A stretch of DNA of 64,000 nucleotides from Planctomycetaceae bacterium (GTDB lineage Bacteria > Planctomycetota > Planctomycetia > Pirellulales > Pirellulaceae), in the NCBI GenBank assembly GCA_002723275.1, contig PBNZ01000024.1, positions 149,853-213,852 on the forward strand. The letters are read 5' to 3'. The translations under genes and the position numbers were made by a program. This document shows positions 1-64,000 of this stretch, one piece after another; the first letter of the stretch is position 1, and every line of letters starts with the position of its first letter. The notes under the pieces were generated by a model. It was given only the letters and a program-made list of their open reading frames with translations. It was not told the origin of the DNA and made no database searches.

Positions 1-102
1 GGCGAAAATGACCGCCGCTTGTGTCGCCCGACCCAACAGACGTTCGCACGGGTTGAGATTCGAAGTGATTCGGTTTAGATACTGATCGATGATCCGGGGC
101 AT
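1..102 (-). CDS. N-terminal fragment of an unknown protein (runs off the left edge)
   Basis: Reading the minus strand from ATG at 102 gives 34 codons without a stop up to the window edge, starting MPRIIDQYLNRITSN. The upstream minus-strand sequence has a weak GGAA element about 10 nt before the ATG. The gene is divergent from the large plus-strand gene at 284, so 103-283 would hold both promoters. The fragment is too short to assign to a family, and an open stretch of 34 codons could occur by chance. The gene-like start and divergent placement are the only support. Confidence 0.4.
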   Translation of the reverse strand, partial: MPRIIDQYLNRITSNLNPCERLLGRATQAAVIFA

Positions 103-283
103 AATTGGTCGTTCCGGGGAAGAAGCACTCGTCTTTAGTTTACGTTATGCATCAAGACGTTTCGATAGTTTTCAGTCGATTGGGGAAGATTGGGAAGGCC
201 GAGCCGCCGAAAAACTGGTAACTGACCACCTGATGGATTAGGGTGTTCTGAAATGACTTGTATGTCTATTGCGTGACGAACTA
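103..283. other. Divergent intergenic region
   Basis: This gap separates the minus-strand fragment from the plus-strand FG-GAP gene and presumably contains both promoters. I see no clear -35/-10 pair and no Shine-Dalgarno element before either plus-strand start candidate (TTG 269, ATG 284). Confidence 0.4.
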
Positions 284-3200
284 ATGCAGCGTGCCAACTT
301 CTCACCGTTAAAGCCTACTGGTAGGACTGGTCTCTCCCGAGGTCGGAGGGCACTATTGGTTGGCGTGGGTGTTTCGGTGGCTCTTGTGATTGCTGCATCG
401 ACATTCTGGCCGAACGGTGGCAGTGAAAATTCCGAAGTGAGTTCGGGAGTCGGCTCTCAACCATCAGCACAGGTTGGTAGGGCGTTGTCCGAGAAAGTGC
501 CGTTGGAAGAGACGTCTTCGGGGGAATCCGTAGCAACGTCAACGGTCGTCAACGAGCCGAAAGCCATGGCTCCGGTTCCCAGACAGTCGTCACTTGCTGC
601 GGTGCACAACGATTTATTGAACCCCGAAAAAGACGGTTGGATTACGGAAAGTTTCGCTACCACGTCTCAGGATTCTATTCAACAATTGTTGGACTTCACA
701 AAGCCAGTCGAGTCCCGTGCAGAGTTGGGGGCGAAATCGTTTCAAGGTAGTCTTCTTCGTTCCGACTCATTAGAAGTTGTTTATGAGGATGAGCTTGTTT
801 CGGTGCGTCGCTTGCGGGAAGCCAATCAACCGGATCAGCCCCATCATTCACTCGCTGAGGCACTGCAGGAATTTGAGTCAGGGCTCCAGAATGCTGCTGA
901 TCGTCGTGTGGCAGTTAAAACCGTCTCAGTCCATTTGGAGGGGCATCTGCGGCGTACAACGCATGTCCTTGAGGCAAGCGGGTTCACAGCTGCAGGCAGA
1001 CTTGAACAGCATGCAACCTGGGATTGTGAATGGACGGCTGAGAACCCGCTTCGCCTCCTTTCCATCGTTTCGAGAAAGTACGAGGAATCTCAATGCAAGT
1101 TGCTGAACGGTCCGTTGTTGGTGGATCAAACGGAAGAGGTATTCCAAGGGAGCGATGTCTTTGAAAAGCAACTGCGATTCGGATTGAATCATTGGCTGCA
1201 GCGCATCGAATCGCTTCACGGAATGTACGTTTTTGCCGAATATGGTCTCTCACTCGGCGACGTCAACGGCGATGGCTATGACGATGTCTATCTTTGTCAG
1301 CCGGGTGGACTTCCCAATCGCTTACTGATGCGACTAGCGGGTGGCCGATTGGAAGATGTTACCCGGCAATCAAATACAGGGTGGCTTGATCACTGCTCTA
1401 GTTCCCTGTTGGTGGATTTGGATAATGACGGTGACCAAGATCTCGTTGTTGCCTTGGAGTCCCGCGAGCTGGTTGTGATGCAAAATAACGGGACGGGCCA
1501 ATTCGAAACTGCGGCGACGCTCAAGCTAAGGGATCGTCATGTCCAAAGTCTTTCGGCGGTCGACTATGACAATGACGGGCAACTCGATCTGTATATCACG
1601 CTTGGTTTTGCGAATGCTCCTGATCGCGATGACCCACAGCCATTTGTTTATCACGATGCGAATGACGGAGGGCGTAATGTCCTGTTCCGGAACGAGAGTC
1701 GAGATGCTAAATGGTCTTTTGCTGATGTAACAAGCTCCGTGGGGTTGGATGTGCACAATCGTCGGCACAGCTTGGCGGCGTCGTGGGAGGATTTTGATAA
1801 CGATGGTGATCAGGACTTGTATGTTGCAAACGACTATGGTCAGAACTGTCTTTACCGCAACGACGGAGGGCGATTTGTAGAGATTGCAAGTCAGGCTGGA
1901 GTTGTTGATTTTGGTTCTGGCATGTCGGTCAGTTGGGCCGATTTCGATCACGATGGCCTAGTGGACCTCTATGTTGGAAACATGTTTTCGGCGGCCGGAA
2001 ATCGCGTCAGTCGACAGGCTGCATTTCAGCCTCAGGCAACTCCGGAGACGCGCCAGATTCTGACGAGATTTGCCAAGGGTAATACTCTGTTCAGAAACCT
2101 TGGAGATGGCAGCTTTTCGGATGTGGAGGAAGCTGGAGGAGCTGAACTGGGGCGGTGGGCATGGAGTTCCGTCTTCTGTGACTTGACGAATGATGGGCGC
2201 GACGACCTTGTCGTCGCGAACGGTTATATAACCACCGATGATAATCAGGATCTCTGAAGTTTTTTTTGGCGGCAAGTTGTGTCGCAGGGTGCTTCGGCAA
2301 TTAACGACCCGGTTTTAGGGGCTGGCGGTCGCCAGGGTCGTGAACTTCAGCAGTTGATACGAAGTGGTCGTTCATTTAGTGGACGCGAACGGAACTGTTT
2401 TTTTCTGAATACCGGGCAGTCGGTCGGAGGGACGCCTCGCTTCGCAAATCTTTCCGCGGGAAGCGGCTTGGATTTAAGCGACGACGCTCGAGCAGTGGGC
2501 GTGAGTGATTGGGATCACGATGGTGACCTGGATTTGTGGATCGCCAATCGTAGTGGTCCGCAGCTTCGATATTTCCAGAATATGTTGCCAGCTGATTCGC
2601 GAAAATATCTCTCGCTTAAACTTGAGGGGACTCGTTCAAATCGAGACGCGATTGGAGCTCGGGCTACCCTCGTGCTACGAGACGCTCCCTTCCTGATTAC
2701 ACGGTCCGTCAAAGCAGGTAGCGGGTATCTTTCGCAATCGAGTAAGCGATTGCATTTTGGCTTGAATGCTTCCGATGATATCGAAGAACTTCGTGTGACC
2801 TGGCCCGATGGATCAGTCCAGTCTTTCCAGGGGCTGCAGGAAAACCGTTGTTACTTGATTCAGGAAGGCAATTCAAGTGTTAGTGATTGGACGCCCACGA
2901 ATACCGACGTTGTAGCAGGTGATCCTGAGCCACAGGCCAGGGGCACCGATGGAAGTCAGCACGATGATTATCAAAATGGCGGAACGCTGCTGTCGGTCCC
3001 ATTGCCGTTGCCCGATGACTTGCACTATTTGAACTGGGAACGTGATGAAGAAGTGAAGGTTCGTTTGGCAAAGGGCGACAGCCAATGGACGTTGGTTAAC
3101 CTGTGGGCTCCGTGGTGTCTACCTTGTCTCAAAGAGCTTCAGGAACTGGCGGATCACAGGGAGGCTCTCAGGGCAGCGGGCATCCAGGTCTTGGCGCTCT

Positions 3201-4174
3201 GTGTCGACGAAAAGAATGCGTTTAATGAGGCTCCGCCTGTTGAAACTGACTCCTCCAAGATTCGGTTTGGATGGACAACTCATCGGTTACTCGATCAGTT
3301 TCAGTTATTTCATAACGACGTGTTTGACCTGCACTTAAATCTTCCCCTGCCATGTAGCTTCCTAATCGACGAAGAAAGTAATTTGGTTGCGTTTTATCGC
3401 GGGTCTGTGACGGCATCGCAGTTGGTGGAGCATGTGGAGCGATTGTCGGTTACTGATGAATTGCGTCGGGACGCAAGTGTGCCATTTGCGGGACGATGGT
3501 CGGGAACGTTGCGGCCAAGGCGTTTGCTCGCGACAGCTCTTAGTTTGTTGGAAGTATCTGGTCTCGATGTGGCTATTCACTATGTGCAGCGACATCAGGC
3601 ATCGGTCAATAAGGACCCTGAGTTCGATGTTCTGTTATTCAACCTGGGACAACAGTTCTCAGTTCGTGCTGACTATGATCGAGCTGAGAAAATGTACCTT
3701 GCCGCGATTCAACGTAATCCCCAGCTTGCTCCGGCATATTTTAATTTGGGTGTGTTGTTGGCCCAGAAAAAATCCTATCTCAAGGCAATCGAGAATTTTC
3801 AACAGCTGTTGAAATTGACTCCACAGGATCGTGTCGCGAGATTCTATCTGGGCGTGACATTGGCGCGGGTTGGGCGAGTTGATCAGGCGGCTGACGAACT
3901 TTCAACCATTGATTCGTGGGGGAATCTGAAGCCCGGTCAGCAATTCGAAGCCGCGATTGTATTCGCACTTAGTGGCGACGTTGATCGCTCCAGAGAACGA
4001 TATGAATTTGTCGTGAAGCAATCCCCGCTTCCCTACGAAGACGAGAGATACCAGCGTCAATTGTTAGCGGCTTTTGAAGTGGCTCTCGAAGACGCTCAAG
4101 AGCAGGGCCAGCGGAGTCGTGCTTCAGCCATCCGAAAGGATTTGGAAAGCTGGTTTGACAGTTCAAAGCCCTGA
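284..4174 (+). CDS. Candidate selenoprotein: membrane-anchored FG-GAP/ASPIC-UnbV protein with thioredoxin and TPR domains
   Basis: One frame runs from ATG 284 (or TTG 269) to 4174, interrupted only by TGA at 2255-2257; read as selenocysteine it gives 1,296 aa with Sec at 658. Order: N-terminal membrane anchor about residues 24-43; FG-GAP/VCBS calcium-type repeats (DVNGDGYDD, DNDGDQDL, DFDHDGLVD) to about 650; Sec in the context DDNQDL-U-SFFWRQVV; another FG-GAP repeat; UnbV/ASPIC domain about 787-859; thioredoxin-like domain with WCLPC (Cys 945 and 948); TPR repeats about 1110-1225. There is no frame change across the TGA and homology continues on both sides, so this is neither two genes nor a frameshift. 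Likely an extracytoplasmic anchored protein; the role of such ASPIC proteins is poorly known. The alternative is a nonsense-interrupted pseudogene, but the SECIS-like hairpin and the second TGA-containing gene in the window argue against it. Confidence 0.8.
2255..2285 (+). promoter_or_regulatory. In-frame TGA (Sec codon) with bacterial SECIS-like hairpin
   Basis: TGA lies at 2255-2257. By hand folding, 2269-2274 (GCGGCA) pairs with 2280-2285 (TGTCGC) in six pairs including one G-U. The 5-nt loop AGTTG is at 2275-2279. Seventeen nucleotides separate the TGA from the loop and the second loop base is G. Bacterial SECIS models expect an apical loop about 16-37 nt after UGA with a G in the first two loop positions, so this fits. 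No free energy was calculated. Confidence 0.65.
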
Positions 4175-4374
4175 TCCTGCTTTGCGTCGTTCGGCTGACT
4201 TGCGCAATGAGAGGCTCAAAGATCCTCTCGCAATTCGCGATATTCTATTGCGTTTTTGCGACTGCAGCTTGTAGTTTGTTGATTTTGCTTGCATTGGTAG
4301 GTTTTGAGCCCTAGAACGTACCTGCAATTGTGCATAGCACCTGGATCATTTTGGTTGATTGGGAGGGAACTGCA

Positions 4375-5736
4375 ATGAGAGTTGTGTTTACTGGATTCCT
4401 GTTTGGCATGGTGGCGATTGCCTCGCCTCTCTGGGCCCAATCGGAGCCTTATGAGATTACGGATGCGCCCAAGATGACAATGGCGATGGACGCAGATTTA
4501 TCCGATTGGGAATCTCTGCGTGGTCCTGATGGTCGCGTCCAAGAAATGTCGTTTACGCACAATGGACGGTCCAATCCGATCGGAGAACCGTTGGTTGTTA
4601 ATATTCAATACGCTTGGGATACCGACAATTTTTATGTGCTTGTCGAAGAGATCTCCGATGACGATCCCACGGGCACCTACAACGACGTGAACTGGTGTGG
4701 GGAATGCATCGATGATGACTTCCAGAATCCAAATCACGATAACAATCCAGCTCCCTGGAGCACCGACAGTGTTGGCTTCTACGACAAAGGTATTAAATGG
4801 CCTGGAATCGGTGATGACGATCCAGCTCTCGATTCGATTCTTGAAGTTGGTCCATTCAGTCAGTTCTGGGTTGGACTGGCCGTTGAAGATGATTTAGTGA
4901 TTGATGGCGAAAATCAATATTTTCATATCACGCGAAGTCTCAATGAAGGCCGTTCCGAGGGTAATACGTCGCGATTAATCGGACCACGAAGCGTTGAGAA
5001 TGAGAAATCATTCCCGCTGATTCCTGACCTGCCAGAACTCACCGATCCGCAATCAGCTCACGGTATTGTCAAGGATGGATCGAATGACGGTCGTGGTCGT
5101 CGATTCACGGAATTCTACATGCGTTGGGATCAAATTCGGTATTCCGGAAACGATGAGCGACCTGAGGTAATCGATCGGATTGATGAGCTGTTGCCTGCGA
5201 TTGAAGGCCATCTACTCGAGGATGTGAAGGAGGGCTACGAATTCCGGCTCGATCCACTTCTCGTTGATGGTGCGGACACTTTTGCATTCGGTAGCCAGAC
5301 TCACCCAAGTGGGATTGAGCATCCGGATCATGCTATCGATTTTGATGAAGTTGCTGTTGTTCGACTGCTGGGAGCGGCTGACCCGGCCGCTCGACTTGAT
5401 GACGGTACCCTGACGGATTCCGCCGCACGTGCAGATTATGTGCACGATGTGCTCGGGACATGGCTTGGTGATGCCGATCTCGATGGTCAGTTCAACAGTA
5501 GCGATCTCGTGATCGTGTTTACTGCGGGTAAATACGAGTCGGGTGATGTTGCGGTTTGGGCGGAAGGCGATTGGAATGGTGACAGCACGTTTGGTAGTGG
5601 CGACCTTGTGGTGGCCTTTACCGATGGCGGTTACGAAGCCGGTCCGCGACCCGCAATGGCTGCAGTTCCCGAGCCTTCGAGTTGCATCTTGCTCGCCGTG
5701 GGCATGCTGCTCATCCTGAATCGACGTCGTCGCTAG
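4375..5736 (+). CDS. PEP-CTERM secreted protein with CBM9-like and dockerin-like modules
   Basis: Start ATG 4375 follows GGGAGGG and begins a clean signal peptide (MRVVFTGFLFGMVAIASPLWAQ); 453 aa. The N-terminal half, with DADLSDWES and NIQYAWDTDNFYVLVE, resembles the CBM9/DOMON-like fold of secreted carbohydrate-binding proteins. Residues about 377-435 form a dockerin-like module with paired acidic loops (GDADLDGQFNSSDLV and GDWNGDSTFGSGDLV). The C-terminus is a textbook PEP-CTERM sorting signal: VPEPSS, a hydrophobic helix, then RRRR, so it is probably handled by an exosortase system not in this window. The dockerin-like module closely matches one in the convergent gene ending at 5861. The ligand is unknown. 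Confidence 0.85.
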   Translation: MRVVFTGFLFGMVAIASPLWAQSEPYEITDAPKMTMAMDADLSDWESLRGPDGRVQEMSFTHNGRSNPIGEPLVVNIQYAWDTDNFYVLVEEISDDDPTGTYNDVNWCGECIDDDFQNPNHDNNPAPWSTDSVGFYDKGIKWPGIGDDDPALDSILEVGPFSQFWVGLAVEDDLVIDGENQYFHITRSLNEGRSEGNTSRLIGPRSVENEKSFPLIPDLPELTDPQSAHGIVKDGSNDGRGRRFTEFYMRWDQIRYSGNDERPEVIDRIDELLPAIEGHLLEDVKEGYEFRLDPLLVDGADTFAFGSQTHPSGIEHPDHAIDFDEVAVVRLLGAADPAARLDDGTLTDSAARADYVHDVLGTWLGDADLDGQFNSSDLVIVFTAGKYESGDVAVWAEGDWNGDSTFGSGDLVVAFTDGGYEAGPRPAMAAVPEPSSCILLAVGMLLILNRRRR

Positions 5737-5750
5737 TCTGATTCAAAGTG

Positions 5751-5769
5751 GGATTGCATGGCAATCCCG
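5751..5769. terminator. Short hairpin after the PEP-CTERM gene
   Basis: GGGATTGC and GCAATCCC form a perfect 8-bp stem with loop ATG just downstream of the stop at 5736. No T-run follows on the plus strand, so it may be an auxiliary structure upstream of the stronger terminator at 5783-5834. Confidence 0.4.
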
Positions 5770-5782
5770 CGGGAAAAAAATC

Positions 5783-5834
5783 GCCCCTTGGAGATTTGGC
5801 GAGAATTCAACTCGCCACTCCACGGGGCTTTTTT
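5783..5834. terminator. Strong bipartite intrinsic terminator between convergent genes
   Basis: GCCCCTTGGAG pairs with CTCCACGGGGC with a single mismatch, and inside it TGGCGAG pairs with CTCGCCA around loop AATTCAA. TTTTTT follows at 5829-5834 on the plus strand, and an A-rich tract (5774-5780) precedes the stem, giving a T-tract on the minus strand. It can end both the PEP-CTERM gene and the convergent gene ending at 5861. Confidence 0.85.
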
Positions 5835-5860
5835 GATGGGCTGAGATTCGTCCGTCGTCG

Positions 5861-8800
5861 CTAGATCGAATCTTTTGCGAAGGGCTTCAAGTCATTCTGC
5901 GTCGCTTCGTTGGTCGAGCTAGATCGTTCACCGTGAACTCGTTGGATCTCGGGCGATGATGTACGCAGGCTGGCATTGGTTCGAGGTGAGTTTGGCAGTT
6001 CTAAGTCGATGTCAAGCTGATTGGCCGTCGCGGTATCGACAGGTGTTCCTGTTAACGTTGTGTTGTTCGACTCGTTAGCAGGTGTCGTCGGGACGTCGCC
6101 CATCGCGCCAGCGATATCTCTAAGTGCTGCGTCCGTAAGTGATGTCTCCGCTTGACGGATCGCGGCCGCTTCTTGATAGGCTCCATCGATGAAGGCATTG
6201 ACCATGTCGCGTGTGCTCGCTTCTCCGTCGCAATTCCAATCCCCTTCGGACCAGGTGGAATTGCCGGCGATCAGGTCTTCGTACTCACTGGCTTCAAAAA
6301 CCTGGACCAGGTCGGAGGAATCAAAGGCTCCGTCCAAATTGGCGTCGCCGAAGGAAGTCTTGAATACGTCCTTGATCAGGAAATTCAGGTCGTTGCTGTC
6401 GATTTTGGAGTCTTGGTTGAGATCGTACTTGAGATCGCCAGCACGTTGCCCAGCACAATACTGATTAATATCCGTCGCATCCAAGCGACCGTCTTGATTG
6501 AAATCCCCGTCGGTGGTGGCAGCATAGCCTGGGGTGCCGTCGACCCGGTCACTCGGTTGCCAGCCGGATTCCAGACTCCATCGACCCGGCGCCGCTAAGG
6601 GGTCTTTGATTGTCATGGAGTAACCGCGACCGTCCGTCGTCGAGTCCCAGTCCTCGTAGGTGAACTGCTGGATGATGTCGCCGGAAGCGATTTCCAAGGT
6701 GATCAATTCACCGCCGTTGCTAAGCCTAAACAACCCCTCGGTACGTCCGTATTCTCCAAGAACTCTCGCGCCGTTCCCGTATCGTGCCGCGAAGGCGTCG
6801 GCATCGCGGACCACCACAACTCGCTCGTTCGGAGCGATTGTTTCGATGGGGAAGTCAAAATCAATGCCGTTGCTGAAGCGCACATGTTCCAAGTTTAACG
6901 TGTGTTCCTCGGAGGTGTTCACCAGTTCAATGAACTCGTAATCATCGCCTTTGAAGCGACCGGGCGCTGCGTCATCTCGCGGATGATACATCATCTCGCT
7001 CACTCGCAAGAACTTTTGTTCCAGGGTGGGATCCGCTTCGATTTGAAGTGTTGCCACCGTCGTCTGGTCGGGCGCTACCAGTTGGACCTTCGCGCCCCAA
7101 TTCGATAGATGTCCTAGATAGCCATCCTGCACGAAAAGTTGTTGGCCACCCGATGGTCCGGTGTCACGGTTCCGAAACGTAAGCGAATCAGGTGAAAAGT
7201 AAAACGAGCCCTTGGCCGGAATAACGGTACCCGGATGGATGACGTGCTCGACGTCCCCGGTGAGCGACCAGCCTGAAATGTCGACGGCTTCGTCGTTCGG
7301 ATTGACCAGTTGAATGTACTCTTCATCCTGGTTCCTCGAGACGGGATTCGCATCGAATTCGCCGAACTCAATTTTCGGTGTGCCGGTCTGGGGAGCTACG
7401 TTCTTCAGACTGTTGTACAAGTGTGTACGGCGAGCAGGAAAGTAATCATTCTTGAGAATGTTAATGTGATCCATCCAGCTGTAGAGGCCTTCTCCCTCGT
7501 GGCCATAGGTGATCTTTTCCGTCTCGGCTTCGACTTTCCACGTGCCATACTTTTCAAAATCCAGGAGCGCATCGGGCTCCATGAGAGCCACCATTTCGTC
7601 AATGCGTTTTTCGAATTTAAGCTCTTCCTGCGGCGTCCCCGGCGGTTGCAGGACATCGTCGAGCACCGTTCGAAGTCGCTTGAGATACATGGAAGTGAAG
7701 TCAGGGATATGATCCCACATCGCCTTGAATAGTTTGTTGTCACGTCCCGTGTAGATACCGCCTGCGGTTGGGAAGATTAGTTGGGAACGTCCGACACCGC
7801 CTCGCCCGAAGGCCGAGTCGACATCCCAAGGCAAGGGTTGCCATTCACCGGTTCCCTCGGTGTCTCTGTAGATGTACAGGTTCTTGTCGCAGCAATCGCC
7901 GTGTCCCATGGCGACCAGGCCAACAAGGTAGTTGACGGTAGCCGGAATATTGAGGTTGTCGTGAAGAAAGTTTTTCAGCTCTTCTCCCGATTTGGAAAGT
8001 CCGCGGAAAAAGGCGCGCAAATCATCGGTGTTTTCGTGGTTGCGAGTGATCTTCTTCGATTGCCCGCGGCCCGTTGAAAATCCGAGGTTCATTTTGTAAA
8101 GGGCGCCCTGGGTATCGAGACCAGCTCGCAATAAGAATTGTTCGTTGCCTCCATCGACAAACGAATAGGTTGCGTGAAACTCCCCGTTTCGCTGAGCTCG
8201 AATAGGCATCGAATAATGCGCTGGCGTACCGATCACGCGGAAGGTTTCGTAGCCTAAGGGGATGCGGACTTTGGCGCGATTCCAAAAGTCGTTCATTACG
8301 TCGAAGTCATTCATCCGCAGTCCCAGGCGTTCTAGTTCAAACCAATTATCGGCCGGGAAAAAGATGTCATGGCTTTTCTTGGGGCCCGCGAGGCCAATGG
8401 TGCGGCCCGTGGTGTCGATAAATGCGTTGTCGTGGAACGTGCCGTCATGGAAGAACGCACCTTCGGATCCGACGGTCGTTTCGGAAGAAGTGACATCCTC
8501 GACGAACATGTGGAAAACTTCCAGGTTCGATTGAATCGAGGGGTCGTGTACGACCGTACCAAAATATTTTTGCCTCGACTCCGGATCGGCAAAGGTTGGA
8601 AGCTGGCTTTTGGCTTCGCCGTTGGATGTTGTTGTGATGCGATATCGAAGCATCTCGCCCGCGGCTGCAGTGCCCGCCGGAAGGGTTGCGGTATAGGTCA
8701 AGTCACCGGCAGTGACGTCGCCATTGGTGCCATCGTCGACCATCGCCACCGATGCTTCCTCTTCAAACATGGTGCGATAATACATCGTTACATCCGGACG

Positions 8801-10030
8801 CTTATCACCGGTGAGCAAGATCTTCGCAGTGACCCTTAAAGCTTCAGATTCCTTGGGAACGTTGGGCGCGTGAGATGCTTCAATAATTGCCATATCCGAG
8901 CCAACGCCATTGGGAAGTCCCGGCGACGGGAGGCCATGGTAGTGACGTGCCGCCGGGTCAGCGTTGCCAAAGGCCGAGACGTATAGATCAGGCGACATCA
9001 GGAAGTCGCTGCTATTGATCGTGTCGTTTAAGGTGTGCAAGGCGAAAACGTTGGTGCCGGATTTCAACACGCCTGGGAATTGAGTCATGTCGATGATGTT
9101 GTCTTCTGGGACAACGGCAAGGCTGTCCTTGTGCGCACCCGTGGCTGCTGAATTCCAGGCAATGTCCTCCGGTGCGTAGCGCCGCGTCACTTCAGTGCCG
9201 TTGATATACGCGACGTAACCGTCGTCGTATTGCATCGCTAAACGCATGGAATAAACCGAGTCGGGATTGTCGACGGAGAATGGTTGTCGCATGTACAGCG
9301 ACGTGTTGATGTTATAGATCGATTCACCGACGTCGCCCTGAATCAACTCCTCGTAGCCGGATTTGCGCTCGTATCCAAGGGGTGTGCTTAACTCGGCCCA
9401 GGCGCTGTCGTCGTAGTCGAGTTCTGTCCATGCCCGGTCCAATTGGCTTCCGCCATTCTCTTCCGTCGGGACGAACACCCGCGCTGTTGATCCGAATGGA
9501 ATCGCATTTTCGATGCTGTAGGGTTGAGGGAATCCGTATGAGACGTCGCGGATCTGCGGGGGATAGGAGGGGCCAAAGTCGTATTGAATTGTGATGCCGT
9601 CCGGTTGGACCAACGCCAGGTAGCCGTCAGCTGCCTTTAACCGGAAATTTGTATGCAGTTCTCCTTCCGGGTCCATGCGGTTTTTCCCGGATGCGAAAAC
9701 GACGATCCGTCCGTTCTTGGGGAGCTCGATACTTGGGAAACGCCAACGATCCAGGTCATTCGCGTTGTCCGTCAAAAACCAACCGTCCAGGTCGACCACT
9801 TCGTCGCCGTTGTTCAGGACCTCGATCCAATCCGTTCGGTTGCGATCCTCGTCTCGGATCCCATTGTCGTTTGACGCAAGAAATTCACTGATGACGAGCC
9901 CAGCCAGCAACTGTCGAGGTTCGAGTGTCTCGAGATTTGCATTGAGTTGATGCCGCCTGGTTCGGCTTTTGTCACGGAGCTTGTTTTTGGGGGTTCTGGT
10001 GATGCGCGGTAAGATCGTTCGCACTCTCAT
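5861..10030 (-). CDS. LEPR-XLL surface protein with lamin-tail domains, CotH-like domain and dockerin-like repeats
   Basis: About 1,389 aa from ATG 10030, preceded by GGAG 7 nt upstream (a TTG at 10042 is also open). The N-terminus is basic and then shows LETLEPRQLLAG, the planctomycete LEPR-XLL export signature. Next comes a lamin-tail domain (SEFLASNDNGIRDED), a PA14/discoidin-like region and a CotH-type region containing LPWDVDSAFGRGG. At least two more lamin-tail-like modules follow (GEFDANPVSRNQDEEYIQL, FKGDDYEFIELVN). The C-terminal part has dockerin-like EF-hand loops (DGDFNQDGRLDATD, DLNQDSKIDSND, GDANLDGAFDSSD). CotH proteins are known as spore-coat kinases; whether this copy is catalytic cannot be told from sequence alone. 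It is probably a large calcium-dependent cell-surface or matrix protein. The final acidic dockerin-like module resembles that of the neighbour at 4375. Confidence 0.85.
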   Translation of the reverse strand: MRVRTILPRITRTPKNKLRDKSRTRRHQLNANLETLEPRQLLAGLVISEFLASNDNGIRDEDRNRTDWIEVLNNGDEVVDLDGWFLTDNANDLDRWRFPSIELPKNGRIVVFASGKNRMDPEGELHTNFRLKAADGYLALVQPDGITIQYDFGPSYPPQIRDVSYGFPQPYSIENAIPFGSTARVFVPTEENGGSQLDRAWTELDYDDSAWAELSTPLGYERKSGYEELIQGDVGESIYNINTSLYMRQPFSVDNPDSVYSMRLAMQYDDGYVAYINGTEVTRRYAPEDIAWNSAATGAHKDSLAVVPEDNIIDMTQFPGVLKSGTNVFALHTLNDTINSSDFLMSPDLYVSAFGNADPAARHYHGLPSPGLPNGVGSDMAIIEASHAPNVPKESEALRVTAKILLTGDKRPDVTMYYRTMFEEEASVAMVDDGTNGDVTAGDLTYTATLPAGTAAAGEMLRYRITTTSNGEAKSQLPTFADPESRQKYFGTVVHDPSIQSNLEVFHMFVEDVTSSETTVGSEGAFFHDGTFHDNAFIDTTGRTIGLAGPKKSHDIFFPADNWFELERLGLRMNDFDVMNDFWNRAKVRIPLGYETFRVIGTPAHYSMPIRAQRNGEFHATYSFVDGGNEQFLLRAGLDTQGALYKMNLGFSTGRGQSKKITRNHENTDDLRAFFRGLSKSGEELKNFLHDNLNIPATVNYLVGLVAMGHGDCCDKNLYIYRDTEGTGEWQPLPWDVDSAFGRGGVGRSQLIFPTAGGIYTGRDNKLFKAMWDHIPDFTSMYLKRLRTVLDDVLQPPGTPQEELKFEKRIDEMVALMEPDALLDFEKYGTWKVEAETEKITYGHEGEGLYSWMDHINILKNDYFPARRTHLYNSLKNVAPQTGTPKIEFGEFDANPVSRNQDEEYIQLVNPNDEAVDISGWSLTGDVEHVIHPGTVIPAKGSFYFSPDSLTFRNRDTGPSGGQQLFVQDGYLGHLSNWGAKVQLVAPDQTTVATLQIEADPTLEQKFLRVSEMMYHPRDDAAPGRFKGDDYEFIELVNTSEEHTLNLEHVRFSNGIDFDFPIETIAPNERVVVVRDADAFAARYGNGARVLGEYGRTEGLFRLSNGGELITLEIASGDIIQQFTYEDWDSTTDGRGYSMTIKDPLAAPGRWSLESGWQPSDRVDGTPGYAATTDGDFNQDGRLDATDINQYCAGQRAGDLKYDLNQDSKIDSNDLNFLIKDVFKTSFGDANLDGAFDSSDLVQVFEASEYEDLIAGNSTWSEGDWNCDGEASTRDMVNAFIDGAYQEAAAIRQAETSLTDAALRDIAGAMGDVPTTPANESNNTTLTGTPVDTATANQLDIDLELPNSPRTNASLRTSSPEIQRVHGERSSSTNEATQNDLKPFAKDSI

Positions 10031-10988
10031 GGTCATCTCCAAGTTTTACGAGCACGGCAAATAGACTTCTTTTGTGCTCGCGTCCGTCATTGTTTTTCAG
10101 CGATCATCCATCCGTTGATGGTGTAAATTGCTCTCATGAGTTTCAGAGCCCCGCGGAGATGGGGTGGACGCGATTGGTGCACGCCGAATGTCGTGCTATC
10201 TCGTGCGCATCATTGCGGGACCCGCAGTGGGGGAGCATGGCTTGAACCCCTCCAGGTTTTTATGATCTTGTAGACTATCCGAGGGTCGGAACTCATGCCA
10301 CAAAAAAAGAGTGGATTAACGCTGTTATCTTGTTGAACGGACTCGAGTTAGCGGGCATGAGCGGTGACAAATGGCAAAACGCAGTCCCTTAGGGAGAGAA
10401 GCATGGCAATCAAGGAATTGAGGTGATAAAAATTAAATACGTGGGATGAACGGTCGCCATTCAATTATGATTTTCTGTCATGCAAACGAGAAACAGTTTT
10501 TTTGTCCCGGCGCTCGTTGATATCGGATTGACGCCTTCGCCAACTCGTTTCAAGCAATGGGAAATGCTGTATCGGAACGTTTCGATCAACGAAAAAGATA
10601 AGGTCCGATTTTTGGCATTTACGAAGCATCCCTCATCCCGCCGTTGGTTTCAAATTGTACATGTCATTTCAATGTCGGATTTGGCTCCGGGTTTTGGTGA
10701 TAAAACTCTGGGGCAGAGATCGCATCATGAACTGTTTCGGCTTCGAATTTGAAGGTGGGATAGTTATCATGGACATGCGATTGGGCAATGCTCGGGACGT
10801 GTCTTTGGGAGTCATGCGTCAGATGCCCCCGTGCCCGGTGATTAGCGATGCGAATTTGCAGGTGACGATAACGGCCGCTCAGGCGAGGTTTTGTTTTCTG
10901 ATCGTCGTGACTACGAATTTAGCTGGCTGCGGATTAAGGTTTCAATTAACGATCCTCCACGTTCAAAATGACGAAGGGATAAGATAAT
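10031..10988. other. Long divergent intergenic region (about 960 bp)
   Basis: This gap lies between the divergent LEPR-XLL gene and the redoxin-like gene. Open frames of 90-110 codons at 10480-10987 overlap each other and show neither a signal peptide nor a recognisable domain, so I do not call them genes. I see no tRNA, repeat array or clear riboswitch. It presumably contains both promoters, and a small RNA cannot be excluded. Confidence 0.5.
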
Positions 10989-11897
10989 ATGACTAAGGAA
11001 ATTCTCCTCTTGTTGCTCGTACTCGGTTTGATGACAACTGCATCAGGCTACGCGGAGGAAGACCGAGAAGGCGCTGCGGAGCGGCGCGGAGCGGTGGCGG
11101 AAGATCAACAGTCCGAACGGGGTCGAAGACGAAATCGACGAGGCCAGGTAGGGGTGAAAGATCCAGCCGAATTTCGAGCCGAGGGAGGTGAGGTTTTTTC
11201 GGGACCCCAACGCGGTGAAAAGCTCATCGGATTTAAGGCTGTTGAGCTCGCTGGAGACAATCAAGGAAAAACCATCGACCCGATCGCTGTTGCAGACGGA
11301 CGACCTCAGATTATTTTATTGCAAGATGGAAATGGTGTCGCCATCCGGGGCCTGTTTGGCATTGTGGATGCTATCGGAAAAATCGATGAAAAAACGGATC
11401 AGGATCTTCATGTGAGTTGCGTTTTTCTGGCAGATGACCCCAATGAAATTCGGAGTCGATTTGGTCGTGTGTTTCCTGCTCTGATGGAAAGAGGCATTGA
11501 TGTAATTGCAGTGTCTGCTGACGGTCGCGATGGCCCCGGTGCGCTGGGACTCGACCGCACGGTCTCTCAGACGATCATTCTGGCGAATCAGGGAGAAGTC
11601 ACTCGTAATTTTGTGGCGCCGCAAGGGTTTCTCTATGTCGATCCACATGTCATGGGTGGTGTTGCGGAACTGGTCAGTGAGGATCGAGAGACGGTCGCTG
11701 GTTGGCTTGCCGCAGCTCGAGAGACACAGGAGCGGATGCGCATGCGTCGCGGTAATGAGCGACAGGCGGAGTCGAGTAATCGATTTCGTCAAAAGCTTGG
11801 AGAATTGGTGCGGGCCGGAAAAATCTCGCGAGAGGAAGCAGCTGAACTTATGCAGCTGGCTTTCCCCGCAGAAAACTCACGGCGACAACAACGCTGA
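10989..11897 (+). CDS. Secreted redoxin-like protein without a CxxC motif
   Basis: 302 aa from ATG 10989, about 8 nt after a GAAGGGA-like element, with a signal peptide ending near SGYAEE. An Arg/Glu-rich linker (residues about 28-58) is followed by a thioredoxin-fold-like region: GEKLIGFKAVEL, then DGRPQIILLQDGNGVAI and LHVSCVFLADD, then a later YVDP-type strand. Only one cysteine remains in this region and there is no CxxC, so ordinary thiol-disulfide chemistry is unlikely. The C-terminal tail (KLGELVRAGKISREEAAEL) is a short helical segment common in planctomycete secreted proteins. It sits 130 bp upstream of the DUF1549 gene and may be co-transcribed. Function unknown. Confidence 0.7.
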   Translation: MTKEILLLLLVLGLMTTASGYAEEDREGAAERRGAVAEDQQSERGRRRNRRGQVGVKDPAEFRAEGGEVFSGPQRGEKLIGFKAVELAGDNQGKTIDPIAVADGRPQIILLQDGNGVAIRGLFGIVDAIGKIDEKTDQDLHVSCVFLADDPNEIRSRFGRVFPALMERGIDVIAVSADGRDGPGALGLDRTVSQTIILANQGEVTRNFVAPQGFLYVDPHVMGGVAELVSEDRETVAGWLAAARETQERMRMRRGNERQAESSNRFRQKLGELVRAGKISREEAAELMQLAFPAENSRRQQR

Positions 11898-12026
11898 TAC
11901 GATAAAGTCAAGAAGGCGGTGCGGCGCGAGTCAGTGCTGATCTTGTAACGGTCATGCTTCCTTCCAATATTGAAAGCCTCCATTCGGTCGTTGCCAATCT
12001 TAAGAGCTGGGAATGGTGGAGACGCG

Positions 12027-14165
12027 ATGCAGATCTTAATCCGATCATTGTCTTTGATCTTGGTGATCAATTCCCTGGGGTTTGCGCAAGAGCAAGTGAC
12101 CCGAGTGGAGTTTGAGAATGATCTTGTGCCGTTGTTCACCAGGCACGGATGCAATGCCGGGGCTTGCCACGGCGCGGCGATTGGGAGAGGGGGATTCAGG
12201 TTGTCGCTGTATGGCGGCGACCCGAAGGCTGATTATGACGCTATCGTGCGTCATATGCGCGGCCGGCGGGTGAATCTCGCTCGCCCAGAAGCGAGTCTGG
12301 TTGTCTTAAAGCCGACTGATCATGTCGAGCACGGAGGCGGTGCCGTCATCGACGATGATGGCCCGAGCGCCCAGCTCTTGCTCGATTGGATTCGGCAGGG
12401 AGCAAGTTACGAATCGTCTCGGCAGCTGGTGCGAGTTGTGGTGACGCCGCCGCAGTCTCTTGCGAGAGAATTGGGCGAGCCGATTCAGCTGCGAACCGTG
12501 GCGCACTATTCCGACGGCTCGCTGCGAGACGTGACTCCATGGACGGTGTTTGCTCCAGAAGATGATTCGGCTATCGAAATTGATGATCAGACGTATCAGG
12601 CCAAAATACGACGACGTGGTCGGCATATCATCGTTGCACGGTATCTCACCAAAGTTGTTCCAGTGGAATTGATATTGCCCCTGGCCGATTCACGCATTGA
12701 TTTGACGAGTGAACAGCAGAGTAACTTTGTCGATGCGGAGATTCTGTCCTCTCTTGCAAAGCTTGGTTTGGAGCCTTCACCCGGCATTGGTGATGCCGCA
12801 TTCTTGAGGCGATTGAGTCTCGACCTTACCGGCCGATTGCCGTCCGTTGAGGAACGCCAACGGTTTGTCGATAGTCGGCAGGCTAACAAGAGATCTGCAT
12901 TGGTGGATGAGTTGTTAGGGTCGGAGGCCTTTAGTGAGTATTGGACCTTTCAATTGGCTAAGCTGTTGAGAATTCGCCCTGAAAGAGATGGTGATGATAC
13001 GGGCGCTCAGGTTTACCACCGATGGCTTAAGAAGCAGATTGTTGATGGTATAAGTTACCAGCAGGTCGCCCGAGATTTGATTATGGCGACCGGAGATACG
13101 CACGAACTTGGGCCGCCGAATTTTCACTCAGTCGCATCGGGGCCGCGGGAAGAGGCTGAGTTTGTTAGCGAACTGTTCATGGGCAGTCGTTTGCGATGTG
13201 CTAACTGTCACAATCATCCGCTGGATCGTTGGACGCAGGATGACTACCACGGTCTCGCTGCGATCTTCGCAAAAATTGGTCGCGGCAGGACGATTCAGGA
13301 AGATCCTGGAGGCAAAACGATTCACCCTCGTACTCGAGAGCCTGCTGTTCAGCGTATTCCGGGTGAGGAATTCTTGTCGGATGATTCGTTGCCGGGCAGG
13401 CTTCAGTTCTCCGAGTGGCTGACGGCGGAGGATAATCCTTATTTTGCGAAGGCGATCGTCAATCGGTTATGGCAACGCATGATGGGCAGAGGCTTGGTTG
13501 AACCTGTAGACGATTTTCGAGACACGAACCCGGCAACTCATCCAGCCTTGCTCGATCGGCTGGCCGGCGACTTTGTAGCAAATGGTTATCAGCTTAGGCA
13601 TACGTTGCGAGTCATTGCCAGCAGTGAAGCATACGCCCGCAGTGCAAACGCCAGTCTTCAGAATAAGAATGACGATCGATTCTACTCCCATCGGATCAGA
13701 CAACCTTTGGAACCGGAAGTGCTTGCGGATGCCATCTCCGACGTTCTTGAAGTGCCCGATAAGTATGGGGATCAACCCGTCGGCACGCGGGCAGTGTCGT
13801 TGGTGAATCCGACCACTCCCTCCCAGACGCTTGATGTTCTCGGGCGCTGTGGCCGAGAAGAGTCTTGCGAGCCAGCTGCTGGAGTAGTTCGAGGTTTGTC
13901 GCAAAAGCTTCACCTGATGAACGGGCCACTGCTCAACGCTCGCATCGCTGTCGAAGGGAGTCGTCTGGATCGGTTGTTGCGTGAAGCAAGAGAGCCACTC
14001 GAGATCATCGAAGAATTCTATCTTGTTGGCCTGTCCAGAAAGCCGACTCAGGTAGAGCACGACCACTGGGCAAAGCAGTTAGAAAACGTTTCCGATCCGC
14101 CCGCTTTTCTTGAAGATTTTGTTTGGGCACTGATGAGTAGCGATGAATTTGTCACAAATCATTAA
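12027..14165 (+). CDS. Cytochrome-type DUF1549/DUF1553 domain protein
   Basis: Start ATG 12027 follows GGTGGAG and opens a signal peptide (MQILIRSLSLILVINSLGFAQ); 712 aa. The first region carries CNAGACHG, a CX4CH variant of the haem-c-type motif found in this family. A DUF1549 domain contains FMGSRLRCANCHNHPLDRW, with a second CxxCH, and DUF1553 makes up the C-terminal half (NPYFAKAIVNRLWQRMMGRG; PATHPALLDRLA). These proteins occur almost only in planctomycetes and relatives, next to Tat-exported DUF1501 proteins, as here with the gene at 14180. A periplasmic electron-transfer or polymer-degradation role is often suggested but unproven. Confidence 0.9.
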   Translation: MQILIRSLSLILVINSLGFAQEQVTRVEFENDLVPLFTRHGCNAGACHGAAIGRGGFRLSLYGGDPKADYDAIVRHMRGRRVNLARPEASLVVLKPTDHVEHGGGAVIDDDGPSAQLLLDWIRQGASYESSRQLVRVVVTPPQSLARELGEPIQLRTVAHYSDGSLRDVTPWTVFAPEDDSAIEIDDQTYQAKIRRRGRHIIVARYLTKVVPVELILPLADSRIDLTSEQQSNFVDAEILSSLAKLGLEPSPGIGDAAFLRRLSLDLTGRLPSVEERQRFVDSRQANKRSALVDELLGSEAFSEYWTFQLAKLLRIRPERDGDDTGAQVYHRWLKKQIVDGISYQQVARDLIMATGDTHELGPPNFHSVASGPREEAEFVSELFMGSRLRCANCHNHPLDRWTQDDYHGLAAIFAKIGRGRTIQEDPGGKTIHPRTREPAVQRIPGEEFLSDDSLPGRLQFSEWLTAEDNPYFAKAIVNRLWQRMMGRGLVEPVDDFRDTNPATHPALLDRLAGDFVANGYQLRHTLRVIASSEAYARSANASLQNKNDDRFYSHRIRQPLEPEVLADAISDVLEVPDKYGDQPVGTRAVSLVNPTTPSQTLDVLGRCGREESCEPAAGVVRGLSQKLHLMNGPLLNARIAVEGSRLDRLLREAREPLEIIEEFYLVGLSRKPTQVEHDHWAKQLENVSDPPAFLEDFVWALMSSDEFVTNH

Positions 14166-14179
14166 ATCGAGTGAGTCGC

Positions 14180-15511
14180 ATGAAACCTCAAGTCAGATGT
14201 GATGGTGTAAGTCGACGAGAGTTGATACGCGTTGGTGGGCTTTCGGCGCTCGGGTTGGGGCTAGGGCAGTTCTTGACGCTGCGGAAATCCTGTGCCGGTG
14301 AAAAGCCATCGTCGCCCAGGGCGAAGTCATGCATCCTGATCTGGCTCGATGGAGGCCCAAGCCATCTCGAAACATTTGACCCGAAACCTGAGGCTCCCGA
14401 AGAGGTGCGTGGACCTTTGGGAACCGTGGCCACGAATCTTGCCGGGATTCGATTGAGCGAATGTCTGGAACGTACAGCTGGAATGATGGACAAGCTGGCG
14501 GTTATTCGTTCGATGACCTCGCCGCTCGGAGAGCACAACTTCGGAACCCATTATTTGATGACGGGCTATAAGCCTTCCCCGGCCCTCGTATATCCCACGA
14601 TGGGGGCGACAGTGGCTCAGACACGGTTGAGCTCGAAACTGCTACCGGCCAATATCGCGATTCCAAACTTGAGCCCCAATGTGAGTGGCCATGGCTATCT
14701 CCCGCCTGCCACTGCGCCGTTTGAGGTTGGTGGAAATCCGGCGAGTCCCGGATTCAAAGTGCGTGACCTCGATTTTTATCAAGGACTTAACCTGGAGCGA
14801 ATCGATCGTCGTCGTGAAATTGTGCGAGCCTTTGATCAGTTTAGTCGAAGCGCCGACGCGAATCCGCTTGCGGCCGATCCCACGCTTGAACAGGCCTATA
14901 ATCTAATCGCATCTGCGGATGCAAAAACGGCATTTAATTTGTTCGACGAAAGTGCCGCAGTGCGCGAACGATACGGTCGAAGCGGTGCCAATGGGCTCGG
15001 GCAAAGTTGTCTTCTCGCCCGCCGCCTCGTGGAACGAGGGGTGCCTTTCGTCACGGTGACGAGCAACGGGTGGGATACCCATCAAAATGTCCTGCAGCTG
15101 AAAGAACGGTATCCGAATGATCGGAACGCTCATTTGCCAACGTTCGATCGTGCATTGAGCGCCTTGATTGAGGACTTGTCGGAGCGGGGGATGCTCGATG
15201 AAACGCTGGTCGTGGTCATGGGCGAATTTGGGCGAACGCCGAAAGTGAACACATCCGGTGGTCGTGATCATTGGCCCAATGTGTTTAGCGTCGCGCTTGC
15301 CGGTGGCGGTGTACAGGGCGGTCAGATCCTCGGAAGCAGTGATCCTCTCGGCGAACTACCGATAGAACGCCCGGTGTCCCCCTCTGATCTTGCAGCGACA
15401 CTTTATTCACTGCTGGGGATTGATCCAGCCGGTGAGCTGCACACGAGCGATGGGCGGCCAGTTCGCATTACACCGAATGGTTCTAGCGTAATCAGCGAAA
15501 TCATCGGCTGA
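14180..15511 (+). CDS. Tat-exported DUF1501 protein (sulfatase-fold)
   Basis: 443 aa from ATG 14180 (GTG 14171 also in frame). The N-terminus has a twin-arginine motif (SRRELIRVGG) and a hydrophobic stretch, so it is probably exported folded. Family landmarks are CILIWLDGGPSHLETFDPKP, VTVTSNGWDTHQNV and VVVMGEFGRTPKVN, with the pseudo-phosphatase/sulfatase metal ligands Asp, His and Glu positioned as in DUF1501. It begins 14 bp after the DUF1549/DUF1553 gene and is almost certainly co-transcribed with it and the WD40 gene at 15595. Its substrate is unknown. Confidence 0.9.
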   Translation: MKPQVRCDGVSRRELIRVGGLSALGLGLGQFLTLRKSCAGEKPSSPRAKSCILIWLDGGPSHLETFDPKPEAPEEVRGPLGTVATNLAGIRLSECLERTAGMMDKLAVIRSMTSPLGEHNFGTHYLMTGYKPSPALVYPTMGATVAQTRLSSKLLPANIAIPNLSPNVSGHGYLPPATAPFEVGGNPASPGFKVRDLDFYQGLNLERIDRRREIVRAFDQFSRSADANPLAADPTLEQAYNLIASADAKTAFNLFDESAAVRERYGRSGANGLGQSCLLARRLVERGVPFVTVTSNGWDTHQNVLQLKERYPNDRNAHLPTFDRALSALIEDLSERGMLDETLVVVMGEFGRTPKVNTSGGRDHWPNVFSVALAGGGVQGGQILGSSDPLGELPIERPVSPSDLAATLYSLLGIDPAGELHTSDGRPVRITPNGSSVISEIIG

Positions 15512-15594
15512 ATCGCCTAGATGTGATTCACAACTTTGGAGTTTGGCGAACACAGGCCTTGTCGCAATTGAGACGAGGATTGGAGATCAGGCGG

Positions 15595-16560
15595 ATGAAG
15601 AGCATTCGACAGAATTGCCGATTCACGCAGATGATTATGGTGGTGAATCTGCTCGGTACGGCCTGCTACGCATTGCCGGCGGTCGCTGCTAATCCTCCCA
15701 TTGCCGATCTGGCCTTTGCACATGACGGGAAATCCGTATTTACGGTCAGTCAAAGTGGAGTTCAGCAACTTGAGTGGCCATCGCTGCGAAAACTTCGCGC
15801 CTTGGAAGTGTCCTTTGCAAACCTGCATTGTGTGGCGTTGTCGCCGAACGGGCAAAGACTGGCAGTCGGCGGCGGCGATCCCTCAGAGTTTGGGGCGGTC
15901 GAAATCTTCTCCTGGCCGGCAGGAGATAAGGTTGTCACCCTCAATGGCCACACGGATTCAGTGACCTCCGCTGTCTGGAAGGATAATGGTCGGTTATTCA
16001 CCGGAAGTCTCGATCGCGCGGTCATGCTGTACGACGTCGAACAAGAGGAGCTGATTCATACCTATCAAGGCCATTCGCGAGGAGTTACAGGACTGGGGGT
16101 GTTGGAAACGGGGCCAACGCTGTTGAGCGTCGGACAAGATCAGTCGCTTCGGGTGTGGGAGAGCAAGGACAACACGCTCCTGCGTAGTTTAAGTCAGCAT
16201 ACGAGACCGATTCATGCGCTCGCACAACGACCGCAGCAGGAGGGGCTGCCGATGGTAGCCACGGCGTCGAAGGATCGGACAATTCGAATCTGGCAACCGA
16301 CGATTGGGCGGATGATGCGTTATGTCCGCTTAGAATCTGAACCGCTTGATATTGTTTGGACTCAGCGAGGCGAGCAACTGGTTGCGGCCTGCGTCGACGG
16401 CCAACTGCATGTCGTTGACCCGGTGGAAGTCACGGTCCTGCAGGTCATTCCCGCGATTGATGGCTGGGCATACGCCGTCGCCGCTCATCCAAACGACGGA
16501 AGTGTACTGGTTGCCGGAGCCAACGGACAGTTGCGCAGGATTGCGCTGGCGTCAGAATAA
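15595..16560 (+). CDS. Secreted WD40 repeat protein
   Basis: Start ATG 15595 is preceded by GGAG about 10 nt upstream; the longer frame from 15523 would add an unlikely leader. 321 aa. A signal peptide (about residues 15-31) is followed by WD40-type blades, for example LNGHTDSVTSAVWKDNGRLF, TYQGHSRGVTGLGV and ASKDRTIRIWQP. It probably forms a six- or seven-blade propeller acting as a periplasmic scaffold. WD40 genes commonly follow DUF1549-DUF1501 pairs in planctomycetes, which suggests it assembles or serves the same complex. Confidence 0.85.
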   Translation: MKSIRQNCRFTQMIMVVNLLGTACYALPAVAANPPIADLAFAHDGKSVFTVSQSGVQQLEWPSLRKLRALEVSFANLHCVALSPNGQRLAVGGGDPSEFGAVEIFSWPAGDKVVTLNGHTDSVTSAVWKDNGRLFTGSLDRAVMLYDVEQEELIHTYQGHSRGVTGLGVLETGPTLLSVGQDQSLRVWESKDNTLLRSLSQHTRPIHALAQRPQQEGLPMVATASKDRTIRIWQPTIGRMMRYVRLESEPLDIVWTQRGEQLVAACVDGQLHVVDPVEVTVLQVIPAIDGWAYAVAAHPNDGSVLVAGANGQLRRIALASE

Positions 16561-16661
16561 TCGGCAGGCTGCTACAGATCCCCGCTTGCTAACCTGTTAC
16601 GCGAGGGGGAAGCTTCCATCTGAATTTTAAAGCACGATTCCAGAATTGCTGTTGGAATTAA

Positions 16662-17285
16662 TCAAAGAGGTTCAGGTCGCTCTTCGGGATGCGCCGTTGA
16701 ATCTAGATCGTCGACGGTATCATTGGATAGAGTCTCGTCGAGTTGGAAAGATTTCCAGTCATCGGTGGACGTGAAGTCAAAATTCTCCGGTGACTCGTCC
16801 CGCGAATGGTCTTGGACGTGATAGGTTAAACGCCAAGTTCCATCTTGATGGATTGCGGAGTGAGCACGATAGTTGTAGGCACCATCAAGTCCGAGTGATT
16901 CAAGGTTCTCTTCCCATTGATTCGTTATCCATGGAGAGAACTTTTTCACTTCATGATCGGTTCCCACGCGATAGAAATTCGGGCCAGTGGGGATGATGAT
17001 AAAACGATTGACCATGCGTGGCGTTGACGTAATGCCGGTGGACGCTTCGTTCGCTTAGCTCGAAATCAGAAATTTTTTCCCGTCTTGAATGAGCCCGTAG
17101 CTTCGACGAAAGACGGGGTCGGGCCAGTCGTTCTTGGATCGTTGAATCTCTTCAACGATGTCGTATTTTCCAATCACCCAATTCTGAGTCGTGGGTGGGT
17201 GGTAGGCGTCGCATGCTGGAAGCAGAAGAAGGCTGCAGACCGTGAAACCGAGGGAGACGCAGCGGAATCGGAGAATCTGACTCAC
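16662..17285 (-). pseudogene. Small lipoprotein split by an in-frame TAA (or two tandem small genes)
   Basis: From GTG 17285, with GGAG just upstream, a lipoprotein signal (VSLGFTVCSLLLLPAC, lipobox LPAC) leads into 76 aa ending ...GLIQDGKKFLISS at TAA 17055-17057. The same frame continues for 13 sense codons to ATG 17015 and then 117 residues ([18 protein letters not shown]...) to 16662. The ATG has no Shine-Dalgarno element and the two parts look like one continuous domain. This suggests one 207-residue lipoprotein broken by a nonsense change or a base-calling error. Two separate genes remain possible. I do not recognise the family. Confidence 0.55.
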
Positions 17286-17431
17286 CCCGCTAGGCTCCTG
17301 CCTTTCTTGGATACTGCTGAGTCCGGAGGGGTCGGGAGTGGTATGCATGCTTCGGGGTAAAGAGATTTTGATCGGCTTGATAACGAGCGCCATCGGTCGA
17401 TGAGACAAAAATCACTCTTGATTCGAATTCA

Positions 17432-18892
17432 TCAGCCGCGTGGGCGAGGCTGCTCTCTCGGTGCGTGAGGATTGCGCGTTGGTGTGTTCGCGCCAACTCG
17501 CTCTCGCCACTGTTGCAGGTCGACATAAAGGCGATTCGCCTCTGAAGGGTGAGACTTTGAAAGTTCCTTTTGTTCACCTGGATCAGATGCCAGGTTGTAC
17601 AGTTCTCGACGATCGTCTTCGTAATAGTGAATTAGCTTCCAGTCACCGGCCCGGATGGCGCTGGCGGGAGTCATCCTTGGATAGTAGTGCGGGAAATGCC
17701 AATAAAGTGACCGTTTGGGGAGTTGGCTGTTAGCGTCTCGCAATAATGGTGTCAGACTTGTTCCCTCGTTCTCCGAATCGTCTTTCGGGACGGGGGCTCC
17801 CAACATCTCCGTAAACGTATTGAATAAGTCCTGTGAAGTGGTCAGCTCATGGGTTTCACTCGACTGAGCGCCTGGCCAACGTATCAGTAACGGCACTCGA
17901 ATTCCTCCTTCGTAGAGAGTCCCCTTGCCAGATCGCAGCGGATAGTTGCTCGTTGGCAGGATCGAGCGTTGGTCAAAATCAACGCCCCCGTTGTCGCTCA
18001 CAAAGACGACAACGGTGCGGTCGGATAATTTCATTTCATCGAGCTTCGCCAGGACGCGTCCGACGTTGTGGTCCATGCGAGTGACCATCGCAGCATAGGT
18101 TGGATCTTTGTGGTGGCGACCAGGCTTGAGAGCTCGGTACTGATCGATCAATGATTTGGGAGCCTGGATCGGGCTGTGGACGGTGTAATACCAGAGATTT
18201 AAAAAGAAGGGGCGGTTGCCAGCCGTTTCGATCACTTCGATCGCTTCATCGGTGAGTCGATCTGGCAGATAATCCCCGGGTTGTCCGAATTTCAAACCGG
18301 GGACATATCGGATCTGGGTATCACGGGCGTTCCATTTCCCTGCGAAAGGGTGAAAGAAAGTCGAGGGAGCACCCCAAAAGGTTCCGCCAATATTGAGATC
18401 GAAACCTTGTGTCTCGGGGTAAAAAGCGGCGGTTCCTAAATGCCACTTACCAAGATGAGCCGTGAGGTAACCGTTCTCTCGAAAATGCTCGGCTAGCGTT
18501 ACCTCTTCTCGAGGAAGATTGGGAACGGCGGGAGGAGGCAGCAGTGGTCGGTCTGTTGGCCCACCCTGGACAGCGCCCTCGTGCCAAATCGTCATATCCA
18601 GACGCGCTGGTGATTTGCCTGTCATAATCGCCGCGCGTGTGGGAGAGCATACGGGGGCAGCCGCATAGGCTTGATGAAAAACAAGGCTTTCCTTGGCCAA
18701 GCCGTCAATATGAGGAGTCTTGTAGAAATCGCTGCCGCTGTAACCTAAGTCTGACCAACCCAGGTCATCGACCACAAGCAAAACCACATTCATCTTGGAT
18801 TCGGAGTCGGCCGTAGGATTTGCCAGGGCGAGTTGGGATACGGCGGCGAACATCGCCGCAGTTATTAACGTTCGAGCAACGCGTTTGTACAT
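17432..18892 (-). CDS. Secreted arylsulfatase (type I, formylglycine-dependent)
   Basis: 486 aa with a signal peptide (TAAMFAAVSQLALANPTADS). It starts the catalytic domain with NVVLLVVDDLGWSDLGYSG, whose paired aspartates bind Ca2+. The active-site signature CSPTRAAIMTGKSPAR matches C-x-P-x-R, so the Cys would be converted to formylglycine by a maturation enzyme. HLGKWHLG and the DNGG motif complete the active site. It hydrolyses sulfate esters, probably of algal polysaccharides given the typical planctomycete lifestyle; the actual substrate cannot be read from sequence. Tandem TGA TGA stops end the gene. Confidence 0.93.
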   Translation of the reverse strand: MYKRVARTLITAAMFAAVSQLALANPTADSESKMNVVLLVVDDLGWSDLGYSGSDFYKTPHIDGLAKESLVFHQAYAAAPVCSPTRAAIMTGKSPARLDMTIWHEGAVQGGPTDRPLLPPPAVPNLPREEVTLAEHFRENGYLTAHLGKWHLGTAAFYPETQGFDLNIGGTFWGAPSTFFHPFAGKWNARDTQIRYVPGLKFGQPGDYLPDRLTDEAIEVIETAGNRPFFLNLWYYTVHSPIQAPKSLIDQYRALKPGRHHKDPTYAAMVTRMDHNVGRVLAKLDEMKLSDRTVVVFVSDNGGVDFDQRSILPTSNYPLRSGKGTLYEGGIRVPLLIRWPGAQSSETHELTTSQDLFNTFTEMLGAPVPKDDSENEGTSLTPLLRDANSQLPKRSLYWHFPHYYPRMTPASAIRAGDWKLIHYYEDDRRELYNLASDPGEQKELSKSHPSEANRLYVDLQQWRERVGANTPTRNPHAPREQPRPRG

Positions 18893-19228
18893 CTGGAGTT
18901 CTTCAGGTTGGTATGTCTCGCTGTAATTTTTGACGTCATCAGCGAGGAGGATTTCTTGCAGATCGCAGGAGAAACCAAGGCAGAATGGCCGCCGCCGCGA
19001 ATGAATACGTTGCGACTAGTCTAGCAGACGACGTGGGAGCGAGTGCCTTGCGAGCCAGTCTTGCTTCGCGATATTCGTGGCCTCGGGAAAAGTGCCTCGG
19101 GAAAAGAGCGTCCCGCGGCAGATCGGAGCGGTTGAATTCAGAATCCGCAAGCCAACCGGTTACCTGATCGCCAACCTGGGGAGGATTGGCGACCAAGCGA
19201 CCGACAAATTGTTCTCAGAAAGAATTAA
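18893..19228. other. Intergenic region without a recognisable gene
   Basis: About 336 bp upstream of the sulfatase and downstream of the gene starting at 20179. Short open frames on both strands lack signals or domains. I see no T-tailed hairpin. Confidence 0.4.
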
Positions 19229-20179
19229 TTATTGAACCTTCTTGAGGATGATCTCAGGTTCTTGGGGTTGAGGCACGCCATTAAGGGTTCGATCCATAAT
19301 GACGTGGCGGAATACACCCGGTTTCGAAAGGTCGATCAAGCATTTTTCTTGAAGGACGCCCGTCGGAGTGTGACCTTCTCGTTCCCATAAGAACTTGTTG
19401 TTGCTGCTCGAGATCAGCCGACCTGTCATTTGAACACCCGTGGATGTGTGATAATTCGTCACCACCTCGCCGGTGTAGGCGCTGTAACTAGTGGCGCCAT
19501 AGCCCTCCAAAAGATCTGACTTCCAGTTCCAGACGATCATCGTTTCGTCGTCAGCAAGTTGCACTGGGTGGGTGATCTTCTGCGTGTGAGCAGGGAATCC
19601 GTAAGCAGGGTTTGCCGGTTGTTCGACAGTGCCCTGCCAGATGCCTAGCATCGCCTGTAGAGGCTTCAACTTACGGCGAGCGAGATCCTCATACTTTTGC
19701 TGATCTTTTTCGCCCCCAATACGACGGAATTTACGTTTGTTTCCATGGTCGAGATCGCCCATGATCTCGTTCCAAAAGAATTCATCAGGCTGAAACACAT
19801 AGGTGAGATTGTTCTCTGTCCAGTCATTCCAAGTGGATGTTTCCATGTTCATTGAGCGGCTTTCCGAGCCGACGAACTGGAGCACCCTGCCTACGACTGG
19901 CTTAACGGAGAAGCGAAGCTGCCATTCATGTACCGGCCTACCGTCGAAAGTTGATGTAATGGTCTCTACGAAGTGATTTGGAGCGTCCATCGGCACGATT
20001 TTTTTCGTCATCGCACTGACTTTGCCCTCGGGGGTAATCGATTCACGCAGCCAAACGCCAGGGATAAATTCCGAACCGGCGACCTTCACGGGTGCTTCTT
20101 CGTGATCGTCCGCATGGACGACTGCAGATAGGCCGGTCAGAATTGCCAGTGAGAAAATGATTGTGTTGTGGAGCTTCAT
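19229..20179 (-). CDS. Secreted lipocalin-like protein of unknown function
   Basis: 316 aa with a signal peptide (MKLHNTIIFSLAILTGLSAVVHA). The body is rich in beta strands and repeats elements of the type GIWQGTVEQP, ETSTWNDWTENNLTYVF and NNKFLWEREGHTPTG, as in lipocalin-like barrels that score the effect of a ligand-binding fold. It lies 99 bp downstream of the gene at 20279-21781 on the same strand, and the two share a WNDW/FWNWI-type beta architecture in their C-terminal parts, so they are probably co-expressed. No catalytic motif was seen. Confidence 0.75.
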   Translation of the reverse strand: MKLHNTIIFSLAILTGLSAVVHADDHEEAPVKVAGSEFIPGVWLRESITPEGKVSAMTKKIVPMDAPNHFVETITSTFDGRPVHEWQLRFSVKPVVGRVLQFVGSESRSMNMETSTWNDWTENNLTYVFQPDEFFWNEIMGDLDHGNKRKFRRIGGEKDQQKYEDLARRKLKPLQAMLGIWQGTVEQPANPAYGFPAHTQKITHPVQLADDETMIVWNWKSDLLEGYGATSYSAYTGEVVTNYHTSTGVQMTGRLISSSNNKFLWEREGHTPTGVLQEKCLIDLSKPGVFRHVIMDRTLNGVPQPQEPEIILKKVQ

Positions 20180-20278
20180 GTTACTGATTGCGATCCTTTT
20201 GTTGAGATACGAGGAAGAATAGGGGTGATTTTTCTTGTTCGGTATGCTTGCCGACGGGAGGCAAGACAGGTTCAGAAA

Positions 20279-21781
20279 TTACTTGGCACGTGTCCACACT
20301 TCGACGAAGTCGGAGTCATAGAATCGCTTCAGGGTTTCGGGGAGATCGTCGTAGCGGCCTCGATGGATGAGTTGGTTGCCGCGGACTTTCGCGGTGACCT
20401 TCCACTCGATTCCCAGTTCGATCTCCGGACTGTCTTCATTGCTCAGATGGAACTCCGTACGTTCGGTGTAGGTTTCACCGTCGAAAGTGTAGGAGCCTCC
20501 GAGGGCCTCGGTTATTCGATTGGTCTCGGGATCGACAATGATCCAGTTCCAGAAATTGTCGATAATGATCTTGGTGCTCACATCGCCGTCGATGGTTCGG
20601 GTCTGCCAGACACCCTCAATGTCAGATTCAGCAGGTTCGAGTTGAGTCCATGTCTGATCCAAATTTTCATTGGCACCTGAGCCTTCGATTCCGCGCTGGT
20701 GGAGTTGGTCATCTTTGGGTTTAATCGTGTACGTTCTGGTTCTCGGGAGTCCGGCCAGCCACTCCGGGTTTGAACCATGATTTGTTTGCTCGCGAATGGT
20801 GGAGCCATTAAATCGCGCGGGGCCACCGTGAATACTGTTGATCTTTCCGTCCTTGATGTCAATCACTCGGCGAACGCCATCGCAGATCACCTTGTAATAA
20901 CCGTTGCTGAAATTTTCCGGTTTCGAAAACTCCCGTTCCTTATTGCGGCCTATAGCGTAGATGCCCTCGATCTCATCAGTGCGGTCCTGGGTGGTATCCA
21001 GTAAGTGCCAGAGTTCCCGTTTGTGCAATTCTTTCGTAGCCATCATGCGGCTGATAATGTGTGAACGTTGTTCTTCGCTGAGATCGGGAATTGAGGTTAG
21101 GCTTGAGCCATGTCCCTTCGCGACATCGCCAAGCGAATGGAAAACATCGTGCGTTTGGAAGTGGTAGTCGTATCCCGGCCCCTCCGGAAAGAGCTTTTGG
21201 CCGAAGAACCAGGATTCGATGTTGCCCTGAGCGATCGAGCTTTGAACTGCCGGGCGAAAGTAGTTTCGACGTAAGTTCAGGTACTCTTCTGTCAGCCCTT
21301 GCGGGACCTTCCAGTAAAATACATTGCTGACATTGCCTCGGTGGAATTGGCTGGCAATGGAGCCCACGTCCACGAGGATTTCGCTGCGGACCAGGTCACG
21401 CAATTCGCCGGTACGTTCCGCCATTGGGTTGCCGCCTGGGTGTGCCTTCATCCAGTCGGTGGCACGTGCTGAGGAGTTCACTAAGCCAAAGTCCGTGTAG
21501 AGTTGGCCCGTCACGTAATCGTACTCGTTGTCCGCTCCGGAGGGCGAAATGACTTTGAAGAGGAACCAGTCGATGATTTGTCCACTCTTTTTCCGCTCGA
21601 TGTGTACCGGTTTCCAGACTTCTGATTCCAATTTCTCGTAGTCTGATCGGTTTTCCGGTTTGACCTTCATGTAATGTTGGACCCAATAGAGGCGAGGCCC
21701 TTCTGACTCCTGGGCAAAGCCGATGTTCAGAGCGCTGAGCGTTATGGCAAAACACAGAAACAGTTGAATGGGGCGATTCAT
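20279..21781 (-). CDS. Secreted two-domain protein of unknown function
   Basis: 500 aa with a signal peptide (MNRPIQLFLCFAITLSALNIGFAQ). The N-terminal half (residues about 30-290) includes YWVQHYMKVKPENRSDYEKL and a later repeat-like YLNLRRNYFRPAVQSSIAQG. Both resemble dimeric alpha/beta-barrel (NIPSNAP/ABM-like) modules, so this may be a tandem of two such folds. The C-terminal part (about 385-500: ESDIEGVWQTRTIDGD, GGSYTFDGETYTER, VEVWTRAK) is lipocalin-like. It is probably the first gene of a two-gene unit with 20179. Confidence 0.7.
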   Translation of the reverse strand: MNRPIQLFLCFAITLSALNIGFAQESEGPRLYWVQHYMKVKPENRSDYEKLESEVWKPVHIERKKSGQIIDWFLFKVISPSGADNEYDYVTGQLYTDFGLVNSSARATDWMKAHPGGNPMAERTGELRDLVRSEILVDVGSIASQFHRGNVSNVFYWKVPQGLTEEYLNLRRNYFRPAVQSSIAQGNIESWFFGQKLFPEGPGYDYHFQTHDVFHSLGDVAKGHGSSLTSIPDLSEEQRSHIISRMMATKELHKRELWHLLDTTQDRTDEIEGIYAIGRNKEREFSKPENFSNGYYKVICDGVRRVIDIKDGKINSIHGGPARFNGSTIREQTNHGSNPEWLAGLPRTRTYTIKPKDDQLHQRGIEGSGANENLDQTWTQLEPAESDIEGVWQTRTIDGDVSTKIIIDNFWNWIIVDPETNRITEALGGSYTFDGETYTERTEFHLSNEDSPEIELGIEWKVTAKVRGNQLIHRGRYDDLPETLKRFYDSDFVEVWTRAK

Positions 21782-22052
21782 GTCTACGTCCTCGGGTTAC
21801 GAGAGTCAAAAACTGAAGCGGGGAAACTTGTAATATTGTCAGGGGGAATTGAGCGAGATCGTGCTGAGAGACGACCTTATTTGGGCAGTGCGATAATTCG
21901 GCCTCTTCTGCCTCAGGAAAAACCGAAAATTCACTGCTTTTTTGAGAAATCAGACGCTGCCCGGGAGATTCCGGGGGGGGCGTCAACGCAGAGCGTTAAT
22001 CGCCGTCTGCACGAGAGAGAAATCGATCGTTCCTGAATGGTCGATCGGTGCT

Positions 22053-23774
22053 CTAGCGAAGGTTGGCTTCACACCAGGCTGCGAAGTTTTTGGACATTTC
22101 GGCCTGGAGTGGGGTGAGTTTCGAGTTGTTCTCTTGTCCGAGTTCCTGGGCAAACATGCTGGCTAACATATAGGCAGCAATTTCGTTGGGGTGCTCAAGG
22201 CCCCGCGTGACGGGGAAACGAGCTGAATGTTCGCTGAGTCCCGAAAGCTCACGGAAATCGGGTTCGCCATTTTCTTGCGTCTGTATTTCGAATGCGTTGT
22301 CCTCGTTTCGTTTGACCGCAATGGCGATGCCCCGGAAATCTTTGCCCATCGTCGCAATTGGCCGATTGCCCTTCAGGACAGTGAGCGGCCAGAAATAGTG
22401 CGGTTCGTCGGAGTCATCGGTAGTTGCTTTGACTAACCAGACCGATCCGCTGGCGTCTGGGTTGGTGATCTCGTTTTCCGAGACCCAAGCATTTGTTAGA
22501 TCACTCGCTTCATGCAATCGAAATATATCGCGATAGAGCCCCGCAAATTTTTGGGGGTAGAGTCTTTGCAGGACATGGATCTGTTCATGGACAAAGAGGG
22601 GGCCCATCTCCAGGAGGCCTTGTCGTTCGGATTCCAGATGTCGCGCGTTGACAATTCGGTCTACCGTTTTCTGGCTGAAGATAATGCAAGGTCCTCGTGT
22701 GTGTGAGAAATTTCCGCACAGTCCCTCGCGAACCTTGATGAATTTCCAGGGTTGTTGTTCGAAGATCGGGAATTTTTTGGCGTAGTGTTTTTTGACGCCG
22801 GTCACCATCCATCGGATCGCTTCCTTTTCTCGTTCCGTAAAGGAGCGGACCGAGTCCTGAAAACGTCGCCGAGCAACGTCTTGCATAAGTTCCCTGGATG
22901 CTTCTTCAACCTGCTCACCCGTAAGCGTGGCGATTTCACGTTGATGCAATCGTTCAAAGTACGTTTCGTACGATTCGTCGATAATCGCCTGTTTCGCTCG
23001 GTCCGATTCGAAAAATTCAATCCTCGGTTGGACGAGCGGATTATCGCGAACGATGTTGATTTGATAATCGATCAAGCCTCGGAGTCCCATTCGTTCGGGA
23101 AAGGGGCCGTCGCCCATCAAATTGGGAACGTCATTTGGAACCTTGTCGTCATCAACGGCATGAATCAGGCCAAGGTTGTGTCCGGATTCGTGGCCGACAA
23201 CAAAGGCATCTTCTCCGACTTCTCGTTCCTTACCCGCGAGTGCAATGAAGACGATAGAACCGGGAGTTTGGGCTCGTCCCAAGGGCCCCGGCTTGCCGTC
23301 CACCGTGTTGACGAAGAACATGGTGATCTGTTCGCCTTGCCTCCGCAGGATGCCGGCTTGCTCAGCCTCCTTGACGATGGTGTCGAGATTGATGGTGCCA
23401 TCTCTGGCAGCTGTGTGGTCGAAAAAGCGCGCTTCCAGGAAATGGAAATCAATGCCGGCCGTGCTGTAGACGCGATCAACGAGCGGTTCGGAGATTCGGA
23501 AATGCGCAGGATCTTTTCCCTCATCGTCCCGCAGTACGATCGGTTGGACTAAGACACAGTCAGTGATGGGCCTGGCTCCAGGGGTTCCGTCGATATCCTC
23601 GGTATCGCTTTGAGCTTCTTGTAATTCCTCCGTGTCTCGCTTCGGGTGTTCGCTATCGACTGCTGATTGAGCCTGTTGGCTTTCGGGATCGTCCGTTTGA
23701 GCTTCCTGGCCCAGGAGGCCGTTCACGGAAATACAGAGGAGCGTTGTTGCAAACAGAAGTGATCGGCTGATCAT
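22053..23774 (-). CDS. Secreted metalloprotease-like protein with two HExxH motifs
   Basis: Start ATG 23774 begins a signal peptide (MISRSLLFATTLLCISVNGLLG); the frame is open to 23924 but that leader looks non-coding. 573 aa. An acidic Gln-rich linker is followed by a metzincin-type zinc site HESGHNLGLIH (195-205), matching HExxHxxGxxH, and a nearby NLM at 218-220 suited to a Met-turn. A second domain has another zinc-type motif, HEQIH (396-400), followed by further acidic residues (LHEASD, VSENEI). The first domain resembles reprolysin/matrixin-like secreted proteases. Whether both sites are active is unknown. Confidence 0.8.
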   Translation of the reverse strand: MISRSLLFATTLLCISVNGLLGQEAQTDDPESQQAQSAVDSEHPKRDTEELQEAQSDTEDIDGTPGARPITDCVLVQPIVLRDDEGKDPAHFRISEPLVDRVYSTAGIDFHFLEARFFDHTAARDGTINLDTIVKEAEQAGILRRQGEQITMFFVNTVDGKPGPLGRAQTPGSIVFIALAGKEREVGEDAFVVGHESGHNLGLIHAVDDDKVPNDVPNLMGDGPFPERMGLRGLIDYQINIVRDNPLVQPRIEFFESDRAKQAIIDESYETYFERLHQREIATLTGEQVEEASRELMQDVARRRFQDSVRSFTEREKEAIRWMVTGVKKHYAKKFPIFEQQPWKFIKVREGLCGNFSHTRGPCIIFSQKTVDRIVNARHLESERQGLLEMGPLFVHEQIHVLQRLYPQKFAGLYRDIFRLHEASDLTNAWVSENEITNPDASGSVWLVKATTDDSDEPHYFWPLTVLKGNRPIATMGKDFRGIAIAVKRNEDNAFEIQTQENGEPDFRELSGLSEHSARFPVTRGLEHPNEIAAYMLASMFAQELGQENNSKLTPLQAEMSKNFAAWCEANLR

Positions 23775-23989
23775 GTTAGAGCGACTTCCAGGTGATGATT
23801 GAGGATGCCTGACAGACATGAGCTCGCGGAGGAATTGTTCGTTCGTGGTCTTGGGTATCGACTTCTTGATTGGGAGATGGGGTAATGCATCTGCCGCACG
23901 GAGCAGGTCAGGATCGACGGACATCCTTGGGGGATTGCAAGAACAGCATCGCAGGGATTCTCGGGGATAATTTCATCTATTTGGTGAGA

Positions 23990-25270
23990 CTATTTTACGA
24001 TTTGATCGGCGAAATCCAAAAACCAGTTCCAATCCTGTGCCGTCAAATTGTGTTCGCCGGTTCGGATATGGTATCCCGTTTTTCCCATCACACGTGGGCT
24101 ATCGAGCGCAGGCATCGTGGGCTCGGTGATCGACGCTTGACCGAGCAATTCAAACACGGGCGCGGAAGCTACCAGCGCGGCATACTCGCCACGCGGATCC
24201 GCCCACAGATCCTTGTCCGCACTCGTGACATAAACCGCCCGCGGAGCGATCAATCCAATCAGCTCATGTTGATCGACTGGAAGCTCGTCTTCTCGATCAC
24301 TATAGGTCGAAAAAGTTTTGCAAAACCAATGCGGGAATGCGTTGGTAATGCGTTCCACCGTTTCACCGTAGGCTCGACGGGATAATGCTGCACCACCGCA
24401 TCCGGAATTATTGCTGTACGCAATGGCGAAACGCGGATCCTCTGCGGCGGCCCACAAAGCCGTCTTGCCACCGCGCGAGTGTCCGACGACAGCAACGCGG
24501 TCGGCATCAATGGTGTCGATACCTGACAGGTGGTCCAGGATGCGACTTGCGGCCCATCCCCATGCCGAAAGGCTCCGCCAATCCTCGTCGGCTGGCAGTT
24601 TTCCATTTGCGTAAAACGAACGAACTCCCTCTGCATAACCATCCTTGCGGTCAGGGTCGACATCGGAGGTGTGAAATGATGCTGTTGCGTAGCCCCGTTC
24701 GACAATGGTCCGGGCTGGCCAGAAGGGATCGTTTTCCTGAGCGGCCTCCTCCAACGGTGAAAATTCCCGATTGTTGATGTGGATCACCGCTGGAACCGGT
24801 TGCTCGGCGTCCTTCGGAATAAAAACAATAAAGGGAAAAGAGTAGGTGCGGTCGGCGATTTCGATAACGGTCTCCATGGCAATGCCATCTGCCTTTCCAT
24901 CGAAGACACCGTCGATTCTGCCGGTTTCGACATAGCGGATCGTGGCATCGATATTCGGTCGGCGACCATAGACGTTGCTTCGGAAGAGTTCTAATAACTC
25001 TGGGCGACGATCCTCTTTCCAGGTGGCTGCGTCACCGACCTGAGATCCATCGGCTTGTTGCAGAGCGTTCGGTAGACGATAGGTCGGGACTTTCGACTCT
25101 TCGTAATTGAAGGAATCTCGCCGGGACGAAAATCGAGCCACGACTTCAGGATCTGCTTGCCAGGGTTCATCCGCGAGCAGAGGCATGGGGGCCGTGGCGA
25201 GCACGACAATCGCGACAATCGTGGAACGAATCAAGTTAGAGTCGAGAGTGGATTCGCGGTTTATCTGCAT
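23990..25270 (-). CDS. Secreted CE15-like esterase (alpha/beta hydrolase)
   Basis: 426 aa with a signal peptide (STIVAIVVLATAPMPLLADEP). The nucleophile elbow GHSRGGKTALWAAAEDPRFA and the adjacent NNSGCGGAALSRR match bacterial glucuronoyl-esterase-like (CE15) hydrolases, where the Ser sits in a GxSRxGK context. Later GEHNLTAQDWNWFLDF supplies a His suitable for the triad. Such enzymes cleave ester links between glucuronate of plant or algal polysaccharides and other groups. An acetyl-xylan-esterase-type activity is the main alternative. It stands alone between intergenic gaps. Confidence 0.85.
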   Translation of the reverse strand: MQINRESTLDSNLIRSTIVAIVVLATAPMPLLADEPWQADPEVVARFSSRRDSFNYEESKVPTYRLPNALQQADGSQVGDAATWKEDRRPELLELFRSNVYGRRPNIDATIRYVETGRIDGVFDGKADGIAMETVIEIADRTYSFPFIVFIPKDAEQPVPAVIHINNREFSPLEEAAQENDPFWPARTIVERGYATASFHTSDVDPDRKDGYAEGVRSFYANGKLPADEDWRSLSAWGWAASRILDHLSGIDTIDADRVAVVGHSRGGKTALWAAAEDPRFAIAYSNNSGCGGAALSRRAYGETVERITNAFPHWFCKTFSTYSDREDELPVDQHELIGLIAPRAVYVTSADKDLWADPRGEYAALVASAPVFELLGQASITEPTMPALDSPRVMGKTGYHIRTGEHNLTAQDWNWFLDFADQIVK

Positions 25271-25607
25271 GGAATGATCTGTCTGATTTCAAGGGATTTC
25301 GGGCTTGGGACCAAAAACTGTCGTCTTTTGGCTATTATTGTACCCGCTAGTGGCGATCGATGGGGCGTGAATCGGTGGTCGGAAGTTTGGGTTTCCGCGA
25401 CTGGCATCTACGGTTCGGAAACGCCGTTCGTTGGACGTAGGGGGCGGGCGATGGCCACGGAATTCTTTCGTTCAATGGGATGGGTTGAACGCGTGACTTG
25501 AACCGCGGTGGCGGTTAAACTTGAGCTGGCGAATGGATGCTCAATTTTTGTTGCGTGAATACGTCGGCGAAAGTCTCGTCGTCGTTCTTTCGGAACAACT
25601 CTGACAC
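25271..25607. other. Divergent intergenic region
   Basis: About 337 bp between the minus-strand esterase and the plus-strand toroid gene, presumably holding both promoters. I see no gene-like frame with a signal peptide and no hairpin with a T-run. Confidence 0.4.
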
Positions 25608-25619
25608 GTGAGGAATTCC

Positions 25620-26654
25620 ATGATTCGGTACCTATCCTTGGCGGCGATCTTGGTTCTAACGGTTCTGAATCCGATCCAGGGTGGCGAGCCGGTGACGCTT
25701 GAAACAGTTGTCGATCCCGGGCCGAATGATTTGAGTGAATCGATCGCTCAGGATTACTCGCTCGAAAAGGCAGTTCACTTTCTGGATTCAGCGTCGCTTC
25801 AGTGGCAAAAACAAAGGAAGTGTTTTACCTGCCATACAAACTTGGCTTATCTTTACGCACGTCCCGCAATCTCCAGCGACGTGCAAGCTCATCGTGAGGT
25901 TCGACAGTTCGCGGAAGAACTGGTCCAGAATCGCTGGGAAGAGCGGGGGCCACGGTCGGATGCCGAGGTGATTGCAACAGCTGCAGCATTGGCATTCAAT
26001 GATGCCAACACGACGCACAAGCTCCATCCAGTGACTAAGACAGCCTTGGATCGCATGTGGACCATCCAACGGGAAGATGGGGGTTGGGAATGGTTGAAAT
26101 GCGATTGGCCTCCGTTTGAGCATGATGATCATTATGGCGTCACACTCGCGGCTCTTGCGGTAGGGGTTGCTCCAGAAGATTACGTGAATAGTCCGGCTAC
26201 CCAGGACGGAATTGCCGGGATTCGATCTTATCTTGCCGCGAATCCTCCCGAGAATCTGCATCATCGGGCAATGATGTTATGGGCTGGGAAGTATCTCGAT
26301 GATCTCGTCAGTGACGAGGATCAACAGAAGTGGGTCAACGAATTATTGGATGTGCAAAAAGAGGATGGTGGTTGGTCGGCCGCGACCTTGGGGGAATGGG
26401 CCCGGGCGGATGACTCTGAGCAAGATACGGTATCGAGTGATGGGTACGGGACCGGTTTCGTTCTCTTCGCGCTGCAGCAGGCAGGTTTGCCGATGAACGA
26501 TGAACGAATGCGGCGCGGTGTCGAATGGTTGAAGGCGAACCAGAGAGAAAGTGGCCGCTGGATTGCGCGCTCGTTGTACAAAGACAACAAGCATTATCTC
26601 TCGCATGCAGGGTCCGCGTTTGCCGTGATGGCGTTAGCGGGCGCTGAAGAATAG
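25620..26654 (+). CDS. Secreted squalene-cyclase-like toroid protein with an N-terminal CxxCH motif
   Basis: Start ATG 25620 follows AGGAA by 5 nt (GTG 25608 is the alternative); 344 aa. A signal peptide ends near IQGGEP. A haem-c-type motif, KCFTCHTN, is at about residue 65. Then alpha/alpha-toroid repeats typical of prenyltransferase/squalene cyclase proteins: QREDGGWEWLKCDWPPFEHD, VQKEDGGWSAATLGEW and WLKANQRESGRW. The QW-type repeats and total length fit a full toroid, but the DxDD motif of squalene cyclases was not seen, so terpene cyclisation is unlikely. This fusion of a haem-binding motif to a toroid is common in planctomycetes and of unknown role. It is convergent with the gene ending at 26662. 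Confidence 0.8.
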   Translation: MIRYLSLAAILVLTVLNPIQGGEPVTLETVVDPGPNDLSESIAQDYSLEKAVHFLDSASLQWQKQRKCFTCHTNLAYLYARPAISSDVQAHREVRQFAEELVQNRWEERGPRSDAEVIATAAALAFNDANTTHKLHPVTKTALDRMWTIQREDGGWEWLKCDWPPFEHDDHYGVTLAALAVGVAPEDYVNSPATQDGIAGIRSYLAANPPENLHHRAMMLWAGKYLDDLVSDEDQQKWVNELLDVQKEDGGWSAATLGEWARADDSEQDTVSSDGYGTGFVLFALQQAGLPMNDERMRRGVEWLKANQRESGRWIARSLYKDNKHYLSHAGSAFAVMALAGAEE

Positions 26655-26661
26655 CGCAAGC

Positions 26662-29145
26662 CTATTTTGTGTATTCCTGCTTGGGAATCTGGTCGCGCTG
26701 TTTGACTTCCTCCCGAATTTGTTGTTTGCTTGCGTTCAAGCGTTCGGGCCATTGGAAGCGAGGCGAAGTCGCTGGATCATAGCCGGAAAGGTGATCGGTT
26801 AAACGCGTGGTTGGCAGGGTGTACACCAACTCGGTCTTGCCGAACACCTCCTCGCAAATCGCCGCGAGGCCGGGGTCATAAGCCCGCAGTTCTTCACGAG
26901 TATCGACATGATTGTGATCATGATCCGGCGGCCGATTGTTGTTGAACCAAGACTGGACTCCCTCCGCAAAATATTCAGCGTGATTGGTGGAAGCATATTT
27001 GCTTTTCCAGAGCCCATTCTTCATCGCACGTTCGTAGGTCTGTTTCAGGCGATCGTCAAAGGTAGGGTCGATATTGACGAGTCCACGATAATGGATGTTG
27101 TGAGCGAACTCGTGAATCAAGAGGTTTTCGGTTGAGTAAGGATCGCCTGCAAAGCCCAATAAATTTTCTTCGCCGCACGAACAGACTGGGTCGGTTCGCG
27201 AACCACCGAGGCCTCGCGCCCTGGCGTCCCAATAATTTTTAGGGCGAAGTTGGGAATGTTCAGGTACATCGGTCGTCCATTCATCGTGCGCCATCACAAT
27301 CATTCGCGATCCGCTGGCGATCATTGCCTCGCGAATGTCAGGACGTTTTGCCAACATGAGATCGATCAGATAGGCGGCTTCTTTGAGTGCGTAATCGTTT
27401 ACCTTACCGGAGCTCACAACCGGATAGCCACTTGCGCTGACGTATTTGGCGTAAAACGGAGGGAGTTTTAACTCGGTCGGAGGTTTTTCGATTCGGTAAG
27501 CCGTCTTGTCAACGAATTCCTGACGCGTGACGATCGGGACGTAACCTTTTTCGAGACCCTTTGGAGGAATGACCAGCATGGCAGCATCGATGGCGGCAAG
27601 TTGGCCGACCTTGGGAGGAGGCAGGTAATCGCGGTCGGGTTTCCAGGCCGCGTGAATCTTTTCGACTCGCTGCTGAAGCGTTTTTCGATCTTCGTCACTC
27701 AGGTCAGCATTGAGTAAGGCAGGCTGGTCCGCGAAACGATACCAGTAATAGGTGATCTTGCTGCCATCGCCAGGGAACGCATAGAACGGCCCGGCTGCAG
27801 GTCCCGGTGTTTTCCATGGACTTTCGGCGGTCTCCGGGGTGACGTAGGGATCGGTAGACCTTTGCTTAGGTGCCGGGAATTCATAATCGTGAAGTCCGGT
27901 ATCGGCGGGGACTTGTTCGGCGGTGACGGGAATCCATTGTTGTTTGCCCGAACGGTCCTTCGACAGGGCATAATATTCCGGCAAGGCGACTAAGGGTTCA
28001 CCCTTGCGAACAGTGACTTGCGAAGGCTCCCAATCGTAACCATAGGTGTGGTCATCGAATGCCCGTGGCTTGGCGAAAGAATCCCAGGCGACGCGAATTC
28101 GATCTTCTCGTTGAGTTCCTGGCGGATAGATTCTCCAAGTCGCGCCGCCCCGACCAGGGAAGGGGTGGAGCGCGGCTGCCTCATCGTTGATGCGCCCTGT
28201 CGTTGGAGTGCCGCCTGCAAACCACGTTTCGACGTCGTCCCAGAGTGCAGATTTTTTATAAGAAGTGATCTGGTGGACCACGATGGATCGTCCGTCCTGA
28301 TCCGAAGGAAAAGAGGTGGGTGCAATCCGCGCGAAACTGTTTCCTTGGCTATCCACCGTCTGCACGCTGGGGATGTATTGAGTTTCCATCTGCAACGCGC
28401 GGTTGGGATCCGAGGGACGTGTGTCCAGGAATTTTCCAGCCACCTTGGGATCTTCTAAGCTGGGGCGAGACCAAAAGAATGGGGTAAAGAAGGCCACGGG
28501 CCCTTTGAAATTCTTGCTGTTCAAGAACAACGTCCAACATTGATTCCCGGTCGGCACGTCCTTGCCCGCCGTTTTAATTTTGGGATCGGTGAGCGGGAGG
28601 GGAAGGTAGCCATAGCCAAATAGTTCACCGCACGTACCTTGTTTCAAGTTGAGGCCGTCGGGTGGCCAAAGCAGGTGAGGACTTAATTGAGCCACGCCAT
28701 ATTTGCCCAGCGGCTTGTTCCAGTCCCGCCCCTTCCCGGCGCCCGGCCCATTGGCCCAGGCACTAAAGCTGCGTGCAACGCCACCCATGATGAATTTTGG
28801 CGTTTCCGTGGCGAAACGAGTGTCCCGCCACCAACCGAGGCCGCCTTCAATGTCGGAGTATAGTTTGTCTTCCCGTGATTTCGGCTTGTTGTATTGGGCG
28901 AACATCCACGTCCCAAATAAACCGCTTTGGAAGCGACTACCAGGATACGTTTCTAGCAGCGGCCAAGCGGCGACGTACATGGAAAAGCCGCCGTTGAATT
29001 CTCGGGCCACACGCTCATTGGGAACGAGCAAATAACCGGCCATCTCACCTCTTTGTAACGGCTCCGCTCCAGACAGGAGGCTGCTTAAACCGAGCACCGC
29101 GAAGATTACAAGAACTCGTGTTAAACGAAGTGAAGGACTTTGCAA
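26662..29145 (-). CDS. Secreted HEFAH zinc-peptidase-like protein with N-terminal beta-rich domain
   Basis: Probable start TTG 29145, 8 nt after GAGGA, opening a signal peptide (SLRLTRVLVIFAVLGLSS); the frame is open to GTG 29214. About 827 aa. The long N-terminal part (to about 520) is rich in Trp/Tyr/Pro and lacks a recognised motif. The C-terminal 230 residues hold a metallopeptidase-like unit: FYAKYVSASGYPVVSSGKVN, MIVMAHDEWTTDVP, HEFAH (678-682) and NHAEYFAEG (721-729), supplying two His and a distal Glu as in gluzincins. The same unit occurs in the protein at 49871-51466. Its substrate is unknown. Confidence 0.8.
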   Translation of the reverse strand: MQSPSLRLTRVLVIFAVLGLSSLLSGAEPLQRGEMAGYLLVPNERVAREFNGGFSMYVAAWPLLETYPGSRFQSGLFGTWMFAQYNKPKSREDKLYSDIEGGLGWWRDTRFATETPKFIMGGVARSFSAWANGPGAGKGRDWNKPLGKYGVAQLSPHLLWPPDGLNLKQGTCGELFGYGYLPLPLTDPKIKTAGKDVPTGNQCWTLFLNSKNFKGPVAFFTPFFWSRPSLEDPKVAGKFLDTRPSDPNRALQMETQYIPSVQTVDSQGNSFARIAPTSFPSDQDGRSIVVHQITSYKKSALWDDVETWFAGGTPTTGRINDEAAALHPFPGRGGATWRIYPPGTQREDRIRVAWDSFAKPRAFDDHTYGYDWEPSQVTVRKGEPLVALPEYYALSKDRSGKQQWIPVTAEQVPADTGLHDYEFPAPKQRSTDPYVTPETAESPWKTPGPAAGPFYAFPGDGSKITYYWYRFADQPALLNADLSDEDRKTLQQRVEKIHAAWKPDRDYLPPPKVGQLAAIDAAMLVIPPKGLEKGYVPIVTRQEFVDKTAYRIEKPPTELKLPPFYAKYVSASGYPVVSSGKVNDYALKEAAYLIDLMLAKRPDIREAMIASGSRMIVMAHDEWTTDVPEHSQLRPKNYWDARARGLGGSRTDPVCSCGEENLLGFAGDPYSTENLLIHEFAHNIHYRGLVNIDPTFDDRLKQTYERAMKNGLWKSKYASTNHAEYFAEGVQSWFNNNRPPDHDHNHVDTREELRAYDPGLAAICEEVFGKTELVYTLPTTRLTDHLSGYDPATSPRFQWPERLNASKQQIREEVKQRDQIPKQEYTK

Positions 29146-29846
29146 GATAGAGATCCTCGAATGAGTCACTGACGTGAAGGACGACCGAAGTGTTCCTGGC
29201 AGGAATATGATCACTTGTTTGGACCATGAATGATACAGGGGGTGCGAATGAACCTAGCTTTAAACAGACGCAATGTGCTTGCGTTTGGGCTGCAGTTCAT
29301 GATAGCTCGCGAGGGCTTGCGGGCTTGTTTTTTGGGCAAGCGGATCCTCTGCAGATTGCTGAGAAATTCTTTATACTCGATAGCTGGCCATTGACAATTT
29401 CGATCGTTCGAAATACATATAATGTAGCCGAATCGACACCAAATCTTTTTCGATTTCAGCCAGCCAGCAAACTCAATCTAGCTAGCCTCATTAGGGTTTT
29501 CCGCTGGCCCTGGCTCATCGATGTGACCAGGGTTTCTGTTTTAGTCCCGCTTGAGTTTTGCTTTAGCCATGTTCATAAATCGTTATGCCTGGTTCGGCGT
29601 AATCGCAATGAATTCTGCGCTTTCTTGTTATGCGCTTCGCCTTGATGGTCGGGTGTGCCTGGTTTTGATCGCTGCCCTTTCCGATAGGTCTTTCCTGGTT
29701 GAAGAGCATCGACTCAACCGAGGTATTGCTCAAGGTTGCGGTATTCAGGAATAAGAATGATGTCAGACCGCCGCCGAGAATGAGGATTTACCAATGCCTA
29801 ATCGAAATGGCCGAATCAAGAACACATGACGCAAGGAGATTCTTTG
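29146..29846. other. Long divergent intergenic region upstream of the metal-acquisition island
   Basis: About 700 bp. Open frames such as 29226-29645 and 29551-29754 lack domains and look spurious. A promoter-like element sits at 29391-29423. The remainder up to 29846 would be a 400-nt leader; I do not recognise a riboswitch or a Fur-type operator in it. Confidence 0.45.
29391..29423 (+). promoter_or_regulatory. Promoter-like element (TTGACA ... TATAAT)
   Basis: TTGACA at 29391-29396 and TATAAT at 29418-29423 are perfect sigma-70 hexamers, but the 21-nt spacer is too long for a standard promoter. A TACATA 17 nt after TTGACA is an alternative -10. It points toward the island beginning at 29847, over 400 nt downstream. 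Confidence 0.35.
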
Positions 29847-30554
29847 ATGAAATTATACATATACACCATTATCCGATTACTAGTGTTCAGTGTTCTTCTT
29901 TTGACCAGTCAAACTGCAAATGCCCATTTTCCGTGGTTGGTTGTTGAGGGTGGAAAAGCAAACTACTTCTTCGGTGAGGATCCGTCTAACCGCACCTATC
30001 GATTGCCGCCGACCATAGCGAAGGCAGAAATTATGATGCGATCCGGAGCTGATAAATCAGTGGTCGAAACCAAGCTTATCGAGTCAGAGAAGTTCGTCGG
30101 CAAACAATCCGTTAATTCCATTCCAGACAAAGCTGAATTAATGAGCCGGGTTGTTTTTGGTGTCTATAACGGGGCGAAGTTGCAGTACTACACTCAACAT
30201 CTCGGCGGTGTCATGCCCAAGAGTTTTTCTGACTGTAAGCCCATCAAGGATATGAGCCTTCAAGCGCATGCCGTCAATACTGAGAAGGGCGTCGACATTT
30301 ACGTTCTTTGGCAGGGGAAACCGCTGAAGGATGCCGACGTTTCGCTTTACGGTGATGAAGGAAGCCAGGAAGGTGCTGGTGTCACCGGTCAGGATGGGAA
30401 GGTTTCCTTTACTGATGAAGAGGTTGGAAAGGGGATCAACGGAATCATGGTCGGACTCACTCTGACCGAGGATTCAGGGAGCGTTGGTGATCAGGAATAC
30501 GATTCGTCCATGCATTACCTTACCGCCACCTTTGTTGATCCCGAGGACAAGTGA
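29847..30554 (+). CDS. DUF4198-like periplasmic protein, first gene of a metal island
   Basis: ATG 29847 follows AAGGAG with good spacing, so it is preferred over ATG 29826; 235 aa. The signal peptide ends ...QTANA and would leave a mature N-terminus HFPWLVVEGG, starting with histidine. The body is beta-rich (VDIYVLWQGKPLKDADVSLYG, GVTGQDGKVSFTDEE) and ends HYLTATFVDPEDK, as in DUF4198 proteins found beside nickel/cobalt and iron transport genes. An N-terminal His is able to bind metal with its amino group. The next gene starts 75 bp later; DUF4198, DUF2271 and PepSY genes commonly travel together, so a metal-related periplasmic role is the best guess. Confidence 0.8.
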   Translation: MKLYIYTIIRLLVFSVLLLTSQTANAHFPWLVVEGGKANYFFGEDPSNRTYRLPPTIAKAEIMMRSGADKSVVETKLIESEKFVGKQSVNSIPDKAELMSRVVFGVYNGAKLQYYTQHLGGVMPKSFSDCKPIKDMSLQAHAVNTEKGVDIYVLWQGKPLKDADVSLYGDEGSQEGAGVTGQDGKVSFTDEEVGKGINGIMVGLTLTEDSGSVGDQEYDSSMHYLTATFVDPEDK

Positions 30555-30628
30555 GTCTCGGTAAACGACGTTCGTTGAAAAGAACTTTGTTTTTTGGTGC
30601 TTTTGTAAGCTCAGGGGAATTTACCGCG

Positions 30629-33007
30629 ATGAATTTTAAATTTATTAGGGTATTCGCGGCAGCCATTGTGATCCTAGGTCCCACGAACATGTGGAGTCAG
30701 GAATCGAACGCGCCGTCCTTAGCGACATCCACATCGAAGATTCACAAGCCGCTTCCAGAATCCTTGACTTCCTTCGGAGCAGCGGTTGTTGACGATTACC
30801 TTTATGTTTTTAGTGGGCACAGTGGCGTCGCACATGGATTTGGGAAGGATCTGCTAGTAAATCATTTTCGACGGATTCGTTTTGATGACCCACGGGCTGG
30901 TTGGGAAGAGTTGGCGATGCATGATTCTGCCCAGAGTACAGCACTTGTGACTGACGGTGATTTTCTTTACCGGATTGGAGGCCTCTCCTTTCTTGACGGT
31001 GAAGCAGAGGACGAGGTTCTGTTTAATTCCACCTCGTACTTCACGCGTTATGACCGTAACGAGGATAAATGGAGTGAATTGCCGCCGCTTCCGATTCCGC
31101 GTTCCTCGCATGACGCAGCTGTTCTTGAGCGTAAGGTCTACGTCGTAGGGGGGTGGAATTTACAGGGTGATGGATACAGTGATGCGCCTTGGCATGACAA
31201 GATGCACGTATTCGATTTGGATGACCCCGATGCGGGCTGGCAGACATTCGATGGGCCTGGATATAAGTCGCGAGCAATATCGGCGGCAGCGCACCAGGGG
31301 AAGCTCTACGTTGTCGGTGGAATCAGTCCTAAAGGGTTCTTGAGAAAAACATCCGTTTACGATCCTGCCCAAGGAGAATGGACTCAAGGACCTGATTTAT
31401 TCAGTGATAGCTCGATGACCGGCTTTGCCACCAGTATGTTTGCTGTTGGCGGGCATCTGTACTGCACTGGGGTTTCGGGCGTTGTTTATCGTCTATCGAA
31501 TGATGGGAACGCATGGGAAGTTGCCGACCGGCTGCTGTTTCCCAGGATGTTTCTGCGTTTGCTTCCGGTTGGTGTCGACCGCCTTATCGCGGTTGGCGGC
31601 ACGGGGGGCATGATAGGGCGTACCGCTGCGATTGAGTCGCTAACAGTTGATCCGGAGTCGAAAGCGGGTCCGAAAATAGTGTCCTGGTCATTACCCTATT
31701 CAGGAGACGCTAAGCATAGTCAGGCGTTAATTCTGGATGGGACGAAGCTTTATGCTTTTGGTGGAAATAAGAGTTGGGCGCCCCATGACTTCACGCGAGA
31801 TGCCTTTGTCAAACAGGCGTTTGTATTCGATATTCCGAACCAGAAAGTTGATCAGTTGCCCGAGATGCCAATCCCCGTACAAAGTGGTGCTGGCGCAATT
31901 AATCGCCACAACAGCGAGTATAAGACCCTTGTGGTAGCGGGCGGGATGAATCATGAATTGTCCGGCTTTTCGGCCATCAAAAACATTCTTGAGTTCGACC
32001 CAAATCTCGAACAATGGTCGGAATCTGAAATTTCGCTGCCTGCGCCTCGCGCAATGTCAGCGGCTGTTCGGTTTGACGATGCCCTTTGGATTTTCGGGGG
32101 GAGTGATGCTGGTTTGGGGAGCGAGCTTTGCCAAACCGTCTTGCATTGGTGGGGGGATCAGACAGCCGCTGCTCCCTTGCCGGGCATCAAATTGCCACAT
32201 GAACGACGTTCCTTCGGTGGAGCAGTAATTGGTGATGAATTCTTCATGATTGGCGGCCTTGGCGAACAGATGAGTATCGAAACAAGCGTCGATGTTTTCG
32301 ATATGAAGAATCGCACTTGGCGAGAAGCAAGTTCACCGGCAGCCTCGCGATTGTTTCCGAGCGTTGCAGTTGATGGAAAGAAACTTTATTTGTTTGGCGG
32401 TTTCAGCAATACCGATGGGATCTTCTCGGAATGTGAATCGCTTGAAATGTATGACAGTGAGACAAACGCTTGGAAGACTGTGGCTGAATCAATCGACGGA
32501 GTCGATGCATCCATGAGACTCTTTAATCTTGCCGGCCGTTTGCTCTTTTTTGGCGTTGACCGCCAAGAGGATCAGCGAGTTAATTTTGTGTTGTTTGACC
32601 CTGATCCGACCGTAATGCCTGACCAAGTGGCGGCCATGAATTTCATGAGTCGGAGCCGCGGCGGCGACGCGGAACGGAACGCAAAATCGCTGATGCGACG
32701 TGATACAGACAAGGACGGCCTTCTAAGTCGAGAGGAACTTGGGAAACGGATGAAAGAGATCTTTGATGCTGCCGATGCCAATGAAGATCAAAGAGTCAGC
32801 TTTCAAGAATTACTGACCAAATTAGAAGCAGATGAAGCAGCGGCCGCGGTTAAAGCCGATGCGGAATCGGAAGAGCAGGAAACGATTGTCGAGCCTGCTC
32901 CATCTAACTCCGATCAGCCTAATTCCGATCAGCCAAGCGAGTCTAAGGAGGCAGGGGGATCAGATAAAGCTGATTCCAAGCAGGCATCTGATGAGGAATC
33001 AAAGTGA
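30629..33007 (+). CDS. Secreted Kelch-repeat protein with C-terminal EF-hand pair
   Basis: Start ATG 30629 follows AGGGGAA; the frame is open to 30551 but that leader has no signal character. 792 aa. After a signal peptide come repeated Kelch blades with the double-Gly hallmark (KVYVVGGWNLQGDG, KLYVVGGISPKGF, LWIFGGSDAG, KLYLFGGFSN), probably two propellers. A C-terminal EF-hand pair follows: DTDKDGLLSREE and DANEDQRVSFQE, both with canonical Ca2+ ligands. The tail is low-complexity and Glu/Ser/Asp-rich, including a short SDQPNSDQP repeat. It is in the metal island between the DUF4198 and DUF2271 genes; a calcium-dependent scaffold is a plausible role. Confidence 0.85.
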   Translation: MNFKFIRVFAAAIVILGPTNMWSQESNAPSLATSTSKIHKPLPESLTSFGAAVVDDYLYVFSGHSGVAHGFGKDLLVNHFRRIRFDDPRAGWEELAMHDSAQSTALVTDGDFLYRIGGLSFLDGEAEDEVLFNSTSYFTRYDRNEDKWSELPPLPIPRSSHDAAVLERKVYVVGGWNLQGDGYSDAPWHDKMHVFDLDDPDAGWQTFDGPGYKSRAISAAAHQGKLYVVGGISPKGFLRKTSVYDPAQGEWTQGPDLFSDSSMTGFATSMFAVGGHLYCTGVSGVVYRLSNDGNAWEVADRLLFPRMFLRLLPVGVDRLIAVGGTGGMIGRTAAIESLTVDPESKAGPKIVSWSLPYSGDAKHSQALILDGTKLYAFGGNKSWAPHDFTRDAFVKQAFVFDIPNQKVDQLPEMPIPVQSGAGAINRHNSEYKTLVVAGGMNHELSGFSAIKNILEFDPNLEQWSESEISLPAPRAMSAAVRFDDALWIFGGSDAGLGSELCQTVLHWWGDQTAAAPLPGIKLPHERRSFGGAVIGDEFFMIGGLGEQMSIETSVDVFDMKNRTWREASSPAASRLFPSVAVDGKKLYLFGGFSNTDGIFSECESLEMYDSETNAWKTVAESIDGVDASMRLFNLAGRLLFFGVDRQEDQRVNFVLFDPDPTVMPDQVAAMNFMSRSRGGDAERNAKSLMRRDTDKDGLLSREELGKRMKEIFDAADANEDQRVSFQELLTKLEADEAAAAVKADAESEEQETIVEPAPSNSDQPNSDQPSESKEAGGSDKADSKQASDEESK

Positions 33008-33257
33008 TGCTCGAGCGTCTTCGGGCATCAGAAAACGTGTGCCGGGCTGAATAAGAACCAGGCATGACAGCTTGTTCAGAGGCCCCATCGAAACATTTGA
33101 CGTAGTTCGAGATCGTTCGGTTCCTCAGGAATCGATTATTGGAGAGAGAAACGGTAAGTAAGTAGACATGGTGCCTGTTGCCCCGTCTGGATACGCCAGG
33201 ACAGCTTTGTTATTTCGTTAGGCCAGCCAAGAATTAAAAAAGTAAGGATGATTTTCG

Positions 33258-33857
33258 ATGCGATGGTTTCTGCTGATCAGTGTTCTGCTCTTCACTGTCA
33301 TGACCGCTATTTCTCCCTCGGATCCTTTCCTGAATGGTCTTCTCGCCAAGGATGTTGTGACAGGTGATGACAAATCAGCGGCAACCAAGGCAGGGTTGCA
33401 CGTTTGGTTTTCTCTCGACCGACCGAAGGGCGGGCTGTATCGTCGACCCTATCTTGCTGTCTGGTTGGAGGATGAAGACGGTTTCCCTGTGAAAACAGGC
33501 GTGCTCTGGCTGCAAACAGATCAGCCTGGTCCGCGATGGCATCGTGATCTGACTCGTTGGTATAGAAATGATCGTATGCGTAAATTGGTTGAGAACATTG
33601 ATCTAATCGATGGTGTGTCGGGTGCAACTCGCGGCCCGGGCGACTATCAAGCGCACTTCGATGGTACCGATAATGCTGGAAACCAGCTGCCGACCGGAAG
33701 TTATACGCTTTGCTTGGAGGCTGCTCGTGAGCATGGTACTTATAAGATTATCCGTAAAAAAATTCAGTGGGGTGCGGAGGGGATCGCCAGAAGAAATCTC
33801 AAGGGAAACGTCGAGATCCCAAGGGCGTCTTATCAATTCATTCCCCTCCAGCAATAG
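33258..33857 (+). CDS. DUF2271 family periplasmic protein
   Basis: 199 aa with a signal peptide (MRWFLLISVLLFTVMTAISP). Features of DUF2271 are RRPYLAVWLEDEDGFPVKT, RWHRDLTRWYRND, DGVSGATRGPGDYQAHFDG and GSYTLCLEAAREHGTYKI. The family is often encoded with PepSY membrane proteins and FMN-binding partners in iron-related loci, and the VSGAT segment recalls the flavinylation-type SGAT motif of FMN-binding proteins. Here the PepSY gene starts 18 bp downstream. Inference: part of a periplasmic redox step for metal uptake. Confidence 0.8.
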   Translation: MRWFLLISVLLFTVMTAISPSDPFLNGLLAKDVVTGDDKSAATKAGLHVWFSLDRPKGGLYRRPYLAVWLEDEDGFPVKTGVLWLQTDQPGPRWHRDLTRWYRNDRMRKLVENIDLIDGVSGATRGPGDYQAHFDGTDNAGNQLPTGSYTLCLEAAREHGTYKIIRKKIQWGAEGIARRNLKGNVEIPRASYQFIPLQQ

Positions 33858-33875
33858 GCGTTCTTGACGGACAGC

Positions 33876-34496
33876 ATGACCTCGATAAGAAACGATTCCG
33901 GCTTCCGGAAAGATTGGTATAGGAAAAGCGCGAGTGCTTTTCGCTGGCTACACATTTATCTTTCGATGCTCGGATTCGGAGCCATTTTGTTCTTCGCCGT
34001 GACGGGCATCACGCTCAATCATCCCACATGGCTTGGCGGAAGCGAACAGCATGTTGAAGATTTGAGTGGAGAATTCTCCGTTGAATGGTTGCAAAACGAT
34101 CCAGGTGACTTGGAGATTGCAGAGACACTGCGTGAGCGACATCGACTGAAAGGGCGGGTGAAAGAGTTTGAGAGCGACGAATACGAATACATGTTGGTCT
34201 ACAAGAGCCCTGGATATGCAGCTGATGTCTTTATCGATCGGGAAACTGGCAAGTATAGTTTGACGGTCAGTTCTTCCAATCTTGTCGCTGTCATGAATGA
34301 TCTGCACAAAGGTCGCGATAGTGGTCCTGTCTGGAACGTTTTGGTGATTGACGGTTCAGCAGTGTTGATGTTGCTGTTTTCCCTCTCCGGTTTTGCCCTC
34401 TTGCTCTATATCAAGCGTCATCGAAGGACCGGTTTAATTACTGCGGTGGTCGGAACACTTCTGATATTCGGAGTCTGGATCTGGTGGACTCCTTGA
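33876..34496 (+). CDS. PepSY-associated transmembrane protein
   Basis: 206 aa from ATG 33876 (a TTG at 33864 is also in frame). It has three predicted membrane helices: residues about 22-42 (LSMLGFGAILFFAVTGITLN), about 150-170 (VLVIDGSAVLMLLFSLSGFA) and about 185-205 (GLITAVVGTLLIFGVWIWW), with conserved His residues near the first helix (WLHIYL) and at HKGRD, as in PepSY proteins where they may bind haem. The periplasmic loop holds the PepSY fold (DEYEYMLVYKSPGYAADVF). Located after DUF2271, it is probably a membrane reductase component of the metal system. Confidence 0.85.
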   Translation: MTSIRNDSGFRKDWYRKSASAFRWLHIYLSMLGFGAILFFAVTGITLNHPTWLGGSEQHVEDLSGEFSVEWLQNDPGDLEIAETLRERHRLKGRVKEFESDEYEYMLVYKSPGYAADVFIDRETGKYSLTVSSSNLVAVMNDLHKGRDSGPVWNVLVIDGSAVLMLLFSLSGFALLLYIKRHRRTGLITAVVGTLLIFGVWIWWTP

Positions 34497-34938
34497 GTCG
34501 ACTGCCTTGCCTGTGCTCAAGGGCCCGGTCCAGCTTCTAGTATCCTCTATGATCCAATTTGGATGAATGAAGATCTCCCGGGCTTTGAGCGGCTCATGAG
34601 GCATGAGCCGCTGAACTGCCGGCCAGTCGGTAAGGGGTGAGACAATGTCTGAATGGTGATGATTCAGCAGCATCTAGAACGGTGAAGGAAGCCAGGTTCA
34701 GGACGGTGAAATTTTGCAAGTAGTCTTTTATTTTTCGGGCTTCGTGAGATACTTGTTGACACCAAATCTCAGTAGAGGCGCTTGCGGAATTTTCAGGCAG
34801 ACGCCACGAGATTAGATTTGATGTTAGTCATCCAGGCAAGCGAGCGAGTTCCGATGAACTTGGTGAAGCCAGCCATCGAATCCGTGACCAGGTGTTGCGG
34901 TTTCAATCGTTAACCCGGAACCAAAGGAGCTTTCTTCT
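34497..34938. other. Intergenic region between PepSY and ABC importer genes
   Basis: About 440 bp. It contains the 11-bp perfect hairpin at 34588-34612 and probably a promoter for the ABC importer. A TTGACA-containing stretch near 34748 is a possible -35. I see no clear Fur, Zur or MntR operator palindrome. Confidence 0.4.
34588..34612. terminator. Perfect hairpin, possible transcription end
   Basis: AGCGGCTCATG and CATGAGCCGCT form 11 perfect pairs with loop AGG. It lies 92 bp after the PepSY gene. No T-run follows, so it could be a terminator of uncertain type, an RNA structure or an operator. Confidence 0.4.
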
Positions 34939-35916
34939 ATGTCAGGCTTATCGGCTTTGAAACAGCATTTTTTCTTCATGAGCGTGCTCTCTTTGAGCGT
35001 TTTGGTGGGTTGTAAACAGGAGGGTACCGGGCCGGCCGGAGCTGACTCGTCGGCCGCAGCGAACAGCCAAGCTTGGGTGGCCACAACGGGACACATTGCT
35101 GACGCACTCCGGAAGATTTCGGCAGGTACCAATGTTGATATCAAATTGCTGTGTGGTCCTGGGGTCGACCCGCACTCGTATAGTGCCAGTACGAACGATG
35201 TCCAAGCGATTGCGGACGCCAATGCGGTTTTTTTCAATGGGTTTCACCTTGAGGCACGATTGCACGATTTATTGGAGCACCAGTTTGGTGACAAGTCATG
35301 GGCGATGGCGACTGCCTTTCCAGCCGATGCGAGGTTAGATTGGGTGGAAGACGGCCAAGTCGATCCCGAAGCGCCTTTTGATCCCCATATTTGGAATCAC
35401 CTTCCGGGGTGGTCTGAATGTGTTGCCGGTTTGATCGCAAAAGTTTGTGAAGTGGATCCCGAAAATGCGGAAATCTATAAGAAGAATGGTCTCGCGTATA
35501 TCGATGAGATCATGGCAGCCCATCAGAAGGCCGTCGAAGAGTTCGAGCCCATACCTCAAGAGCAACGAGTCCTGGTGAGTGCTCACGACGCGTTCAACTA
35601 TTTTGCAAAAGTATATGGTTTTGATTCCATTGCTGTCCTAGGAATTGGCAACGACGCTGAGGCAGATGTAAAGACGATTCGTGAAGTCGCCAAAACCGTC
35701 TGTGATCGTAAGGTGCCTGTGATTTTTCTCGAAAATATCACGAACCCCAAAGTGACGGCTGCTTTGCAGGAAGCCTGTTCGGCTCAGGATTGGCAGGTCA
35801 AAATCGCAGATCAGCCACTCTATTCAGATGACTTGGGGGTAGAGCCACCCACGGATACGTATTTAGGCGCGTTCACGACGAACGTCGAACTTATTTCAAA
35901 ATCGCTCAATCAATAA
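34939..35916 (+). CDS. Metal ABC transporter substrate-binding lipoprotein (Mn/Zn/Fe type, cluster A-I)
   Basis: 325 aa. A lipoprotein signal (FFFMSVLSLSVLVGCK, lipobox VLVGC) is followed by metal ligands of the ZnuA/MntA family: DPHSYSASTNDV, FDPHIWNHLP, a Glu at VIFLENITNP and an Asp at YSDDLGVEP. A His-His-Glu-Asp set is the arrangement known for Mn/Fe-binding members such as PsaA and MntC, whereas Zn proteins usually have a third His. It lacks the His-rich loop of zinc binders. So manganese or iron is more likely than zinc. It heads a four-gene transporter operon. Confidence 0.9.
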   Translation: MSGLSALKQHFFFMSVLSLSVLVGCKQEGTGPAGADSSAAANSQAWVATTGHIADALRKISAGTNVDIKLLCGPGVDPHSYSASTNDVQAIADANAVFFNGFHLEARLHDLLEHQFGDKSWAMATAFPADARLDWVEDGQVDPEAPFDPHIWNHLPGWSECVAGLIAKVCEVDPENAEIYKKNGLAYIDEIMAAHQKAVEEFEPIPQEQRVLVSAHDAFNYFAKVYGFDSIAVLGIGNDAEADVKTIREVAKTVCDRKVPVIFLENITNPKVTAALQEACSAQDWQVKIADQPLYSDDLGVEPPTDTYLGAFTTNVELISKSLNQ

Positions 35917-35964
35917 GTTGATTGGCAATAATTTGATAGGCAATAAGCGGATTGGCCAGGCCCC

Positions 35965-36735
35965 ATGGAAACTGCAATCAAGACGCACGGTCTGACGGTT
36001 TCCTATGGGGTCAATATGGCGTTATGGAATGTTTCGACGCAGATACCCGCGCAGCAGATTAGCGCCATCATTGGCCCGAACGGCGCCGGTAAAAGCACCC
36101 TTCTCAAAGCCATTCTGGGTATGGTGCCGACGCTCTCCGGTGAGATTGAGGTAACGGGAGCCGGAGGCACCGCGGCTAAGCAGCATCAATTCCTCGCTTC
36201 ACAAATCGGTTATGTGCCACAACGCAATAGCGTGGACTGGGATTTTCCGATCACTGTACTCGATCTTGTATTGATGGGAACTTACGGACGACTAAAGTGG
36301 TTTCAGCGGCCGGGCGAAAAGGAACGCGCTGATGCTTACGCGGCATTAACTGAGGTCCAGATGCAGGAATTTGCTGGTCGGCAGATTGGGCAACTATCCG
36401 GTGGGCAGCAACAACGCGTATTTTTAGCGCGGGCATTCGTGCAACAGGCATCGATCTATCTTCTTGATGAACCTTTCGCTGGAGTCGATGCAACGACTGA
36501 AAAGATGATTGTTGATATTCTGCACGGGCTGCGCGATGCCGGGAAGACTGTCTCGCTTGTCCATCACGATTTGACCACCGTGAGTCGTTACTTTGATCAC
36601 GTTATCTTATTGAACAAGCAGCTCGTAGCGAGTGGTCCTACTCGATCGACTTTTACGTCAGAGCACATTCAGGCGACTTACGGGGTGCATGGTATGCAAA
36701 TCGGTGGTTTTTCCGAGGACGCGACCGATGCTTGA
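35965..36735 (+). CDS. Metal ABC transporter ATPase
   Basis: 256 aa. Walker A is GPNGAGKSTLLKA, the signature motif is LSGGQQQRVFLARA, Walker B is IYLLDEPFAGVD and the H-loop is SLVHHDL. It is a full-length cytoplasmic ATPase of the ZnuC/MntB family that pairs with the two permeases downstream. The last codons overlap the next gene by 8 bp (ATG 36728), a sign of translational coupling. Confidence 0.95.
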   Translation: METAIKTHGLTVSYGVNMALWNVSTQIPAQQISAIIGPNGAGKSTLLKAILGMVPTLSGEIEVTGAGGTAAKQHQFLASQIGYVPQRNSVDWDFPITVLDLVLMGTYGRLKWFQRPGEKERADAYAALTEVQMQEFAGRQIGQLSGGQQQRVFLARAFVQQASIYLLDEPFAGVDATTEKMIVDILHGLRDAGKTVSLVHHDLTTVSRYFDHVILLNKQLVASGPTRSTFTSEHIQATYGVHGMQIGGFSEDATDA

Positions 36736-37615
36736 ATTGCTGACCGATTACACTGTCCAGCTCGTTGTTTTGAGCAGTGCGGTTACCGGAGCGACCAGTG
36801 GAGCCCTGGGGTGCTTTGCCTATTTGCGGCGCCAGAGTCTGGTGGGTGACGTGATCTCTCATTCCTCAATCCTCGGAATCGTTGGTTTCTTCTGGTTATG
36901 GTTCGTCCTGACGGGCGACGGAAACAAATCGTTGTGGCTTTTGATTCCCGGAGCCATGGTCGCGTCAATTGCAGCCATGATACTGACCCAGTGGATTACG
37001 AATTCCACCAAGATCAAAGCCGACGCGAGTTTGGGCGTTATGTTGGCAATCTTCTTTGGAACGGGGCTGACGCTCTTGCGTTGGATACAGCGCTCCTCCA
37101 ATCCCATTCCGGGGCAGGCAGGGTTGGAAGATTACCTGTTCGGGATGGCTGCAGCCACGACACTCTCTGACTTTTGGATGATTGGAATATTGACGGTTGT
37201 TTCTTCCGTTTGTCTATTCGTTTGCTGGTATCGTCTGAAGTTATTAACCTTTGATCCCGGGTATGCAGCCGGTTTGGGGTTATCGGTTGGACGTTGGGAA
37301 TTGCTCTTGTTGTCCTTGCTGGTGATCGGCATCGTGATTGGCCTACAAATCGCCGGTGTTGTGCTGATGGTTGCACTTCTGATTGCTCCGGCCAGTGCAG
37401 CGCGGCAATGGACGAATTCACTTGGGAAAATGATTTTGTTGGCCGGCTTATTGGGTGGCGGTTGTGCTGCAAGCGGTGCTTTTATGAGTGCGGTCAGAAA
37501 AGGTCTGCCCACCGGGCCTGCGATCGTCGTCTGTTTAACGTTGGTCGTACTCGTTTCCGTCCTTTTTGCACCTGGGCGAGGTGTGTTATCACGGAGGCGA
37601 ACTCTTGTCACTTGA
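36728..37615 (+). CDS. Metal ABC transporter permease 1
   Basis: 295 aa from ATG 36728 inside the end of the ATPase gene; an earlier frame opening at 36632 overlaps the ATPase and is rejected. It has about eight membrane helices of the ABC-3 family, with SSAVTGATSGALGCFAYLRR, GDVISHSSILGIVGFFW and GAAFMS-type landmarks near the C-terminus. It ends RRRTLVT. Its stop overlaps the next permease, which starts at TTG 37605. Two different permease subunits in one operon resemble MntABCD-type importers, where the channel is a heterodimer. Confidence 0.9.
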   Translation: MLELLTDYTVQLVVLSSAVTGATSGALGCFAYLRRQSLVGDVISHSSILGIVGFFWLWFVLTGDGNKSLWLLIPGAMVASIAAMILTQWITNSTKIKADASLGVMLAIFFGTGLTLLRWIQRSSNPIPGQAGLEDYLFGMAAATTLSDFWMIGILTVVSSVCLFVCWYRLKLLTFDPGYAAGLGLSVGRWELLLLSLLVIGIVIGLQIAGVVLMVALLIAPASAARQWTNSLGKMILLAGLLGGGCAASGAFMSAVRKGLPTGPAIVVCLTLVVLVSVLFAPGRGVLSRRRTLVT

Positions 37616-38702
37616 ACTTTGGACTTTGGCAATTGCGGTTGTGACTTCCGTTTCCTGTTCGCTCTGCGGGAGCCTGTTGGTTGTGAATCGTCAGGCGATG
37701 GTCAGCGAGGGACTCAGTCACGCTGTCCTGCCCGGATTAGCGATCGCCTTTTGGATTTCGCGCGACTATAACTCACCTTGGCTCTTAATCGCCGCAGGGG
37801 CCAGCGGGTTAGTCATGATCTGGCTCACCGAAGCGTTTCAAAGGACAAAGCTGCTTGACCCGGATGCAAGTCTTGGGATTGTGTTTGCAGGTATGTTTAG
37901 CCTGGGAGTCCTGTTCGTAAGCAATTTCCTGAAGCAGACACACTTTCACGCTGATTGCATTATCGAAGGCAATCTTGCCATCGCATCGCTTGATCGATTT
38001 GAGATCGGTGGCTGGGACCTTGGTCCGAAATCGTGGCTTGTGATGCTGCTGATTCTGATCGTGCAGATCCTGTTTGTTTCTGTTTGCTACAAAGAATTAA
38101 AGGCCACTCTTTTCGATCCAGAGCTGGCAAGCCGATTTGGGTTGCGTCCAAGGCTGTTTCAATTGCTTTGGCTGTCGATCGTGTCCTTAACCACGGTAGC
38201 GGCCTTTAATGTGGCCGGTTCCATTCTGATTGTGGCACTTATGATCGCTCCGCCGGCAGCTGCCTATTTGGTGACGACTCGCCTTCACCATCTTTTGTTG
38301 GTGTCCGCCATAGTGGGCGCGGTTTCTGCCATGATTGGTTTTTATGCATCGCTGTTTTTGGATGTTGCGCCCACCGGGACTGTTGCTTCAGCAGCAGGTT
38401 TCGTCTTTTTGCTGGTTTTATTTTGTTCTCCAAGCAATGGATTTATTGTGAAGCAATGGGGGCATTGGCAACGTAATCGAGCCACGCTCGAATGTCTCGC
38501 CTTGCAGTGGATTAAGGATGGTTCGCAAGATCGCTTTTCTTTCTCACGAGGAAGAATGAGACCGTTTCGGAAATGGCAATACATTCTGAAACGTCTGAAT
38601 CGACAAGCGTTGATTGAGCAGGCATCAGGTCACTACGCATTGACGCCTGCAGGCCACAAAAAACTCGCGGCTAAATTGGCTGAGTTCAATGCGGCTCATT
38701 AG
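37605..38702 (+). CDS. Metal ABC transporter permease 2 fused to a winged-helix domain
   Basis: Start TTG 37605 is set by GGAGG at 37593-37597, 7 nt upstream, and overlaps the end of permease 1 by 11 bp; 365 aa. The first about 270 residues are an ABC-3 permease (VSEGLSHAVLPGLAIAFW, DASLGIVFAGMFSLG, AFNVAGSILIVALMIAPPAAAY). The last about 80 residues, from WGHWQRNRATLECLALQW to LTPAGHKKLAAKLAEFN, form a winged helix-turn-helix-like region reminiscent of iron/manganese-dependent repressors (DtxR/MntR), without their metal-binding second domain. Such a fusion may act as a cytoplasmic regulatory or assembly domain; DNA binding by a membrane protein is unproven. Confidence 0.88.
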   Translation: MSLELWTLAIAVVTSVSCSLCGSLLVVNRQAMVSEGLSHAVLPGLAIAFWISRDYNSPWLLIAAGASGLVMIWLTEAFQRTKLLDPDASLGIVFAGMFSLGVLFVSNFLKQTHFHADCIIEGNLAIASLDRFEIGGWDLGPKSWLVMLLILIVQILFVSVCYKELKATLFDPELASRFGLRPRLFQLLWLSIVSLTTVAAFNVAGSILIVALMIAPPAAAYLVTTRLHHLLLVSAIVGAVSAMIGFYASLFLDVAPTGTVASAAGFVFLLVLFCSPSNGFIVKQWGHWQRNRATLECLALQWIKDGSQDRFSFSRGRMRPFRKWQYILKRLNRQALIEQASGHYALTPAGHKKLAAKLAEFNAAH

Positions 38703-38703
38703 T

Positions 38704-38720
38704 TTTTCGGCGACCGAAAA
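38704..38720. terminator. Short hairpin after the ABC importer operon
   Basis: TTTTCGG and CCGAAAA form a 7-bp stem with loop CGA directly after the permease stop. No T-run follows on the plus strand, so it is a weak terminator candidate. Confidence 0.4.
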
Positions 38721-38944
38721 GGGGTGCGGATGGCAATCATTTGCATTTGAGGGCCTTCGTGTGGCACCTTAATCATGAGTACCGAAAAGACTGCGATCGC
38801 ATCCGATTTCACACGATGCGTAGTCCCCGTTGGTAAGCCTTGGTTGGTGTGTCGGACCAGCGCAACGAATGGATCGACGACGACGTTGAATGGCCTGGTA
38901 TTTCTGGAAATATCGCGTGGATGGATTACCCCTCAGCGACGGTT

Positions 38945-38965
38945 GCTTCCGGTTTTATCGGAAGC
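38945..38965. terminator. Hairpin downstream of the minus-strand PEP-CTERM gene
   Basis: GCTTCCG and CGGAAGC form 7 pairs around loop GTTTTAT, 8 bp past the stop of the minus-strand gene at 38973. There is no T-run, so its role as a terminator is uncertain. Confidence 0.35.
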
Positions 38966-38972
38966 CATTTCG

Positions 38973-40172
38973 TTAATACTTGCGGCGGTACCAACCAATT
39001 GTGGAGACAGCAACGCCAAGCAGAGCCCAGATGGCGATACTGGTGGGCTCAGGGATGACTCTCGGGTCTTCCTGGATCACCGGGACAAAGGTAAATCCTC
39101 CCAAGAACTCAACCGTGGTGTCTGGCAGTTCGAGGTCCAATTGGATACTGTGTTCATCTGCGAAAACAACGCCGCTGTTGGTGTCGATAGTCCCTAAATC
39201 TTTGTTGTCCACCGTCCACTTGATAATGCTACTTGGGGGATCGCTTTGGGCAATGAAGAAATTGCCATCCAGGTCAAAATCAATGCCTCCTGTAGGATCG
39301 TAATCATCACTGGTCAGGATGGCTTCGATATCATCCTCATCTAGGAAAATCGAGACGACACCCTCAGGCGTTACGCGAAAGATGTCCTCGGTTTCCTCAT
39401 CAACAAGAATGATATCGCCATTTGGAGCCGTAGTGATAAAACGTTCCTTGTCCGTAACTTGGGTTGGGAAATCTTCTTCACCGACGAGCTCTGTAATGAC
39501 GGGCGTAGGACCGCTGATGTCAATTTTAATCAGAGAGTCATCGCCGTAGTCATTCACGACATAGAGGGTCGTTTCGTCGGGGGATAAAGCGATGCCACCA
39601 TTCACCTGGACTTTTGAGGTGGAGAGGGCTGTCGTGAAATCCTCTTGAGACACGAGCACGCTTACCTCGCCCGTGACCCGATCAATTTCTAATATCGCAT
39701 CCAACTCCAATTCGGTGATATACAACGAGTCACCACTGCCAGCGGCGATCTTTTCTGGAGTGGCTGAAATAATTTCCGAATCGTACAGCTGCGTGACCGC
39801 CACAATGTCTGACTCTCTAACGATCTGCTGGAGTCCGGTGTTTTCGTTGAGGCGAAATAGTCCGTCAGAAACGCTTTCGGTGAAATAGAAGTTGCCGTAG
39901 TGGTCGAACACAATGTCATTATCGGTGAAACGAACGCCTGTTCCTTCCGGAAAGGTATCGTTGGCAGCGGTTCGGGCGTTGTCAATATCGGTGGCTGTGA
40001 CCGTGACTCTTGCGTCACCCTCGGGTGTGATAGCCAGGATTCGGCCAGTCGACTCGCCTTCGGCGTTATCGACCACCCACATATCACCCGTTGTAATCTG
40101 GAGCGAGGCGGTCGTCTCCAAAGGTAAAAGAATGGCGACGATGAAGAGAGAAGCAATCAATGGTAATCGCAA
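38973..40172 (-). CDS. PEP-CTERM secreted beta-propeller protein
   Basis: 399 aa from TTG 40172, preceded by GGAGCGG. A signal peptide (LIASLFIVAILLPLETTAS) is followed by about six beta-propeller blades with NHL/YncE-like character (GNFYFTESVSDGLFRLNENTG, GDSLYITELELDAILEIDR, DETTLYVVNDYGDDSLIKID, GNFFIAQSDPP). It ends with a PEP-CTERM signal: VIPEPTS, a hydrophobic helix and WYRRKY. It is probably exported and anchored through an exosortase. No substrate can be inferred. Confidence 0.85.
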   Translation of the reverse strand: MRLPLIASLFIVAILLPLETTASLQITTGDMWVVDNAEGESTGRILAITPEGDARVTVTATDIDNARTAANDTFPEGTGVRFTDNDIVFDHYGNFYFTESVSDGLFRLNENTGLQQIVRESDIVAVTQLYDSEIISATPEKIAAGSGDSLYITELELDAILEIDRVTGEVSVLVSQEDFTTALSTSKVQVNGGIALSPDETTLYVVNDYGDDSLIKIDISGPTPVITELVGEEDFPTQVTDKERFITTAPNGDIILVDEETEDIFRVTPEGVVSIFLDEDDIEAILTSDDYDPTGGIDFDLDGNFFIAQSDPPSSIIKWTVDNKDLGTIDTNSGVVFADEHSIQLDLELPDTTVEFLGGFTFVPVIQEDPRVIPEPTSIAIWALLGVAVSTIGWYRRKY

Positions 40173-40490
40173 GGTTCCGCTCCAAAATCTCAGGTTTCAA
40201 AAATTTCCTTCTGAACCATCGAGCACGCGATACAGCCGGGCTCTCTAGCCTAATAAGATCATGAAAAAACAGTGAATTGTCAATGAGATTTGTTTGTAAC
40301 GATGTCTTGACGATCCGCCGGTACATCCACGTTAATCCACCGCGTTCAATCGGTTGGAGAGGGAACCCACGTAATGAGGCGTTGCCCACTTACTGCAACC
40401 GGTGAATGGGGCGATATTGCCCTGGAAATCAGCTGTTTTATCGTGCCTTTGGCTTTGACATGCTTCTAAATGAATTTCTATGCTTGAGAT
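40173..40490. other. Divergent intergenic region
   Basis: About 318 bp between the PEP-CTERM gene and the HAD gene. Its right end holds the promoter-like element at 40455-40484. Nothing else recognisable was seen. Confidence 0.45.
40455..40484 (+). promoter_or_regulatory. Sigma-70-like promoter giving a near-leaderless HAD transcript
   Basis: TTGACA at 40455-40460 and TATGCT at 40479-40484 are separated by 18 nt. Transcription would begin about 7 nt after the -10, at or near the ATG at 40491. No Shine-Dalgarno sequence precedes that ATG, which agrees with leaderless initiation. Confidence 0.45.
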
Positions 40491-41225
40491 ATGGAATTTC
40501 CAAAAGCTGTATTGTTTGACTTGGATGACACCCTTTATGACCACCTCCATAGTGCACGACAGGGACTGATTGCGTTGAGTCGACGGCATCCTGCTTTGCA
40601 TCAGGTGCCCATACCGGTGTTGGAGGAACGGTATTCTCAGGCGCTTGAACAGCTGCACTTGCTAATGCTGAGCGGTGATCTGACGCAGGCAGAAGCTCGA
40701 ACCCGAAGGATGCAACAATTCTTCAGTAGCTTTCAGGTTTCACTCACCGATGAAGTGGCGCTCGCCGAGCACGGGTTGTTTCGCCATGACTGTGACCAGG
40801 CGTTTGAATTCGTGCGAGGGGCAGAAGAGATCTTGCGCCGCCTGCGAGAGTTTGAGATGAGAATGGCGATTGTGACCAATAATCTCGTCTCAGAACAAAT
40901 CAATAAGTTGAAACAGTTGGGCATCGAGGATTATTTCGACGTCGTTTCAATTTCCGAAGAAGTCGGTGTCTCAAAGCCCGACCCTGAAATCTTCATGATT
41001 ACTCTTGAGCGACTTGGACTCCAGGCCAGCGATGTCGTCATGGTTGGCGATTCGCTTAAAAGCGATATTCTGGGAGCTCAGGCGGTTGGTATTCGAACTG
41101 TTTGGTTGAATCGGCACTCGGATTCACCGGCACAACTTCCACCAGGAATTGCCGTGATCGATCAGGACTTTTCTGAGCAAGAACAGTCGATCTTGCAGAT
41201 TCTCGGTCCTCCTCCCTATGCGTAG
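40491..41225 (+). CDS. HAD-superfamily phosphatase
   Basis: 244 aa, cytoplasmic. HAD motif I is FDLDDTLYD, with both aspartates; motif II is IVTNNL; motif III is the Lys in VSKPDPEIF; motif IV is MVGDSLKSDILGA. An alpha-helical cap lies between motifs I and II. It therefore hydrolyses a phosphomonoester; the substrate cannot be predicted. The gene appears monocistronic. Confidence 0.9.
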   Translation: MEFPKAVLFDLDDTLYDHLHSARQGLIALSRRHPALHQVPIPVLEERYSQALEQLHLLMLSGDLTQAEARTRRMQQFFSSFQVSLTDEVALAEHGLFRHDCDQAFEFVRGAEEILRRLREFEMRMAIVTNNLVSEQINKLKQLGIEDYFDVVSISEEVGVSKPDPEIFMITLERLGLQASDVVMVGDSLKSDILGAQAVGIRTVWLNRHSDSPAQLPPGIAVIDQDFSEQEQSILQILGPPPYA

Positions 41226-41275
41226 ATTGAACGCAAGATTTGATCTTGGAATCATTCGGCTCAACGTGAACTTCC

Positions 41276-42193
41276 TTACCAGATTTTTCCCATCCAACGT
41301 CGCGACAACTCTTGCGATTGAGTAAACGTCGATTCCGGAGAATCCGAGTCTCGATGACTCTTGTATTCAGAGATTTTGATGTTCAGGTCGTAGGAATACT
41401 CGTGGGTGTTTGTCGCGTGAGTTGCGTAAGACATCGACGGGCCTCCATGTCCGTTTTCAAATCTTTCCCAGTCAAATCGTACGCGCTGTCTCGTGTGGTG
41501 GATCAAGCCTTCTTCCGGTAGGGATTTTGTGTTGTAGGGTAGGCCCGCGATGCGTTGCCATAACGATATCGGAGACGTCGGTCGAGGCGCGAAGCTCGCG
41601 AGGGATGCAGGCTTTTCCGGATGAAGACGAAACTGAGTTTTTGACGGTCCTTGATTTGAAATCAAGAAGACATCGACCATCGCGTTGCCGAGCCGAGTAG
41701 AGTCCTCGCCGAGCATCTCGTCTGGATCTGAAACAGAGGTGACAACGATAGCTTGCAGGCCAGATGCTGTACGAAGCGTCGGAATATGAATGTCGATGCC
41801 GTGATGGGTCCAGTCATTTTTTCTCAAGGCAACCGAAAATCTTTCGTGACATTCCAGCAGTTGTTCATCACCTCTCAAAATTTCGATTTCGAGTAAGAGT
41901 TTAGCACAGATATAGTCGCTCTCCGAATTCGACACACTCAAAGGATCTACCGTGCCCGCGGTCCATCGGTCTTCCGAGCTGATGAGTTTTCCTTGTGGTA
42001 TTCGTTCATTGATGGTGTCGGTGTCCACCGGGTGAGTTGCGAGATACTCGTGGAAATTCGGCGTTGACCAATAGTGCCAGGCGGCGGTTCCCATGCCGAA
42101 GATGAAACGCAGTATCAACACCGCGACGAGGACAAGGGTCACTGAGAGTAATCGCTTGAGTGGCTTTCGGAACTTCTCAGACTTGTTCGACAT
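41276..42193 (-). CDS. Membrane-anchored protein of unknown function
   Basis: 305 aa from ATG 42193 (an ATG at 42211 adds six residues). A basic N-terminus (MSNKSEKFRKPLKRLLS) precedes one membrane helix (VTLVLVAVLILRFIFG). The remaining extracytoplasmic part has features such as TIPDE-like acidic loops, LLEIEILRGDEQLLECHERF and YDLNIKISEYKSH, with no recognised motif. It is convergent with the HAD gene. Confidence 0.65.
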   Translation of the reverse strand: MSNKSEKFRKPLKRLLSVTLVLVAVLILRFIFGMGTAAWHYWSTPNFHEYLATHPVDTDTINERIPQGKLISSEDRWTAGTVDPLSVSNSESDYICAKLLLEIEILRGDEQLLECHERFSVALRKNDWTHHGIDIHIPTLRTASGLQAIVVTSVSDPDEMLGEDSTRLGNAMVDVFLISNQGPSKTQFRLHPEKPASLASFAPRPTSPISLWQRIAGLPYNTKSLPEEGLIHHTRQRVRFDWERFENGHGGPSMSYATHATNTHEYSYDLNIKISEYKSHRDSDSPESTFTQSQELSRRWMGKIW

Positions 42194-42465
42194 GGTTGTG
42201 TTCCAAGGCACTTTCGGTAGTAAGAGCTGGAAATGATGCTTCCCAATGAATCCTTAGTACTTATTCTTCAGCGTACCCGATTTCTTGCGAGTAAAATAAC
42301 CATTCGCGGAAATAAACTGCGCATCATTCGACTGGACTCGAAGACGAAAAATGGGTCAAGCGTTCGGTGAAATTGAGCCTTTGTTCACGAGGCCGTGATG
42401 AAACGTGGGATGCACTCGAGCCACAAAGGTGACGCAGTTGAGGATCGACAGCAATGGACGAGTCG

Positions 42466-43593
42466 TCAGGGTGTTGGTTTGTCGTCCGAGGTGAGTCCTT
42501 CCACCATGAAGGTGACAAGATCGGCCTTCTCTTGTTTCGTGAGATTGAGACGACCCCGCATTTCTTTTGATAGATGGGGATTGGGAATTCCACCCCGATC
42601 GTAAAACTCCATCACCTCTTCAAGCGTGGCAATGCTGCCATCATGCATGTAGGGGGCCGTGTCGACGACGTCGCGCATTGTGGGCACTTTGAAAAAGCCT
42701 TTGTTGGATTCGATCTTTGTGAACTCATACCGTCCAAGGTCAGGGTGTTCTTCCTCCATGCCAACTCCCAGATTGTGGTAGAAGATCGTCGTGAACGTGG
42801 GCGGTTCATGGCAGATAATGCACTTTGTTTTCCGACGATCCAGGAAAAGGTTAAGGCCGCGTTGAGCGGATGGTGACAGAGCGTTCTTGTCGCCTGCAAC
42901 AAATCGATCGTACGGGGAATTGCCAGCGACAATCGTACGCTGGTAGCTGGCGAGTGCCTTTGCAATGTTCGTTGTTGTCAGGCCGTCTTCAAAAGCGATT
43001 AAAAATAATTCGGGATACTCGCGGTGCTGTTGCAGACGCTCCAACAGGGCCTGGGCCGAAGGCATGCCCATTTCGTCCGGATTTAAGATCGGACCCAACG
43101 CCTGAGTTTCAAGGCTTCCCGCACGCCCGTCCCAAAATAAGGATTGATAATAGGCTGCGTTGAGAATGGAAGGCACATTTCGACGTCCCATCTTGCCGCT
43201 TACGCCCTTGGCAAAGGCCGCACCGTTAGTCCAGCCTTTGTCGGGAGCATGGCAGGTTGCGCATGACATGCTACGGTCGACTGAAAGGTCCGGGTCAAAA
43301 AAAAGCTTGCGGCCGAGATCAACCTTCTCGTGCGTCATCGGATTGTCCGGGCGCACGTAATAATCAGGAAGACCAACCGGTGCTTTACACTCGAACGATG
43401 TGGCGACATACGCAGCATTGATTTCCGGTGCTGGTGCGGCCGTCGCTGTTGTCTCTTCCGTAGTGCTAGTCGATAGAGAATCGCTTGGTCGACTCTCTTC
43501 CGCACAGGATATACACGGGAGCAGCAGCAAGATGAGATACAGGCCACGCAATTTGTGCATGCTGCACTGGCAACAAAGCTGCTTTACGGTCAT
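42466..43593 (-). CDS. Dihaem cytochrome c peroxidase (MauG-like), lipoprotein-type
   Basis: Start ATG 43593, 7 nt after AGGAA; 375 aa. The signal region LRGLYLILLLLPCISCAEE contains a lipobox-like ISC. Two haem-c motifs are CATCHAPDKGW and CIICHEPPTF, as in bacterial dihaem peroxidases, and the C-terminal APYMHDGSIATLEEVMEFYD segment carries the conserved His/Met axial region. It reduces H2O2 or modifies a partner protein in the periplasm. It starts 120 bp downstream of the end of the selenocysteine HMA gene, behind a strong terminator, so it has its own promoter. Confidence 0.92.
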   Translation of the reverse strand: MTVKQLCCQCSMHKLRGLYLILLLLPCISCAEESRPSDSLSTSTTEETTATAAPAPEINAAYVATSFECKAPVGLPDYYVRPDNPMTHEKVDLGRKLFFDPDLSVDRSMSCATCHAPDKGWTNGAAFAKGVSGKMGRRNVPSILNAAYYQSLFWDGRAGSLETQALGPILNPDEMGMPSAQALLERLQQHREYPELFLIAFEDGLTTTNIAKALASYQRTIVAGNSPYDRFVAGDKNALSPSAQRGLNLFLDRRKTKCIICHEPPTFTTIFYHNLGVGMEEEHPDLGRYEFTKIESNKGFFKVPTMRDVVDTAPYMHDGSIATLEEVMEFYDRGGIPNPHLSKEMRGRLNLTKQEKADLVTFMVEGLTSDDKPTP

Positions 43594-43646
43594 GACATGT
43601 TCCTGCTTCAACGAAATGAATCCCGCTAACACAGCTTAGTCATGAA

Positions 43647-43677
43647 AAAACGGTCGGACCAGCGGCCCGACCGTTTT
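43647..43677 (-). terminator. Intrinsic terminator of the HMA selenoprotein gene
   Basis: AAAACGGTCGG and CCGACCGTTTT pair perfectly (11 bp, 9-nt loop). On the minus strand six T follow the stem, so it ends the gene whose stop is at 43713 and separates it from the peroxidase gene. Confidence 0.85.
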
Positions 43678-43712
43678 CAATTATTTTCGGCACTGCGATT
43701 TTTATCGCTTTA

Positions 43713-44072
43713 TCACTTCACGGTTGCCCCATACCCCAGGCCTTCAATGGCCGCGATTATCTGGGCGTTATCCAGGCCATCGCCAGAGCAGGTTACGGAA
43801 TTCTTCGTGACTTCGTCTACAGTTACACCCGGTAACTTTGCCAAAGCGGCTTTAATCTTGCCACCTCAGCCACCCGGTCATCGCATCCCCGTGACGTTAA
43901 AGCTAACTGTTGAAGCAGTTAGTTGTGTATCCGTCGCGGGGTCGGTTGCCGCTCCGTCACCTGCGGCCGCGCTGGTGGTGTTGCTATCACCGCCTGGGCT
44001 AGGTGCGGGGCTTGACTGCGAACAGCCAATAGCGAGCAGCATGCAGAGCGCTGCCAAATGCTTTAGCTTCAT
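43713..44072 (-). CDS. Candidate double-selenocysteine HMA-domain lipoprotein
   Basis: ATG 44072 follows AAAGGGGA. Translation gives 64 residues to TGA at 43880-43878, but the same frame runs on through this and a second TGA (43868-43866) to TGA-TAA at 43715-43710, giving 119 aa. A lipoprotein signal (LLAIGCS) and an Ala/Ser/Asp linker precede an HMA domain: TVSFNVTGMR-U65-PGG-U69-GGKIKAALAKLPGVTV, then NSVTCSGDGLDNAQIIAAIEGLGYGATVK. The beta-alpha-beta-beta-alpha-beta pattern is complete, and both UGAs sit exactly where HMA proteins carry metal-binding cysteines (here with a CxxxC-type spacing). A stop at the first UGA would remove most of the domain. Likely a periplasmic metal or metalloid binder; target metal unknown. 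A normal cysteine-free pseudogene is very unlikely, since two independent TGAs fall on the two cysteine positions. Confidence 0.88.
43821..43880 (-). promoter_or_regulatory. Two in-frame TGAs with SECIS-like hairpins
   Basis: Read on the minus strand. After the second TGA, 43837-43832 (AGTTAC) pairs with 43826-43821 (GTAACT), six perfect pairs, loop CGGGT with G second; 34 nt separate this TGA from the loop, near the upper limit of bacterial SECIS spacing. After the first TGA, 43865-43860 (GGTGGC) pairs with 43850-43845 (GCCGCT), loop AAGATTAAA, 18 nt from the TGA; its G is third in the loop, a weaker fit. Folded by hand only. Confidence 0.5.
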
Positions 44073-44556
44073 CGGTCCCCTTTCGAAAAATATTGATGCA
44101 CTGCCGCCAACCGCTGGCGGACCCATCAACAAAGTCTAACACTCATACGCCGAGCCGTAAATCACGGTTTTTGACTCCCCAAACACTCCTGTCTGAGACC
44201 TTGAAGGATTGGTGGATTTACGTGAGCAAAGCAGTTCAAGCAGATGGAGAAATAAGAGTCAGAGCGCGTTTTATACGGAAAAACCAGGAAAGAGTGCCAC
44301 AATCCACTTGCGGTAAGTGCCAGCAAATGGTGCAGACTCCTTCATAGCATCGGTGCGCCGTGCCAAGGTTTGTAAGGATTTTAATACTTTTCGAACCACC
44401 TACTTGCCCGTCCCGTGCGGTTTTTCGGGAGGCAATGTTACCGCATTGGGTTTCTGAAATTTGCGTTTCTCTGATAAAATGGCTTTGCTTCCCCACGCTT
44501 CCTACCTCACTTGTGCTGGGTGAAACCATCGCAAGAAAATTCGTGGCGCGATCACC
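44073..44556. other. Divergent intergenic region
   Basis: About 480 bp between the HMA selenoprotein gene and the DUF1592-type gene. It presumably contains both promoters; no gene, repeat or operator was recognised. Open frames on both strands lack domains. Confidence 0.4.
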
Positions 44557-47286
44557 ATGAGCCAGCCAAGCCATTTCTTGTTCCTGCAGACGTTTCTGCT
44601 GTTGATTTTCTGCTCGTGGTGGGCTGCATCACCTTTGCAGGCGGACGATCTTCAGACGCCCGCAGCCGATGAAAAGCAGCAGGCTTCCGAAACGCCCACT
44701 TTGAATGAGCTGAAGGCACAGGCTGCAAAACGTTCTGGTTTCCTTGAGCAGCAATGGTCGGCTGAAGTAACCGAAACGCCTGTCGCAGACCTGGAAACCT
44801 ATCGGGACCAGATTGAGCCGATTTTGCAACGCAGCTGCGTGGCCTGTCACGGGGAAGAGGCCCAGGAGGGTAACATCCGTATCGATTCGCTCGATCCAGA
44901 TCTGTTTCAGGGCGAAGACGTCAGCTGGTGGTTAGAGGTTTCTGCGGTTTTGAGTAATGGGGAGATGCCGCCCCCGGATGAAGGCGAGCTTTCGGACGAA
45001 GATCGCAACACCGTCATTCAGTGGTTGGCATCGCAGCTTCAGCTCGCATCGGTCGTGCGACGTTCCGAGGGGGGCCATTCTTCTTTCCGCCGGATGACGC
45101 GTTACGAATACAATTACGCGTTACAGGATCTTCTCGGGAAACCGCTTAACTTTGCAAAGGATCTTCCGCCTGAGCCGAACTCGCCGGAAGGTTTTCAGAA
45201 TAGCTCGGATTTGTTGCAAATGTCCCTTTCGCAATTCGAGTCTTATCGAGAAGCGAATAGCCAGGCTCTGCGTCGAGTCACGGTGCGCGGGGAACAGCCA
45301 AAACCGTTGTTTTGGAGTGTCTCGATGGGCGAGGCCGCAAAGCGGGAGTGGGCCAAGCAGGACAATCAATTGCAAGAGCTGAAGGAAAAGTTCGCCGAGG
45401 ATCCGGAAAAACAGCAAGCCGAAATTGAGCGTCGCAAAGAAGGTTTTCGCAATAAGCCCAATCGAACCTACTTCTGGGACCGGGATGATGATCGAGCTGC
45501 CACGGCGAGTTGGCGATATTCAGGAGCGAAGTATGCTTGGACGCCGATCGACACACGTCCCGAAAACCCGGACGTTTCGCAAGTCGTCGCCGTGATCCCG
45601 GCTCGCAATCGTCTGATTGTCGAACTTGGTAATCAGCTCCCGGATAAGGGCATGCTGCGAGTCCGAGTACGTGCGGCACGAACGGAAGTGGACTCGTCTG
45701 AGTTGCCCAGTCTTCAATTGGAATTCGGCTGGCAGGCCAGTAATGACTCCGCGGCTGCGGTTCGAATCAGTCAAGAAGATCGGGTAATCGATGCTGACCC
45801 AGACGACCCTAAGTTTTATCAGTGGGAGATTCCGCTTAGCGAAATCTATCCTCGCAATCTCGTGCGAAAGACCGGCAAGATGGGCGGGTTACCGAGTCCC
45901 TCTGAGCTCCTCAAGTTCGTCAATAGTTCGATATCACAAATTTCGATTCAAATTGATTACGTCGAGATCTCAGCGCCCGTTTACGAGCAATGGCCGCCAG
46001 CATCGCATCACAAGATTTTCGTAGAAAGCGACAACAAGTCTGATGAAGCAATCTACGCCAAAGAGGTGTTGACTCGATTCATGACGCGGGCTTGGCGGCG
46101 TCCGATCAAGGCGGAGGAGCTGGCTCAAAAGCTTACGCTCTTTGAGAAAATTCGTCCGCAATGTGAGGATTTTGAAGAAGCCATTGTTGAGGTTTTGTCG
46201 GTGGTACTTGCCTCCCCTAATTTCCTTTATTGGGTGCAGGCAGCGCCGGATGAGGAGGCCGAGGCTCGTACGGAACTTAATCAATACGAACTTGCAACGC
46301 GGCTTGCGGCCTTTCTCTGGTGCAGCATTCCCGATCAAGAGCTCCTGGACTTGGCGAGCCGTGATGGCCTCCGTGATCCCGAAGCCTTGCAGTCTCAGGT
46401 ACAACGGATGTTGGCCGATCCGAGATCCCACCGATTTTCAGAGCAGTTCGTGCGACAGTGGTTGGGAATGCAGTTGCTGGATTACTTGAAGGTGGATCGT
46501 AAGGTCTATCCACAGTTTGATGTCGCCTTGAGAGAGGCGATGCGGGATGAGCCGATCGCCTTCTTCCAGGAAGTTTTGCAACAAAACCATAGCGTCGTCG
46601 ATTTCATTCATGCTGACTTTACGATGGTGAATGAACGACTGGCAAACCATTATGGGCTGGACGGAGTGCGCGGGAATCATTTGCGTCGAGTTGCCCTCGA
46701 CTCGAATCAATCTCGAGGAGGCTTGCTGACCCAAGCCGGTCTTCTGGCAATGAATTCGGACGGGAAGGATTCTCATCCTCTGAAGCGCGGAATCTGGATG
46801 CTAGAGAGTCTCCTAAATGATCCTCCACCTCCGCCGCCACCGGCCGTTCCTGAGATCGATCTGGCCGATCCTGAAATTCTCAAGCTGTCGTTGAAAGAGC
46901 GCATCGAGGATCATCGAAATCACGCAGCTTGTCTGTCATGTCACGCCAAGATTGACCCTTGGGGGATTGCCTTTGAAAACTACGATGCGGTCGGTGCCTG
47001 GCGAACCGAGGCGAACGGCAAGGGCGTCGATTCCTCAAGTGTGCTCTTTAATGGTGAAACGTTGGCAGGAATAGACGGCCTGAAACGATATCTGCTGACG
47101 AATCGACAAGACCAATTCGTGCGGGCCATGGCCCATAAACTCGTGACCTATGCGGTTGGAAGACCTTTAACGTTTGGCGACCGGGCTGCCGTGGACGAAA
47201 TCACGGTAAAACTTCGTCGACAAGGCGATGGACTTGCTACAATGATCGCGTTGGTGGTGGCCTCCGATCTGTTTCAATCTCGATGA
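44557..47286 (+). CDS. Haem-c-type DUF1592/DUF1588/DUF1585 family protein
   Basis: 909 aa. A signal peptide (FLFLQTFLLLIFCSWWAASPLQA) is followed by a first haem-c-type motif, SCVACHGEEA, then the family modules: RRMTRYEYNYALQDLLG, FMTRAWRRPIKAEEL, YELATRLAAFLWCSIPDQEL, FVRQWLGMQLLDYLK and, near the end, ACLSCHAKIDPWGIAFENYDAVGAWR (DUF1588/DUF1585). The C-terminus KLVTYAVGRPLTFGDRAAVDE is typical. These large planctomycete proteins are always beside a DUF1552 protein, as here at 47312. Their function is unknown; cytochrome-like electron transfer is the usual guess. Confidence 0.9.
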   Translation: MSQPSHFLFLQTFLLLIFCSWWAASPLQADDLQTPAADEKQQASETPTLNELKAQAAKRSGFLEQQWSAEVTETPVADLETYRDQIEPILQRSCVACHGEEAQEGNIRIDSLDPDLFQGEDVSWWLEVSAVLSNGEMPPPDEGELSDEDRNTVIQWLASQLQLASVVRRSEGGHSSFRRMTRYEYNYALQDLLGKPLNFAKDLPPEPNSPEGFQNSSDLLQMSLSQFESYREANSQALRRVTVRGEQPKPLFWSVSMGEAAKREWAKQDNQLQELKEKFAEDPEKQQAEIERRKEGFRNKPNRTYFWDRDDDRAATASWRYSGAKYAWTPIDTRPENPDVSQVVAVIPARNRLIVELGNQLPDKGMLRVRVRAARTEVDSSELPSLQLEFGWQASNDSAAAVRISQEDRVIDADPDDPKFYQWEIPLSEIYPRNLVRKTGKMGGLPSPSELLKFVNSSISQISIQIDYVEISAPVYEQWPPASHHKIFVESDNKSDEAIYAKEVLTRFMTRAWRRPIKAEELAQKLTLFEKIRPQCEDFEEAIVEVLSVVLASPNFLYWVQAAPDEEAEARTELNQYELATRLAAFLWCSIPDQELLDLASRDGLRDPEALQSQVQRMLADPRSHRFSEQFVRQWLGMQLLDYLKVDRKVYPQFDVALREAMRDEPIAFFQEVLQQNHSVVDFIHADFTMVNERLANHYGLDGVRGNHLRRVALDSNQSRGGLLTQAGLLAMNSDGKDSHPLKRGIWMLESLLNDPPPPPPPAVPEIDLADPEILKLSLKERIEDHRNHAACLSCHAKIDPWGIAFENYDAVGAWRTEANGKGVDSSSVLFNGETLAGIDGLKRYLLTNRQDQFVRAMAHKLVTYAVGRPLTFGDRAAVDEITVKLRRQGDGLATMIALVVASDLFQSR

Positions 47287-47311
47287 AATCTGAAACAAGA
47301 AAGCTTTCGAA

Positions 47312-48709
47312 ATGAGTACATCATTTGGATCACTCGATCGACGACGGTTTTTGCGTGGAACTGGTATTGCGCTGGCTTTGCCCTGGTTCGAGTCGGTTGT
47401 AAATCTTGCCGGTGCGAAGGAACTGACCGCCGATCGCAAACGGTTCGCTTGTTTCTACATGCCCGATGGCGTGCCCATGCCGCTTGCTAAGGATCCGTCT
47501 TACGAGGATTGGGCGTGGTTTCCGCATGGCAGTGGAACGGATTTCCGTTTCACCAAATGCTTAGATCCGTTGGAGGTTATTCGTGACGAGGTGACGGTGC
47601 TCTCTGGGCTGTCTCATCCTGCTGTGAGAAGCATCCACGGTCACTCGAATGCCGATCAGTTTTTGACCGGTGCTGCAACGGGCCCATCTGGAGACTATCG
47701 GAACACCGTCTCGATGGATCAAGTTTTCGCGGCCCATGTCGGCCACCAGACACGTTTTTCGTCGTTGGTCTTGTCAACGGACGGAGGAACCGGGACACCC
47801 CGAGGCGCCCATACGCTTTCATTCGATCGACATGGTCGAGCCATTCCCGCGGAACACAAGCCGAAACGCATCTTCGACATGTTGTTCGTGAAAAACGATC
47901 AGCATGCGGCGAGGCGTCTCGCACTTAGTCAAAGCGCATTGGATGACCTAATGGCAGATGCACGCTCTTTGCGAGCGACGCTGTCGGCAAATGATCAACG
48001 CTCATTAGACGAATACTTGCAGTCGGTGCGCGATACTGAAGTGAACGTAGAGAAAGCAAAACGCTGGATCAATATTCCCTTGCCCCAGGTCGATGTAGAT
48101 CACCTGCAGCTTGATATTACTCCGGAAGACCCTCAGGTATTTTTGCAGACGATGTTCGAATTGATCTATCTTGCCTTCAAGACAGATTCCACACGATCTG
48201 TGACCTATCAATTGGGACGCGAAAACGGGGTTGGGATCAGCGATTACCTCGCGCGGGCCGTAGGTTTCAATCTGACCCATCAGCTTTCCCATAACACCAA
48301 ACAACCCGATGGTTGGAAAAACTTTGGAATCTATTGTCGTTTCCTCAGTGAGGAATTCCGGAACTTTGCAAATCGACTTCGGGAAACACCGGAAGTCGGT
48401 GCTCCCGGCAATATGTTGGACAACACGCTTCTGATGTTCGGTTCGGCGTCGAGTGCGTTTCACCTGTCTCGAAACTATCCGCTGATTTTGGCGGGCGGTA
48501 AGAATATGGGATTCAAACATGGCCAGTATTTGAATTACGCGGGTGCGAATCCTCAGGGCGGACCATGGGAAGGCGGACAAGAGCCCTGGCAGAAGGAAGT
48601 CGCGCACGAGGATATCCCGCTCGGTAACCTTTTCGTCACCATGTTGCAGCGGCTCGGCGTGCAGACGGATCAATTCGCGGGTTGTACCGAACCGCTGGCT
48701 GGAGTCTAA
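47312..48709 (+). CDS. DUF1552 secreted protein (Tat-exported partner)
   Basis: 465 aa, starting 25 bp after the DUF1592-type gene. The N-terminus has a twin-arginine-like motif (LDRRRFLRGTGIALALPW), so it is probably Tat-exported. The body shows the DUF1552 pattern: FACFYMPDGVPMPLA, GHSNADQFLTGAA, DTEVNVEKAKRWI, HQLSHNTKQPDGWKNF and the C-terminal GKNMGFKHGQYLNY. It corresponds to the DUF1501 partner found with the DUF1549/DUF1553 proteins elsewhere in this window. Function unknown. Confidence 0.9.
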   Translation: MSTSFGSLDRRRFLRGTGIALALPWFESVVNLAGAKELTADRKRFACFYMPDGVPMPLAKDPSYEDWAWFPHGSGTDFRFTKCLDPLEVIRDEVTVLSGLSHPAVRSIHGHSNADQFLTGAATGPSGDYRNTVSMDQVFAAHVGHQTRFSSLVLSTDGGTGTPRGAHTLSFDRHGRAIPAEHKPKRIFDMLFVKNDQHAARRLALSQSALDDLMADARSLRATLSANDQRSLDEYLQSVRDTEVNVEKAKRWINIPLPQVDVDHLQLDITPEDPQVFLQTMFELIYLAFKTDSTRSVTYQLGRENGVGISDYLARAVGFNLTHQLSHNTKQPDGWKNFGIYCRFLSEEFRNFANRLRETPEVGAPGNMLDNTLLMFGSASSAFHLSRNYPLILAGGKNMGFKHGQYLNYAGANPQGGPWEGGQEPWQKEVAHEDIPLGNLFVTMLQRLGVQTDQFAGCTEPLAGV

Positions 48710-48808
48710 ACAGGCTCCTTCTTATCTCCGGCTCACTTTGCAGAAAACGGGCCGGACGCAAGGAGCATAGATGCTGCTCTTGCGGTGCACTTGCGTGCGG
48801 GAAAATCG

Positions 48809-49666
48809 ATGGCCGAATTTGTATCGAAACGGCTCTGCCGCGTCGCGCTCTTGCCAGACTGTCATGTGCAATCAGGCCGTTGTACTTGGCCGACCCAACC
48901 AACCCGACGTCTCTATGGTGCCGCGCGTAACTTGCTCGAGTCTTGTTTGAATCGTTTGGAGCAGATGAATGTCGATGCTGCGTTACTGCTCGGGGACACG
49001 CTTGATCCTGCTGATTCGCGGGGTTTGGATTGGTTGTCCTCGTTAATTAGGACGTGTCCGTTTGCGGTTTATACCATCATTGGAAATCACGAATCCTACG
49101 GTTCCCTTTCTATTTCTGAATTTTACCGGCGGTTGGAAATACCCGCGTCTGGTAATTATGTCGTGAGAGTTAACGAAGTGCCTTTCGTCATGCTCGCAAC
49201 TCCCGACCAGGATGGATTCAGCAACGGAAGCTCCGAATTTGCCTGGTTGCGTGAAACTCTCGAACAATTATCTGACGTGACAAATGTGTTTTGCTGTGCC
49301 CACTTTTCACTTGTGCTGCATCCGTGTGTCCAGGGGGCTCGGAATGATGGCATGCAGGTGTTGTGGTCGGCCGCCCCTTTGTTGGATCTGCTTCATGAAT
49401 TTCCAAATGTGCGGGGCTGGATCGCGGGGCATAAAAACATTCCGAGTAAGGTTGAGGAGCGAGGCGTACTGCACCTGTTGTCTCCTCAGTTGATTCAGGC
49501 TCCGTGTGCCTTCCGAGTCTTGGACATCTTTAGCAACGGGATTGAATCGAAGCTGTATGAGATCGAGGAGAAAGAATTAGCGGAATTAAGTCGGCAAGCT
49601 TACGGAACGGAGTATGTCGAGCGGCTTGGTCGTCCGGAGGATCGTGATTTTTCCTGGTTCTGGTAG
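48809..49666 (+). CDS. Metallophosphoesterase
   Basis: 285 aa from ATG 48809 (a TTG at 48785 adds eight residues). The metal-binding motifs are DCH (LPDCHVQSG), GDTLD, GNHES, CAHFS and GHKN, the last in place of the usual GHxH. It lacks a signal peptide, so it probably acts in the cytoplasm on a phosphodiester or phosphomonoester. It follows the DUF1552 gene by 100 bp and may be co-transcribed. Confidence 0.85.
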   Translation: MAEFVSKRLCRVALLPDCHVQSGRCTWPTQPTRRLYGAARNLLESCLNRLEQMNVDAALLLGDTLDPADSRGLDWLSSLIRTCPFAVYTIIGNHESYGSLSISEFYRRLEIPASGNYVVRVNEVPFVMLATPDQDGFSNGSSEFAWLRETLEQLSDVTNVFCCAHFSLVLHPCVQGARNDGMQVLWSAAPLLDLLHEFPNVRGWIAGHKNIPSKVEERGVLHLLSPQLIQAPCAFRVLDIFSNGIESKLYEIEEKELAELSRQAYGTEYVERLGRPEDRDFSWFW

Positions 49667-49870
49667 CTTGTTGCGATATCCAAATCGTTTGAGGCACCAT
49701 TTCGTTTCAGCGGCTTGCAATGCTTAAGAAGGCAGTTGAAGATGTTTTTTGACGCAAAATGAGTTCAGGCGACTGCGGATGGAAGAGCCTTTGCGTGCTT
49801 GTCGAGATGGAACGTGTATCACGCTGGTCAGCGAATTGATACAGGACGTTATTGAACCAAGGGTGTTGCG

Positions 49871-51466
49871 ATGGAAGTTCGTTGTTTTCTGTACGGCATT
49901 TGTGTCGTGTTCCCGTTGTGGATGAACTCGGTATGGGCGGATGAACCCCTTCAAGTCATCGCACCGCCGGAATCATTCTTCGCGATCGTGAACGAAGCCG
50001 ACCGTGATTTCGCCCGTGAATTTTATGCCAAATACATCTCGGTCAGCGGGATGCCGGTCGTTGCCTCCAAAGAGGTCAGCGACGTAGCATTACATCGAAC
50101 ATGGGAAATCGTCCATCACATGCTTGCTGGTCGGCCCGACGTGATTCGGGAACTTGTCGATAGCGAGATGTACTTGATAATCATTGGGCGAGATCAGCTC
50201 TACACCGACATGCCCGAGAATCGACGGCACCCTGATCCCGAGTTCGTGAACGAACGAGTACGAGGTACAGGCGGTCGGCCGACGAGTTTCGGGGAGGAGA
50301 ATCTGCTGTCCCTGCCTATTGATCGATACGATGACGAGAGTATTGCGGTGCATGAGTTCGCGCACACGATTGATGGGGCGCTGAGTCGCATGGATCCGGA
50401 ATGGAGAAAAGAAAAGCAGGCGGTCTTTGACAACGCGATGAAAGATGGCCTCTATCGAAATGCCTATGCCAGTTCCAACGCAGGTGAGTACTTTGCAGAA
50501 ACCGTTCAGGCTTATTTTGATTGTGACCGGGCTAACAACTGGAACCACAACTTTGTGAAGACTCGCGAGCAGTTGAAGCAATATGATCCGGCGGGCTATG
50601 ACTTGGTCCGGCGCACTCTGCGTCTTTCGCCAACTCAGGACTGGCGTTATCAATGGATGCGAGAGTTGCCGAATGTCATTCCGCCTCCGAAGAAATTTAA
50701 GATTGATCCCTACTACGTAAGATTCACTTATGCCCGTGAGTTCCCGATCGTTGGGCGGGCGGCGTCTGACCGTGCGCTCCTCAAGGCTAACGATACGGTT
50801 CGCAAAATGTTTGCTTACCGACATGACCTCTTGAAGACACTGATCAATCGCGACGTCAAAATGGTCGTTCTGGCTGAAGATGAAAAAATGGTCGACCTGC
50901 CGGAGCTGACAGAGGTCGATTCTGCCAGGCACGATTTTTTAACCCGGTCGCTCCGTTTTTCCCCGGATCACAATTTGATCGTGGTCGACGAGCGAAATGT
51001 CCTGGGGGATCCACGGCAGGAGGGGATCGGCTCGAATCAAACGATTCAGTTGATGGCGGAGGCTGTCTTTCAATGTACGGCAAATCGGCCAGTAGATCCT
51101 AATTGGGAATCACGAGGGAATGCCGTGCAGCAGTACGAGTTGCGGGTCAAACGCCTTGATCAAGAGTTTGGTGAACGCGTTGATCGATTGTTCCGCTCTG
51201 CACGGGAACAGGGGAAATGGAAGGGGACGTCTGGATGGCACAGTCCGCAGGCCTATTGGACGATAGGCGTGCTCGCGTGGTTTGACGCTGCCGGGCAGGA
51301 TGCAGCGGCGGAAGACGAACGATTTCCTGTCCGAACACGAGAGCTACTGCAGGAATATGATCGGCCGCTTTATGAACTCGTTCGAGAGGTGATGGCGTAT
51401 GAGGGGCACGTCGATTGGCGGTATCAACCGTTGTCGCGTAAGGAATCCCCCGAAGCTGCAAAGTAG
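49871..51466 (+). CDS. Secreted HEFAH zinc-peptidase-like protein with a degenerate second copy
   Basis: 531 aa with a signal peptide (CFLYGICVVFPLWMNSVWA). The first unit (about 30-265) matches the C-terminal unit of the protein at 26662: FYAKYISVSGMPVVASKEVS, YLIIIGRDQLYTDMP, HEFAH at 161-165 and SSNAGEYFAE, giving a complete zinc set. The second unit, from about 278 (FTYAREFPIVGRAASDRALL, VKMVVLAEDEKMVDLP), repeats the fold, but its zinc motif region reads IQLMAEAVF and the downstream Glu segment reads QAYWTIGVLAWFD, so it should not bind zinc. It looks like an internal duplication in which the second copy became non-catalytic. Confidence 0.85.
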   Translation: MEVRCFLYGICVVFPLWMNSVWADEPLQVIAPPESFFAIVNEADRDFAREFYAKYISVSGMPVVASKEVSDVALHRTWEIVHHMLAGRPDVIRELVDSEMYLIIIGRDQLYTDMPENRRHPDPEFVNERVRGTGGRPTSFGEENLLSLPIDRYDDESIAVHEFAHTIDGALSRMDPEWRKEKQAVFDNAMKDGLYRNAYASSNAGEYFAETVQAYFDCDRANNWNHNFVKTREQLKQYDPAGYDLVRRTLRLSPTQDWRYQWMRELPNVIPPPKKFKIDPYYVRFTYAREFPIVGRAASDRALLKANDTVRKMFAYRHDLLKTLINRDVKMVVLAEDEKMVDLPELTEVDSARHDFLTRSLRFSPDHNLIVVDERNVLGDPRQEGIGSNQTIQLMAEAVFQCTANRPVDPNWESRGNAVQQYELRVKRLDQEFGERVDRLFRSAREQGKWKGTSGWHSPQAYWTIGVLAWFDAAGQDAAAEDERFPVRTRELLQEYDRPLYELVREVMAYEGHVDWRYQPLSRKESPEAAK

Positions 51467-51514
51467 GGATGGTGCTTTGCGAATTGCAATTCGCGAGGCG
51501 AAGTCATCGCTTAA

Positions 51515-52204
51515 CTATTCGTGAGCAAGTCGCATGTGCTGCCGTAGATGTGCATACAAATCGACGAGTGTCTTACCAATGATCAATAGGATCAAAGGGA
51601 ACAACCGGTTGTCGAGCTCCTGAATGGCGAACGCACCAAAAATGATGGTTAGGTGTAAGACAGTGATGCGCGCATACGGTGCAAAGAGCAGCGATTGTGG
51701 CTTGATGGGGTGGTTTTCTCCACCGTGTAGGAAGTTTCGGTAGAAGGAAAAAAGATGACTCAGGAACAACGCTAGGATGCAGAGCAGTAGTCCAGCAATG
51801 GAAAGCCCGTTTTCAAGCACGGGTGCACCATCTTTCCCCTCCTGATTTGCCGTACCAAACAGCAGGATGAGGAAGACGCCGTGGACGAGGCAAAAGAGGC
51901 CGTAGTGGATTGTGAAAAAGATTGAAACTAAGATTCTTCCAGCCGAGAATCTCTCGCATTTGTAGATGCCGAGCTTAGGATTGTTTGTTAGCTCTAGGGC
52001 CTCAGGAGTTTCGTTGTCATTCGTTTCGTACAGCAGAATCTTCAAAACGTTGAAAGAGCCGATGATGACGTTTTCGAACCAATAGGTCATCAAGATCGGA
52101 AAGATGCCCCAACCAAAAAATAGCACGCCCAGCAGCGGTACAACATTCGCAAGGATCAAGGCCAGCGAAGATGAGTAAAACCGAAGAATTGAGATTTTCG
52201 ACAT
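51515..52204 (-). CDS. DUF6498-like integral membrane protein
   Basis: 229 aa with about six membrane helices (SSLALILANVVPLLGVLFFGW, ILMTYWFENVIIGSFNVLK, LVSIFFTIHYGLFCLVHGVF, LLLCILALFLSHLFSFYRN, ITVLHLTIIFGAFAIQEL, LFPLILLIIGKTLVDLYAHL). Typical family features are YWFENVIIGSFN and the terminal KTLVDLYAHLR. It follows the Gfo/Idh gene by 21 bp on the same strand and may be the last gene of that unit. Function unknown. Confidence 0.8.
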   Translation of the reverse strand: MSKISILRFYSSSLALILANVVPLLGVLFFGWGIFPILMTYWFENVIIGSFNVLKILLYETNDNETPEALELTNNPKLGIYKCERFSAGRILVSIFFTIHYGLFCLVHGVFLILLFGTANQEGKDGAPVLENGLSIAGLLLCILALFLSHLFSFYRNFLHGGENHPIKPQSLLFAPYARITVLHLTIIFGAFAIQELDNRLFPLILLIIGKTLVDLYAHLRQHMRLAHE

Positions 52205-52225
52205 CTCGTGTTCTCGCGACGTGAT

Positions 52226-53527
52226 TCACTGAACAGCGGGCCGGGCCCAATGGTCACGGTATTCTCGCGTCACCAACGCAGCTGCTTCATCGGAATTAGT
52301 GATTTCTTCCGTGTTGGGGTCGAAGTCTAGAGAGTGTTGGAGTCGCGTTGCAAGATTGCCGAGATGGCACAGCGTCGCCGTCATGTGCCCCAGTTCGATA
52401 TCAGCGTTGGGACGACGATTGCCGCGAATCGACCCAATGAAATCGGCAACATGCGCGTCGGTGTCTTGCTCGCGCCGGTCAATGTTGACGTTGATCAACC
52501 TGTTTCGTTCACCAAGTAGTTGGATCTTTCCACGCCGGCTCAGATACATCTGCCCCTTAGTCCCATAAAATTCGGCGCCGCTGTCCGTGTTGTGCGGATA
52601 ATTCGTCGACCAGAGTCGTTGTTCGTAAATGAGTGTTCGGCGTTCTCCTGATTCAGGAGTGAACTCAAACGTCACGAATTGGGTGTCGGGGAATTCTTGG
52701 TCATCGTCGAAGAAGTATTTTCCCCCTGCCGCGGTAATTAAACTTGGATGAGTGTCCACGCCAAGGCCCCAGCGAGCGTATTCCAGATCATGAATGCCAT
52801 CGTTGCCCATGTCGCCTGTTCCAAAGTGATGCCACCAGTGCCAGCCGTCGGTCACCCGATTGACCTGGAAGGGAAGCATTGGGACGGGGCCCGTCCAAAG
52901 ATCATAATTGAGCTCGGCAGGCACTTGAGTGGGACTTTGTTTGCCGATCGATCGTCGGCGTTGGATGTTCCATGCTTTGGCGACGAAAACATCGCCAATG
53001 ACACCATCGTGAAGCATGTCGACGGCCTCCTGCATCATCGACGTACTCCGCACCTGGGTACCGTGTTGAACGACCCGTTGGTTGCGGCGAGCAGACTCGA
53101 TTAAGAGACGGCCTTCACGCACATTGTGAGAGCAGGGTTTTTCAACATAAACATGTTTGCCCGCATCGCATGCCAAGATCGAAGCCGGTGTGTGCCAATG
53201 ATCTGGCGTTGCGACGATTACCGCGTCAATCGAACCATCGTCCAGAATGCGTCGCATGTCGGCCACGGCGTGATTCTCGCCGACCTGAAATTGTTTCGCG
53301 GCCTCGGCCAATCGGATTTTGTTGGCATCGCATACGTGAGTAATCGAAACGTCCTTGATCATGGCCATCTTCTCGGCCACATCGCAGCCACGGCCACCGC
53401 AACCAATAACTCCGACCCGAATTTTTGAGTTAGCGCTCTGCGCTGAAACTCCGCTGCTGAGCGCAGCTGCAGTGGCGACTCCGGTGCTCACGTGTTTGAT
53501 GAACTCACGGCGACTGTTTCCAGACAT
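52226..53527 (-). CDS. Tat-exported Gfo/Idh/MocA family oxidoreductase
   Basis: Start ATG 53527 gives MSGNSRREFIKHVSTG, a twin-arginine signal, so the enzyme is probably exported with its cofactor bound; the frame is open to 53602. 433 aa. The Rossmann dinucleotide site is RVGVIGCGGRGCDVAEK, followed by DAVIVATPDHWHTPAS and the catalytic EKPCSHNVREGRLL Lys. The C-terminal domain (HDLEYARWGLGVDTHPSLI) is the usual alpha/beta fold. It oxidises or isomerises a sugar or cyclitol with NAD(P). It is in a unit with a sugar isomerase, an aldo/keto reductase and a transporter. Confidence 0.9.
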   Translation of the reverse strand: MSGNSRREFIKHVSTGVATAAALSSGVSAQSANSKIRVGVIGCGGRGCDVAEKMAMIKDVSITHVCDANKIRLAEAAKQFQVGENHAVADMRRILDDGSIDAVIVATPDHWHTPASILACDAGKHVYVEKPCSHNVREGRLLIESARRNQRVVQHGTQVRSTSMMQEAVDMLHDGVIGDVFVAKAWNIQRRRSIGKQSPTQVPAELNYDLWTGPVPMLPFQVNRVTDGWHWWHHFGTGDMGNDGIHDLEYARWGLGVDTHPSLITAAGGKYFFDDDQEFPDTQFVTFEFTPESGERRTLIYEQRLWSTNYPHNTDSGAEFYGTKGQMYLSRRGKIQLLGERNRLINVNIDRREQDTDAHVADFIGSIRGNRRPNADIELGHMTATLCHLGNLATRLQHSLDFDPNTEEITNSDEAAALVTREYRDHWARPAVQ

Positions 53528-53579
53528 GTCGTACTCCAGACACTCAAGTGATTGGCAGCGTGCAGAGGAATTTTGTTCC

Positions 53580-54575
53580 CTATTTATAATCTTTCTCAGC
53601 AAGTCGGGGGTTGTTGAGTTGTCCTAAAATCTCCTGTTCGAGAGGCCCATGTTGGGAGGCCTGGACGGCTTCTTTGACTTGCTCTGGGCAGTTAAATCCA
53701 ATTAATGCGGTGGTCGCCTGTAAGGTGTCGAGCACATAACGGATCGAAGCAGTCGGCGGCGTCACACCGGAGGGTAGGATTTTTGCTAATTCCTCTGAGC
53801 GTTTGCTGTCCCTCTCGAAAACGTCGAGTGTGAAGAACTTCGTTTTGTACGTATGAGGGCTGGGGGCATGTTGCGTCAAAGCCCCTCCCGCCATGATGCG
53901 GATCGCAATCACGGCCACCTGATCCTCAAGACACTTTCGAGTGAGCTCCAAGTAATTTACGTCAACAGAACCCGCGGTCGCGTCTGACCCGGAAAAAAGG
54001 AGAAGTAAGTTGAGCGGGATTTGCGCTGATTGAAAAAAACGAGCTTTGAGGATTTTATCGAGCGATGACATGTCGCCGAGACCCGTAAAACCGCAGGCTT
54101 GAATCAGGCCCTCTTGCTGCATTTTCTCCATGGCCGAAATCACGCCGCGATCGCCGAGGACGTCTCGAACGCTTAGTGATGCGGGCAAGTCACCTCGCGA
54201 GGCGGTCACAGAATTATGCAGCTGAAGTAACGCAACTCGGTCGACGCCCAGCCTCTCGAAACTGGATTCGCAAGAGCGACGCACTGCGGATTCAATGTCA
54301 CTCAGGTCATCGATGGTCAGCCGCACCTTGGTGCCAATCTGCACCCTGTCATGGATTTTCAATTCCGACAGGGCATGGCCTAATGCTCGTTCGGATGCAC
54401 CGTTACCGTAGGTTGCGGCTGTATCAAAGTGGTCAATACCGAGTTCGAAGGCGCGTGAGATCACCTCGATTTGATGTTCGACCTGTGAGCCCGTCATGAG
54501 CCCTGAGACGGGCCCTGCGCCGAACGAGATGGCCGGCAGCTTCAGATTGGTTGTGCCGAGTTGTCGATGATGCAA
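53580..54575 (-). CDS. Aldo/keto reductase
   Basis: 331 aa starting at TTG 54575, preceded by AGGGG about 10 nt upstream. The catalytic Asp and Tyr are in FDTAATYGNGASERALG, the Lys is in QIGTKVRL, and a His-containing segment is LLQLHNS. The C-terminal part ends with the cofactor region IRYVLDTLQATTALIGFN. It is cytoplasmic and reduces an aldehyde or ketone of a sugar with NADPH; the substrate is unknown. It follows the sugar isomerase by 21 bp and precedes the Gfo/Idh gene by 52 bp. Confidence 0.9.
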   Translation of the reverse strand: MHHRQLGTTNLKLPAISFGAGPVSGLMTGSQVEHQIEVISRAFELGIDHFDTAATYGNGASERALGHALSELKIHDRVQIGTKVRLTIDDLSDIESAVRRSCESSFERLGVDRVALLQLHNSVTASRGDLPASLSVRDVLGDRGVISAMEKMQQEGLIQACGFTGLGDMSSLDKILKARFFQSAQIPLNLLLLFSGSDATAGSVDVNYLELTRKCLEDQVAVIAIRIMAGGALTQHAPSPHTYKTKFFTLDVFERDSKRSEELAKILPSGVTPPTASIRYVLDTLQATTALIGFNCPEQVKEAVQASQHGPLEQEILGQLNNPRLAEKDYK

Positions 54576-54596
54576 GACGCTGGCCCCTGTCGTTTC

Positions 54597-55429
54597 TCAG
54601 CTGAGTGTCCGGAGGTATTTGAGATCGGACTCGGATTGCGACAAAAGTTCGTCGGTCGTGAGGACCCGGAAGCTACTGCTTCCCTTGTACTCGCTGTGCA
54701 ACGATATCACACCGTCGTATTGAATCTCTTGGAGTCGTTTCATGAATCGTGGGAGTTGGCTTGGCCATCGGTGAGCGGTACGTATTGAGTGGTGTAGGTC
54801 CGCTGTCCACGTTCGTCGCGGTCACCTGCGATCCAATGAAAATTTTTTATGCCAACGAGAGAAATCCAAGGGGTAATTAAGTCGAGTCCGATTTCCAAGC
54901 CGTAGGATCCCCCCTCGACCGTCACGTGCATGGGATCCGCGTACGCGCCGATGTCATCCGGCGAAAAGTCTTCCAGCAGCAGGTAGAGTAGGGAACCGCC
55001 ATTGGCCAGAATGTCGCCCGAATGGACGTGCACGCAAGGCAAAATATCGTACTTGCGCGTTAGCTTGATGAGGCGTTCAATTTTCTTTTTCGTGTCACTG
55101 ATCTGGGCCTGAATCTTCCCGAACGGTTCATATCTCCAGTAACCCAATTTGATCTTACGGATGCCGTAGTGGGAGCAAGATGCAATCACGTCTTCGGCGT
55201 GAGGCGAGTCGGTATCCGTAATGGCAGTCGGTGCCATCGGGATCTCCATTTCGTGCCGGTCGGTTGCCATCCGCGCGGCGGAAAGTCCCATTTCGGCTTT
55301 CGCCGGTAAAACATGACCACCTGGCCGAACAGTTAGGTCCAAACCCTCAGAGCCGATCGACTTGCTCCGCTCAAAGGCTTCGCTAACAGTGAGATCCGCG
55401 ACGTTATCGGTAAATAACGTGTATTGCAT
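54597..55429 (-). pseudogene. Sugar phosphate isomerase/epimerase with an internal frameshift
   Basis: Start ATG 55429 follows GGAGG within the end of the transporter gene. The TIM-barrel frame runs through AEDVIASCSHYGIRKIKLGY, VHVHSGDILANGG, IGAYADPMHVTVEGGS and LVGIKNFHWIAGD to PLTDGQANSHDS and stops at 54740. One frame over, the sequence continues without interruption as PRFMKRLQEIQYDGVISLHS and on to TTDELLSQSESDLKYLRTLS, stopping at 54597; together these match the usual C-terminal end of the family. So a one-base loss, near a run of C at about 54755-54761, splits the gene. It could be a real inactivating mutation or a sequencing error. Xylose-isomerase-like TIM barrel; substrate unknown. 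Confidence 0.7.
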
Positions 55430-55434
55430 CGTGG

Positions 55435-56760
55435 TCAACCGCCTCCGGTTGAAATCAGGCCAATCTTTATGAGGATCTGATTGAAGGCCCCCCAAGCACC
55501 CCAGCAAGACAGGCAGAACAGGAAGAGCATTAAGGCGTTCTCAAACACATTGTTTTTGTATTTTTCGCCAATGCATTTTTTGATGGCTGTGATGTACCAC
55601 AGCCCAGCCGCAAGCAGAGGCAAGATGATCACCGTCGCTGCGTTGACGACCACCGTGAGAAAAACGAAACCTGGCATATTGGGCAGGCACCAGACGAGTG
55701 GTGAAAACATCGACCATGCGGCGACGGCAATGTAAATACGCGACTTGGAAAACTGTTTGGACTCGTCGCTGTCGACTGGTTTCGAGTCATTCAGTCGTGA
55801 AATATCTGTCAGCATGTAACCGTAGCCGGTGGCGTTACCAACCATCGTACTAAACAAGGCCGCGAACGCACCGGCATAAAATATCGGCCCCCCTAACGGG
55901 CCTAAGGCTTGTGTCAGCAATTGAGTGAGATCACTTAATTCCTTGATGATGATATTTTCCGGTTTGAGGATCTCAGCACCGACAGTCCAGACCGCCATAT
56001 TCAGAATGACGACGGCCAACGTTCCAAAGGCAAGATCATAAAGTTGCAAACGGCGGTATCGCGGACCTTTCCAGCCTTTTTGCTGGATAAAGTAAGGGTA
56101 GAGCAGATTTGCGATCGAACCGCCAACCGCTCCGATTAACGAGACGACAACCAAAGCAACACCGTAAGGTCCCTTGTCCTCAGGTTGCTGAAATAAAAAG
56201 ACACCCTTAGCGGCCGCAATTGGATTCGGACCCGCCCAGAGAGCCACTCCGATCAACGAAACGCTTAACATCGCCAATAATACCAAGGCGACCTTTTCGA
56301 TTCGTACAAAAGCTCCTTGATAGACAATGATGAATCCAATCACCGCCCACATGACTGCGAAGCCTTCATCCCAATATTGTTCCTGTGGAAACCCGAAAAG
56401 CCCTGCGGTCGTTTGACCCGCCCCCTTCACGGAAAATGCACCATAAAAGTGACTGAAGATCAGAGCCATCAATCCAACAATAATTGGCACGATCGGATGA
56501 ATGCGTTTGAGTCCAGCCAGGACGCTTTCCTGATGTTGGTTGCAAAGCTGGTACTTCGCGATGATCGACACAAAGACGAAGCGAACAAATAATCCGAGTG
56601 CCATCGCCCACATCAAGGCATAGCCGTAAGTTCCACCGGCGACGGCTGAATCGACGAGGTCGCCAGCGCCCAGCCACGTAAGTGCAATCACGATGCCTGG
56701 CCCGATGGAACGAACGTATTGAAAGAAGGTTCGCGGGACTTGGGGGCTTTCGGTAGTCAT
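55435..56760 (-). CDS. Nramp-like divalent-cation-type transporter of unusual type
   Basis: Start ATG 56760; the frame is open to 56901 but that leader is not credible. 441 aa with about eleven membrane helices. It begins GPGIVIALTWLGAGDLVDSA, in the place of the family motif that normally contains DPGN, and lacks the MPH motif of helix 6. It belongs to the Nramp-related (APC-fold) group but the metal-binding residues are not those of Mn/Fe carriers. Its neighbours are sugar enzymes, so an organic substrate is conceivable. The isomerase gene starts 6 bp after this gene's stop, so the two are translationally coupled. Confidence 0.75.
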   Translation of the reverse strand: MTTESPQVPRTFFQYVRSIGPGIVIALTWLGAGDLVDSAVAGGTYGYALMWAMALGLFVRFVFVSIIAKYQLCNQHQESVLAGLKRIHPIVPIIVGLMALIFSHFYGAFSVKGAGQTTAGLFGFPQEQYWDEGFAVMWAVIGFIIVYQGAFVRIEKVALVLLAMLSVSLIGVALWAGPNPIAAAKGVFLFQQPEDKGPYGVALVVVSLIGAVGGSIANLLYPYFIQQKGWKGPRYRRLQLYDLAFGTLAVVILNMAVWTVGAEILKPENIIIKELSDLTQLLTQALGPLGGPIFYAGAFAALFSTMVGNATGYGYMLTDISRLNDSKPVDSDESKQFSKSRIYIAVAAWSMFSPLVWCLPNMPGFVFLTVVVNAATVIILPLLAAGLWYITAIKKCIGEKYKNNVFENALMLFLFCLSCWGAWGAFNQILIKIGLISTGGG

Positions 56761-57178
56761 GAGTCTTTCGTCGCTAAAGTAGGATGGTGCAATGCCGTTC
56801 GCGTTCGATCGGGGACGATGTCGCGAAAATACGATACTTAATTGCCGTTTGCAACCATGTTGAAGCCGGTGAAAGCGGTGCTCACGTAATGCGGTGCTCA
56901 CGTAATGTGGTGTGGTGCTGCGATCGCTTTTGCGAATCTTATCATGGTATGAGTCGCATTTGTGCGCTTGATAAAAAATGGGCGCCAGTGCTTGGGGAGC
57001 AATCTGGCTTCAACTTTAAACGCTCCGAAATCGAAAACTAACGACCGAACCCTAAAAATTTGAAAGGCCAGCTTTCGAGAGACGGGAAGTCGAGGTTGAT
57101 GCAGAGTTGGATGTGACTTGGAGGGATCGTGGGATGATCGCAAACTTCATGGCGCAAAAGCTCATGCGGAGGATCAGA
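56761..57178. other. Intergenic region with a short tandem duplication
   Basis: About 418 bp between the transporter and the DUF1501 gene on the same strand. It contains the tandem 16-bp repeat at 56875-56906 and no gene-like frame. Confidence 0.45.
56875..56906. repeat. Tandem 16-bp duplication
   Basis: GCGGTGCTCACGTAAT occurs twice in direct succession (56875-56890 and 56891-56906), followed by a GTGGTGTGGTG run. Only two copies, so it is best read as a recent slippage or duplication event upstream of the transporter. Confidence 0.7.
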
Positions 57179-58585
57179 CTAGCTTAATAAGGGGGCGACC
57201 ACCTCACCTGCTACGTCCGTCAGGCGAAAATCACGTCCCTGATGTCGATAGGTGAGCTTCTCGTGGTTAATGCCCAGACAATGAAGGGCAGTGGCGTGAA
57301 AGTCATGGACGGAAACGGGCGATTCAACCGCGTGGAATCCAAAATCGTCAGTGCTGCCGTGGACGACACCGCCACGAATGCCACCACCAGCCATCCACAT
57401 CGTAAAACCGTGTGGGTGATGGTCGCGGCCCCATTGTTCGCCGCCACCTTGAGCCACCGGAGTTCTACCGAATTCACCACCCCAAATGACAAGTGTGTCA
57501 TCGAGCATTCCGCGTTGTTTCAAGTCGCGAATCAAAGCGGCGGCACCCTGGTCAATTCCTCGACATCGTTCTTGATGTTCCGCCACAATTGACCCGTGGG
57601 AATCCCAGCCCATGTCGTAGAGCTGAATAAAGCGAACTCCCCGTTCCGCCATGCGTCGAGCCATCAAGCAATTGTTCGCAAAAGACGGTTTTCCGGGCTC
57701 GATCCCATACAGATCGAGCGTCGCTCTGCTTTCGTCGCTGTAGTCCATTAAGGAAGGAATTGCTGTCTGCATGCGGAACGCCGTTTCGTATTGCGCGATA
57801 CGGCCAAGGGTCTCTGGGTCGCGGAATAAATCAAACCGCTGCTTATTCATCCATTGAATCAAATCAATCTGCTGCCGTCGCTCAGCACGCGTGATGTTGT
57901 TTGAGTTCGACAGGAAGAGGACCGGGTCGCCTTGACTTCGAAATCGAACGCCCTGGTGCTCGCTCGGTAGGAATCCGTTCGTCCAATAGCTATCCAACAA
58001 GGGCTGTCTTTTCTGACCCGACGTGAGAACCACATAGGCCGGTAATTCCTCGGTCTCTTTGCCTAAACCGTAACTGAGCCAGGCGCCCATCGTAGGGCGG
58101 CCAACGCGCGGGTCGCCACAGTTGAGTAGACTGACTGCGGGATCGTGATTGAATACTTCGCTGCGCAAAGACTGAATGATCGCAAGCTCATCGACCACCG
58201 TTGCCAAATGGGGCAGAAGTTCTGACACGTAGGCCCCATGTTCTCCATGACGTTGAAAACGAAATGGAGACCCACGTAGCAACGGAGTCTGATCTGTTTT
58301 GATCATCGCGAAATGGATTCCGTCGATCAGCGATTCCGGAACCTGTTCGTCGTTGCGTCGAGTCAGCTCTGGCTTGTAATCAAACGTGTCCACGTGGGAA
58401 GGGCCCCCAGACATGAACAGGTAAATGACTCGTTTGGCGGTTGGCGCGTAGTCGGATCTGGCGGTTGCCGTTGACCCTGACAGCCAGGAAAGAGCTGCCG
58501 CGCCGAGCCCACAGGACTGCCCCAAGAAAGCACGGCGGGAAATCTCCGCCTGGAGTTCGTTGGCTAAATTGCGCGACAGATTCAA
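57179..58585 (-). CDS. Tat-exported DUF1501 protein (second copy)
   Basis: 468 aa. The twin-arginine signal EISRRAFLGQSCGLGAAALSW is followed by the DUF1501 landmarks: FMSGGPSHVDTFDYKP, LYDMGWDSHGSIVAEHQERC, IWGGEFGRTPVAQGG and RDHHPHGFTMWMAGGG. It lies 11 bp downstream of the DUF1549/DUF1553 gene on the same strand, the same pairing as at 12027-15511. Probably a periplasmic partner of that haem-c-type protein; the substrate is unknown. Confidence 0.92.
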   Translation of the reverse strand: MNLSRNLANELQAEISRRAFLGQSCGLGAAALSWLSGSTATARSDYAPTAKRVIYLFMSGGPSHVDTFDYKPELTRRNDEQVPESLIDGIHFAMIKTDQTPLLRGSPFRFQRHGEHGAYVSELLPHLATVVDELAIIQSLRSEVFNHDPAVSLLNCGDPRVGRPTMGAWLSYGLGKETEELPAYVVLTSGQKRQPLLDSYWTNGFLPSEHQGVRFRSQGDPVLFLSNSNNITRAERRQQIDLIQWMNKQRFDLFRDPETLGRIAQYETAFRMQTAIPSLMDYSDESRATLDLYGIEPGKPSFANNCLMARRMAERGVRFIQLYDMGWDSHGSIVAEHQERCRGIDQGAAALIRDLKQRGMLDDTLVIWGGEFGRTPVAQGGGEQWGRDHHPHGFTMWMAGGGIRGGVVHGSTDDFGFHAVESPVSVHDFHATALHCLGINHEKLTYRHQGRDFRLTDVAGEVVAPLLS

Positions 58586-58596
58586 AGTGTTACTTT

Positions 58597-60987
58597 CTAT
58601 TCTTTGGTAATGGTCTCATCGAGATTCAGGAGTATCTGCGCGATTAACATCCAGGCGCGGGATTCTGCTCCGTTCACATTCTCTGTTGGTTGCGTTTGTT
58701 TGGCATCATTGTCGCGAGCTGGCGTATGCTGGAGAAAAAACTTCTCGAAACGATCTGCCTCGGCAGTTGTAGGAGGCCGAGATAACGCGAGCATAAAGGC
58801 GGCGTCGAGCCTCGCCCGAAAAGATTTACCCGCGGCCATGATCCGTTTGGAAAACATTTCGGACAATTCGGCGACGGCCGGATCGTTTAATTGAGTCAGA
58901 GCTTGGAGTGGAGTGTTCGTGCGAGATCGCTGGGTGCAGGATCGCTCGCGGGAGGGTGCGTCGAAAGACGTCATCGCCGGATAAGGAGACATCCGTTGCC
59001 AAAACGTGTAAATGCCTCGGCGATATGCGTTTTTTCCCGAATCGTTCTTCCATTCGCCGGCGGTGGCGTCGCGGTATTCGCCGACTCCCTTGGGTTGATA
59101 AGGAAAGACACTGGGGCCGCCCAGGTGGTTCACCATCAGTCCGCTGATCAACAAACCGCTGTCCCGAATTTGCTCCGCCGCGAGTCGAAAGCGAGGACCG
59201 CGAGCCAAATGGAGATTGTCGGGATCGATTTTGGCCAGGTGATCCGTTTGTTGTGAGGACTGTTGATAGACTGACGAGGTCACGATCAGCCGATGCAGGT
59301 GTTTGATGTCCCATTTCGCCTCGATGAACTCGATGGCCAGCCAGTCGAGTAGCGATGGGTGTGTGGGCAATGCGCCTCGCACCCCAAAGTCGTCGACCGT
59401 GTTCACAATTCCGGCTCCGAAGAAATGCGCCCAAAAGCGATTGACGGCCACGCGTGCTGTCAGCGGATTCGTCCGATCAAACAATGCATGCGCAAAATCG
59501 AGTCGGTTGGGGGCCCCGATCCCTTCAGGATTGCCAACGATTGTCGGGAGGTTTGGATGCACCTGCTCTCCAGGAGCTTCAAAGTTTCCGCGGACGTGAA
59601 TAAAGGTGTCGCGAGGTGTTTCAAGTTCATCCATGACCTGGGCGGTTGGGCATGCCTTTAAAAAGTCATCGCGAGCTTTTTGGGTTGCCTTGAGTTCAGC
59701 GTCGAGTTGCCCAGTCTCTTCAGCATCCTCTGCTGTTTTTCTTCTTTGTAGGTCGGCAACCAATTGATCGAAATTATTTAATGTCTGCCGTTGTTTGGCG
59801 TTCAGGACCTTGATCCGGGGACCGTGAACCTCAAAGGTCGTTCCATAGTGGGGGACATTATTGAAGATGGCGAAAAGTTCATAGTACTCGCGAGTCGTTA
59901 GCGGATCGTACTTGTGGTCGTGGCATTCGGCGCAACCGACCGTGATACCGAGCCAGACGCGACCGGTTGTATCCATCCGGTCAACAATGCCCTTGATGCG
60001 ATACTCTTCTTTTCGAGGATTGTTACCGAGGGCCTGCATCGAATTGCGGTGAAAGCCGGTGGCGATTAAGCGTGAAGTCGTTGGGTTCTCTAAGATTTCA
60101 TATTCATTTGACGGCGGCACCGAGGCTTCGCCTTGTTGCCGATTGATCAGGTCCCCCGCAATCTGATCGATGGAAAAACGATCAAAGCTCATGTTCGAGT
60201 TAAATGCGTTGATCACCCAGTCGCGATAGAGCCACATGGTTCGAGGCATGTCGGCAGCGTGGCCGGTTGTATCGGCATAACGGGCAGCATCTAGCCATTC
60301 TTGTGCCATTCGTTCGCCGTATTGAGGCGAGGCCAAATAACGTTCGACGAGTTTGCGATAAGCGTCGGGCCGAGAGTCTTGGACAAATTGCGAAACTTCT
60401 GAAGGGCTGGGAGGCAGTCCGCGAAGATCAAATGAGAGTCTTCGAATTAAAGTGCGTCGATCAGACTGTGGGGATGGGGGAAGTTCACCCGCCTCGAGTT
60501 TCGCCAACACGAAGTGGTCGATCGGATTGCGCGGCCAATCGCGGTCGAGAACCTTCGGTAAAGATGAGCGAAGCGGTGGCTGGTAGGCCCAATGAGCTGA
60601 CATCGGGGCACCTTCTTCAATCCATAACCGCAACGTCCGTTGATCTGCAGGTGACAAACGGGGACCATGGTCAGGAGGTGGCATGCGATAATCTGGATCG
60701 CTCGACGTAATGCGCTGATAAAGCTCGCTGTCGTTGGCGTTCGGCCCTGCGACGGCGGCGTCCCCCGAGCTGAGTGTCAGGTCGGTGATGTTTCCTGTAT
60801 CCAGACGCAGATCGCTCACTCGCGTTGCCGCGTCCGCGCCATGACATTCGGTGCAGTGCGTTAACCAGATCGGTCGCACGTCTCGTTGGAAATCAACGGC
60901 CTGTGCTGTTCCGATAATGTCCGTTGTCCCCAACACGATCAAAGTCATGCAGGTCATGAAATTTCCATGAAACGCCGTGCAGTTCAT
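58597..60987 (-). CDS. Cytochrome-type DUF1549/DUF1553 protein (second copy)
   Basis: Start ATG 60987 is supported by GGGTGG; the frame is open to 61056. 796 aa. A signal peptide precedes a haem-c-type motif, HCTECHGAD. The DUF1549 domain has VGCAECHDHKYDPL and DRFSIDQIAGDLI, and the DUF1553 region has NPLTARVAVNRFWAHFFGAG and THPSLLDWLAIEF. A coiled-coil-like segment lies between (LQRRKTAEDAEETGQLDAEL). The two-gene unit with DUF1501 matches the arrangement at 12027. Proposed to take part in periplasmic polymer degradation or electron transfer, without proof. Confidence 0.92.
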   Translation of the reverse strand: MNCTAFHGNFMTCMTLIVLGTTDIIGTAQAVDFQRDVRPIWLTHCTECHGADAATRVSDLRLDTGNITDLTLSSGDAAVAGPNANDSELYQRITSSDPDYRMPPPDHGPRLSPADQRTLRLWIEEGAPMSAHWAYQPPLRSSLPKVLDRDWPRNPIDHFVLAKLEAGELPPSPQSDRRTLIRRLSFDLRGLPPSPSEVSQFVQDSRPDAYRKLVERYLASPQYGERMAQEWLDAARYADTTGHAADMPRTMWLYRDWVINAFNSNMSFDRFSIDQIAGDLINRQQGEASVPPSNEYEILENPTTSRLIATGFHRNSMQALGNNPRKEEYRIKGIVDRMDTTGRVWLGITVGCAECHDHKYDPLTTREYYELFAIFNNVPHYGTTFEVHGPRIKVLNAKQRQTLNNFDQLVADLQRRKTAEDAEETGQLDAELKATQKARDDFLKACPTAQVMDELETPRDTFIHVRGNFEAPGEQVHPNLPTIVGNPEGIGAPNRLDFAHALFDRTNPLTARVAVNRFWAHFFGAGIVNTVDDFGVRGALPTHPSLLDWLAIEFIEAKWDIKHLHRLIVTSSVYQQSSQQTDHLAKIDPDNLHLARGPRFRLAAEQIRDSGLLISGLMVNHLGGPSVFPYQPKGVGEYRDATAGEWKNDSGKNAYRRGIYTFWQRMSPYPAMTSFDAPSRERSCTQRSRTNTPLQALTQLNDPAVAELSEMFSKRIMAAGKSFRARLDAAFMLALSRPPTTAEADRFEKFFLQHTPARDNDAKQTQPTENVNGAESRAWMLIAQILLNLDETITKE

Positions 60988-61949
60988 GCCACCCAGTATA
61001 GTGGTGCGCGACGCTGGCTGCCAATTTCTCCGCGGACAAAGGTTAATGTCCAGCATTTAGCCGAGGATCGTTATTCGTCAGGCTTGTGTGCGATGCGCGT
61101 CGAACGGATGCGGGTAGAATCTCTGCAGCTTTGACTAGACTCGCAATAATGTCGCTCATTAGCAAGGAGACGAATTTTCAATTGGTTGCGTGATTCGAGC
61201 AGAAACAGCGATCCTTTTAACCTTCTTTTAATGATTCTATTGGTGTTGGTTGCAACGACCTAAGCGGGTCTTTCTGCTCCCTGGAATTCTAATCGTCTAG
61301 AGGCCTAGGCTCTGCGGCTTGAAGTGAGGCGATCGGTATGGCCTTTCCAGAATTTCCGTGATTGCATCCCAGGAGAAATGACCTTGGCCGTTCGTTGGTA
61401 CGTCCAGTTGATCGATTTATCAAAAATACAGAATGCAACGCGAATCACAACGGGACGTCTGAAAAGACATCGCTCGGAAATGCCTGCTGCGTTGGGGCAG
61501 TCGAAGATGTACCGGAGCAAAATTGAAAGTGGTAATCCGGTTGTCGTGGTCCCGGTCGCGAATGCAAAGTCGAGCGCGTGATCGCCTTTCTGAGCGCTGA
61601 TAAAAATCAATGGCTATGTTGGCAGCTTGTCTAACTGCATGAACGCGTTTCGCCGGCGGTGTCTCCTTTTTTTCGAGCATCTTCGTTTGAAATTTTACTT
61701 TTGGTTTAAAACGTTTTACAGCCGACCAAATTTGCGATCTGAAAAGTCTGCTGTGATCAATGACGCGTTCACTTCAGTAGGAGAGTGTTGCGATACGTAA
61801 TCGATCTACTTTTCGCAACATTGACGGTGTAAATATTCGTGAACCGTACCCATGAAAAAATTCAATTCCCGGTTTGCAGTCTGCCTTGTACCGATTATTC
61901 TGGATGCTCTGGGAAATCAAACTTTGATTCGCACCGTAGGAGAACGCTA
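60988..61949. other. Long divergent intergenic region (about 960 bp)
   Basis: This gap separates the DUF1549/DUF1553 gene from the PEP-CTERM gene. Open frames near 61305-61610 have no domain and overlap one another. No tRNA, repeat or riboswitch was recognised. The right end holds the AGGAGA ribosome-binding site of the gene at 61950. Confidence 0.5.
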
Positions 61950-62639
61950 ATGAATTTTACGAGTTTTAAACTTCCACTTTGTCTGATGTTCGCGCTGTGT
62001 CTGAGCGCGAAATCGGTTGCGGCTCCCATTGCCGTGACGGGAGGTGATACGTTCGTTCAAATTGACGTGAACGTAATGCGCTCCATTGGTCTTTCCATCG
62101 ATTCAGTTTCTGGAGCAGACCTTCTAACGATGCCGGGTTTCATCGCATTTGGTATGAATTCTCAGGCAGCCGATCCAGCCACGACTTTCGTCTTTGACAG
62201 TGAGAATTTTTCGCCCGTTTCTGGCGCAATTCAACACACTGGGTCAATTACCTTTGGCGGCACTCCCATCGGAGTTGTTACTCTCGGTGATTTTGAATTC
62301 TCTGACTACAATAGTGACCCTGCTGGCGCTAGTAGACTAGTTCTTCGCAATACGCTTTTTGAAGACGAAGTAAACAACTTTCCGATTTTCGATCTTGCAC
62401 CTGTTGGTGGTGGCCCGTCTGAAACGTCGCTTTCGTATGACGATGACTCTTTGAGTACTGACGGTCCAATTCTTGTTTCACCTGAGCTTGCAGCCTTTCT
62501 TGGCCAGCCCGCATTAGCGGGAGCCGTTGCCGGTTCAGCGAAAATTTCGGCACAAGCTGTAATTGTTCCAGAACCAAGTAGTTTGGCCTTGGCCTTACTC
62601 GCTTTTGTAGGGGTCAGTGTGATTATTGCTCGTCAATAA
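61950..62639 (+). CDS. Small PEP-CTERM secreted protein
   Basis: Start ATG 61950 is fixed by AGGAGA at 61938-61943; the frame is open to 61839 but that leader is not credible. 229 aa. A signal peptide (LCLMFALCLSAKSVAA) precedes a beta-rich body (TFVFDSENFSPVSGAIQHTG, GVVTLGDFEFSDYNSDPAG) typical of small extracellular planctomycete proteins, and a PEP-CTERM tail: VPEPSSLALALLAFVGVSV and a short basic end (ARQ). Function unknown. Confidence 0.85.
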   Translation: MNFTSFKLPLCLMFALCLSAKSVAAPIAVTGGDTFVQIDVNVMRSIGLSIDSVSGADLLTMPGFIAFGMNSQAADPATTFVFDSENFSPVSGAIQHTGSITFGGTPIGVVTLGDFEFSDYNSDPAGASRLVLRNTLFEDEVNNFPIFDLAPVGGGPSETSLSYDDDSLSTDGPILVSPELAAFLGQPALAGAVAGSAKISAQAVIVPEPSSLALALLAFVGVSVIIARQ

Positions 62640-62706
62640 TTAAATAAGTTAAGCAACTATCATGGATGGCGCAGAAGGGGTTTTGCATTAGTTGCGCACG
62701 AGATTC

Positions 62707-62740
62707 GCCGCGGTCAGATTCTGACCGCGGCGTTTTTTTT
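62707..62740 (+). terminator. Strong intrinsic terminator
   Basis: GCCGCGGTCAG and CTGACCGCGGC form 11 perfect pairs with loop ATT, followed by a run of eight T (62733-62740). It ends the PEP-CTERM gene. Confidence 0.92.
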
Positions 62741-62819
62741 GGGGTTATTACCGTTTATCAAGTTAACCGCCAAATTTTTAATTGGATCTTCAACATAGGA
62801 AGATCGTCCAAACCGTCCG

Positions 62820-64000
62820 TTAGTTCTTTTTCGGTGCGTTGAGTCGCACCTTCATGGTCCCGGCAGGAATCTGTGTTCGCGTGACTCGCCCATCGGGCCA
62901 GCGGACGATAATCTGGTCCGGTTGGCTGCCGGCGGGGCAACCGAAGGTGAGGATGTTATCGGATTGTGAAAGATAACCACCACCTGCGTAAACCTCAGCC
63001 GTTTGTGTAGGAGCACCTCCTTTGAAGGTGGCTGTTACCTTGGAGCCAACGGCCGTTGGATTGCCGGCCTGATCCGATAATCGAATTTGAAGCACCTCGT
63101 TTTCTGGATGAGGCCGATTTTCAAAGGCTTCGATCGTTCCATCGTTGACTGTGACGAGTAAGTCTTTCCATCCGTCTTCGTTGAAGTCGGTGACGGCTGC
63201 AGCCTTGGCGTCGCCGGGAATCAGGATGCCGCTTTGCTGGGGCCACATGGGTCGTAATGCAATCTCCCCAGATTCTGTCGGTCCTTCTCCTGCCAATAAG
63301 ATGCTTAACCCGGAATCCATTCGGCCCGTTTCAACTTGGGGTGAGAAAAAGTTTTGTGCGATGAAGCAGTCGGTGAAACCATCGGCGTTAAAATCGTCAA
63401 GCACGACGCCAAATCCCGGAGACATCTGAGCGACGCGAGGAAGTGATTGGAAGCTGAAGGAAATCTGGTTCTGGTCTGAATGATTGATCAGGATTCCAGA
63501 TTCCAAGCAGTTTGAGGTGAGCTGCAAGCTTTTCGATAGGTTCTGGTCGTTGTAGATTTCGGACAGGGTCGAGAGCCCGAAATTGTGAAAGGTCTCCACC
63601 TTATCCCGAATGAAGGGCATGGCATGACTCGAACAGCTCAGGCCGCGACGGGGAAAGCACTTGCCCTTTTCGAATTTGGCTTCGACCAGGTGAGGGCGTC
63701 CAGTATTGTCGAAATCGCCGTAGTAGAGCAGTTCGGGCTTCTTGTCGCTGGGGTGATAGGTTGTGTTCAATCCGAAGTTGGTAACGACGTAATCAATGTC
63801 GCCGTCGTTGTCCAAATCGCGAGCTGCAATGCCGTTCCACCAGCCAAGTCGGTCAGCCAGCCCTGCTTGCTCCGTTTGATCAACAAGTCGACGCCCGTTG
63901 GGGCCGGCTTCGTTGACGAAGACCTTAACAGGGCCCCAATCATGTGTTACTAAAAGATCAACCCAACCGTCATTGTTGGCGTCCGACCAAATGGCACTCG
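62820..64000 (-). CDS. ASPIC/UnbV FG-GAP repeat protein, 3' part (5' end outside the window)
   Basis: The frame is open from the right edge to the stop at 62820. FG-GAP-type calcium loops include DANNDGWVDLLV, DLDNDGDIDYVV, DFNADGFTDCFI and DFNEDGWKDLLV. The C-terminal ASPIC/UnbV segment (NPTAVGSKVTATFKGGAPTQ, YAGGGYLSQSDNILTFGCPA, QIIVRWPDGRVTRTQIPAG) matches the corresponding region of the protein at 284, but the gene ends after UnbV, without thioredoxin or TPR domains. No in-frame TGA was seen in the visible part. Probably a secreted or membrane-anchored protein. Confidence 0.88.
   Translation of the reverse strand, partial: SAIWSDANNDGWVDLLVTHDWGPVKVFVNEAGPNGRRLVDQTEQAGLADRLGWWNGIAARDLDNDGDIDYVVTNFGLNTTYHPSDKKPELLYYGDFDNTGRPHLVEAKFEKGKCFPRRGLSCSSHAMPFIRDKVETFHNFGLSTLSEIYNDQNLSKSLQLTSNCLESGILINHSDQNQISFSFQSLPRVAQMSPGFGVVLDDFNADGFTDCFIAQNFFSPQVETGRMDSGLSILLAGEGPTESGEIALRPMWPQQSGILIPGDAKAAAVTDFNEDGWKDLLVTVNDGTIEAFENRPHPENEVLQIRLSDQAGNPTAVGSKVTATFKGGAPTQTAEVYAGGGYLSQSDNILTFGCPAGSQPDQIIVRWPDGRVTRTQIPAGTMKVRLNAPKKN

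Follow-up and report, generated by a model that had tools for sequence, protein, structure and literature searches.

A planctomycete HMA-domain lipoprotein with predicted selenocysteine at both metal-ligand positions

A gene for a short lipoprotein with a heavy metal-associated (HMA) domain was identified in a 64,000-nucleotide stretch of a Planctomycetaceae genome (contig PBNZ01000024.1 of assembly GCA_002723275.1; hereafter the window). It carries in-frame UGA codons at both ligand positions of the domain, in the spacing U-x3-U, and computation predicts with near certainty that both are decoded as selenocysteine (Sec), which makes the product a genuine double selenoprotein. We also put forward, tentatively, a two-SECIS cassette in which tandem hairpins, one for each UGA, would serve codons lying 9 nt apart and yield a lipid-anchored HMA domain whose U-x3-U metal site is a bis-selenolate.

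The original prediction, which gave no strand, was of a 119-codon frame with TGA on both HMA ligands, and this frame was found on the minus strand (Table 1). The translation reads MKLKHLAALCMLLAIGC...FNVTGMR-U-PGG-U-GGKIKAALAKLPGV...GATVK and stops at a third TGA, codon 120, directly followed by TAA; the same-genus homologue terminates at almost the same point. In the lipobox, G16 is invariant in alignment A1 and G16-C17 in alignment A3. The Pfam HMA model PF00403 matches residues 58-114 with 32.3 bits, above its gathering cut-off of 24.8, but the C-x2-C ligand spacing of that family is not kept, as three residues separate the ligands. The AlphaFold model shows the order beta-alpha-beta-beta-alpha-beta with block pLDDT of about 84-96 over the HMA domain, and the nearest solved structures are the HMA domains of PacS, plant HMA7, ZntA, ATP7B and MerP.

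Table 1. Positions of the gene, its decoding elements and its flanking signals in the window
Feature	Position	Strand	Remarks
CDS, double-Sec HMA lipoprotein (predicted)	43713..44072	-	119 codons + TGA stop, then TAA
Lipoprotein signal peptide, lipobox LAIG-C17	44022..44072	-	from sequence
HMA domain, residues 58-114	43731..43901	-	PF00403 and AlphaFold model
UGA1 / Sec65, first ligand position	43878..43880	-	Cys or Sec invariant in alignment
UGA2 / Sec69, second ligand position	43866..43868	-	Cys or Sec invariant in alignment
Hairpin 1	43843..43867	-	loop 18 nt past UGA1; window loop AAGATTAAA without SECIS guanosine
Hairpin 2 (candidate SECIS), AGTTAC-CGGGU-GTAACT	43821..43837	-	covariation; loop 34 nt after UGA2
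Shine-Dalgarno-like AAAGGGGA	44076..44083	-	identical in same-genus L095
Strong hairpin, U-rich 3' arm	43646..43678	-	-24.5 kcal/mol, z -3.8

No sigma-70-like promoter was found upstream of the gene, and an Rfam scan of the whole window at the gathering threshold returned no match. The strong hairpin behind the gene is likely an intrinsic terminator, is absent from the list of the consensus terminator scan, and separates the gene from the one downstream; the HMA lipoprotein gene appears to be monocistronic. Its neighbours are a di-haem cytochrome c peroxidase gene and a PSD/DUF1552 pair. The former (CCP_MauG, itself a lipoprotein gene, window 42466-43632, minus strand) lies just downstream and stays beside the HMA gene within the genus (66% identity).

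The presence of selA, selB, selC and selD in the same genome is a criterion for bacterial selenoproteins, and the search for them, proposed with the original prediction, recovered all four in the window's own genome (6.8 Mb, 96.6% complete). SelB and SelA score 386 and 578 bits and their genes are adjacent on contig C29, SelD scores 356 bits, and tRNA-Sec scores 71.3 bits, with ARAGORN in agreement and the anticodon TCA. The host selD (L151; G000:C44:1006-1932) holds one in-frame TGA, and the host SelD is probably also a selenoprotein. As a second criterion, an in-frame UGA should align with Cys of homologues and be kept in other genomes, and this was observed as well. Residues 65 and 69, for which Cys or Sec in homologues had been anticipated, are occupied by one or the other in both columns; the exchange is restricted to these two ligand columns, which are the sole invariant Cys positions of the family.

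The two stops in one short gene would also be explained if TGA were reassigned, the gene were a pseudogene or the sequence contained errors, so that no selenoprotein were made. This explanation is highly improbable, not only because the host has tRNA-Sec and Cys homologues exist for both UGA positions but because the same TGAs are kept in many independent genomes, which excludes TGC or TGT misread as TGA. Genome G001, from the same genus, carries the same pair (L014/L095, 68% identity), and so do many relatives, in line with the earlier argument that the two TGAs had not met the ligand positions by chance. The differences from L095 after UGA2 fall 4/6/25 at codon positions 1/2/3 (25 of the 35 at the third), and among the codons that differ 21 are synonymous and 8 non-synonymous. 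Since these differences are mostly third-position and synonymous, comparison of the two sequences indicates that the frame past both UGAs is translated and under purifying selection.

The UGA forms also correlate with SelB. Among 396 genomes of the order, with SelB counted when over the cut-off, it was found in 30 of the 31 genomes with the UGA form versus 74 of the 365 others (Fisher p 2.8e-18, a value that overstates independence as the genomes are related, although seven taxonomic families contribute). The lone genome with the UGA form that lacks SelB, G130, is 65% complete. In a smaller sample of relatives, SelB was over the cut-off in none of the five genomes with the C-x3-C form; G146 is SelB-positive, yet carries C-x3-C. 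Taken together with the conserved frame, these results leave decoding of both codons as Sec by far the most credible reading.

Related genomes, searched with proteins and profiles, gave many homologues, with the ligand pairs U-x3-U, U-x3-C, U-x2-C or C-x3-C; one candidate, L092, proved to be an ordinary Cys HMA protein and was dropped from the family. The GTDB collection (about 85,000 genomes) was searched with the DNA pattern ATG-n3-TGA-n9-TGA-n31-TRCCGGGTGTA. It matched 36 loci, all of them (36/36) in-frame members of the HMA lipoprotein family with stems of 6-8 bp, which again speaks against chance. Planctomycetota (Pirellulaceae, Mariniblastus, Fuerstiella and unplaced genomes) account for these loci together with two genomes of Kofleriaceae (Myxococcota), both of which have SelB. 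Several U-x3-U paralogues occur in each of the two Kofleriaceae genomes (L115, L119, L132, L134, L139). In the family tree, which is built on a short alignment and has many unresolved forks, the Kofleriaceae genes form one clade nested in planctomycete sequences (support of the wider group 97/89), and this nesting suggests transfer between phyla. The U-x3-C state requires at least three changes on the same tree, from which it follows that Sec/Cys exchange at the second ligand position is recurrent. A sister lipoprotein subfamily (L081-L090, L107) has U-x2-C in the setting VPNMHUGGCAASVRGDL and a single UGA; there, a hairpin near UGA1 is present and hairpin 2 is absent.

According to the published rule, a bacterial SECIS has a loop of 3-9 nt, 16-37 nt from the UGA, with G within the first two positions of that loop (PMC13188914). 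The loop of hairpin 2 starts 34 nt past UGA2 and 46 nt past UGA1, and by the distance limits it suits UGA2 and not UGA1; with its loop CGGGU and covarying stem it conforms to the rule for UGA2. RNAalifold, unprompted, returned one hairpin from an ungapped alignment of 18 genes, with the loop CGGGU and changes on both sides at 3 pairs. With both hairpins counted together, 42 cells were changed on both sides versus 16.5 in shuffled alignments (0/500 as high), and pairing, both-side changes and covariation score were above all 500 shuffles and all slid versions.

Each of the 37 non-redundant U-x3-U genes under study has a hairpin with a CGGGU loop 34 nt past UGA2, with the three outer pairs formed in 37/37 and 11 different stems; as 24 of the 37 come from the pattern, which fixes loop and inner stem, the independent evidence in those genes is that of the outer pairs only. 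The 13 genes obtained by protein searches are free of this bias, and hairpin 2 is found in 13/13. It was absent from the f3-group U-x3-C genes and from all U-x2-C and all C-x3-C genes examined. Six U-x3-C genes from 5 genomes (L093, L097, L079, L101, L076, L080) retain it without UGA2, and hence the link between hairpin 2 and UGA2 is strong but not strict. Taken singly, neither hairpin of the window gene stands out against synonymous recoding.

Hairpin 1 is widespread in the family, though variable. In most of the 37 U-x3-U genes, a hairpin with at least 6 pairs about 18-26 nt past UGA1 fits the SECIS rule, and the stability of this region exceeds that of synonymous recodings in 68% of them, where a 3' control region gives 0%; for the window gene alone p is about 0.15, and its A-rich loop has no G. 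Hairpin 1 does not keep to one register: with the register fixed, only 62.5% of cells pair, because it shifts between genes, and that model was discarded. On these grounds, both UGAs would be read as Sec by the host's own SelA, SelB, SelC and SelD, with hairpin 2 acting as the SECIS for UGA2 and hairpin 1, upstream of it, probably serving UGA1. A ribosome on UGA2 is expected to cover hairpin 1, which makes a second downstream element plausible. This assignment of one hairpin to each UGA is inferred.

The product is expected to be secreted and lipid-anchored, with the selenolates of U65 and U69 in the metal-binding loop of a ferredoxin-like HMA domain. At the cell surface, the U-x3-U site would most likely hold a soft metal, e.g. 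Cu(I), Hg(II) or Ag(I), with the lipoprotein acting as scavenger or chaperone. By analogy with known HMA proteins, whose fold and ligand setting it shares, we consider this putative soft-metal role probable, the identity of the ligand and the physiology being deduced. The neighbouring genes lend it no support: no gene neighbourhood is conserved beyond close relatives, and no metal-resistance gene was found as a conserved neighbour.

The usual role of Sec is redox, and the main rival holds that U-x3-U, in the same double selenoprotein, is a redox centre for periplasmic diselenide or dithiol exchange. One U-x3-U HMA lipoprotein (L098, in G014) is fused to a DsbD_N-like domain, which scores 21.2 bits, below the cut-off of 25, and a thioredoxin-like lipoprotein is encoded 312 nt upstream of Kofleriaceae L119. 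The extra residue also alters the loop in comparison with the solved C-x2-C HMA domains to which it was aligned. Nevertheless, the fusion is a single case, no conserved thioredoxin-type partner was found among the neighbours, and both fold and GM-x-C setting are typical of metal carriers; a redox centre is considered less likely than a metal site. Handling of selenium or tellurium, in which the selenolates would bind selenite-derived species or other metalloids, would agree with the occurrence of the UGA form almost exclusively alongside the Sec trait; selenium as a ligand had been suggested in the original prediction. The Cys form, however, is common in genomes without SelB, which implies a function independent of selenium and renders this third role quite improbable. 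Soft-metal binding remains the favoured function.

Sec mostly occurs as a single, catalytic residue. In the present family it takes both ligand places of a well-known metal-binding motif, and since all-Cys, mixed and all-Sec forms exist side by side, a direct comparison could show how selenolate changes the affinity for metals. With their two hairpins, the adjacent UGAs are a natural system for testing how bacteria decode closely spaced Sec codons. U-x3-U proteins are cut short by annotation that takes UGA as a stop and are therefore probably mis-annotated. In a literature collection short of most subscription journals, no paper turned up on a UxxxU selenoprotein or on a heavy metal-associated selenoprotein of planctomycetes; likewise, no description of the two-SECIS layout with the U-x3-U site geometry was found for any HMA protein.

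Among the NCBIfam models, of which none reached its cut-off, the nearest were UxxU_metal_bind, MerP and CopZ. NF041115 (UxxU_metal_bind, metal-binding (seleno)protein) likewise describes an HMA-type domain in which both ligands are Sec, but with two residues between them where the window family has three. The window protein scores 27 bits against its cut-off of 95 and the best relative tested, L132 of Kofleriaceae, for which it is the nearest family model, 73.6 bits; no member tested, nor any match in 5 genomes, passed. PMC13188914 lists this family as UxxU with 2 Sec, 'putative mercuric reductase'. The MerP-like selenoprotein of marine metagenomes, mentioned in the original prediction, is real, and is listed in PMC2398784 from the GOS survey. 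MerP (TIGR02052) resembles the window gene in its periplasmic HMA domain and reported Sec form, whereas the window gene encodes a lipoprotein with x3 spacing, has no mer genes beside it and scores 22.7 bits versus 92.55, so that neither the score nor the operon context of MerP is found. NF045683, the MerT/CopZ fusion-like heavy metal transport selenoprotein, shares the CopZ/HMA-like part and Sec but is fused to a MerT-like transporter, unlike the window family, whose members score at most about 42 bits versus 375. The HMA domains of CopZ, PacS and ZntA (PF00403) have the fold and the GM-x-C ligand setting in common with the window protein; they differ in being C-x2-C, cytosolic and free of Sec, and the loop of the aligned copper-ATPase domains is one residue shorter. 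Sec in HMA-type domains is thus already known from NF041115 (UxxU), NF045683 and the GOS MerP, while the present family adds a spacing of three residues, its form as a lipoprotein, its range of phyla and its paired hairpins.
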